A stretch of DNA of 34,550 nt from Chloroflexi bacterium 13_1_40CM_65_17 (GCA_001917815.1 MNES01000007.1:1-34550); one strand, 5' to 3'; shown: positions 1 to 34,550, counted from the first letter of the stretch. Made by a program: numbers and translations. Notes: generated by a model not told the origin, from the letters alone.

Positions 1-195
1 CAGGAAGATGAGGGTCCCGATGCCGCTGAAGAAGATCACTGTGTTCGGGTTGAAGCCCAGGATCAACGGCACCAGCACCGTGGCCCCGAACATGGCCATG
101 ACGTGCTGGACGCCCATCAGGATCGTCTGCGGCCAGGGCAGGCGTTCCTCCGGATAGACGATGTCGCGCTCGCGCGCTGAAGATGCCACCGCCAT
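1..195 (-). CDS. NCS2-family nucleobase (uracil/xanthine) permease, N-terminal part, cut by window edge
   Basis: Reading leftward from an ATG at 195, 65 codons stay open to the window edge. The peptide begins MAVASSARERDIVYPEERLP and continues into a first membrane segment with the motif QHVMAMFGATVLVPLILGFN, which is typical of the start of UraA/PyrP/PbuX-type NCS2 proton-nucleobase symporters (known family feature). It would import uracil, xanthine or a related base across the cytoplasmic membrane. It is divergent from the CodA-like deaminase at 266, with 70 bp between the starts. This fits a nucleobase import and deamination pair, as in codB-codA, although CodB itself belongs to the NCS1 family. 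The exact substrate cannot be told from 65 residues. Confidence 0.8.
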   Translation of the reverse strand, partial: MAVASSARERDIVYPEERLPWPQTILMGVQHVMAMFGATVLVPLILGFNPNTVIFFSGIGTLIFL

Positions 196-251
196 GACGC
201 AATTCCCCCTTTGCGCTGCGCCCCGGTCCCCGGTGGCCGGGGTCCCCGCGT

Positions 252-257
252 TATGGT
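252..257 (+). promoter_or_regulatory. Candidate -10 box (TATGGT) for a leaderless transcript
   Basis: TATGGT lies 8 nt before the GTG start of the CodA-like gene, and no Shine-Dalgarno sequence precedes that GTG. This geometry would place the transcript 5' end at or next to the start codon. No convincing -35 box is seen. Inference only. Confidence 0.35.
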
Positions 258-265
258 AGCCGCCC

Positions 266-1498
266 GTGTGGGCTTTGCGGAACGCGTTTTTGCCGGGCGG
301 CGGTGTCGCCGACGTCATCGTCGATGGGGAGCGCATTACCACCATTGGCCCAGGCGTCGCTGAGCGCATAGCGGCCGCCGCCGACGGCACGGGCAGGCTG
401 CTTCTGCCTGCGTACATCGATGGCCACGTCCATCTCGACAAGGTGCTCATCCGTGACGAGCTGCGCGACCACGATGGGACTCTCGCCGGCGCGATCGAGG
501 CGACCCACGAGCGCAAGCGGCGCTACACGGCGGAGGACGTGCGCGCGCGAGCGCGGTCGGTGATCGAATCATCGGTGCAGCTCGGGACCACGCGCCTCCG
601 CTCGCATGTGGACGTGGACACGATCGGCGGCCTGACGCCGCTCGAGGGAGTGATGGCGGCCGCGGCGGACTGCGCCGACATCGCCGACGTGCAGACGATC
701 GCCTTCCCGCAGGAAGGCCTGCTTCGCGACCCGGGCGCGTACGGGTTGATGGAGGCGGCCATCGAAGCCGGCGCGGACGTGGTGGGCGGCATGCCCCACT
801 GGGAGGCCGATGAGGCCGCTCAGCGCGAGCACGTGCACATGTGCTTCGACCTCGCCGAGCGCTTCGACCGCGACCTCGACATGCACGTCGACGAGACCGA
901 CGACGGCGGGGTGCGGACTCTGGAAATGGTTGCCGATGAGGCATTGGGCCGCGGGTATCTCGGTCGGGTTTGCGCGGGCCATGTCTGCTCGTTGGCGGCG
1001 GCGCCGCACGACTACGCGGAGCGCGTGATCGACAAGTGCCTGCGCGCTGGGATCTCGATTGCCGCGAACCCGGTCACGAACCTGGTCCTGCAGGGTCGCG
1101 GCGACCGAGGGTTGGTTCGTCGCGGAACGACGCGCATCGGCGAGCTGCGCGCGGCGGGGGTGAATGTGCTGTTTGGGCAGGACTGTGTCAAGGACGGGTT
1201 CTATCCGTTCGGGCGAGGCTCGATGCTCGAGGTCGCGCTCATCTCAGCTCACGCCGCGCATCTGACGACTCGCTCGGACCTGGCCTTCGCGTTGCGAGCC
1301 GTGAGTGACGCCCCGGCCAAGGCATGGCGACTGACTGACTACGGGCTCGAGGTGGGCGCCCGTGCCGACCTCCAGCTGCTGCCAGTCCCTTCTTGGGAGG
1401 AGGCTCTACGCCTGCAGCCGCTCCCCGAGAAGGTCTGGTTCAAAGGCCGCCTGGTGGCGGACAGCAGCGTGGAGACGAGGCTGCACCGGAGCTCCTAG
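266..1498 (+). CDS. Cytosine deaminase-like amidohydrolase (CodA family)
   Basis: This 410-residue protein has the amidohydrolase TIM-barrel layout of E. coli CodA and near-normal length. Visible metal and catalytic residues are H54 and H56 (IDGHVHLD), H207 and E210 (DMHVDETDD), H239 (AGHVCS) and D306 (FGQDCVKDGFYPFG). The internal motif AFPQEGLL also matches CodA. Family members hydrolyse an exocyclic amino group or ring amide of a pyrimidine, purine or related ring in the cytoplasm. The residue after the metal-binding Asp is Cys307, where E. coli CodA has Asp314, a residue known to shape substrate choice, so cytosine may not be the true substrate. The start is GTG at 266; no in-frame upstream start is better. 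It pairs with the divergent NCS2 permease at 1-195. Confidence 0.85.
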   Translation: MWALRNAFLPGGGVADVIVDGERITTIGPGVAERIAAAADGTGRLLLPAYIDGHVHLDKVLIRDELRDHDGTLAGAIEATHERKRRYTAEDVRARARSVIESSVQLGTTRLRSHVDVDTIGGLTPLEGVMAAAADCADIADVQTIAFPQEGLLRDPGAYGLMEAAIEAGADVVGGMPHWEADEAAQREHVHMCFDLAERFDRDLDMHVDETDDGGVRTLEMVADEALGRGYLGRVCAGHVCSLAAAPHDYAERVIDKCLRAGISIAANPVTNLVLQGRGDRGLVRRGTTRIGELRAAGVNVLFGQDCVKDGFYPFGRGSMLEVALISAHAAHLTTRSDLAFALRAVSDAPAKAWRLTDYGLEVGARADLQLLPVPSWEEALRLQPLPEKVWFKGRLVADSSVETRLHRSS

Positions 1499-1508
1499 CG
1501 GCTGGTGC

Positions 1509-1832
1509 CTACCAGCTGTCGTGCGGCACCGCGTGAAGCTTCGAGCGCACTTTGGAGACGTAGACCGGGTCCTTGATGACGACGACCGGGATATGCCTGC
1601 AGCTGTCGTCGGAGCGAAGGGTTTGGATCAAAGCCAGGTTGCCGGCGGCCGCGAGGTGGACGAAGATGACCTTGGGCAGCGTCTGCTTGGCACGACTGAC
1701 GGCGTCGGCATGATTCTGGGCGACGAATACGGTGTAGCCCTCGCCCTCGAGGCGCGTTTGATGGGCTACGCGAGAAGGCGCGTCATCGTCGACCAACAGA
1801 GCGGTACGGGTGGCGTCCAAGGCGAACCTCAC
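1509..1832 (-). CDS. Degenerate (pseudo-)receiver domain protein
   Basis: This 107-residue protein is a single response-regulator receiver fold with no output domain. The N-terminal acidic pocket is present (LLVDDD, residues 13-17), but the phosphoacceptor position is His59 in IFVHLAAAG, where a normal receiver has Asp (LLDLMMPG type). The usual KP motif near the C-terminus is also missing. It is therefore unlikely to be phosphorylated normally and may act as a phosphorylation-independent partner or be decaying. The GTG start at 1832 follows a good AAGGAG ribosome binding site. It ends 10 bp from the convergent CodA-like gene. No kinase lies next to it. Confidence 0.7.
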   Translation of the reverse strand: MRFALDATRTALLVDDDAPSRVAHQTRLEGEGYTVFVAQNHADAVSRAKQTLPKVIFVHLAAAGNLALIQTLRSDDSCRHIPVVVIKDPVYVSKVRSKLHAVPHDSW

Positions 1833-1914
1833 TATCTCCTTCTCGGCTAAGGGATCGGCAGGTTCACGGGAGGATACGCCAGCCTGTCGTGTGAAGGCAG
1901 TTTAGTCGGAGTGC

Positions 1915-3141
1915 CTACCTACCCGATCGGTTTCCCGAAGACCAGCGCCTTCCGCGATAACGCCGTGCACCGGTCGCCGCTGTTGCGGTCGACCGCGGCG
2001 GAGGCGCCGGCCGATGCTCCTGGTACTGCCAGCTGCCCTCGTCCAGGAACCGCTTAGTGTCCAGCTCGCGGATCTTGGGAGCCCCCTGGCGGCTGAGCTT
2101 TATCCAGTTCAGCTCGTCCTCGGGGGTGACGAAGGTGAGCGCCCTTCCGGCGACGCCCATCCGTGCGGTGCGGCCGACTCTGTGGGTGAGCCAGTGCGCA
2201 GAATCGGGCAGCTCGAAGTTGACGACCAGGCCCACGTTGTCGACGTCGATGCCGCGCGCGGCGACGTTGGTGGCGACGAGGACCTGGCTCCGGCCGGCGC
2301 GGAACGAAGCCATCGCCCGGTCGCGGATGGCCTGTGAGAGGTTGCCCTGGAGCTCGACCGAGTTGTGGCCGAGCTGGCGTAGATGACCGTTCAGCTTCGA
2401 CACTCCGTGCTTGGTGCGGCCGAACACGATGGCCGAGCCACCGTGGCGATGCAGCACCCGGCTGAGCGTTTGCAGCTTGTGCTCGCGGGCCACTCGGAGG
2501 AGGCCGTGCTCCAGGTCCGCTTCTTTTTCGGTAACGACGCGGACCTCTTCGTGATCGTGGGTGTGCTTCTCGATCATGGTGGTCACCCAGGTGGGCATGG
2601 TCGCCGAAGCGAGCACGGTTTGCGGCTCGTAGGTGAGGCCGAGCAGTCGCTCGACCGCAGGCGCGAACCCAGCGTCCAGCATCTCATCGGCTTCATCGAG
2701 CACGAGATACTCGACGCGAGAAAGCGACAGCCGCCCTTGCGTGACCAGGTCCAGGATCCGGCCCGGCGTGCCGACCACGACGTCGACCCCGCTTTTGAGC
2801 GCGAGCCGCTGGGTGGCGTACCCGACGCCGCCGTACAGGACAGCGGATCGGAGGTCGCTCGCGAGCGAGCGTAGAACCTTCTCCACCTGGAGCGCGAGCT
2901 CCCTGGTCGGGGTCACGATGAGGGCGCGAGGGCCGGCGCCACGGCGGGGCAATCGCTCCACCATCGGGACGAGAAAGGCGAGGGTCTTACCGGACCCGGT
3001 CGGCGCCTCGATCACGACATCCCTGCCTTGCAACAGCAGAGGGATCGCTTGCGCCTGAACGGGCACGGGCTCGGTGATTCCGAGGGCGGCCAGGGCCGCC
3101 AGGGTATGCGGGCGTACACCCGCGTCTGCGAATGACTGCAA
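1915..3141 (-). CDS. DEAD-box ATP-dependent RNA helicase
   Basis: This 408-residue protein has every core helicase motif in order: Q-motif Q29 (EPVPVQAQAI), Walker A APTGSGKT 46-53, PTRELA 78-83, GG and TPGR 125-128, DEAD 149-152, SAT 179-181, ARGID 295-299 and HRVGRTAR 320-327. The C-terminus after residue 370 is a short basic Arg/Gly/Ser-rich tail, which in this family usually aids RNA binding. It would unwind short RNA duplexes in the cytoplasm in ribosome assembly, mRNA decay or cold adaptation. Its length matches minimal RhlE/CshA-like enzymes, and the subfamily cannot be fixed by eye. It is monocistronic, with a GC-rich perfect hairpin (3230-3247) in the upstream region. Confidence 0.95.
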   Translation of the reverse strand: MQSFADAGVRPHTLAALAALGITEPVPVQAQAIPLLLQGRDVVIEAPTGSGKTLAFLVPMVERLPRRGAGPRALIVTPTRELALQVEKVLRSLASDLRSAVLYGGVGYATQRLALKSGVDVVVGTPGRILDLVTQGRLSLSRVEYLVLDEADEMLDAGFAPAVERLLGLTYEPQTVLASATMPTWVTTMIEKHTHDHEEVRVVTEKEADLEHGLLRVAREHKLQTLSRVLHRHGGSAIVFGRTKHGVSKLNGHLRQLGHNSVELQGNLSQAIRDRAMASFRAGRSQVLVATNVAARGIDVDNVGLVVNFELPDSAHWLTHRVGRTARMGVAGRALTFVTPEDELNWIKLSRQGAPKIRELDTKRFLDEGSWQYQEHRPAPPPRSTATAATGARRYRGRRWSSGNRSGR

Positions 3142-3229
3142 CGCGTCTCCTGATCCTCTCCAGGGTCGTAATGTGGCGCGACGATCAGGACACCGTCACC
3201 GTTGACGGGAGAGAGGACCCGAGCGAGCG

Positions 3230-3247
3230 GGCCGGCTAATGCCGGCC
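3230..3247. repeat. Perfect GC-rich inverted repeat upstream of the helicase gene
   Basis: GGCCGGC-TAAT-GCCGGCC forms a perfect 7 bp stem with a 4 nt loop, about 90 bp upstream of the helicase start. No T-run follows on either strand, so it is not a standard intrinsic terminator. It may be a leader-RNA hairpin or an operator. Confidence 0.5.
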
Positions 3248-3306
3248 GAGGATGGGAAGTCTACGCGATTGTCATGGGCGGCATCGGTTCGTTGCCCGGT
3301 TCATGA

Positions 3307-3714
3307 TTGCCCGATGGCCATTCCGCAGAGCGGGATCTTCTGCAGAAGTGGAACCACGACGTCACTGCGTGGGAATCGCTGACGGTCGCTCAACGGGAGC
3401 AGGTGATAGGGCGCGCGAAGGCCGACAGCACGGAGCTCTCCAACAAGCCCGCCGACTCCCCTGTCGCGCGTAACGACCAGGACACGTTCGGCAAGATCTT
3501 CCGGCGCAACATGCCTTACGGCACGGTAACGGACCACGGCACGATGTTCGTCGGCTTCAGCGCCGATCAGCAGCGCCTGGAAGCGATGCTCGAGAGCATG
3601 GCCGGGGTGACCGGCGGCGTTCGCGACGCGCTCACGCGCTACACGCGACCGCTGACGGGCGCCTACTACTTCGTCCCTTCCACCGAGAGCCTGCGCCGGA
3701 TCAGCTCGGAGTAG
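3307..3714 (+). pseudogene. Remnant of a DyP-type haem peroxidase (C-terminal half only)
   Basis: The 135 residues match the C-terminal half of type B dye-decolorising peroxidases: DVTAWESLTVAQREQVIGR, RRNMPYG, GTMFVGFSADQQRLEAMLE and TGAYYFVPS. The N-terminal half, which carries the GxxDG motif, is absent. A TGA stop sits directly before codon TTG 3307 in this frame. The conserved proximal haem histidine, normally in an S-H-V-A/R context, is here a proline (DSPVAR, CCT at 3460-3462); one base change from CAT would give this. With half the protein and the haem ligand gone, peroxidase activity is very unlikely. No clear N-terminal piece was found in other frames upstream. It could still be expressed as a small protein, but decay is the simpler reading. 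Confidence 0.75.
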
Positions 3715-3816
3715 CGGCGGGGCCGTGTGGAAGTCGCCACGGTCCGATCATGCCCAGGACGGCGCCACGCTGGGCACCGCCATGTGTAGCACCAAGATCC
3801 GGTTTTTCAGCCGGGT

Positions 3817-3822
3817 TAGGAT
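3817..3822 (+). promoter_or_regulatory. Candidate -10 box (TAGGAT) for a leaderless transcript
   Basis: TAGGAT lies 7 nt before GTG 3830 of the DksA-like gene. The AGGA inside it could instead serve as a weak ribosome binding site for the same GTG. The two readings cannot be separated by eye. Confidence 0.3.
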
Positions 3823-3829
3823 GGTTGTC

Positions 3830-4183
3830 GTGCTCACCACCCGAGAAGCTCGCCGTTTCCGCGGGAAGCTCGAAGCTGAGCGCAAGGTGGTTGAGGCCCG
3901 GCTCGCAGCAAGGAGCCGCGATGAGCAGGAGACCGTTCGCGACGAGTCCGGAGTCGGCGACTCGGTGGACGAGGCAAGCCTGCTCTACGACCGCGAGGGC
4001 GATATCGACGACAACGACCTGGATCAGAGGACTCTTGTACAGATCGATAGAGCGCTCCGCCGTCTCGATGAGGGGACCTACGGGGTCAGCGAGGTCTCCG
4101 GCAAGCCTATCCCGGTTGAGCGCCTGGAAGCCGTCCCGTACGCCACGACGCTCATCGACGAGCAGCCGCTGGAGCCGGCCTGA
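3830..4183 (+). CDS. DksA/TraR-like protein lacking all zinc-finger cysteines
   Basis: This protein of about 117 residues has the DksA/TraR layout: an N-terminal helical hairpin (about residues 4-75, with the acidic run DREGDIDDNDLDQR near the tip or second arm) followed by the family motif DEGTYGVSEVSGKPIPVERLEAVPYATT. In zinc-binding members the equivalent is GxYGxCxxCG with a second cysteine pair; here no cysteine occurs in the whole protein. This resembles the YteA-type branch, which also has lost most of them. The expected role is binding in the RNA polymerase secondary channel to adjust transcription or (p)ppGpp response (family inference). The GTG start at 3830 is preferred because the homologous region begins there; ATG 3821 is in frame and possible. 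The 3' end overlaps the convergent LysR gene by 32 bp. Confidence 0.8.
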   Translation: MLTTREARRFRGKLEAERKVVEARLAARSRDEQETVRDESGVGDSVDEASLLYDREGDIDDNDLDQRTLVQIDRALRRLDEGTYGVSEVSGKPIPVERLEAVPYATTLIDEQPLEPA

Positions 4184-5111
4184 CCCAGATCAGCTCGCTA
4201 CCCACCGGCACATCCGCCGGAAGCGGGGGCGCGATGTCGTCAACGGTCTGGAGGAGATTTGCCAGCGCCGGCGACGGATTGTCGCGGACCCAAGCCGCTC
4301 CATATTCGATGAGAGGTTTGGGCGTCAGCCGCCGGTAATCGAGACCATCGGCTCGAGCGATCGCGGCACGATGCTCCGACATGAGTGAGACAGCATTGCG
4401 AGCCTGCGCAAGCGCAGCGGCCATCTGGTCAGGCGGTTCCTCTCCGACCACATTGGGGGGCTCGCCTATGTACTTTGTGAGCCAGCTGATGCTGGCCGCG
4501 GCAAGCGGTCCATTCACACCTGATGAAACCGTGATCACCGGTTCACCGCGCAGACAGTCGATCGGAACGCTCTCCATCTCCATGAAGCGGTGAGCGGGCG
4601 ACATTACCAGCACGAGCTCGTGACGGTCGAGCGGACGAATGGCGATGCCGTTGTGCTCTCCGATCGCTACGCCGACGAACGCGAAGTCCACATCCCCCGC
4701 AAGCAGTCGCTCCACATTTGTCTGCGAATAGCCACTCGTCAACTCCAGCTTGACCGCGGGGTAACGGCGGCGATACTCGGCCAGTATCTCAGCCGGAAGA
4801 CCAACATCCCACAGGGTCAGATAGGAGATGTTCAGGCGGCCGATGATTCCGGCTGCGTGATCCCTCAATGCCCCGAGTGCACGCTCTTCGATCTGCACCA
4901 ACCCCCTGGCGTGTTCGATCAGCACCTCGCCGGCTGGTGTCAGGCGGACCTCGCGCGCGTTGCGCTCCAGCAGCCGAACCCCCAGCTCAGCCTCCAGGAC
5001 ATGGATCCGATGCGTGATCGCAGGTTGGGTCATTCTGATGCTCGCGGCCGCACGACCGTAGTGGCGGTGCTCGGCGATCGCGACAAACGCTCTCAGGTGG
5101 CGCAGTTCCAA
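4152..5111 (-). CDS. LysR-family transcriptional regulator
   Basis: This 319-residue protein has the standard LTTR length and order. A winged helix-turn-helix lies at residues 1-60 (LRHLRAFVAIAEHRHYGRAA, MTQPAITHRIHVLEAELGVRLLER), followed by a linker helix and a periplasmic-binding-protein-like effector domain from about residue 90. It would bind DNA as a tetramer and respond to a small ligand. The start is TTG at 5111: an in-frame TAG lies six codons upstream and no other start codon falls between. Two inverted repeats (5114-5129 and 5151-5168) sit just upstream and suit autoregulation. The usual divergent target is not obvious; the next rightward gene is a lone receiver at 5229. The last 32 bp overlap the convergent DksA-like gene. 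Confidence 0.92.
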   Translation of the reverse strand: MELRHLRAFVAIAEHRHYGRAAASIRMTQPAITHRIHVLEAELGVRLLERNAREVRLTPAGEVLIEHARGLVQIEERALGALRDHAAGIIGRLNISYLTLWDVGLPAEILAEYRRRYPAVKLELTSGYSQTNVERLLAGDVDFAFVGVAIGEHNGIAIRPLDRHELVLVMSPAHRFMEMESVPIDCLRGEPVITVSSGVNGPLAAASISWLTKYIGEPPNVVGEEPPDQMAAALAQARNAVSLMSEHRAAIARADGLDYRRLTPKPLIEYGAAWVRDNPSPALANLLQTVDDIAPPLPADVPVGSELIWVRPAPAAARR

Positions 5112-5113
5112 GG

Positions 5114-5129
5114 TAGCAAGATCATGCTA
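5114..5129. promoter_or_regulatory. Inverted repeat TAGCA-N6-TGCTA, probable LysR operator
   Basis: TAGCA, 6 nt, TGCTA begins 3 bp upstream of the LysR start codon. Its T-N11-A-like symmetry is the form LysR-type regulators bind. Its position over the start suggests it represses the LysR gene itself. Confidence 0.5.
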
Positions 5130-5150
5130 CGGTCGGCCTTAAAACCCAAT

Positions 5151-5168
5151 CATTGATTCGAATCAATG
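5151..5168. promoter_or_regulatory. 18 bp perfect palindrome CATTGATTCGAATCAATG, probable LysR operator
   Basis: Every base of this 18 bp stretch is symmetric. It lies 40 bp upstream of the LysR gene and 61 bp upstream of the receiver gene at 5229, in locally AT-rich DNA. It is the best candidate for the high-affinity recognition site of the adjacent regulator, controlling one or both genes. The assignment to LysR is inferred from position. Confidence 0.6.
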
Positions 5169-5228
5169 CATCACTTTTCCGATGACTCCGCCTTCGATGG
5201 TTGCCGACTGTAGATACTTGGTCAATCC

Positions 5229-5672
5229 TTGAGCCAGCTGAACGCCCGCATACTGATCGTCGATGACGAGCCGGCCAACCTCCTTCTGCTCGAACAGTTC
5301 CTGTCCGACACTTCTACCGAAATTCGTAGCCTCACCGACTCACGGCACGTGGAGCAGACATTCAATGAGTTCGAGCCGGACATCGTCCTTCTCGACCTTC
5401 ATATGCCGAATGTCGACGGCCAGGAGGTCCTGAGGCGCCTCCGCAGCGCACGAGAGAGCCTCGGCTTCCTCCCCGTTGTCGTCCTGACCAGCGATACGAG
5501 CCGCCTGGCGCGAAACAGCGCCCTGCTGCTCGGGGCCGACGACTTCTTGACCAAGCCTCTGGATCGAACAGAGGTCGTGCTGCGTGTTCGCAACCTGCTG
5601 CGCATGCGCGAGCTGTTCGTGGATCTGGCCGCCGCCAATCAGGCTCTCGAAGCGGAGACCGGAACCAGCTAG
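5229..5672 (+). CDS. Single-domain response regulator (CheY-like receiver)
   Basis: This 147-residue protein is a complete receiver: acidic pair D12-D13, phosphoacceptor D56 (LLDLHMPNVDG), T87 and K109 (LTKPLD). After the receiver, a short amphipathic helix (residues 120-143, RMRELFVDLAAANQALEAE) looks like the linker that joins receivers to HD-GYP, GGDEF or kinase domains in related proteins, but the protein stops at 5672 and no such domain follows in any frame. It therefore either acts as a stand-alone phospho-signal carrier or is a shortened form of a larger regulator. The start is TTG at 5229. No kinase is adjacent. Confidence 0.88.
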   Translation: MSQLNARILIVDDEPANLLLLEQFLSDTSTEIRSLTDSRHVEQTFNEFEPDIVLLDLHMPNVDGQEVLRRLRSARESLGFLPVVVLTSDTSRLARNSALLLGADDFLTKPLDRTEVVLRVRNLLRMRELFVDLAAANQALEAETGTS

Positions 5673-5685
5673 CGCCCGGCGCCTG

Positions 5686-6201
5686 CTAGTCGGCAGCTCG
5701 CGAGGTAGCGCGGGCCGCCTCTTGCGCTCCGACACCGACCAAGAGCAGCCAGGCACCGCTCACCATGAAGATGAACGACGACATCATTCCCAACCCGACC
5801 GCATATAGACCCCACGTGTTGCCGAAGAACAGGACGACGGCGCCCGCCTGCTCCAGCAACAGGCAGGCGAAGCTCCCGATGGTCCGCATCAAAACTCCGG
5901 AGTCGGCACTGCTCGCGGCCTGCCGGATGCTCCTGAAAAGGATGGCTTCGACAATCACGAGCACCACGATCAGCTCCACCGCGACGGCCTGTGCGTTCTG
6001 GCCGCCCATGAGAACGAGTGCGGAGCGGATGAAGACGGCCGTCAACCCGGTGAGGATGGTTCGTGCGCGATGCCGATGCACAGGGTTGGTGGCGATCTCG
6101 TCGAGGTGGAGCGTCATCGCGACGAAGACCAGGCCGGTCAGAGCTGCCGAGCCGCCGCCCACCACGATGAAGTAGTCGTTCCAAGAGCTGAGCGCCGGCA
6201 T
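5686..6201 (-). CDS. Integral membrane protein of unknown function
   Basis: This 171-residue protein has about five predicted membrane segments (roughly residues 9-30, 46-66, 71-91, 105-126 and 132-158). The N-terminus WNDYFIVVGGGSAALTGLVF resembles a motif I have seen in small uncharacterised actinobacterial and chloroflexal membrane proteins, but I cannot assign a family or a function. There are no obvious charged transport or catalytic residues inside the segments. The ATG start at 6201 is clear. It converges on the lone receiver gene, with 13 bp between their stops. Confidence 0.7.
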   Translation of the reverse strand: MPALSSWNDYFIVVGGGSAALTGLVFVAMTLHLDEIATNPVHRHRARTILTGLTAVFIRSALVLMGGQNAQAVAVELIVVLVIVEAILFRSIRQAASSADSGVLMRTIGSFACLLLEQAGAVVLFFGNTWGLYAVGLGMMSSFIFMVSGAWLLLVGVGAQEAARATSRAAD

Positions 6202-6301
6202 TTATGAAACGGCGGACCTCGTCACGGCCGGAACGGTACTCCTACCCGGAGGCCCTGGTCGGGTTGGGAATGTCCAAAAGTTAGGTCCACAATGAGACGG
6301 C

Positions 6302-6706
6302 ATGGAAGAGAGAAGCGAAGAACAGGTGATCAGCCGGCTGTTCGCTCTGGAAAACGACGGCCAGGCTGCGCAACGAGCCGAGCTGACCGGCGAACGGTTC
6401 ATCTCGCTGATCCAGGATCCCGCAAGCGGACTTGCGTACGTCTTTCAACACGGCCTGGACGAGACCGAGGGCGCCGAGGTCCCGGAGGGGACGGAGTTCT
6501 GGGAGTACTCGAATCTGGACGAGGCGGCGCGGGCCTACGCGCAGCTGCTCGCCGAAGATCGACAGGCGGGCGATCTCGTGGAGACGGATTCGGAGGAGGG
6601 CCTGGGCGACTCGGAGACCAGTGGAGCCGAGGTGCGCGATCGGTATTCGGCGAGCGACGAGGACCTTCTCATCGATGATGAGCCTGGGGGCGAGCAGGCG
6701 GAATAG
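6302..6706 (+). CDS. Small acidic hypothetical protein
   Basis: This 134-residue, strongly acidic protein (EGLGDSETS, ASDEDLLIDDEPGGEQAE near the end) has no recognised motif. The first 90 residues look globular, with FWEYSNLDEAARAYAQLLAED forming a likely helix. The last 40 residues look disordered. There is no signal peptide or membrane segment, so it is probably cytoplasmic. The frame is favoured over its shadows because it starts with ATG at a sensible site and ends 10 bp before the convergent YjbQ gene. No function is proposed. Confidence 0.6.
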   Translation: MEERSEEQVISRLFALENDGQAAQRAELTGERFISLIQDPASGLAYVFQHGLDETEGAEVPEGTEFWEYSNLDEAARAYAQLLAEDRQAGDLVETDSEEGLGDSETSGAEVRDRYSASDEDLLIDDEPGGEQAE

Positions 6707-6716
6707 GCGGCCTCGG

Positions 6717-7124
6717 TCAGCCGGATACGGGAACCACCGCGACCTCGACGGTTCTCGTGCGAGGTCCATCCCACTCGCAGAGAAAGATCGCCTGCCAGGT
6801 GCCGAGCTTGAGCTTTCCATTACGCACCGGCGCCGCGGTGGCGGCTCCGACCAGCACAGTCTTGATGTGTGAGTCGGAGTTGCCCTCCGCATGCCGATAT
6901 CCCGAGTCCTTGGGGACGACTCTCCCTAACTGGGCTTCGACGTCGCGGGCGACGTTGGGATCGGCTCCCTCGTTGATGGTCACCCCGGCGGTGGTGTGGC
7001 TCACGAAGACGTGGCATATGCCCTCCGACACGCGCGAACGCTCGACGATGCGAGCGACCTCGTCGGTGACATCGAGCAGCTGCACACGACGCCCGGTGCG
7101 GACTTGAAAGCTCTCCCAGCCCAC
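6717..7124 (-). CDS. YjbQ family protein (UPF0047, secondary thiamine-phosphate synthase type)
   Basis: This 135-residue protein has full family length and all conserved motifs: VSHTTAGVTINEGADP (H43), YRHAEGNSDSHIK (H78, H86) and LGTWQAIFLCEWDGPR (W110). YjbQ proteins form small trimeric beta-rich assemblies with a histidine cluster; E. coli YjbQ has weak thiamine-phosphate-synthase activity, but the real role is unsettled (family knowledge). The start is GTG at 7124, 7 bp after the MoaD-like gene. It is the last gene of a three-gene operon with the BNR propeller and MoaD-like genes. Confidence 0.92.
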   Translation of the reverse strand: MGWESFQVRTGRRVQLLDVTDEVARIVERSRVSEGICHVFVSHTTAGVTINEGADPNVARDVEAQLGRVVPKDSGYRHAEGNSDSHIKTVLVGAATAAPVRNGKLKLGTWQAIFLCEWDGPRTRTVEVAVVPVSG

Positions 7125-7131
7125 GGCCTGA

Positions 7132-7428
7132 TCAGCCGCCGGCGATCGCCCCGATGATCAAATAGGGTTCCTTGCCAGACACCACCTCATCAGGCAGTGG
7201 TGCCTCCGGTGAGGCGTCGGACAGGTCCTCTGCGCAGGCGTAGAACCTCAGCATCGGCCGGCGCCTCTTCGTGGTCGTGTCGCGAATCGTGCCCCGCAGC
7301 GCGGGATGACTCGCCTCCAGCGCATCGAGGACTGACATCTGGGTGACCGGAGCGCTGACCTCGAGGTCGACGACGCGACCCACCCCGGCCAGGGTTTGCA
7401 GGTGCGCGGGCAGGACTACGTGGATCAT
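7132..7428 (-). CDS. MoaD/ThiS-like ubiquitin-fold sulfur-carrier protein
   Basis: This 98-residue protein has a beta-grasp pattern: N-terminal strand [13 protein letters not shown], a helix ([18 protein letters not shown]), a strand [10 protein letters not shown] and a C-terminal [11 protein letters not shown]. The terminal Gly-Gly and the preceding IIGAIA match the PAxxGG end of MoaD/ThiS carriers, which is adenylated and then thiocarboxylated by an E1-like enzyme (family knowledge). No E1 or MoaE gene is in the window. It lies between a BNR propeller gene and yjbQ with 7 bp gaps on each side, so the three are almost certainly one transcript. A role in thiamine or another sulfur-containing cofactor is suggested only by the YjbQ neighbour. 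Confidence 0.82.
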
Positions 7429-7435
7429 TGCGGGT

Positions 7436-8551
7436 TCACTTCAGGGTCTGGACTTCGACCGACAGCACGCCCGGCAGGTCACGGACGATCGGATTCCAGC
7501 TGTCGCCCGCGTCCGCCGACGCATAAACCTGGCCGCCGCTGGTGCCGAAGTACACGCCGCATGGATCGAGCGCATCGACCGCCATCGCGTCGCGCAGCAC
7601 GTTGACGTAGCAGTTCTCTTGCGGAAGTCCCTTGGTCAGCGCCTCCCATTCGTCACCGCCGGTCCTGCTGCGGTAAACCCGGAGCTTGCCGTCGGGCACG
7701 AAATGGTGGGAGTCGCTCTTGATGGGGATGACGTAGACGGTGTCGGGCTCGTTGGCGTGGACGTCGACCACAAAGCCGAAGTCGCTCGGCAGGTTGCCGC
7801 TGATCTCGCGCCATGACTCGGCGGCGTTGTCCGTGCGCATCACGTCCCAGTGCTTCTGCATGAACAGGACATTCGGGCGAGACGGATGCATCGCGATGCG
7901 ATGGACGCAGTGGCCGACCTCGGCGTCCTGGTCGGGCATCGTGTTGGAGCGCAATCCCTTGTTCGCCGGCCGCCATGTCTTGCCGGCGTCGTCGGTCCGG
8001 AAGACGCCCGCTGACGAGATGGCGATGAACATTCGCTCGGCGTTGGTCGGATCGATCAGGATCGTGTGCAGACAGAGGCCCCCGGCGCCCGGCGCCCACG
8101 TTGATGCTGTTTCGTGCGTGCGAAGGCCGGGAAGTTCAGCCCACGTCTGACCGGCATCGGTCGACTTGAAAAGCGCCGCGTCCTCGACGCCGGCGTAAAC
8201 GGTGTCGGGATCGTCAAGGGACGGTTCGAGGTGCCAGACTCGCTTGAACTCCCACGGATGCGGCGAGCCGTCGTACCAGACGTGCGGACCGGGCGTGCCC
8301 TCGTAGGCGAACTGGTTGCCTGCGGCCTCCCAGGTCTCGCCGCCGTCGTTCGACCGCTGCAGCACCTGGCCGAACCAGCCGGTCGATTGCGATGCGTACA
8401 GGCGGTCGGGGTTCGCCGGTGACCCTTTCACGTGATAGATCTCCCAGCCCTCGAAGTTTGGGCCGTCCACCTTCCACTGCTTCCGGCTCGCATCCGAACT
8501 CAACACGAATGCACCCTTGCGCGTGCCTACGAGTACCCGTACTTTGCTCAT
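7436..8551 (-). CDS. BNR/Asp-box beta-propeller protein (sialidase-like fold, no sialidase assignment)
   Basis: This 371-residue protein is made of repeated blades with Asp-box motifs (SxDxGxTW): SNDGGETW 67-74, STDAGQTW 130-137, TDDAGKTW 186-193, then TDNAAESW and SADAGDSW 345-352. The N-terminus [18 protein letters not shown] is also a blade strand. No signal peptide or membrane segment is present, so it appears cytoplasmic, unlike secreted sialidases. The sialidase Arg triad and RIP motif are not evident, so glycosidase activity should not be assumed. It is the first gene of an operon with MoaD-like and YjbQ proteins. The ATG at 8551 has a clear ribosome binding site (TAGGAG). Confidence 0.85.
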
Positions 8552-8626
8552 GCGTCACTCCTACCAGCCGGCATGGCCTGAATCACCGCATCGGACTCCC
8601 AGGTGTCCTTCAACTGTTCAGACTGA

Positions 8627-8651
8627 GCACCGACGGAAAACTAATCGGTGC
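8627..8651. repeat. Inverted repeat GCACCGA-N11-TCGGTGC
   Basis: A 7 bp perfect stem with an 11 nt A-rich loop lies between the end of the MDR oxidoreductase gene (8662) and the start of the BNR operon (8551), both minus strand. It has no following T-run. It could be an operator for the operon or a read-through-limiting hairpin. Confidence 0.4.
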
Positions 8652-8661
8652 CGGTAAAAGG

Positions 8662-9702
8662 TTAGTCCGTTGCCGCGGCTGGCACGGTGATGACGACCTT
8701 CCCTTTCACTTGTCCCTTCTCCAGATACCGGATGGCTTCTGGAACCTCTGAGAGCGAGTATGTCCGGTCGACGACCGGTGAAAGCCTGCCGGACTCGATG
8801 AGCTCCTTGAGGGTGTCGAGATCTTCGTGGTTCTGGGTGCCGATGAACGTACCCAGCTTCTGGCCGACCCACGGGGACAGCGTCATCGCCCGGAGCTGAC
8901 GATCAATGCCGCCGAACCAGCGTCCGCCTCCTTCTCCTCCGACGATGACGAGGGTTCCCTTTGGGGTGAGGACGCGGCGCAGGCTTGCCACGCTCGAGTT
9001 TCCGCCGATGTCAAGGATGAGGTCGTAGCGCTGGTCCGCCTCGGCGAAGTTCTCGCGCGAGTAGTCGATGACGTGATCCGCGCCGATGGAGCGGACCATG
9101 TTCACCTTCGCGGTGCTGCACACGCCGGTCACCCGCGCGCCGAACGCCTTGGCGATCTGCACGGCAAACGTGCCGACCCCGCCCGACGCACCGATGATCA
9201 ACACCTCCTGGCCGGGCTCGACGCGTCCGTGATCGCGCACGGCCTGCAGGGCGGTGGAGCCGGAGACGCCGACGGCGGCTGCCTGCTCGAAGGTGAGGTT
9301 CTGTGGTTTGAGCGCGAGCTTGTCCTCGCGCGCGGTCGCGTATTCGGCGAAAGAGCCAGTGCCGACACCGAACACCTCATCGCCAGCCTGGAACCTGGTC
9401 ACGTTCGTGCCTACCGCCGCCACGATCCCCGCGAGGTCCATCCCCAACGCGGGGTTCTTTGGCGCGCGGAGTCCATAGCCCGCGATGCGAATCAGGTAGG
9501 GCTGGCCCGCCATGACATGCCACACGCCACGATCCACGCCGGCGGCGTGAACGCGAACCAACACCTCGCCATCGTTGACCACCGGCCTGGCGACCTCCTC
9601 GAGCTGGAGGACATCTGTTGAGCCGTATCGGTCTCGTACAACGGCCTTCATGCTGCCGGCGAGATCGAGAGAACGAGTCTTCGTCGAGATCATGGTGTTC
9701 AC
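8662..9702 (-). CDS. NAD(P)-dependent medium-chain oxidoreductase (quinone-reductase/enoyl-reductase type)
   Basis: This 346-residue MDR protein has a GroES-like domain (about residues 18-145), then a Rossmann domain with IIGASGGVGTFAVQ at 170-183, the pattern of zinc-free quinone oxidoreductases. The catalytic and structural zinc cysteines of alcohol dehydrogenases are absent. It would reduce a quinone, enone or similar electrophile with NADPH in the cytoplasm; the substrate is unknown. The annotated start is ATG 9702, but ATG at residue 18 (MKAVVRDRYG) matches the usual family start. It is divergent from a TetR gene, with palindromic operators between them, so it is probably induced by a compound that TetR senses. 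Confidence 0.9.
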   Translation of the reverse strand: MNTMISTKTRSLDLAGSMKAVVRDRYGSTDVLQLEEVARPVVNDGEVLVRVHAAGVDRGVWHVMAGQPYLIRIAGYGLRAPKNPALGMDLAGIVAAVGTNVTRFQAGDEVFGVGTGSFAEYATAREDKLALKPQNLTFEQAAAVGVSGSTALQAVRDHGRVEPGQEVLIIGASGGVGTFAVQIAKAFGARVTGVCSTAKVNMVRSIGADHVIDYSRENFAEADQRYDLILDIGGNSSVASLRRVLTPKGTLVIVGGEGGGRWFGGIDRQLRAMTLSPWVGQKLGTFIGTQNHEDLDTLKELIESGRLSPVVDRTYSLSEVPEAIRYLEKGQVKGKVVITVPAAATD

Positions 9703-9718
9703 CCTTCCTTTGCTAAGC

Positions 9719-9747
9719 GCTTACGGCGTAAGCTTATGTCGTAAGCT
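9719..9747. promoter_or_regulatory. Two abutting inverted repeats in the MDR/TetR divergent promoter (TetR operator)
   Basis: GCTTAC-GGC-GTAAGC (9719-9733) and AGCTTA-TGTCG-TAAGCT (9731-9747) overlap by three bases and carry the same half-site, CTTA/TAAG. A further CTTAC-like half-site is present near 9758-9763. The pair sits midway between two divergent starts, the usual place for a TetR operator bound by two dimers. A TTGACA -35 hexamer for the leftward oxidoreductase gene is at 9767-9772 (minus strand), so occupancy would cover the promoter. Binding by the adjacent TetR is inferred. Confidence 0.7.
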
Positions 9748-9781
9748 AGCACGTACACTGTAAGTCTGTCAATAGGGGTAC

Positions 9782-10459
9782 ATGCAGATGGTCACAACCG
9801 AGAAGCGGCACCAGGAGTCCCGGACACCCTTGAGCAGGGAACGGGTGCTCCGAGCGGCTATCAAACTCGCCGATCGGGACGGCATCGACTCGCTCAGCAT
9901 GCGGAGGCTCGGCCAGGAGGTCGGGGTCGAGGCGATGTCCCTCTACAACCATGTACGGAACAAGGAGGACATCCTGAATGGCATGGTCGACGTCGTCTTC
10001 GGCGAGATCGATCTGCCGTCCGGTGATGTGGACTGGTCGGCGGCCATGCGCGAGCGGGCGATTTCAGCCCGCAAGGCTCTCCTGCGGCATCCCTGGGCAG
10101 TCGGCCTGATGGAGTCGCGGCGTCAACCGGGTGCCGCGACACTGAAGCATCACGACGCGGTGCTTCGCAGTCTTCGGGGTGCCGGCTTCTCGGTCGAGGC
10201 GGCCGCCCACGCATACTCGGTCCTGGACAGTTACATCTACGGATTCACGCTGAACGAGCTGACCTTGCCGTTCGACCCGTCGGATGTCGCCGAGGTGGCA
10301 GGGAACATGGTTCGGGAGTTCCGCCCCGACCAGTACCCCTACCTCGCTGAGATTGCCATCGAGCATGCCATGAAGCCCGGCTACGCCTATGGAAACGAAT
10401 TCGAGTTCGGACTCGACCTCATCCTCGAGGGCCTCAAGAGGGTGAGGGACTTGGCATAG
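9782..10459 (+). CDS. TetR-family regulator with TetR-type C-terminal domain
   Basis: This 225-residue protein has an N-terminal TetR helix-turn-helix (about residues 18-65: LSRERVLRAAIKLADRDGID, MRRLGQEVGVEAMSLYNHVR) and a C-terminal ligand domain like that of tetracycline-repressor relatives (YSVLDSYIYGFTLNE). It is expected to repress the divergent oxidoreductase gene and itself through the palindromes at 9719-9747 and to release DNA when a hydrophobic ligand binds (family inference). The ATG at 9782 has an AGGGG ribosome binding site 5 nt upstream. Confidence 0.92.
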   Translation: MQMVTTEKRHQESRTPLSRERVLRAAIKLADRDGIDSLSMRRLGQEVGVEAMSLYNHVRNKEDILNGMVDVVFGEIDLPSGDVDWSAAMRERAISARKALLRHPWAVGLMESRRQPGAATLKHHDAVLRSLRGAGFSVEAAAHAYSVLDSYIYGFTLNELTLPFDPSDVAEVAGNMVREFRPDQYPYLAEIAIEHAMKPGYAYGNEFEFGLDLILEGLKRVRDLA

Positions 10460-10490
10460 TGCCGTTTGGCACCAGGCGGCGAAATTGGAG

Positions 10491-10570
10491 TGGGCCGGGA
10501 GGGATTTGAACCCCCACAGCTTTCGCGGGTGGTTTACAGCCACTTGAGCTCGCCAATGCCCAGCCGACCC
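10491..10570 (-). tRNA. tRNA-Tyr (anticodon GTA)
   Basis: Reading leftward, acceptor arms GGGTCGG and CCGGCCC pair (one G-T), the D arm is GGGC/GCTC, the anticodon loop CTGTAAA gives GTA, and the T arm is GGGGG-TTCAAAT-CCCTC. The extra arm is of the long class, as in bacterial tRNA-Tyr, though short. The discriminator is A and CCA is not encoded. Two features are odd: position 8 reads C where T is nearly invariant, and the closing pair of the anticodon stem is A-C. A TACCAT -10-like box (10604-10599) and a small CCGCC-GAA-GGCGG hairpin (10579-10591) lie just upstream. Confidence 0.8.
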
Positions 10571-10631
10571 ACCTCGAGCCGCCGAAGGCGGTGAGGGTAT
10601 GGTACCCGTCCGGGTTCAGCGCCCGGGCCCA

Positions 10632-10637
10632 TAGAAT
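10632..10637 (+). promoter_or_regulatory. Candidate -10 box (TAGAAT) for a leaderless transcript
   Basis: TAGAAT matches the TATAAT consensus at five of six bases and ends 6 nt before the GTG start of the MFS gene. No ribosome binding site is present. This suggests the mRNA begins at the start codon; the -35 region is weak. Confidence 0.45.
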
Positions 10638-10643
10638 GGCGCC

Positions 10644-11942
10644 GTGACGCGTGGCTATGCCCGCTACGTCCTTGCGGTCATGGTCGGCATCAACTTCCTC
10701 AATTACGTGGATCGCTGGGTCGCTGCGGCCGCGGCGCCGTTGATTCAGAAAGAGTTTCACATCGACGACGCGCAGGTCGGGCTCCTCGGCACGGCTTTCC
10801 TGCTCGTGTACGCGGTCGCCGCGCTCCCATTCGGCTACTGGGGCGATCGCGGAGTCCGCCGCACGATAATCGGCGTCGGGGTCACGATCTGGAGCGTCGC
10901 GACCCTCTTTTCCGGACTCGCCGCCAACTACGTCCAGCTCTTCCTCAGCCGCGCGGTCGTCGGCATCGGAGAGGCGAGCTATTACCCGGCGGGCACATCG
11001 CTCGTCTCGGACTACTTTCCAAAGGAAGAACGCGGCCGGGTGATGTCGATCTGGGGCGCCGGCAGCGCGATCGGCATCGCTGTCGGCTATGCCGGCGGCG
11101 GTGTCGTAGCCGACCATCTCGGCTGGCGCAGCGCTTTCTATTTCGCGGCCGTGCCCGGCCTCCTGTTCGCCTTCCTCGCCTTCACCCTGCGTGAGCCTTT
11201 GCGCGGAAGCATGGAGAAGTTGGGAATGGCCGTGAAAAGAACCACGGACGCCACCGCGCGCACGTTCATCAACCTCATGCGCATCCCGACGCTGCGAGCA
11301 TCGATCCTTGCCCAGACGGTTCTCTATTTCGTCCTCGCCTCCAACGCCTTCTGGCTGCCGACCGTCCTGCACCGCCGGTTCGACATGTCCGTCAGCGGCG
11401 CCGGGCTGCTCGCCGGCGTCGTCCTCGTCGTGGGCGGGCTCATCGGTACGCTTGCCGGCGGCTGGATCGCGGATCGTCGCGCGAAGACGAGTCCCGCGGC
11501 CCACCTCGAGGTCGGAATCGCCGGCTTTCTGATCGGCGCGGTGTTCATCACTATCGCTCTCATCGCGCCGCTCAACGTCGGGCCTGTCCCGGTCTTCGTG
11601 CCGGCTTTCCTGATCACGGTCATCGCCCTTTACCTACATGCGGGCCCGTTCACCGCCGTCTCGCAGAACGTCGTCTCACCTGCGCTGCGCGCCAGCTGCG
11701 TGACCCTGCTTCTGTTCGTCTCGCACGTATTCGGCGACTCGCATTCGACCTTTGACGTGGGATGGATCTCTGACCACGTCCACAGCCTTCAGCTCGCTCT
11801 GCTGATCACCTCCCCGACGCTGCTGATCGTGGCGGCGATCATAGCTGCGACGGGTCTCCGCTCGGTCAAGCCGGACACCGAGCGCATGGAAGCACAATGG
11901 GCGGCACGAGCAAACGAACCGCAACCGGCGGGCCTCGGTTAG
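10644..11942 (+). CDS. MFS transporter, Spinster-like/sugar-phosphate-type subfamily
   Basis: This 432-residue major-facilitator protein has about twelve membrane segments. Helix 1 carries INFLNYVDRW, typical of Spinster-like and ACS/anion-symporter MFS proteins. The loop 2-3 motif is GYWGDRGVRRTIIGVG, and helix 4-5 contains SRAVVGIGEASYYPAGTSLVSDYFP followed by ERGRVMSIWGAGSAIG. The C-terminal half is well formed. It would move an organic anion, lipid or other small molecule across the cytoplasmic membrane; the substrate cannot be assigned. The GTG at 10644 is the start, because the nearby ATG runs into TGA after three codons. It converges on the CHAP gene with a 4 bp overlap. Confidence 0.9.
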   Translation: MTRGYARYVLAVMVGINFLNYVDRWVAAAAAPLIQKEFHIDDAQVGLLGTAFLLVYAVAALPFGYWGDRGVRRTIIGVGVTIWSVATLFSGLAANYVQLFLSRAVVGIGEASYYPAGTSLVSDYFPKEERGRVMSIWGAGSAIGIAVGYAGGGVVADHLGWRSAFYFAAVPGLLFAFLAFTLREPLRGSMEKLGMAVKRTTDATARTFINLMRIPTLRASILAQTVLYFVLASNAFWLPTVLHRRFDMSVSGAGLLAGVVLVVGGLIGTLAGGWIADRRAKTSPAAHLEVGIAGFLIGAVFITIALIAPLNVGPVPVFVPAFLITVIALYLHAGPFTAVSQNVVSPALRASCVTLLLFVSHVFGDSHSTFDVGWISDHVHSLQLALLITSPTLLIVAAIIAATGLRSVKPDTERMEAQWAARANEPQPAGLG

Positions 11943-12895
11943 TAGATAAACCCCACGAGGCGCTGGCCGAGCTGGCCGGGCTTGATCGTGCGCTGGTCGA
12001 TCACGTCGAACGCGACCCAGTTCATCTCAGTCACCACCCACGACCCGTCCGCATTGACCGACTCGACGTAGGCCACGTGGCCGGCCCAGCTCTCCCACGT
12101 GACCATGATCGCGCCCGGCCTTGGGGTTGGGCCCACGGCATAGCCTTGCGCCGCCGCGTTCTGGTACCAGAAGCCCGCATCGCCCCGCCACGTCACGTTG
12201 CGCTTGGTGGCGACGTAGTACGTACACCAGCCGACCGGGAAACCATTCGCCGTGTATGGGCCCAGGCAGCAGCCGAGCACCTTGACCGGGAACCCGCCGC
12301 CGGAGCCTGAACGCATCAGCAGCTGGTACAGCGCCGGCGGCGGCGGGAACGCGCCGCCCACGCCGTTCGGGATCACCAGGTCCGTACCAACCACCAGCTG
12401 CGTGCTGCGAAGCCGGTTGAAGTCGTAGATCGCCTGCGGGTCGACCTGGTACTTGTTCGCGAGAGCGTCGAGCGTATCGCTCGCCTTGACGCTGACGACG
12501 ACGCCCGGCACCGGCGGGATCACGATCTGGTCGCCGGTGGCGACCGCGTCATTGGAGTACAAGTTCGTGTTCGACCAGCGGATCTGGGCGACCGTCACGC
12601 CGAACTTGGCCGCGATCGAGGTCAGGTTCTCGCCAGGGCTCACCGTGTAGCCGAACGCCTTGTGGCTGACCGGCGCCGACGTTGGGATCGCGACCGGCTT
12701 GATGATCGTGCTGTAGCGACCGAGGGACACGTCTCCGGCAGTTCCGCCCTCACCGGCCATGACCGCCTCGGCGTTCACGGTTCCGAGTCGAGAGGTCAAG
12801 TAAGCGGGGACATGGCGGTCCATCGATGCGTAGGACGAGATGGCCACAGCTATCGCAAGCACGACAGCATGTGTCAGATATCGATTGACTCGCAA
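11939..12895 (-). CDS. Secreted or membrane-anchored cell-wall hydrolase with two LysM domains and a CHAP domain
   Basis: This 318-residue protein has an N-terminal hydrophobic segment (residues 7-24, signal or anchor), LysM repeat 1 at about 81-127 (YTVSPGENLTSIAAKFGVTV), LysM repeat 2 at 133-176 and a C-terminal CHAP domain. The CHAP catalytic residues visible are C224 (GWCTYYVA) and H273 (GHVAYVE), with an acidic/amide third residue near EMNW (290-293). LysM would hold it on peptidoglycan; CHAP would cut peptide stems or crossbridges during growth or division. The start is TTG at 12895, 8 nt after an AGGGG site. A long leader region with hairpins (12896-13203) precedes it. Confidence 0.9.
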   Translation of the reverse strand: MRVNRYLTHAVVLAIAVAISSYASMDRHVPAYLTSRLGTVNAEAVMAGEGGTAGDVSLGRYSTIIKPVAIPTSAPVSHKAFGYTVSPGENLTSIAAKFGVTVAQIRWSNTNLYSNDAVATGDQIVIPPVPGVVVSVKASDTLDALANKYQVDPQAIYDFNRLRSTQLVVGTDLVIPNGVGGAFPPPPALYQLLMRSGSGGGFPVKVLGCCLGPYTANGFPVGWCTYYVATKRNVTWRGDAGFWYQNAAAQGYAVGPTPRPGAIMVTWESWAGHVAYVESVNADGSWVVTEMNWVAFDVIDQRTIKPGQLGQRLVGFIY

Positions 12896-13203
12896 ATGTC
12901 TACCCCTAAACGTTGCGATAGATTTGAACCAGCCCGCGGGCGCGACCGGGTCCCCAGAGAACGGCGGTCACCGTAACAGACGCCCGGCAAGGCCGTCAAC
13001 GGGTGAGATTCAAGGCTCAGCCGTTCGAACGCAAGTTCACCCACTCGTGCTGAACTCAGCTCAAGTTTGGGTGTGGCGTGCTTTTTGGCGCCCAGGCGAA
13101 CGAAAGTTCGCACGGCCAAAGCGGACCGCCGCTTCGAAAGCAAGCTGAAACGCAGCTTCACACGTGGCTCAACGCTCGAGCCCTCGGCAAGCTTGCCGGT
13201 CCC
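12896..13203 (-). promoter_or_regulatory. 308 bp non-coding region upstream of the CHAP gene; possible structured leader
   Basis: No gene fits here. On the minus strand the CHAP-proximal part contains GGGGACCC (12948-12955), then TTCAAATC, then TTTAGGGGTA just before the start codon. This order loosely resembles the core of the cyclic-di-AMP (ydaO-type) riboswitch, which often controls LysM/CHAP-type wall hydrolases. The match is partial: the hairpin expected between the last two motifs is weak, and the start codon is very close. The distal part holds a cluster of small palindromes, listed separately. Confidence 0.25.
13022..13198. repeat. Cluster of six short inverted repeats and a degenerate direct repeat
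   Basis: Within 177 bp there are CGTTCGAACG (13022-13031), GCTG-AACT-CAGC (13049-13060), GCGAAC-GAAA-GTTCGC (13096-13111), AAGCGG-ACCG-CCGCTT (13119-13134), AAGCTG-AAACG-CAGCTT (13142-13158) and CGGCAAGCTTGCCG (13185-13198). In addition, TTCGAACGCAAG at 13024 recurs as TTCGAAAGCAAG at 13133 (11 of 12), each followed by TTCAC. No coding frame explains this. The last palindrome may end transcripts of the SDR gene stopping at 13204. Confidence 0.6.
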
Positions 13204-13941
13204 CTAAGGCCCTCCGCGCGCGTAGATCGTCTGCCCTGACACGAAACCCGACTCGTCGCTGCACAGGAACGCAATCACGCTGGCGATGTCCTCCGGCTGG
13301 CCGATGCGCCGGAGCGCGATCTGCGAGGCGGCGCCCAGCTTGAAGGTCTCGAAGTCGACACCCATGCGCTCGGCGGTGGCGCGCGTCATGCGCGTCTCCA
13401 CGAATCCGGGCGCCACGGTATTGACGTTGACGTTGAACGGACCCAGCTCGATCGCGAGCGTGCGAGCCATCCCCTGCAGGCCCGCCTTCGCGGTCGAGTA
13501 GTTTGTCTGGCCCCGGTTGCCCAGCGCGGAGGTCGAGGACAGGAAGACCATCTTTCCGTACTTCTGCTCGACCATGTGCTTCTGCGCCGCTCGAGCGCAG
13601 TAGAACGTGCCTTTCAGGTGCGTGTCGATCACCAGGTCCCAGTCTTCGTCGGTCATCTTGAACAGCAGGTTGTCGCGGATGATCCCGGCACAGGTGACCA
13701 GCACGTCGAGCCTGCCGAACTCCTTCAACGTGAGCTCGATCATCGATTCAACCTGCGACCGATCGCTGACATCGCAGGCAACGGCGAGACCGCCGATGGC
13801 ATCCGCGACCTCTCGGGCGGGCCCATCGTCGAGGTCCGACACGGCGACGCGAGCGCCTTCGGCGGCAAGCAACCGCGCGCTGGCTGCGCCGATTCCACGG
13901 CCGCCGCCGGTGACAAGCGCCACCCGATCCTTGAATCTCAT
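13204..13941 (-). CDS. Short-chain dehydrogenase/reductase, FabG-like
   Basis: This 245-residue classical SDR has the cofactor loop TGGGRGIG (11-18), NAG-equivalent CAG (84-86) and the catalytic set S136, Y148 and K152 (NYSTAK). Asp36 after the second strand (AVSDLDD) favours NAD(H) over NADP(H) by known SDR rules. It would oxidise or reduce a hydroxy/keto group; the overall shape is that of 3-oxoacyl-ACP-reductase-like enzymes, but no fatty-acid genes are nearby. Its ATG overlaps the stop of the gamma-glutamyltransferase gene by 4 bp (ATGA), so the two are translationally coupled. The longer open frame upstream is a shadow of that gene. Confidence 0.9.
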   Translation of the reverse strand: MRFKDRVALVTGGGRGIGAASARLLAAEGARVAVSDLDDGPAREVADAIGGLAVACDVSDRSQVESMIELTLKEFGRLDVLVTCAGIIRDNLLFKMTDEDWDLVIDTHLKGTFYCARAAQKHMVEQKYGKMVFLSSTSALGNRGQTNYSTAKAGLQGMARTLAIELGPFNVNVNTVAPGFVETRMTRATAERMGVDFETFKLGAASQIALRRIGQPEDIASVIAFLCSDESGFVSGQTIYARGGP

Positions 13942-15533
13942 TCCGTTTCCGTGTCCAGAGCAGTCCCGCCATCCTTGCGCGGATCCGACGCACCGTGAAG
14001 GAATCCGTCCTTCTCGCCAACTATCACTTGCGGCCGCGCGAAGTACGAGTCGTAGTTGAGCGTCCGGCGGTTGACCTTGTACCCGCGCTTCTCCAGCCCG
14101 CGGCTGACAGCGAGGGGAACGCGGCCCTCCACCTGCACGACATCGCCCTGGAAATCGACCCGCGGCGCGCTCACCGCTTCGGCCGGCGTCATGGCGTGGT
14201 CGAGCACGTTCACCAGCACTTGGAGGATCGCGGTCACGATCTTGGTGCCCCCCGGCGCACCGACACAGACCCTCACACGGTCCCCGTCGAACACCAAAGT
14301 CGGCGTCATGCTGGTCGCCCGCGTCTTGCCAGGCCGCACCGAGTTCGGATTGCCCGGCCGCGGATCGAAACAATTCATGTAGTCGTTGTAGCCAAAGCCC
14401 AGCCCGGGTGTGACCACTCCGCTGGCTGAGCCAAGTGTGTGGGTCAACGACACGGCGTTGCCCTGGTCGTCCACCACGCACACATGCGTGGTGTCGGAGC
14501 GATCGTGGACTGCGGCCGCTTCCACAGTCGACACCGCGCGCGCCTTCGCCGCGTAGTCCTTGTCCGCCAGTGAACCTGTGGGCACCTCGACGAATCGCGG
14601 GTCCGCGACATGCAGCTCGCGATCGGCCACTGCCCACGCCATTGCCTCGACCAGGAGGCGAGCCGCCTCCGTGCTCGGCCACCCGTGCGCGCTGAGCTCA
14701 AACCCCTCGAGAAAGTTGAGCATCTGCAGCAGGGTGATGCCCGCTGCCGGCGGTCCGGCAGTGACCACCGACAGGCCCCGATATGTCCCGCGCAGCGGCT
14801 CCGTGACGTTCACGCGGTAGCCGGCCAGGTCCGACCGGGTTATGAATCCGCCATTGGCCTCGAAGTCGCCGGCGATCTCGTCCGCGATCTCTCCCTTATA
14901 AAAGGAATCGGGCCCCAGGCCGGCGAGGCGCTCCAGCGTGCGCGCCAGGTCCGCCTGGACGAAGTTGTCGCCAACCGCGAACAGCTCGCCGTCTCGGGTG
15001 TAGATGGCCTTCGCCGCGGGCGTGGTCTGGATCCGCTCGCGGTTGGGCACGACGTCGGGCCCGTAGTCGGCCGTCCAGTAGCCATGCATGTAGCCGGTCA
15101 CCGGGAACCCCTCCCGCGCCAGCGGGATGGCCGGCTCGATCGCCTCCCCCCACGTGATCGTGCCGTACCTGGTCAGCGCGTCGTGCAGCCCGGCCACGGT
15201 TCCCGGCACGCCCACCGACTGGTAGCCGACGTCGTTGACCCAGCCATCGAGTACGTAGCCGTAGCGATCGGCCGCCTGGCGGAGGAACAGGTGCTCCCAC
15301 TGGTCCTCGCGGGCGCGCGAGCCGGCGGTCGCATAGAACTCGAGCAGGGCGTCTCCCGACTTCGGGCTGTGCACGAGCATCACGCCGCAGCCGCCGATGC
15401 CGCACATCTGCGGATCGATGACACCCTGGACGAACGCGCAGGTGACGGCGGCGTCGACCGCGTTCCCGCCTCGACGCATGACCTCCAACCCGATCTCGGC
15501 AGCGAGCGGCTGGGGACAGACGATGATGGCCAC
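13938..15533 (-). CDS. Gamma-glutamyltransferase family protein (Ntn-hydrolase)
   Basis: This protein of about 531 residues follows the GGT plan: N-terminal PQPLAAEIGLEVMRRGGNAVDAAV, the GIGGCGVMLV loop, GVPGTVAGL, and the self-cleavage site SDTTHVCVVDDQGNAVS, where Thr348 would become the nucleophile of the small subunit. Later motifs TRATSMTPTLVF and GAPGGTKI match the small subunit. The family cleaves or transfers gamma-glutamyl groups from glutathione-like substrates, usually outside the cytoplasm, but no signal peptide is seen with the start chosen here (GTG 15533, MAIIVCPQPLAA). The frame is open further upstream to about 15746, in sequence that does not look like GGT. It is coupled to the SDR gene downstream. 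Confidence 0.88.
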   Translation of the reverse strand: MAIIVCPQPLAAEIGLEVMRRGGNAVDAAVTCAFVQGVIDPQMCGIGGCGVMLVHSPKSGDALLEFYATAGSRAREDQWEHLFLRQAADRYGYVLDGWVNDVGYQSVGVPGTVAGLHDALTRYGTITWGEAIEPAIPLAREGFPVTGYMHGYWTADYGPDVVPNRERIQTTPAAKAIYTRDGELFAVGDNFVQADLARTLERLAGLGPDSFYKGEIADEIAGDFEANGGFITRSDLAGYRVNVTEPLRGTYRGLSVVTAGPPAAGITLLQMLNFLEGFELSAHGWPSTEAARLLVEAMAWAVADRELHVADPRFVEVPTGSLADKDYAAKARAVSTVEAAAVHDRSDTTHVCVVDDQGNAVSLTHTLGSASGVVTPGLGFGYNDYMNCFDPRPGNPNSVRPGKTRATSMTPTLVFDGDRVRVCVGAPGGTKIVTAILQVLVNVLDHAMTPAEAVSAPRVDFQGDVVQVEGRVPLAVSRGLEKRGYKVNRRTLNYDSYFARPQVIVGEKDGFLHGASDPRKDGGTALDTETE

Positions 15534-15721
15534 GACTGAGAAGGTTAATCGTGAGCGTCGCGAGATCAAACTGGTGACCCTGCTCAGAGTCCCAAGAGGG
15601 CGACGGCGAAACCGAGGCCGGCCAGATGGGCGAACAGGGCGACCACTAGCTAAAGCCAGCTCGCCGCCGCGTAACGTGCCCACGCAATGGTGCGTTTCAT
15701 CGCAACGTGGGGCGCTACGGC

Positions 15722-16465
15722 ATGAACCCGGTGCCGGTGGCGGCACGGCGTGTTGCCCTGGTGCTGGTGGTCGTGACGACCCTGCTCGCGCCCAGCCTCA
15801 CCACTCTCTGGGTCTCGACACCGTCAGGGACCGATGTCCAGGCGCGGGTCAGCGCCCTGACCAACCACTACGGGATCGTCCTGCTCGGCCCCCAAGACAT
15901 CCCCTCCATGCTGGCAAAAGCCGTCGTCGCGACTGAGGATGAGCGCTTCTATACCCACCATGGGATCGATTCGGTCGGCCTCGCGCGTGCCTTTCTGTAT
16001 GACGTGTCCAATCGCTGCCTCTGCCAGGGCGGATCGACGATCACGGAGCAGCTTGTCAAAGACGTGTACCTCGGCGGCTACAACAGCGGATACGACAAGA
16101 TGGTCGACGCCGTGCTCGCCCTGAAGGTGGAGCGGGTCCTCACCAAGCCGCAGATCATGGCGGACTACCTGAGCGAGATCACTACAGGCCTGGGTCGCCG
16201 CGGGGTCAGCACCGCCTCCTGCGCCTACTTCCAGGCGCCGCTGCACAACCTGAGCCTCGGCCAGTACGCGCTGCTGGCCGGCGTCACCCAGGCCCCGTCG
16301 CTTTATGACCCGACCGTCGATCCCGCGGCGGCCGTGCATCGGCGCAGCCAGGTGCTGGCTTCGATGATCTCAGAGGGCTTCATCACGGCGGCTGAGGCGC
16401 TCGAGGCCAACGCCGAACCCGTCCTCGTGACCGGCGGGCATCCAGACCCGGCCTGCGCTCCCTAG
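15722..16465 (+). CDS. Monofunctional peptidoglycan glycosyltransferase (GT51)
   Basis: This protein of about 247 residues has one N-terminal membrane anchor (about residues 11-30) and then a GT51 domain with the catalytic motif TEDERFYTHHG (E72), GGSTITEQLVKD (103-114), the KVERVLTKPQIM region and LLAGVTQAPSLYDP. It would polymerise lipid II glycan strands outside the membrane. No transpeptidase domain follows, so it is the short MtgA-like form. Two positions usually conserved differ: YLN reads YLS, and the E before ALLAG reads Q. ATG 15722 has GGGG 9 nt upstream; GTG 15707 is an alternative. The 188 bp before it, shared with the GGT gene, contain no other gene. Confidence 0.87.
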   Translation: MNPVPVAARRVALVLVVVTTLLAPSLTTLWVSTPSGTDVQARVSALTNHYGIVLLGPQDIPSMLAKAVVATEDERFYTHHGIDSVGLARAFLYDVSNRCLCQGGSTITEQLVKDVYLGGYNSGYDKMVDAVLALKVERVLTKPQIMADYLSEITTGLGRRGVSTASCAYFQAPLHNLSLGQYALLAGVTQAPSLYDPTVDPAAAVHRRSQVLASMISEGFITAAEALEANAEPVLVTGGHPDPACAP

Positions 16466-16469
16466 ATTT

Positions 16470-17612
16470 CTATGGCGCCCAGGCGATGGGTGAGGTGGCG
16501 TCGAATCCGTTGTTGGTCGTGATCTGGATCGGTTTGACAACAGGCGCCGCCACGGGCGGAGCCGGCGTTGGGGTTGGCAGCGTCCCGCTGTACGGACCGC
16601 CCGGAGTTGGGGTCGGAACCGGCGTGGGGCTCGGCGGCGGTGGCGCGTAAGCGTTCTTGGGAAGGAACCAGAGTTGGAACGGAGAGTCGTTGGCTCCCGG
16701 AGCCAGGTACGCGATACCGGAGCTGTCTGGCGCCCAGGTCGGTTGGGCGACGAGCTGGTCGGTGATGATCGCCTTGCGTGGCCCGAGGTTGGAGCCGTCC
16801 CACGAAGCAAGCACGAGCTGCGAGATCTGCTTCTCGTAAGTGCAGATCATCGCCACCTGGTGACCGTCAGGCGAGATCGAGGGCTGGTGGCAGTCCTCAC
16901 CCGTGGATGTCAGCGGTTTGCCCTCCCTGCCGGCAGGGGTGGGTCGGGTCGTGAGCCAGAGCTGGCCGACCAGGTTTCCATCGGGTCCGTAGGTGTACTT
17001 CGTGTACATGATCCCGCCTGTAGGCAGCGGGATTGGTTGCATATCCCCACCTGTGTAGTCGTTGGCGTTGGTCCACAGCTTGCCCTGGCGGATCGAGCCG
17101 CCCACAGGCAGTGACCAGATCGAGAACGGCACGTCGTATCCGAACTTGGGTGAGTCGTAGCTCATCCAGAGGGTGTTGTTGTCGGGACCCAGGCGGGGAT
17201 AGAAGGACCAGTGCATGAGCGTCGTGTCGTTGCTCCGCGGCGGAGGACCGTTGGCCGTTAGGCTCCGCGTGACCTGTCCGAAGCGTCCGATGATGTAGAC
17301 GTCAGAGTAGAACGGTGTGCGACGAACAGCCAGCAGATTGTTGCCGCTCGCATTCCAATACGGCTGCGTCCAGCCATCCTCGGGTGTCAGCTGGTGGAAC
17401 CGCCCGATGCTCAGGCTGTAGAGTGCTCCGGATTGGCTGAGGTACAGCGTGCCCGGAAGCGTGAAAGCTTTCGCGCGAGGTGCCGCGACCGTCGGCTTCT
17501 CGGTTCGAACCGCGACTTTTGACTGCCGCCCACCGAGGTAGACATAGGTGGTGACGCTCGAAACCAGCATCAGCACGCAGAGGCCGAGCGCAAGAAAGAA
17601 CCGCGCGATCAT
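16470..17612 (-). CDS. Membrane-anchored TolB/WD40-like beta-propeller protein
   Basis: This 380-residue protein has an N-terminal anchor (residues 3-27) and an exported body with repeated propeller strands, such as GALYSLSIGRFHQLTPEDGW, HQPSISPDGHQVAMICTYE and AQPTWAPDSSGIAYLAPG. These are PD40-like blades. A Pro/Thr-rich linker (about 331-365, PSPTPVPTPTP) precedes a short tail. It likely binds a protein or wall component; no enzymatic site is visible. Its ATG overlaps the stop of the LCP gene by 4 bp, so it is coupled to that wall-assembly enzyme. It converges on the GT51 gene, with a 4 bp gap. Confidence 0.8.
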   Translation of the reverse strand: MIARFFLALGLCVLMLVSSVTTYVYLGGRQSKVAVRTEKPTVAAPRAKAFTLPGTLYLSQSGALYSLSIGRFHQLTPEDGWTQPYWNASGNNLLAVRRTPFYSDVYIIGRFGQVTRSLTANGPPPRSNDTTLMHWSFYPRLGPDNNTLWMSYDSPKFGYDVPFSIWSLPVGGSIRQGKLWTNANDYTGGDMQPIPLPTGGIMYTKYTYGPDGNLVGQLWLTTRPTPAGREGKPLTSTGEDCHQPSISPDGHQVAMICTYEKQISQLVLASWDGSNLGPRKAIITDQLVAQPTWAPDSSGIAYLAPGANDSPFQLWFLPKNAYAPPPPSPTPVPTPTPGGPYSGTLPTPTPAPPVAAPVVKPIQITTNNGFDATSPIAWAP

Positions 17613-18637
17613 GGGAAGTACTGCCGCACGAGGTAGAGAATCGCGGACCAGTTGGGCGTCAGGCTGCCGTCCGGCCCGCCTCCATGAAACATCGGGGGCT
17701 CCATGACCAGGGTGGTGATGCTGTCGGGATTGTCGAAGGTGGCCGCAAGTGGGATCAGCTGGGCCACCCGATCGAGTCCGATGCTCGTCTTGATCTCCCC
17801 TCCCAGCGCGGTCGCGATGGCGGGCACGTCGGCACTCGATACTTGCTTGGCCTTCTTACGGATCGCAAGGAGAACCTGCTGCTGACGCTTGGAGCGACCG
17901 ATGTCGCTCTGTAAATCGTTGTGGCGCGACCGCACGTACTGCATCGCGTGGACGCCATCCAGGTGCTGTGGTCCCGCCAGCACCGCAACGCGCTCATAGC
18001 CGTACGGATCCGCGCTGAAGACGTCCTGTGGGTAGAGATCGTCGACGACCGGGCTGCTCGTCACGACGTCGATCCCCCCGATCGCGTCGATCAGCTTGAT
18101 GAGCCCGAGCAAACCGATCCAGATGTACTCGTCGATGTGGACGCCGAAGTCCTGCTGGACCGTGGCTATGGCACCGCCCGCCTGGCCGTACGAATAAGCG
18201 CCATCGATCTTGCCCGATCCGCCCACCCAGAATGGAACGTAGAGATCACGCGGGATCGACAGAATTACCACCTGCTTGGTGGACGGAATGACCCTGACCA
18301 GGATCATCGACTGGGTCAGCACGTGGTCGGAGGAGAACTTCGAGTCGTCGTCGGATCCCAGCAGCAGGACGGTGAACGAGCCCGGAGTCCGGGCAGCGGC
18401 GCTGGGTGATGGAGATGCGTTGTTGGTGTCTGACGAGGGCGAAGGTGTAGGGGACGCGATGGTTACCACCTGCCCCGTCGCGTCCCACGCCAGCTTCGCG
18501 GCCGGAAGAAAGTACGCGAGGCTGCCCGCCATCGCCGACAGAACGACGGCGAAAACGGCGAGAGTTGCGGTTCGGGTGGCACTCAGGCGTCCGCGCGATC
18601 TTCGCGCGCGGCGGCCCGGCAGGGTACCGAGCGGCAC
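17609..18637 (-). CDS. LytR-CpsA-Psr (LCP) family cell-wall polymer ligase
   Basis: This 342-residue protein has a basic cytoplasmic N-terminus, one membrane segment (about residues 24-46), a Ser/Pro/Thr linker (64-86) and an LCP domain from about 88. Motifs include TVLLLGSDDD, ILSIPRDLYVP with the conserved Arg, IDAIGGIDVV and YVRSRHNDLQSDIGRSKRQQ, which holds the Arg residues that bind the polyprenyl pyrophosphate in known structures. LCP enzymes transfer anionic polymers or glycans to peptidoglycan outside the membrane. The start is GTG at 18637. It is coupled to the downstream beta-propeller gene. Confidence 0.93.
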   Translation of the reverse strand: MPLGTLPGRRARRSRGRLSATRTATLAVFAVVLSAMAGSLAYFLPAAKLAWDATGQVVTIASPTPSPSSDTNNASPSPSAAARTPGSFTVLLLGSDDDSKFSSDHVLTQSMILVRVIPSTKQVVILSIPRDLYVPFWVGGSGKIDGAYSYGQAGGAIATVQQDFGVHIDEYIWIGLLGLIKLIDAIGGIDVVTSSPVVDDLYPQDVFSADPYGYERVAVLAGPQHLDGVHAMQYVRSRHNDLQSDIGRSKRQQQVLLAIRKKAKQVSSADVPAIATALGGEIKTSIGLDRVAQLIPLAATFDNPDSITTLVMEPPMFHGGGPDGSLTPNWSAILYLVRQYFP

Positions 18638-18645
18638 GGGCCAAC

Positions 18646-18651
18646 ATTCTA
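18646..18651 (-). promoter_or_regulatory. Candidate -10 box (TAGAAT) for a leaderless LCP transcript
   Basis: On the minus strand TAGAAT ends 8 nt before GTG 18637 and no ribosome binding site is present between them. The spacing would place the transcript start within a few bases of the GTG. The -35 region is weak. Confidence 0.45.
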
Positions 18652-18699
18652 GCCAAACGGCTCGTTTAGCTTTGTAAGCGAGTTGTTAACGAGTGTCGA

Positions 18700-20349
18700 T
18701 CAGTGGTGCAACAGGGCGATCTGCACTGCTTTTATCGCCAGGAAGAGCACTGCGATCACGATGTAAGTCGCCATCGTCAACATCGCGACCCTCTTCGGGA
18801 GCGACCACGCCGGCCGTTCGAGCAGGGCGAGGGCAGGCATCCGCCAGTTCTCCTTCTCCGCGCGAGGCATCCCGGGGGTCGGTTCAGCCTTGCGTGCGCG
18901 CCAGACCATCAATCCGGTGGCCACGACCACGACCGCGGCCGTCACGACGCTGAGTAGCGCGAGCAGGTTCGTGACGTTGATGCCGGGAGCTACGGTCGAG
19001 ATGACCAGGATCAGCGAGAGCATGATGAGCACGCTGACGATGATCGTTGCGAGCACGTTCAGCCACAGCCTGTTCACCCACGGGCCGAGAACGGCCCGGT
19101 CGTTACATAAAAGGACGAGGAAGACGGTCGCGCTGGGGAGGAGCGTGCCTGCGAGCGCCTGGACCGCGGTGGTGATGAGTCCGAGTGGGGCGCGCGGAAT
19201 GAGAACTATGCCAGCCGCCAGCGCAACCATCACTGTGTACGATCCGTAGAACAGCTTGGCTTCGCGAATACCACGGTGAAGCGAGTGGCGCAGCCCGAAG
19301 ATGTCGCCGAACGCGTACGACGTGGCCAGCGTCACCGCCGAAGCACCCACGATCGAAGCGTCGAAGAGAAGCAGGGCAAAAATCGTGCCGTCGATCGGGG
19401 ATATATGTGAGGCGAGGCCGCGCGCGATATGAAGCGCGTCCGTGAAACGGCCGAAGTCGCTGGTGCCGGTGAAGGCCGAGGCGGAGGCCATCATGATCGC
19501 CGCGGCGCCGACCACCACCACGAACGCTCCGAGGACGGTGTCCGCCTTCTCGTAGTCGAGCCAGCGCGGGGTGATCCTCTTGTCGATGACGTTCGACTGC
19601 TGGAAGAAGAGCTGCCAGGGCGCGACCGTCGTGCCGACGATGGCGATGATCAGGAGCGCGGCATCGGACGTGAGACCGCCCTGCACCCCCGGCTTGATGA
19701 ACCCCACGAGGGCCGCCGTTGGATCGGGATGGCTGAGCACGAGGAGCGGCAGAACAAGAAGGCTCGCAAATAGGAAGACGAACATCGCCCTTTCCCAGCG
19801 CCGAAAGTTGCCGGTGATCGTGATCGCGATCAGGATCACGGCCGCCAGCGGAACGACGACGTATGGGCTGAATCCGAAGTACTGCCCGGCCAGGCTGACT
19901 CCGATGAACTCCGTGCTGATCGTCAGGAAGTTCAGTACGAAGAGGTCCCCGACCGAGAACCAGCCCCAGAAGCGTCCGAACCGCTCTTTGATCAACCGCG
20001 CATGCCCGACGCCGGTCACCGCGCCGAGCCTGACGACCATCTCCTGGTTGACGATCAGGACGGGTATGAGAATGATGAGGGTCCACAGCAGGGAGTAGCC
20101 GAAGTCCTGGCCGGCCTGCGCGTAGGTGGAGACCCCGCCGGCGTCGTTGTCGCCGACCATGACGATCAGTCCGGGGCCGATGATCGCGGCGAGGGTCAGC
20201 AGGCGCCGGCGCCACGTCCGTCGCGGCGCCACGTCGCTGAGGCGGATCGTCCCGAAGGCGCCGTGGATGTCGCCGAGGTGCGCCTCGTCCAGCACAGCGG
20301 ATGTGGGGACCAGCTGCGAGTCGTGTCTCACCGGCTCGCGCTCGGACAA
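18700..20349 (-). CDS. NRAMP-family transporter with NRMT-like (Mg2+-type) metal site
   Basis: This 549-residue protein has the SLC11/NRAMP fold with at least eleven membrane segments. Helix 1 reads GPGLIVMVGDNDAGG: the canonical DPGN is D69-A-G-G. Helix 6 reads GTTVAPWQ (239-246): the canonical metal-binding Met of the A-x-V-M-P-H-N region is Ala243, His is Trp and Asn is Gln. Loss of that Met is the hallmark of NRAMP-related magnesium transporters, which carry Mg2+ and Mn2+ rather than only soft transition metals (family knowledge). The long N-terminus (1-48) and extra C-terminal helices (after 460) are unusual. It is 9 bp behind a MgtE_N-CBS gene, which strongly suggests magnesium. The start is TTG at 20349. 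Confidence 0.9.
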   Translation of the reverse strand: MSEREPVRHDSQLVPTSAVLDEAHLGDIHGAFGTIRLSDVAPRRTWRRRLLTLAAIIGPGLIVMVGDNDAGGVSTYAQAGQDFGYSLLWTLIILIPVLIVNQEMVVRLGAVTGVGHARLIKERFGRFWGWFSVGDLFVLNFLTISTEFIGVSLAGQYFGFSPYVVVPLAAVILIAITITGNFRRWERAMFVFLFASLLVLPLLVLSHPDPTAALVGFIKPGVQGGLTSDAALLIIAIVGTTVAPWQLFFQQSNVIDKRITPRWLDYEKADTVLGAFVVVVGAAAIMMASASAFTGTSDFGRFTDALHIARGLASHISPIDGTIFALLLFDASIVGASAVTLATSYAFGDIFGLRHSLHRGIREAKLFYGSYTVMVALAAGIVLIPRAPLGLITTAVQALAGTLLPSATVFLVLLCNDRAVLGPWVNRLWLNVLATIIVSVLIMLSLILVISTVAPGINVTNLLALLSVVTAAVVVVATGLMVWRARKAEPTPGMPRAEKENWRMPALALLERPAWSLPKRVAMLTMATYIVIAVLFLAIKAVQIALLHH

Positions 20350-20358
20350 CGGTCTCCT

Positions 20359-21687
20359 CTAGACGCCCGTGCTTGCTTCGATGCGCGCGCGCCACTCTTC
20401 GGGGACGATGGCCTCGATCACGTCGTCCGCGCTGACGGCTCCAAGCAGGTTGCCGGCCGAGTCGGTCACTGCGAGCGCGATCAGGTTGTAGTCCGCCATC
20501 ATCAGGGTCACATCGGTGACATCGGCGCCGGTGGTGACCCGGCAGGTGGCGAGCTCGAGCTCCTCCACCTTGCGGCTCGGTTCCGTACGCAGAAGGTCAG
20601 CTGTGCCGATGCTGCCGATGTACTTGCCATCTTGCTCGGTGATGAAGACCGTGTTCAGTAGCTGGCGCGGAGACTTGTCATCGATGCGCACTGCCTCCAG
20701 CGCCTCGGGGGCCGTGGCGCCTCTGATCACCCAGACGTAGTCGGGGCTCATCATCCCGCCGGCCGTGCTCGGGTGGTACTGCAGTAGCTTGCGCAGCTTG
20801 TGCTGAGCCTGCGGCGACATGAGATCGAAGACGGGTTTCCGCCGCTCTTGATCTAGCTCGCTGAGAAGATCAGCGGCGTCGTCGGGGGCCATGCGTTCGA
20901 GGACCTTTGCCGCCTCTTCGTTAGGCATCGACCTCAGGAACTCGACCTGGTGCTCTGTGTCCAGCTCCTCGAACACGTCGGCGGTCAGCTCCACGTCGCT
21001 TTCCACCGCGTCGAGAATCTCCTCGCCCTCCTCATGCGACGCGCCTTCGACGAGGTCGGCGATCTGAGCCGGGTGCAGCCTGCGCAAGCGCTGCAGCGGC
21101 ATCAGCAGCTTGGCCGTTGGCACGTGCCCGACGAAAGGCTGCACGTCTTTCCAGTCCAAGATCGCGTGCTTGCGCAGGTCCGGCCGGCCGCGGCGGGGCA
21201 CGAGTCGGCGAAGCATTGCCCGCGGGCTGCGGTCGACGCCCATCAGCCGCCATCCGTCCTCGGCAGGTGAAAGGACCAGGTCGTGTGCCTGCACGATTCG
21301 GCCGCGCGTGATGTCCATGAGATGCCGGCCCAGCACGTCGCCGGCCAGCAGGACTTCGCCGGGCCGTCTCTGAAACGCGCCGGTGTCCAGCGTCTGCGTG
21401 TTGAGCCGCACCTCGCCGGGTGCGAGCTTGTCGATGCTCTTGCTGCCGACGAACACGTCGCGGCCGCCGATGCGGACCTTGATCCCGGTCACGGGCGGAT
21501 AGCCGCCACCGCCGCTGTCCAGCTTGACGATCAGGTCTTCCAGCCGGCCCAGCTCTTCGCCGGCCGGGTTGAGGACCGGGCTGCGCAGGAGCTGCGTGAC
21601 CATCACTCTCCGCTTCTCGTGCCCGGTCGCGTGCGGGGTCGCGCCAGATGGCGGACGGCCGTCCGTGGGTTGGTTCTTGTCGCTCAT
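20359..21687 (-). CDS. PRC-barrel/MgtE_N/CBS protein without MgtE channel domain (putative Mg2+ sensor)
   Basis: This 442-residue soluble protein has PRC-barrel-like segments at about 29-95 and 108-155, a MgtE_N superhelix at about 200-300 (LHPAQIADLVEGASHEEGEEIL, MPNEEAAKVLERMAPDDAADLL) and two CBS domains at about 315-370 and 375-430. The linker YHPSTAGGMMSPDYV is the MgtE signature between these parts. In MgtE these domains bind Mg2+ and close the channel when Mg2+ is high (known). The five-helix membrane domain is absent here. The gene lies 9 bp upstream of the NRMT-like transporter, so it is well placed to gate that carrier. The ATG at 21687 is clear. Confidence 0.92.
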   Translation of the reverse strand: MSDKNQPTDGRPPSGATPHATGHEKRRVMVTQLLRSPVLNPAGEELGRLEDLIVKLDSGGGGYPPVTGIKVRIGGRDVFVGSKSIDKLAPGEVRLNTQTLDTGAFQRRPGEVLLAGDVLGRHLMDITRGRIVQAHDLVLSPAEDGWRLMGVDRSPRAMLRRLVPRRGRPDLRKHAILDWKDVQPFVGHVPTAKLLMPLQRLRRLHPAQIADLVEGASHEEGEEILDAVESDVELTADVFEELDTEHQVEFLRSMPNEEAAKVLERMAPDDAADLLSELDQERRKPVFDLMSPQAQHKLRKLLQYHPSTAGGMMSPDYVWVIRGATAPEALEAVRIDDKSPRQLLNTVFITEQDGKYIGSIGTADLLRTEPSRKVEELELATCRVTTGADVTDVTLMMADYNLIALAVTDSAGNLLGAVSADDVIEAIVPEEWRARIEASTGV

Positions 21688-21766
21688 TGGTTTGCCGCTA
21701 ACGCGGTCCTCCCATCCCCGGCCGCGCCACGGCGGTTGCCGCGCGCTCGAGCCGGGCTGGGGTCAA

Positions 21767-22690
21767 TTATCCCGCCGGTGCGGGTTTGACAGCCGGCGGC
21801 TCGACCATCTTCACCGGGTGGTGCTCCGGCGCGTGCTCCTTGACGTACCCGCAGATCTTCACGATCACCTTGTCCTGCGCGGTGAGGTGATGCTGGAGGC
21901 GGCTGCACTCGTGCAGCACCGCTTCGGCATCGAGGTATGTCTGCTGCGCGCGACGATCGCCGGCCTGTCCCAGCACCTCCTGCCCGACCATGATCACGAA
22001 CATGAAGATCAGCTGCACGAGGCTCGATATGAAGAGGAGGAATGCGAACGGATAAGAGTCGAACTTGAGCAACCCGAGCTGGGCCAGCGCGATCCAGCCG
22101 AACTGTCCGACCGCCGCGGCGTAGAACGCCCACATCGTGCCCACTCTCTGGGTGAGGAAGGCCGCGATCTGCCCGTTGACGCCAATGTGCTGGTCTCTCA
22201 CGCGCGGTGGCTCGATCGCATGGCGCTTCTTGATCCAAGGGTGGGGCTGTGACTCGACCAGGCTGATGCCCTGGTTCAGGATGCGGTCCTGTGACTCGAG
22301 ATGTCGGTGGAGCTGCTCCACCTCATGCAGGATCGCCTCGGCATCGTTGTAAGTCGCCACAGCGCGCTTGTCTGCTGTGATGCCGAGAACCTGCTGGCCG
22401 ACCAGGATGATGAATACGAGCAACAGCTGGACCACGTTGCCAAGGAACAGCAAGAACGGGAACGGGTAGGGATCATCGCGGTGGAGCGGTCCCCACGTAG
22501 CCAGGATCATCCAGATCGAGATGAAGACGAGTGTCATGTAGACGACCCACATCGATCCGACTCTCTTTGTGATCCAGGCGGCCAGGCGGCCGTTGAAGCC
22601 GACGCGCTCGTCCGCGACCTTGGGGGGCGCCTTGAGCCGTCTCTTTTCGGTATGAGGGTGGCCCTCGTGGACGAAATCGACATCAGCCAT
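21767..22690 (-). CDS. Membrane protein with two tandem DUF1003 units
   Basis: This 307-residue protein is an internal duplication. Unit 1 (about 27-135) and unit 2 (about 166-273) each have G-x-N-G-x-x-A-A-(W/F), RVGSMW or RVGTMW, a membrane helix, DPYPF or DSYPF, a second helix ending in VGQQVLG or VGQEVLG, then a cytoplasmic helix with TYNDAEAILHE or TYLDAEAVLHE. DUF1003 proteins are normally single-unit, with two helices. The function is unknown, but the family often neighbours magnesium-transport genes in Actinomycetota as I recall. Four membrane helices in total are predicted. It overlaps the preceding CDF-like gene by 8 bp and lies 79 bp before the MgtE_N-CBS gene. Confidence 0.88.
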   Translation of the reverse strand: MADVDFVHEGHPHTEKRRLKAPPKVADERVGFNGRLAAWITKRVGSMWVVYMTLVFISIWMILATWGPLHRDDPYPFPFLLFLGNVVQLLLVFIILVGQQVLGITADKRAVATYNDAEAILHEVEQLHRHLESQDRILNQGISLVESQPHPWIKKRHAIEPPRVRDQHIGVNGQIAAFLTQRVGTMWAFYAAAVGQFGWIALAQLGLLKFDSYPFAFLLFISSLVQLIFMFVIMVGQEVLGQAGDRRAQQTYLDAEAVLHECSRLQHHLTAQDKVIVKICGYVKEHAPEHHPVKMVEPPAVKPAPAG

Positions 22691-23321
22691 CGCGGGAAAT
22701 CCTCCATTCGGCGCTTTCCAGCGCCTCGCGGGTCTCCGGAACGAGCCAGATCAGCAGGGCAAGCGCGGCTACGTACTGGGCCCACCAAAGTCCGAGGAAG
22801 GTGCTCAACCCGATGCCGGCGAGGGTGACGCCGGCCAGGTAGGCGCACGTGTAAGTCTCGGCAATGTCCGCCCGAAGCGCAGCGCTTTCGACGACGCGAT
22901 TGACGCGCGACTTGGCAGCCGCCAGCAGCGGCATCGCGATCACTGCCGTCCCGGCGACGGCCAGGCCCAGGATCGACCCTTCAGGCTTCAATCCCGTCAG
23001 CAGTCCAACAGCCGAGGTCACAACGACATAAGCGCAGAGAAGGATCAGGAGGATTGCCGAGATGCGGGTGGTCCTTCGTTCCAGGCGCTCGACACGGTCG
23101 AGGCTCGTGCCATTCGACTGAGCGATCAGGAGCCACAACAGCACGGCGCCGCTGAGAAGCTCGATGAGCGAGTCGAATCCGAATGCGGTGAGCAGGACGC
23201 TCCGCGCCGCGATGCCGGCGCCGATGGCCAGTACCGCCTCTAAAGCCATCCACACCACAGTCACGACCTCCAGGCGGATTCCGCGCCCAACCGCATCCCC
23301 TCGGGTCGTTGCGGTCGCCAC
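22683..23321 (-). CDS. CDF-like cation transporter, membrane domain only
   Basis: This 212-residue protein has about six membrane helices and no C-terminal cytoplasmic domain. Helix 2 carries FGFDSLIE (D50, E54) and helix 5 carries SAALRADIAETYTCAYL (D152, E155). These correspond to the two metal-binding motifs of cation diffusion facilitators, but with Glu and Cys in place of the classical His and Asp. This is the short CDF-like branch seen in many Actinomycetota. It may export a divalent cation; the metal is unknown. It follows the universal stress gene by 1 bp and overlaps the DUF1003 gene by 8 bp, so it belongs to the magnesium operon. Confidence 0.82.
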   Translation of the reverse strand: MATATTRGDAVGRGIRLEVVTVVWMALEAVLAIGAGIAARSVLLTAFGFDSLIELLSGAVLLWLLIAQSNGTSLDRVERLERRTTRISAILLILLCAYVVVTSAVGLLTGLKPEGSILGLAVAGTAVIAMPLLAAAKSRVNRVVESAALRADIAETYTCAYLAGVTLAGIGLSTFLGLWWAQYVAALALLIWLVPETREALESAEWRISRDG

Positions 23322-23322
23322 T

Positions 23323-23748
23323 CTAGTCGTCGTTGCCGGGCATCATGAGAACGGGGCACTTCGTGCCGTGCACCAGCTTCTTGCCGAGGTCGCCGAACAT
23401 GCGGTCGCTCAGGCCGTGGGGGTGGTGGCTGCCCACGACGATCAGCTCGGCGCCGAATTCCTTGGCCTTTTCGAGGATGAACTCCGCCAGGCGCTCGGGT
23501 CGGTGGCTCTCGATATCGGACGAGGCCCGAACTCCGGCCTCCACCAGCGTTCGCGCGACCTCCTCGCCGAATCGGAAGGATTCCGGAATCGACTCCTTTT
23601 CGAGGGTCGCCACCGACGTGACGACACGCGCCCTCATGTGCACGACGAGCACCGTCGAATCGAAGGCCTTGGCCAGCCCGGTGACCACGGGCACCGTTTC
23701 CTCAGCGTCGTCCGGACTGCCGACCGCCACCAGGATCTTCGAGAACAT
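23323..23748 (-). CDS. Universal stress protein (UspA family)
   Basis: This 141-residue single Usp domain begins MFSKILVAVGSPDDAEETV and contains AELIVVGSHHPHGLSDRMFGDLGKKLVHGTKCPVLMMPG. The ATP-binding loop is normally GxxG-x9-G-S/T; here the last pair is GD, so ATP binding may be weak. The ATG at 23748 has an AGGAGG site 8 nt upstream. The frame stays open further, through tRNA-Arg, but that extension is not real. It is the first gene of the five-gene cluster leading to the NRMT-like transporter, which suggests stress-linked control of metal transport. Confidence 0.9.
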   Translation of the reverse strand: MFSKILVAVGSPDDAEETVPVVTGLAKAFDSTVLVVHMRARVVTSVATLEKESIPESFRFGEEVARTLVEAGVRASSDIESHRPERLAEFILEKAKEFGAELIVVGSHHPHGLSDRMFGDLGKKLVHGTKCPVLMMPGNDD

Positions 23749-23816
23749 CAACCAGCCCTCCTGCCCAATTGGTTCGCCGCGATTATCGTCTTGAGCGGAA
23801 GCGCCGCGGAGAATAT

Positions 23817-23857
23817 CCCCTCTCCCCATCGGGGAGAGGGTTAGGGAGAGGGGCGTG
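23817..23857. repeat. Dispersed palindromic repeat, copy A
   Basis: CCCCTCTCCCC-AT-CGGGGAGAGG is a stem-loop, followed by GTTAGGGAGAGGGGCGTG. The same sequence occurs at 29815-29854 and 34073-34113. It is intergenic here, between the universal stress gene and tRNA-Arg. Confidence 0.85.
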
Positions 23858-23876
23858 ATAGCAGTATGAGAATTGG

Positions 23877-23949
23877 CGCCCCGCGAGGGATTCGAACCCC
23901 CGACCCTCTGCTTAGAAGGCAGATGCTCTATCCACTGAGCTAGCGGGGC
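23877..23949 (-). tRNA. tRNA-Arg (anticodon TCT)
   Basis: Reading leftward, acceptor arms GCCCCGC/GCGGGGC pair perfectly, T8-A9 and D arm GCTC/GAGC are normal, the anticodon loop CTTCTAA gives TCT, and the T arm GGGGG-TTCGAAT-CCCTC is canonical. It is 73 nt long with discriminator G, and CCA is not encoded. It decodes AGA. Confidence 0.95.
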
Positions 23950-23992
23950 CTGGTCGCCATTCCGGAGAGAATACGCGTGGGGGTGATGGTGA

Positions 23993-25513
23993 ATGCCTGA
24001 CAAGTTGCAGGGTTTGAAGATGATCCTGGCGGAGGTCGTGGACCTCCATCGTGCGGGCGCGGTTCTCGATTGGGACCAGGAAACCTACATGCCGCCTGGC
24101 GGCGTGCAGAACCGCTCGGAGCAGGCGTCGACGCTCAGCGAAGTCGCCCACCGGCGCTTCACGTCAGACGAGGTCGGTCGGTTGCTGGATGACGCCGAGG
24201 GCGCCGTGGCGAAGATGCCGTTCGACTCCGACGAGGCGAGCCTCGTGCGCGTCACCCGGCGCGACTACGACCTGGCGCGCAAGCTGCCGGCCGAGCTGGT
24301 CGCCGAGATTGCGCGTTCCAGCTCGGCGGCTCGACCTTTCTGGCAGCAGGCCCGCCGCGAGGCCAACTTCGCGATCTTCGCCCCGTATCTCGAGAAGAAC
24401 ATCGAGCTCAACAAGCGCGTGGCCGAGGCGCTGGGCTATGAGAAGCGTCCGTACGACGCGCTGCTCAACCGAACCGAGCCCGGATTGACGGCCGATCAGC
24501 TGGAGGCAATTTTCGCTGAGCTCAAGGCGGCAATCGTCCCGCTCGTCGCGGACATCAAACGCCATGCCGATGCAGTCGACGACAGCGTGCTCCATCGCGG
24601 ATTCGATCCGGACAAGCAGATCCGGTACGCGCTTGACACTGTCGCCGCGCTCGGCTATGACCTCGAGCGCGGAAGGCAGGACATCTCCACACATCCGTTC
24701 AGCATCGCCTTCGGCCCTGGGGACGTGCGCATCACCACACGCGTGAATCGCGACTTCTTCAACGAGTGCCTGTTCGGCTCGATCCACGAGGCAGGACACG
24801 GAATGTACTTCCAGGGCATCGGGCGCAACCTCGACCGCACGACAGTTTGGGACGGCGCCTCGCCCGGCGTCCACGAGTCGCAGTCGCGGCTGTGGGAGAA
24901 CCTCGTTGGGCGGAGCCTGCCGTTCTGGCATTACTTCTTCCCCAGCCTGCGCAAAACGTTCACAGAGCCACTAGAGGGCGTCGACGCCGAGGCCTTTTAC
25001 CGTGCGGTCAACAAGTCATATCCGTCGTTCATCCGAGTTGAGGCGGATGAGGTCACGTACAACCTGCACGTCCTCCTGCGTTTCGAGCTGGAAAACGACA
25101 TGCTGGAGGGCCGCCTGAAGGTGCGCGACGTGCCCGAGGCATGGAACGAGCTGTTCAAGTCGTACATCGGTCTCGATGTTCCGAACGACCGCGAGGGTGT
25201 GCTGCAAGACATTCATTGGTCGTTTGTCGGCTTCGCCGAGTTTCCGGGCTACACCCTGGGCAACGTCATCTCCGCCCAGCTGATGGAGAAGATCCGGTCG
25301 GACATCACCGACCTCGATGCGCATATCGAACGCGGCGAGTTTGCGACGCTTTTGGGATGGCTTCAGGAGCACGTCTACAAGCACGGACGCAAGTTCACTC
25401 CTGGTGAGCTGGTCGAGCGGGTGACCGGCGGGCCGTTGACGCCCAAGCCGTGGATCGCATACGTCCGGAAGAAATTCGGCGCCCTGTACGGGCTGGGCTT
25501 GGATCGCGACTAA
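23993..25513 (+). CDS. M32 family metallocarboxypeptidase (carboxypeptidase Taq type)
   Basis: This 506-residue protein has full M32 length and signatures: DWDQETYMPPGG near residue 27, HPFSIAFGPGDVRITTR, the zinc motif HEAGH (265-269) and HESQSRLWEN, where Glu295 is the third ligand. The motifs RVEADEVTYNLHVLLRFE and G-Y-x-L-G-N also match. It would remove C-terminal residues from peptides in the cytoplasm, with broad specificity but not acting at proline. The ATG at 23993 has a G-rich site upstream. It is convergent with the nitrilase gene, with a 4 bp overlap. Confidence 0.96.
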   Translation: MPDKLQGLKMILAEVVDLHRAGAVLDWDQETYMPPGGVQNRSEQASTLSEVAHRRFTSDEVGRLLDDAEGAVAKMPFDSDEASLVRVTRRDYDLARKLPAELVAEIARSSSAARPFWQQARREANFAIFAPYLEKNIELNKRVAEALGYEKRPYDALLNRTEPGLTADQLEAIFAELKAAIVPLVADIKRHADAVDDSVLHRGFDPDKQIRYALDTVAALGYDLERGRQDISTHPFSIAFGPGDVRITTRVNRDFFNECLFGSIHEAGHGMYFQGIGRNLDRTTVWDGASPGVHESQSRLWENLVGRSLPFWHYFFPSLRKTFTEPLEGVDAEAFYRAVNKSYPSFIRVEADEVTYNLHVLLRFELENDMLEGRLKVRDVPEAWNELFKSYIGLDVPNDREGVLQDIHWSFVGFAEFPGYTLGNVISAQLMEKIRSDITDLDAHIERGEFATLLGWLQEHVYKHGRKFTPGELVERVTGGPLTPKPWIAYVRKKFGALYGLGLDRD

Positions 25514-26475
25514 TGCGATCCGAAGTCCACGGGAGACCGCGCGTCTCGATTCACCTCGAGCCTGAAGATGTCCGGCCGGCCGTAGTGGCCCGCGACGTCC
25601 ATGGTTCGTTTCGCCACCGACGCCCGCGCCGGATCGCAATCCGCGTAGAGGATGCCGTGCTTGTCGCTGAGCGGCCCGGCGACCACCTTGCCGTCTGGGG
25701 CCACGATCACCGAGTCCCCCGGGTTGAACCACTCCTCCAGGTCGGGGAACAGCCGAGCCCGCTCGGGGAAGTCGGCCGGGATGTCCTTGCCTCGCATCGC
25801 CGTCCCGTTGCCGAGCACCCAGCAGCGCCCTTCTAGCGCGATGTGCCGCATCGTCGACACCCATGAGCTGCCCGCGTCCCAGGTGGGCGCGACATATACC
25901 TCGCACCCCTGCGCGAACAGGCTGAAGCGCGCCAGCGGCATGTAGTTCTCCCAGCAGATCAACGCCCCGACCCTGCCCGCCGGCGTCTCGGTGACGCGCA
26001 GCCCCTGCGCATCGCCAATCGCCCATACCATCCGCTCTGGATTCGTGGGCATCAGCTTCCGGTGGCGGTTCAGAATCTCGCCGTCGGGGCCGATCAGCAC
26101 CACGGTGTTGTAAAGCGTGCCTCGGCTGAACTCGGAATCCCGCTCGTGAATGCCTATCGACACCGTCTGCTTGAGGCGTCGCGCCGCCGCCTGGATCGGC
26201 TTCAAATGCGCGGCCTTCAGGTCGACGGCGTTCTCGAGAAGGCGGCCATGGATCTTGCCGGTGAGCTCGTAGTCGTCGCCCGGCCGCAGCCGCCACAGCC
26301 ATTCCGGGTATCCAGGCAGCCATGTCTCGGGAAAGGAGACGAGCCGTGCCCCGCCCTCAGCCGCTTCCTCCATCAGCTGGACGCCGCGCTTGATGGTCTT
26401 GTCACGATGAAGCAGCACAGGCGGGTACTGGATGACGGCGACTCGGTGGGGATGCGCGGTTTTCTTCTTTGGCAT
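25510..26475 (-). CDS. Nitrilase (carbon-nitrogen hydrolase family)
   Basis: This 321-residue protein has the Glu-Lys-Cys triad: E50 (FPETWLPGYPEW), K140 (NRHRKLMP) and C174 (ALICWENYMPL). The CWENYMP sequence and the ETWLPGYP segment are those of true nitrilases rather than amidases. It would hydrolyse an organic nitrile to acid and ammonia in the cytoplasm, probably as a spiral oligomer (family knowledge). The substrate is unknown. It follows the HMG-CoA-lyase-like gene by 15 bp, likely in one transcript. A TAGACT box lies about 12 nt before the ATG. Confidence 0.93.
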   Translation of the reverse strand: MPKKKTAHPHRVAVIQYPPVLLHRDKTIKRGVQLMEEAAEGGARLVSFPETWLPGYPEWLWRLRPGDDYELTGKIHGRLLENAVDLKAAHLKPIQAAARRLKQTVSIGIHERDSEFSRGTLYNTVVLIGPDGEILNRHRKLMPTNPERMVWAIGDAQGLRVTETPAGRVGALICWENYMPLARFSLFAQGCEVYVAPTWDAGSSWVSTMRHIALEGRCWVLGNGTAMRGKDIPADFPERARLFPDLEEWFNPGDSVIVAPDGKVVAGPLSDKHGILYADCDPARASVAKRTMDVAGHYGRPDIFRLEVNRDARSPVDFGSH

Positions 26476-26490
26476 GGCGCAGTCTTGAGT

Positions 26491-27381
26491 CTATCCGGCC
26501 GCCGGAAAATCTCCTGCTCGCGACACCATGCTCGGCAGCTCCTTGCCAAGCCGCTGCCCAAGCCAGCGCGAGCACTCGATCAAGGCATCCAGGTCGATCC
26601 CGGTTTCCACACCCATGCCGCGAAGCAGATACACCAGGTCCTCGGTGGCTATGTTGCCGGTCGCCTTGGGCGCGAACGGGCAGCCCCCTGCTCCGCCCAC
26701 CGACGCGTCGAGCGAAACCACCCCTCGCTCCAGCGCGGTCACTGCATTTGCATAGCCCGTATTGCGCGTGTTGTGGAAGTGCGCGCCCACCGTCGCGCCC
26801 AGGTCGCGTGCGCCGCGGATGAGCACCTTCACCTGTGATGGCACCCCGACCCCGATCGTGTCGGCAAGGCAGATCTCATCCGGCGGCACCGCCATCAAAC
26901 GCTCGACGAGGTTCAGCACGCGCGCTGGTGCGACCGGGCCCTCGAATGGACAGCCGAACGCAACGCTGATGGTGACGGTGATCGGGATTCGATCCGCGCG
27001 CGCGCGGGGAATCAGGGCGAGAGCCGTGCGCAGACCTTCCTCGGTGGTCGCGTTCTGGTTGCGGCGGCCGAACTCGTCCGTGGCGGCGAACGCGTAGTGC
27101 ACCTCGTCCACGCCCGCCCCGATCGCGCGGTCGTAACCCATCTCGTTCAGCACCAGGCCGGCGTATGACGAGTCGGGACGGCGGTGCAGAGCCACCATGA
27201 CCTCTTCGGCGCCCGCCATCTGCGGCACGAGCTTCGGGTTGACGAAGCTGGCCGCTTCGATGCGCCTCAGGCCCGCGGCCGCGAGCCGGTCGCTCAGCTC
27301 CGCGCGCACCGCCGGCTCCAGCACACGGTCCTCGTTCTGCAGTCCATCGCGAGGACCGACGTCGCAGATGATCAGGCTCAC
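26491..27381 (-). CDS. Hydroxymethylglutaryl-CoA lyase-like enzyme (DRE-TIM metallolyase)
   Basis: This 296-residue protein keeps all HMG-CoA lyase residues at the same spacing as the human enzyme: R11 and D12 (VGPRDGLQNE), H201 and H203 (GAHFHNTRNTG), C234 (GGAGGCPFAPKATGN) and N243. It would cleave 3-hydroxy-3-methylglutaryl-CoA, or a related tertiary-hydroxy acyl-CoA, to acetyl-CoA and a keto acid in leucine breakdown. No other leucine-degradation gene is near; its partner here is a nitrilase. The ATG is at 27381. Confidence 0.93.
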   Translation of the reverse strand: MSLIICDVGPRDGLQNEDRVLEPAVRAELSDRLAAAGLRRIEAASFVNPKLVPQMAGAEEVMVALHRRPDSSYAGLVLNEMGYDRAIGAGVDEVHYAFAATDEFGRRNQNATTEEGLRTALALIPRARADRIPITVTISVAFGCPFEGPVAPARVLNLVERLMAVPPDEICLADTIGVGVPSQVKVLIRGARDLGATVGAHFHNTRNTGYANAVTALERGVVSLDASVGGAGGCPFAPKATGNIATEDLVYLLRGMGVETGIDLDALIECSRWLGQRLGKELPSMVSRAGDFPAAG

Positions 27382-27405
27382 ATAGATAAAGGTAGTGCGG
27401 CGGGG

Positions 27406-28257
27406 CTAGATCCCGACAGGCACAAGGTCCAGCATCGCGTGAGCCTGCGCCGCCGCGCCCAATCGGCCGACGCCCAACAGGTCCTCGATCGTAGCCAGCA
27501 GCGAGTAGTGGTCATAGGCGGCTTTGCTTTCGCGGTGCCCTGACGCCACCACCAAAGTCAGCACCCGGTTATCGGCGCTGCCGTCGTCTTCGTCCCACGT
27601 GATGAACAGGAAGCCATGGTTCTTCCACGCCGTCGAGCTCTTGATCTGCCCCACTGTTTGCCTGAGCCATTGATCGCCGGTCGCCACCGGGCAGTCATGC
27701 GTGTCGTGACAGCGGTCGGGCGTGATCCAGCTGAACCGCGCGGTGTTGTTCGCGAGGTCACCGGCGAACGCCGTGAACGGCACCACGTTGGAAGGACAGC
27801 GCCCGCCGTAGAAGGCGAAGGGATTGTGTCCCGGGTCATAAGGGACCGGACTGTTCAGGCAGCCGCCGTCACCAAGCCCCTCCATGTACGCACGCCACGT
27901 GATGCCCGCGGTGGTCAGCTGGGTCCCGAGGTCCTGCTTGGGCAGCACGTGGTAGCTGTCATCGGTGATCCCCCAGGTCGAGCCCGACGTCAGCGCCAGG
28001 TAGTTCGGGACGCTTGGGTGCGTGATCGCGCGATAGTTGCTGGCCACACCGTGTTGGCTCGCCAGGGAGGCCGTGAACGGGCCGCCCAACGCTTCGGCCA
28101 CTGTCCTGTTCTCCATGACGATCACAAATACGTGCGGCAGGCCCGGAAGATCGCCGTGGGTGGCGCTACCGCCACATGCCCCCAGATTCGCCGCGAGCAA
28201 GACGATTCGGGCTAATAGTTGTAGCCTCTTGATTTTTCGAGTCGCTCTATTTATCAT
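27406..28257 (-). CDS. Lipoprotein phosphoesterase (AcpA/phospholipase C-like superfamily)
   Basis: This 283-residue protein starts with a basic region, a hydrophobic segment and a lipobox NLGAC, with Cys28 as the lipid site, so it is probably an outer-face lipoprotein. The catalytic domain has the phosphoesterase family motifs FVIVMENRT (45-55), HPSVPNYLALTSGS, and a C-terminal FITWDEDDG with nearby GHR and YDHYSLLATIEDLLG. It would hydrolyse phosphate mono- or diesters; acid phosphatase is the most likely role. It is divergent from the DHA2 exporter, with only 32 bp between the starts. Confidence 0.88.
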   Translation of the reverse strand: MINRATRKIKRLQLLARIVLLAANLGACGGSATHGDLPGLPHVFVIVMENRTVAEALGGPFTASLASQHGVASNYRAITHPSVPNYLALTSGSTWGITDDSYHVLPKQDLGTQLTTAGITWRAYMEGLGDGGCLNSPVPYDPGHNPFAFYGGRCPSNVVPFTAFAGDLANNTARFSWITPDRCHDTHDCPVATGDQWLRQTVGQIKSSTAWKNHGFLFITWDEDDGSADNRVLTLVVASGHRESKAAYDHYSLLATIEDLLGVGRLGAAAQAHAMLDLVPVGI

Positions 28258-28289
28258 GCGACTAGACCCATCGAGAGGAGCTCATACAG

Positions 28290-29864
28290 ATGACCATGAC
28301 CACACTAGGAACAACGCCGGAGCGGCTGCGCGGACGTTGGTTGGGCCTGGCCGCCCTCACCATCAGCGGGCTCGTCCTCGGGCTCGACATCACGATCCTG
28401 GTCACCGCCCTGCCCACGCTGTCAGCCAAGCTCAACGCGACCACAGATCAGCTGCAATGGATGTCGGCCGCCTACACGCTCGCTCTGGCCGGCTTCATGC
28501 TGCCCGCCGGAGTGCTCGGCGACCGCCTCGGCCGCAAGCGGTTGCTGCTGATCGGACTGGTCACCTTCGGCATCTCTTCGGGGATCGCGAGCCAGATGAC
28601 CTCGGCGAACGGGCTGATCCTCATGCGGGTGATCATGGGCGCCAGCGGCGCCATCGTCCTTCCGCTCATGCAGTCGATGCTGCCGTCGATGTTTCAGGCC
28701 GACGAGCGCCAGCGCGCCATCGGCTTAGCTGGGGCCGGTTCGTTCATCGGACTGCCGCTGGGACCGCTCCTGGCCGGCTGGTTGCTCACGCACTACGACT
28801 GGGGTTCCATCTTCTTGATCAACGCACCGGTGGTCGTCATTGCGGTCATCGGCGTGTGGTTCTTCGTACCAGAGAGCAAGGACCCGGCCGCGCGGCGACT
28901 CGATTGGATCGGCGCCGTCCTCGAGGTGCTCGGCGTGACGGGCATCGTCTACGGCATCATCGAACAGCCTGTTCGTGGCTGGACTGACGTCCAGGTGTAC
29001 GTGCCGATTGCCGGCGGTGCGGTACTCGTCGCAGCATTCGTGATGTGGCAGCTGCGGACCCGCTTCCCGCTCATCGACCTCAAACTGTTCACGAGCGCGC
29101 GATTCTCGTGGGCAACGGTCGCCTTCACGATCGTGGGCTTCGCGATGACCGGAGTGCTGTTCATTCTTTCCCCCTTCCTGCAGATCGTGCAGGGCAACGA
29201 CGCCCAGGGTACGGGCGTACGACTGATTCCTCTGATCGCGGCCATGATGGTCGGGGCCATCAGCACCGACTGGCTCGCGAAGCGTTTCGGCGCCAAGGTC
29301 TTGGTGGCGGGCGGCATGCTTGGAAACGCAGCGGGAATGATCATTCTGTCGCGCGTCGGCGTCGACACGGGCTACGCACTCGTCGCGCTTGCGCTTGCGG
29401 TGAGCGGGATCAGCATCGCCTTCACCATGGTGCCCGCTCTCGATGCCATCCTCGGCTCCTTGCCCGCCGGCGAGACCGGCGCCGGGAGCGCGCTGACCCG
29501 AACGCTGCAGAACATCGGGTCATCGTTCGGCGTCGCGATCATGGGCAGCATCCTCAACAGCGCGTACCAAGCGGGGATCAGCGCCCATCTCGCTGGACTC
29601 CCGGCACTGGCGCAGTCGGCGGCTCAGAGCAGCGTTGCCGTAGCAGCTGCTTTCGCGCACCGCCTCCCAGGCCCTGCTGGGGCCCAACTCCTGCGAGCGG
29701 CCCAGGAGGCCTACTCTCAGGGGATGTCAGAGGTGATGGTTGTGAGCGCGGCGATGATGATCACGGGCGCGGTGCTGATGGCGCTGTTCCTCCCGGCGCG
29801 GGCGCCGCGAATGTCCCCTCTCCCCATCGGGGAATTGGTTAGGGAGAGGGGCGTCAGCGCCTGA
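28290..29864 (+). CDS. DHA2-family (EmrB/QacA type, 14-helix) MFS drug exporter
   Basis: This 524-residue MFS protein has fourteen predicted membrane helices. Helix 1 has LDITILVTALPTLSAKLNA, where a D-x-T-I-V-x-V-A-L-P motif is typical of DHA2 exporters. The loop 2-3 motif is GVLGDRLGRKRLLLIG and motif C is present as GPLLAGWLL. It would export toxic compounds using the proton gradient. A GAGGAG site precedes the ATG. Its final 17 codons are encoded by a palindromic repeat copy (29815-29854), so the native C-terminus has been replaced. TGATG joins its stop to the next gene, the TetR regulator. Confidence 0.93.
   Translation: MTMTTLGTTPERLRGRWLGLAALTISGLVLGLDITILVTALPTLSAKLNATTDQLQWMSAAYTLALAGFMLPAGVLGDRLGRKRLLLIGLVTFGISSGIASQMTSANGLILMRVIMGASGAIVLPLMQSMLPSMFQADERQRAIGLAGAGSFIGLPLGPLLAGWLLTHYDWGSIFLINAPVVVIAVIGVWFFVPESKDPAARRLDWIGAVLEVLGVTGIVYGIIEQPVRGWTDVQVYVPIAGGAVLVAAFVMWQLRTRFPLIDLKLFTSARFSWATVAFTIVGFAMTGVLFILSPFLQIVQGNDAQGTGVRLIPLIAAMMVGAISTDWLAKRFGAKVLVAGGMLGNAAGMIILSRVGVDTGYALVALALAVSGISIAFTMVPALDAILGSLPAGETGAGSALTRTLQNIGSSFGVAIMGSILNSAYQAGISAHLAGLPALAQSAAQSSVAVAAAFAHRLPGPAGAQLLRAAQEAYSQGMSEVMVVSAAMMITGAVLMALFLPARAPRMSPLPIGELVRERGVSA
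29815..29854. repeat. Dispersed palindromic repeat, copy B, inside the MFS 3' end
   Basis: This copy matches copy A except at the base of the first stem (GGGGAATTGG for GGGGAGAGG). It lies in frame in the MFS gene, encoding SPLPIGELVRERGV. The bases before it (GCGCCGCGAATGT) also resemble those before copy A (GCGCCGCGGAGAATAT). Confidence 0.85.
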
Positions 29865-30493
29865 TGCCGAACACGATCACCCCCATCGCGCGAGGCCTCC
29901 GCGAGCGCAAGAAGCTCAAGACCAAAGAGGCGATCCAGCGCGAGGCGATGCGCCTCTTCCAGGAACAGGGCTATGAGGAGACCACGATCGATCAGATCGC
30001 GGAGGCGGCCGAGATCTCCCCGAGCACGTTCTTCAATTACTTCCCCACCAAAGAAGATGTCGTCCTCTACGACCGCTACGACCCGATGATCGTTTCGCTC
30101 ATCGAAGCCGCGCCTCCTGGCGAGACCCTGAGCCAAACGATCCGGCGCGCAATCGACGAGCTGGCGCGGGTGATGGAGCCCGACCGCGAGATGGTCCTAG
30201 CTCGCGCGAGGCTGGGTCTGCTGGCGCCTGCTCTGCGCGCCCGCTTCTGGGAGGAGCTGCAAAAGGCGCAAACACTTCTCGGCGGCCTCATCGGTGCACG
30301 TACGGGCCGCGCCGCGGATGATTTCGAGGTTCGCGTGTTGTCAATGATGTTCGTGACAGCGTCGTTCGAAGCCGCCTTGGAGTGGGTGCGCCGCGGCGGC
30401 GAGGGTGGGATGTTCGACATAGTCAAAGAGGCGCTCGAAGTCAGCGGGGTGTTCGAGCGCCTCGACGCCCTCGGCTCAAGCAGTTCCTGCTAG
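29864..30493 (+). CDS. TetR-family regulator of the upstream MFS exporter
   Basis: This 209-residue protein has a TetR helix-turn-helix (about residues 18-65: TKEAIQREAMRLFQEQGYEE, IDQIAEAAEISPSTFFNYFPTKEDVV) and an acyl-type C-terminal domain. It overlaps the MFS stop by one base (TGATG), so it is translated with the exporter and probably controls it, sensing an exported compound. It converges on the NarL-type regulator gene with an 18 bp overlap. Confidence 0.93.
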   Translation: MPNTITPIARGLRERKKLKTKEAIQREAMRLFQEQGYEETTIDQIAEAAEISPSTFFNYFPTKEDVVLYDRYDPMIVSLIEAAPPGETLSQTIRRAIDELARVMEPDREMVLARARLGLLAPALRARFWEELQKAQTLLGGLIGARTGRAADDFEVRVLSMMFVTASFEAALEWVRRGGEGGMFDIVKEALEVSGVFERLDALGSSSSC

Positions 30494-31120
30494 TCCGGCC
30501 TCGTAGGCGAGAATCACCGCCTGGACGCGGTCTCTAACTTCGAGCTTGTCGAGCACGTGCGCGACATGAGTCTTCACAGTGGTCTCGGCGACGTGAAGGC
30601 GCGCCGCTATCTCGGCGTTGGTGAACCCGCGCGCCAACTCGCGAAGGACGTCGCGCTCGCGGTCGGTCAGTGTCTCGAACTGTGTGGCCTTCCTCGCCGC
30701 CGGCTCAGGGCGCCTGGCGAACTCTTCTATCAGCCTGCGGGTAACGGAAGGCGCCAGCAGCGCGTCTCCTGACGTAACGACGCGTATCGCCTTCAGGAGA
30801 TCCTCGGGCGGCGCGGATTTCAGGAGGAAGGCAGACGCGCCCGCGGCAAGCGCGTCGAACACGTACTCATCGAGCTCATAGGTAGTGAGAATGACAACCC
30901 GCGCCAGGCCAGCAACCTGGCGCGTCGCGGCGATGCCGTCGACGTGCGGCATGCGGATGTCCATCAGTACCACGTCCGGGCGCTCGCGCTGCACCAGCTC
31001 GATCGCTTGCCGTCCGTCGCCGGCCTCACCCGCGATCTCCATGTCCGGCTGAGAGCCGACGATCATCCGGAAGCCGGCCCGGACAAGCTCCTGGTCGTCG
31101 GCGATCGCGACTCTGATCAT
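30476..31120 (-). CDS. NarL/LuxR-type response regulator
   Basis: This 214-residue protein has a complete receiver (D8-D9, phosphoacceptor D54 in VVLMDIRMP, T79 and K101) and a C-terminal LuxR helix-turn-helix (about 150-205: LTDRERDVLRELARGFTNAE, TTVKTHVAHVLDKL). It would be phosphorylated by the kinase encoded just upstream, with which it shares a 4 bp ATGA overlap, and would activate or repress promoters, probably that of the ABC exporter operon. Confidence 0.96.
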   Translation of the reverse strand: MIRVAIADDQELVRAGFRMIVGSQPDMEIAGEAGDGRQAIELVQRERPDVVLMDIRMPHVDGIAATRQVAGLARVVILTTYELDEYVFDALAAGASAFLLKSAPPEDLLKAIRVVTSGDALLAPSVTRRLIEEFARRPEPAARKATQFETLTDRERDVLRELARGFTNAEIAARLHVAETTVKTHVAHVLDKLEVRDRVQAVILAYEAGLAGTA

Positions 31121-32181
31121 GCGATCGGCAGCTTCGAGCGGACTGTGAAGCCCCCGACGGCGGTCGAGCCCGCTTCCAGGTCGCCACCGAACAGCGCCAC
31201 CCTTTCGCGCATACCGATCAACCCATGGCCGGTCGACGCCTTCACGGCGTCCTCCGATTCGCCCCGGCCGTTGTCGCGAATCGTGATCTCCAGCGCATCC
31301 GGAAGATATGACAGGCGCACCTCGAGCCGGGAAGCGTTCGCGTGCTTGAGCGTGTTCGTGATCGCTTCCTGCACAATCCGGTATGCGGTTAGGTCAAGTG
31401 CAGCGGGCAACGCACGCTTTTCGCCCGAAACGCTGAGAGTGGCTTCGAGTCCCGAATCACGCGAGACTTTGAGGAGAGCCTCGACCTGGTCGAGTCCGGG
31501 CTGCGGCGCCAACGGTGCTTCGGGCTGTTTCCGCAGCACACCCACCAAGCGGTTGAGCTCCGCGATCGTATCGCGTGCCGCGCTCTCAATCGATCGCAGC
31601 GCCTCCTTGTCCGGATCGCCCGACACGCGCGCCGCGCCCGCCTGGATCGCCATCACGCTTACGTTGTGCGCAACCACGTCGTGCAGCTCGCGCGCGATGC
31701 GCAGCCTCTCCTCTTCAGCCGCCTGCTCGCGCGCCTGTTGGTGGCGTGCCACGAGCTCGGTGAAGAACCGCCGTCGGGAGCGCACATAGTCGCCGATCAC
31801 CCACGCCACGAGGGAGAGCGCGCCGACCGGGATGAAGCTCCGCCACCCGGGAAAGTCACCTAGAAAGAGCAAGAACACCGGAACGACGATGACAGTGATC
31901 GCCGCGCCCGCAACCCAGAGACGGACCGGCGAACGGTCATACACGGAGACGGCATATACGGCGAAGATCAACGCCGGCCCAGAACGGTCGGTGAACGGAG
32001 CCAGCACGAATTGCGCGATTTCGGCCAGGACTATCAGGACGAGGACGAGGACCGGGCGGCTTCGGCGAAGCCACAGCGGCAGGGCCTTCACCAGCACCAG
32101 GAATATGCTCACCGCCAGCACTGACGCGCGGTAATGGGTGCCGACGAAGCCGAGCATTCCTGCGACGAAGCTGAAGGCCAC
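31117..32181 (-). CDS. NarL-system histidine kinase (HisKA_3 type)
   Basis: This protein has four or five N-terminal membrane helices (a DUF7134-like sensor), then the dimer/phosphoacceptor motif RIARELHDVVAHNVSVMAIQ (His167 from the start used here) and an HATPase domain with AYRIVQEAITNTLKHA, DNGRG and GHGLIGMRERV. It would autophosphorylate and pass the phosphate to the regulator overlapping its 3' end. The true start is uncertain: between the stop of the permease gene (32268) and GTG 32181 no ATG, GTG or TTG lies in frame, although the sequence there already encodes plausible N-terminus. The open frame continues to 32820 inside the permease gene. Confidence 0.9.
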   Translation of the reverse strand: MAFSFVAGMLGFVGTHYRASVLAVSIFLVLVKALPLWLRRSRPVLVLVLIVLAEIAQFVLAPFTDRSGPALIFAVYAVSVYDRSPVRLWVAGAAITVIVVPVFLLFLGDFPGWRSFIPVGALSLVAWVIGDYVRSRRRFFTELVARHQQAREQAAEEERLRIARELHDVVAHNVSVMAIQAGAARVSGDPDKEALRSIESAARDTIAELNRLVGVLRKQPEAPLAPQPGLDQVEALLKVSRDSGLEATLSVSGEKRALPAALDLTAYRIVQEAITNTLKHANASRLEVRLSYLPDALEITIRDNGRGESEDAVKASTGHGLIGMRERVALFGGDLEAGSTAVGGFTVRSKLPIA

Positions 32182-32267
32182 GATGGTCCCGTCGACGAGC
32201 CGCGGCCGGCCTGTGATCCAGGACCACGGCCGGCCGCGAAAGGGTGCTGGCGATGGCGAGATGTGGG

Positions 32268-33086
32268 CTATGTCACGTCCCTCTGCCGCAGCAGTGCCGC
32301 GGACGCGATGAGGAAGAAGGCCAGGTAAGCGACCAGCACGAGGACGGCCTGCTCTGCGCCGATTGCCGGCGGCGTCGAGCGCCCAAACGCCGGCGAAGTG
32401 AACGACTGCAGCAGCGCGCTCGCGTTCTGTCCATCGAACCAGTCCGCGATCCACTTGTAGGTGCCGCCGTTGAAGCTGGTGATGAACCTGACGACGATGA
32501 TCTGAAGGACCGTCACGTAGATCAAACCCACGCCAAGCGCTGCTGCCGACTGTCGGAACAGGGCGCCCAATGCGATGCCGAGGGAGCCATTCACGGCCAG
32601 GATGAGCCAGATCGCGCCCATACCCTTGGCAACATCTACAGCCGCCGGCCACGAAATCGAGTGGCCCTGGACAGATGCGATGACGACGCTGTACCCCGCC
32701 CCGACGGCGAAGATGATCAGGGTCATGATCCCCATCCAGGCCTGGAACACGACCACGCGACCGAAAAGAGTCGACAGGCGGCCGGGGCGCTGGGTGAATA
32801 CCGTCTTCAACGTTCCCCACGAGTATTCGGAGCCGGCGATGAGAGCGCCCAGCACAAGAGCCATGGCGGCTCCCAGCGGAAAGCCGGCGCCCATGACGTT
32901 GTTGACGAACTGATCGGGGAACAGAGTGAGTATCGAGACTGCCTCACGGGGACCTCCCGGATGGGCTGCCTGATACCACTCGGCCGAGTAAAAGAGCACC
33001 ACAATCCCCGCGATGAGGCCCGTGGAGACCAGGAACGCCGGACGAAAACGGTTCTTTCGCCATTCCGCTTTGATGCTTGCGATCAT
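32268..33086 (-). CDS. ABC-2 type transporter permease
   Basis: This 272-residue protein has an N-terminal amphipathic segment (MIASIKAEWRKNRFRPAF), then about six membrane helices, with the typical ABC-2 features EYSWGTLKTVFTQRPGR before helix 2-3 and a final helix ending in LLRQRDVT. It is the membrane partner of the ATPase encoded immediately upstream (4 bp ATGA overlap). It would export a peptide, lipid or drug, or sense antibiotic stress together with the two-component system that follows. Confidence 0.92.
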   Translation of the reverse strand: MIASIKAEWRKNRFRPAFLVSTGLIAGIVVLFYSAEWYQAAHPGGPREAVSILTLFPDQFVNNVMGAGFPLGAAMALVLGALIAGSEYSWGTLKTVFTQRPGRLSTLFGRVVVFQAWMGIMTLIIFAVGAGYSVVIASVQGHSISWPAAVDVAKGMGAIWLILAVNGSLGIALGALFRQSAAALGVGLIYVTVLQIIVVRFITSFNGGTYKWIADWFDGQNASALLQSFTSPAFGRSTPPAIGAEQAVLVLVAYLAFFLIASAALLRQRDVT

Positions 33087-34000
33087 GACCCTTGCTTCTC
33101 CCCTGTGAGCTGGAAGAATGCCTCCTCCAGCGATCTTTCAATTGGCCTCAACTCACTGACACCGATGCCGGCGGCCACGAGCCGGCTGTTGATCTCGACG
33201 CTGCCGGCGGGGTCCGTCTTCAATCTGATCGAGCCGTCCTGGCGGCTAACCGCGGCTGGACCGAACATGCCTGTCAAAAGCTCGTACGCGCGGTCGGCCG
33301 GCTGGGCCCTGACCAGCACGCCTTCCTCGCCCAGCAGCTCCTGAACAGTCGACTGGGTCACTAGTTTTCCGCCGCTGATCACGCCGACGCGATCGCAGAT
33401 CTGCTCGACCTCCGCAAGTAGATGGCTGGAGAGCAGCACGGTGCGATTGCCCTGGCCGATGTCCTTGATGAGCTTGCGCATCTCAGCCATGCCTTGCGGG
33501 TCCAGCCCGTTCGTGGGTTCGTCGAGGATGAGCAGCTCTGGATCCTTGAGCAAGGCGGCGGCCACCCCCAGCCGCTGCTTCATGCCGGTGGAGTACGTTC
33601 CGAACTTGCGTCCAGCTCGCGAAGTCAGTTCGACGATGTCGAGCACCTCCGGCACACGCTTGTGGCCGATCCCGGCGAAGTCCGCGACCACCTTGAGGTT
33701 CTCGCGACCCGACAGGTATGGGTAGAAGCCGGGCGCCTCCACAAGGGAGCCGATCTTCGCGAGCCCGGCCGGGTCGCCCGGTGCGTGGCCCGCTACGGTC
33801 GCCATGCCCGAGGTGGGCCGGATGAGGCCCACGAGCATCCGCAGGGTGGTCGTTTTCCCCGCGCCGTTGGGCCCGAGGAAGCCGTATACCTCCCCGCGCC
33901 TCACGCTCATCTCCACGGAGTCGACGGCAAGGACCCCGTTTCCGTACCGCTTGGTGAGGCCGTTGGTCTCGATGACTGTCGTGTTTTCCATGACCGCCAC
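33083..34000 (-). CDS. ABC transporter ATP-binding protein
   Basis: This 305-residue protein has Walker A GPNGAGKT (43-50), signature YSTGMKQRL (136-144), Walker B LLILDEP (156-162) with the catalytic Glu, and the H-loop in LLSSHLLAEVE. The C-terminal domain (about 225-305) is the DUF4162-like extension common in drug/bacitracin exporter ATPases. It energises the permease encoded just downstream. It is the first gene of the ATPase-permease-kinase-regulator operon, with no regulator-specific operator visible upstream. Confidence 0.96.
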   Translation of the reverse strand: MAVMENTTVIETNGLTKRYGNGVLAVDSVEMSVRRGEVYGFLGPNGAGKTTTLRMLVGLIRPTSGMATVAGHAPGDPAGLAKIGSLVEAPGFYPYLSGRENLKVVADFAGIGHKRVPEVLDIVELTSRAGRKFGTYSTGMKQRLGVAAALLKDPELLILDEPTNGLDPQGMAEMRKLIKDIGQGNRTVLLSSHLLAEVEQICDRVGVISGGKLVTQSTVQELLGEEGVLVRAQPADRAYELLTGMFGPAAVSRQDGSIRLKTDPAGSVEINSRLVAAGIGVSELRPIERSLEEAFFQLTGEKQGS

Positions 34001-34072
34001 GCTAGGCCGCCAAAAGCGCGGCGTCGTCCGCCCCAGGATCGATCTTTGGTCTCATCCGGCGGGATGAGAAAT

Positions 34073-34113
34073 CCCCTCCCCCCTTCGGGGAGAGGGTTAG
34101 GGAGAGGGGCGTG
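34073..34113. repeat. Dispersed palindromic repeat, copy C, spanning the TetR stop codon
   Basis: CCCCTCCCCCC-TT-CGGGGAGAGGG forms the stem, followed by the same tail as copy A. The TTA in the tail (34097-34099) is the stop codon (TAA) of the leftward TetR gene, so this gene ends inside the repeat. Confidence 0.85.
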
Positions 34114-34550
34114 AACTCTTCTTCAGACGTAGGAATTTTTCGAGCTGTCCCAGAGCCTTGTCTACCCGTTCGGGTGCGGTGTTGGCGATCGGAACCATGA
34201 ACAGTCCGTTCAGCGTGGCTATCACCAAGGAGGCCACGGTGTCCGGATCCAGCCGTTTGTCCACGAAGCCGTCCTTTTGAGCGTGGCGGACTAGAGTCCG
34301 GAGCGTTGCATGCCAGGCGTCGACCATCTCCTTGAAGATGGCGGCGATCGTTGGATCCCGGCCCGACCGCAGCGCGAGCTCGCCCATCACGGCAAAAAGC
34401 TCCGGCTCATTGGCGGCGAGCCGCCGAACGCCTTGCAGTTGCGCGGCCAGCTGCTCACCGGGTTTGGACCCCGGTTCGAATGTCGTCCGGAACCGCTCCA
34501 TCGCGTGCCCGACCGCTCCTCGGATCAGCGCCTCCTTGGTCGGGAAGTAG
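34097..34550 (-). CDS. TetR-family regulator, N-terminus cut by window edge
   Basis: From the right edge the frame reads YFPTKEALIRGAVGHAMER, which is the end of a TetR helix-turn-helix (the YF-x-T/N-K-E motif), so the gene begins outside the window and the ATG at 34501 is internal. The ligand domain follows (about 130 residues, ending KKSSRPSP). The last codons and the stop lie in repeat copy C. It probably represses a gene beyond the window or the nearby ABC operon, whose first gene starts 97 bp away on the same strand. Confidence 0.85.
   Translation of the reverse strand, partial: YFPTKEALIRGAVGHAMERFRTTFEPGSKPGEQLAAQLQGVRRLAANEPELFAVMGELALRSGRDPTIAAIFKEMVDAWHATLRTLVRHAQKDGFVDKRLDPDTVASLVIATLNGLFMVPIANTAPERVDKALGQLEKFLRLKKSSRPSP

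Follow-up and report, generated by a model that had tools for sequence, protein, structure and literature searches.

We examined a cluster of five minus-strand genes at positions 23748–18700 of the window (the whole stretch of DNA analysed, a 34.5 kb contig), which comes from a draft genome of a Dormibacterota soil bacterium (2.5 Mb, 84% complete) that the taxonomy used in our genome search places in the Chloroflexota. Read 5' to 3', the cluster encodes a UspA-like protein, a CDF-like protein, a double DUF1003 protein, a PRC-MgtE_N-CBS protein that we refer to as the sensor, and a carrier of the NRAMP-related magnesium transporter (NRMT) type. The five genes and the tRNA gene upstream of them are as follows:

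23874..23949, minus strand: tRNA-Arg(TCT), directly upstream of the gene cluster
23323..23748, minus strand: UspA-like universal stress protein, 141 aa, first gene of the cluster (PF00582, Usp, E = 7.7e-18)
22683..23321, minus strand: CDF-like membrane protein, 212 aa, without a cytosolic C-terminal domain (PF01545, Cation_efflux, weak match)
21767..22690, minus strand: double DUF1003 membrane protein, 307 aa (PF06210 in two stretches, 2.6e-27)
20359..21687, minus strand: soluble sensor, 442 aa, with a PRC-like N-terminal region, MgtE_N, a CBS pair and no MgtE channel (Pfam, AlphaFold model)
18700..20349, minus strand: NRMT-type NRAMP divalent-cation transporter, 549 aa, TTG start (PF01566, Nramp, E = 1.3e-77)

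An earlier note on this DNA, made without database searches, had assigned these identities, and all five open reading frames are in place with Pfam in agreement, the CDF match being weak; its reading of the last two products as a channel-less MgtE cytosolic domain and an NRMT-like transporter is borne out by the domain, fold and signature evidence below. The spacings it gave also stand for UspA-CDF (1 bp), CDF-DUF1003 (an 8 bp overlap) and sensor-NRMT (9 bp), while the DUF1003-sensor gap measures 79 bp and not 76 bp.

The tRNA-Arg(TCT) gene at 23874..23949 is the probable boundary of the cluster. The closest named matches in a scan of public genomes were Chloroflexi and Ca. Dormiibacterota MAGs. 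The genes that flank the locus on the same contig, encoding an LCP-family protein, a PD40/beta-propeller protein and an M32 carboxypeptidase, also surround it in many relatives, and we therefore regard it as an ordinary chromosomal locus of its family. An Rfam scan of the locus, taken up to E = 1, returned no M-box and no other riboswitch; apart from the tRNA itself it gave just a chance hit overlapping that gene. A promoter and terminator scan of the minus strand gave nothing usable upstream of uspA or directly after the NRMT gene.

The nearest solved relative of the carrier by sequence was EleNRMT (7qia, E = 5e-57), and EleNRMT was also the top match to its predicted fold (7qji, TM-score 0.88 by target length). 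EleNRMT is a Mg2+-transporting SLC11 protein that carries Mn2+ too, and the study that describes it defines a DxxG...TxxA/T signature for NRMT Mg2+ transporters, which lacks the Met that selects transition metals (PMC8806188). Three stretches of the carrier are relevant here:

20134..20145, minus strand: DxxG half of the NRMT metal-site signature, D69-A-G-G72, in TM1 (sequence; signature per PMC8806188)
19621..19632, minus strand: TxxA half of the signature, T240-T-V-A243, in TM6 (sequence and alignment invariants; PMC8806188)
20215..20349, minus strand: N-terminal extension, residues 1-45, with the core HxGDIxGAxGTI, found only in the long NRMT clade

The carrier has W245 and Q250 at the usual H+-coupling positions and no H+-pathway histidines. 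The signature, the SLC11 fold closest to EleNRMT and the replaced histidines, all shared with EleNRMT (7qia/7qji; PMC8806188), place the carrier among the NRMTs. It differs from EleNRMT in length (549 aa against 438 aa) and in two segments: EleNRMT has neither the N-terminal extension nor a C-terminal linker followed by a predicted twelfth helix, both of which are present in NRMTs of the window's clade and missing from the short NRMT clade. The core motif of the extension was matched by 76 of 109 long members under a strict pattern, and its residues 31-40 were modelled at a pLDDT of about 90, making the extension a candidate docking or regulatory segment. The conserved extension and the predicted twelfth helix are, at the level of alignment and prediction, new here.

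In the sensor, Pfam recognized MgtE_N (PF03448, 2.9e-23) and two CBS domains, with PRC below threshold. The MgtE pore (PF01769) was absent from the protein and was not found in the 84%-complete genome. Its nearest solved relative was the MgtE of T. thermophilus (TtMgtE; 2yvy, E = 1e-24), and its AlphaFold model (mean pLDDT 89.6) matched MgtE cytosolic domains in the PDB. Using the Mg-site definitions established for TtMgtE (PMC5882242), we located the following:

20770..21078, minus strand: MgtE_N domain, residues 204-306, in which D237, D269 and D273 correspond to TtMgtE E59 (Mg7), D91 (Mg4) and D95 (Mg6)
20398..20760, minus strand: CBS pair, about residues 310-430, in which D422 corresponds to TtMgtE D247 (Mg4)

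The sensor thus shares with the T. thermophilus channel (2zy9/2yvy) the N and CBS domains and the ligands of Mg4, Mg6 and Mg7; it differs in lacking the pore, the plug helix and any membrane part, in its added PRC-like domain, in its Mg5 ligands (N401 and E425 for D226 and D250) and in its ATP site, where Y170, R187 and F227 are replaced by T346, A363 and L402. Channel mutants altered at D91/D247, D95 or E59 are impaired in closing or in responding to Mg2+ (PMC5882242), and the F227A mutant no longer binds ATP (PMC5529423, which also defines the ATP-site residues). At the positions that hold regulatory Mg2+ in MgtE a carboxylate is strictly retained, which supports the earlier note's interpretation: Asp stands at the E59, D91, D95 and D247 positions in all window-type sensors (109/109), which keeps Mg4, Mg6 and Mg7, while D226 has become Asn, D250 is mostly Glu, and none of the ATP-binding residues Y170, R187 and F227 remains. 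Short-type sensors retain Y170, R187 and D188, and share with window-type sensors a Leu at the F227 position. Because the Mg4, Mg6 and Mg7 carboxylates are kept and the ATP site is lost, the sensor is predicted to respond to metal but no longer to ATP. As an alignment-based pattern, this combination across 109/109 window-type sensors is new here.

Sensor and carrier genes are conserved as neighbours. A full-length NRMT gene lay within 2.6 kb in 132 of 140 sensor loci, on the same strand in 128 of the 132, with the sensor upstream in 124 of those 128. Recurrence in 132 loci argues that the arrangement is not due to chance. The public-genome scan gave 80 named loci (Dormibacterota, Acidimicrobiales, Solirubrobacterales, Streptomyces, Kitasatospora, Mycobacterium and others); carrier and sensor were neighbours in 78, and of the remaining two, one is truncated just past the sensor. 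The pair thus spans Dormibacterota/Chloroflexota, Actinomycetota and plasmids; it was present, in either gene order, on six annotated actinobacterial plasmids that we examined, two of them typed as conjugative. Classes also match at nearly every locus, with window-type sensors beside extended NRMTs and short-type sensors beside short NRMTs. The exceptions are L105, which mixes the classes, and the L151-L154 family, in which an extended (window-type) NRMT gene lies beside that of a different sensor type and is transcribed divergently from it. Distances in the sensor and NRMT trees correlated at 0.71 overall and at 0.33 within the window clade; with so low a value in the window clade, this supports co-inheritance of the two proteins and not contact between them. 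No natural sensor-carrier fusion was found among the loci examined. Three long reading frames that resembled fusions were set aside, two (L087 and L127) because the start is an apparently spurious upstream frame, and one (L134) because its leading sequence is unrelated and looks like an assembly chimera.

The neighbourhood comparison thus confirms the sensor/NRAMP pairing that the earlier note proposed to check, but the claim that it constitutes a distinct new architecture does not survive: a channel-less fragment beside nrmT has been known since 2014, when Shin et al. reported that most nrmT genes adjoin genes for MgtE cytoplasmic-domain (MgtE-N) fragments and proposed that the fragment acts in cytoplasmic feedback regulation or as a chaperone (PMC4072509). 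The present locus resembles those operons in placing a soluble homologue of the MgtE N-part beside an NRAMP-related Mg2+ transporter. It differs from them in having no M-box riboswitch (which only some members have), in a sensor without an ATP site, in an NRMT with the N-terminal extension and predicted twelfth helix, and in its additional DUF1003, CDF-like and UspA genes. Our literature search found no paper on the MgtE fragment after 2014 and no report of physical interaction or gating between sensor and NRMT; the fragment is not a topic of the NRMT structure paper (PMC8806188). In the work of Shin et al., the transporters were functional without the fragment, and in the single co-expression test, with a pair from A. 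capsulatum in B. subtilis, the fragment left rescue unchanged (PMC4072509). We do not regard this null as decisive, because improved rescue is not what one would expect from a negative regulator.

The fragment might instead buffer metal or act as a chaperone, supplying or sequestering ions with no gating of the transporter. This alternative, raised by Shin et al. (PMC4072509), fits a sensor that has no membrane part and many invariant carboxylates in its alignment, but a regulatory partner is favoured by how strictly and exactly the MgtE regulatory sites are preserved and by the near-strict match between sensor and carrier classes, and we consider this alternative very improbable.

The locus most likely serves divalent-cation uptake, with Mg2+ as the most likely ion. 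The main rival on this point keeps the same sensor-NRMT pair but has it transport and sense Mn2+, or both Mn2+ and Mg2+, with the sensor guarding against transition-metal overload. The A. capsulatum NrmT, which is paired with a fragment, behaved chiefly as a Mn2+ transporter: it fully restored Mn2+ uptake in a Mn2+-uptake mutant and rescued for Mg2+ only at low millimolar levels (PMC4072509), and the Mn2+ transport by EleNRMT and the lack of a Mg2+ riboswitch in the locus point the same way. The NRMT signature, however, lacks the transition-metal-selecting Met, and a canonical NRAMP/MntH-like gene is present elsewhere in the same genome (G000:C83, 410 bits). In addition, four relatives have MgtC beside the pair or beside the sensor (two plasmids and two further actinobacterial sensor loci), and CorA lies about 3 kb from the pair on one other actinobacterial plasmid, neighbours that favour Mg2+. 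On these grounds we judge the Mn2+ reading unlikely, although it weighs more than any other alternative to our own.

The DUF1003 protein has a link to the sensor of its own. In the window it is an internal duplication whose halves are 48% identical. Most relatives have a single DUF1003, with which half A shares 63-66% identity and half B 51-53%. In two relatives, L032 and L033, the corresponding position is taken by a DUF1003 of quite another kind (about 30% identity), pointing to more than one recruitment of DUF1003. Among the 30 best-scoring DUF1003 loci from 297 Actinomycetota genomes, a PRC-MgtE_N-CBS gene adjoined DUF1003 in 19 with no NRMT within 1.5 kb, and in many such NRMT-less pairs the reading frames overlap by 4-11 bp; the adjacency was also present in the four genomes first examined. 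The DUF1003-linked sensors keep the Mg4, Mg6 and Mg7 residues (22/22) and likewise have no ATP site. One such cluster (L174) resembles the five-gene cluster in sensor architecture, DUF1003 neighbour and conserved Mg-site residues, and differs in having no NRMT, a single DUF1003 and, as the gene after sensor/DUF1003, an Mrp-type NTPase. The linkage of DUF1003 to PRC-MgtE_N-CBS genes independently of NRMT is new here. The literature on DUF1003 found in our search does not concern MgtE. Rv1231c-Rv1232c of M. tuberculosis is presumably a pair of this type, and we found no paper on its function.

These pairs bear on a further reading, in which DUF1003 is the sensor's main partner: the two would form a membrane complex in its own right, with NRMT no more than co-regulated. 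The NRMT-less loci, their often overlapping frames and the 22/22 retention of metal-site residues speak for it; yet most window-type sensors occur with NRMT and without DUF1003 (about 9 DUF1003 against 134 NRMT loci), and the DUF1003-linked sensors form a distinct, lower-scoring group (about 255-303 bits), which leaves this reading improbable. A broader proposal, tentative and on balance doubtful, is that the channel-less PRC-MgtE_N-CBS protein may be a general plug-in Mg2+ sensor whose unrelated membrane partners include both NRMT and DUF1003; the DUF1003 family, which has no known function, would then be a Mg2+-responsive membrane effector, and the window's operon a rare place where both share the sensor.

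Of 21 loci in the window's family, 15 have the CDF-like gene near the pair, 7 have DUF1003 there and 5 have UspA. Being lineage-limited in this way, the CDF-like and DUF1003 genes fit the accessory parts that they had earlier been taken for, DUF1003 with its own wide sensor linkage besides. The CDF-like gene is a family-level addition; UspA is patchy, and at 5/21 we rejected it as a conserved part of the operon. Canonical CDF proteins have an HD/DD metal site and a cytosolic C-terminal domain. The window's protein has no cytosolic domain, and D50/E54 with D152/E155/C159, conserved in 21 homologues, form an unusual acidic site in place of HD/DD; its Cation_efflux match is marginal (E = 3.5e-6, 27.4 bits against a cut-off of 26.6) and it falls far under the TIGR01297 cut-off. 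By sequence, no solved homologue was found for the CDF-like or the DUF1003 protein. An apparent 31-locus cluster of CDF genes near actinobacterial pairs was discarded, as it had been seeded by a CDF fused to a glycosyltransferase (L038), and its actinobacterial members match the glycosyltransferase half only, apart from L125. In a more distant Chloroflexota genome (L170), a CDF-like gene adjoins NRMT with no sensor nearby.

In line with the earlier note's central inference, which we find reasonable, we propose that the carrier is an NRMT-type SLC11 protein controlled by a cytosolic sensor that would be a free-standing MgtE regulatory domain. High cytosolic Mg2+ would bridge the N and CBS domains via the Mg4, Mg6 and Mg7 carboxylates and compact the sensor dimer, and the compact sensor would slow uptake by docking on the cytosolic face of the carrier, probably through the N-terminal extension of this clade. 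DUF1003 may anchor the sensor or serve as its second membrane partner, and the CDF-like protein, lacking the C-terminal domain, may be a lineage-specific accessory or exporter. Since the sensor has neither plug helix nor membrane part, docking is an assumption of the model. The chiefly Mn2+-directed rescue by the A. capsulatum NrmT, the function of transporters in the fragment's absence, the B. subtilis co-expression null, the missing riboswitch, the class mismatches of L105 and L151-L154 and the lack of a natural fusion count against this explanation. We put the probability of the whole explanation, a sensor-gated NRMT for Mg2+ uptake, at roughly 0.55.

The residue pattern of the sensor, the NRMT extension and the DUF1003 linkage provide specific testable sites and a first functional lead for DUF1003. 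Should gating of NRMT by the sensor prove true, the same regulatory domain would have been reused for a channel (MgtE) and a LeuT-fold carrier (NRMT), illustrating how feedback control may move between unrelated transporters.

In Actinomycetota, we found that a second PRC-MgtE_N-CBS gene, without the NRAMP-type carrier gene (NRMT), directly adjoins DUF1003, often with overlapping frames. Of the 30 DUF1003 loci that scored best in that phylum, 19 showed this adjacency without NRMT, and in one compared locus (L174) a gene for an Mrp-type NTPase comes next after the pair.

Compared loci with DUF1003 and PRC-MgtE_N-CBS: L173, L174, L175, L176, L185-L194, L196, L198, L199, L201-L205

Within the window's own family, the N-terminal segment ahead of the first DUF1003 domain is His-rich and conserved, and it may contact metal. 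A GC-rich inverted repeat, which could be a repeat element or a terminator stem, lies between uspA and the tRNA-Arg gene.

window:22650-22690, DUF1003 gene start, segment VDFVHxxHPHTExR (likewise in L031, L038, L039 and L049)
window:23820-23850, inverted repeat CCCTCTCCCC...GGGGAGAGGGG

The CDF-like gene was also observed in other settings.

L038:2314-4215, single 633-aa frame fusing a CDF-like protein of the window's kind to a glycosyltransferase-like domain
L170:2961-5624, extended NRMT, CDF-like gene directly upstream, MgtE_N-CBS gene absent nearby

In four genomes of a sister family (L151-L154), a different MgtE_N-CBS type divergently adjoins an extended NRMT, an apparent partner swap. Actinobacterial plasmids, some of them conjugative, bear the sensor-NRMT pair (L206-L211), near which MgtC, CorA, ArsR-family regulators or heavy-metal ATPases are encoded.
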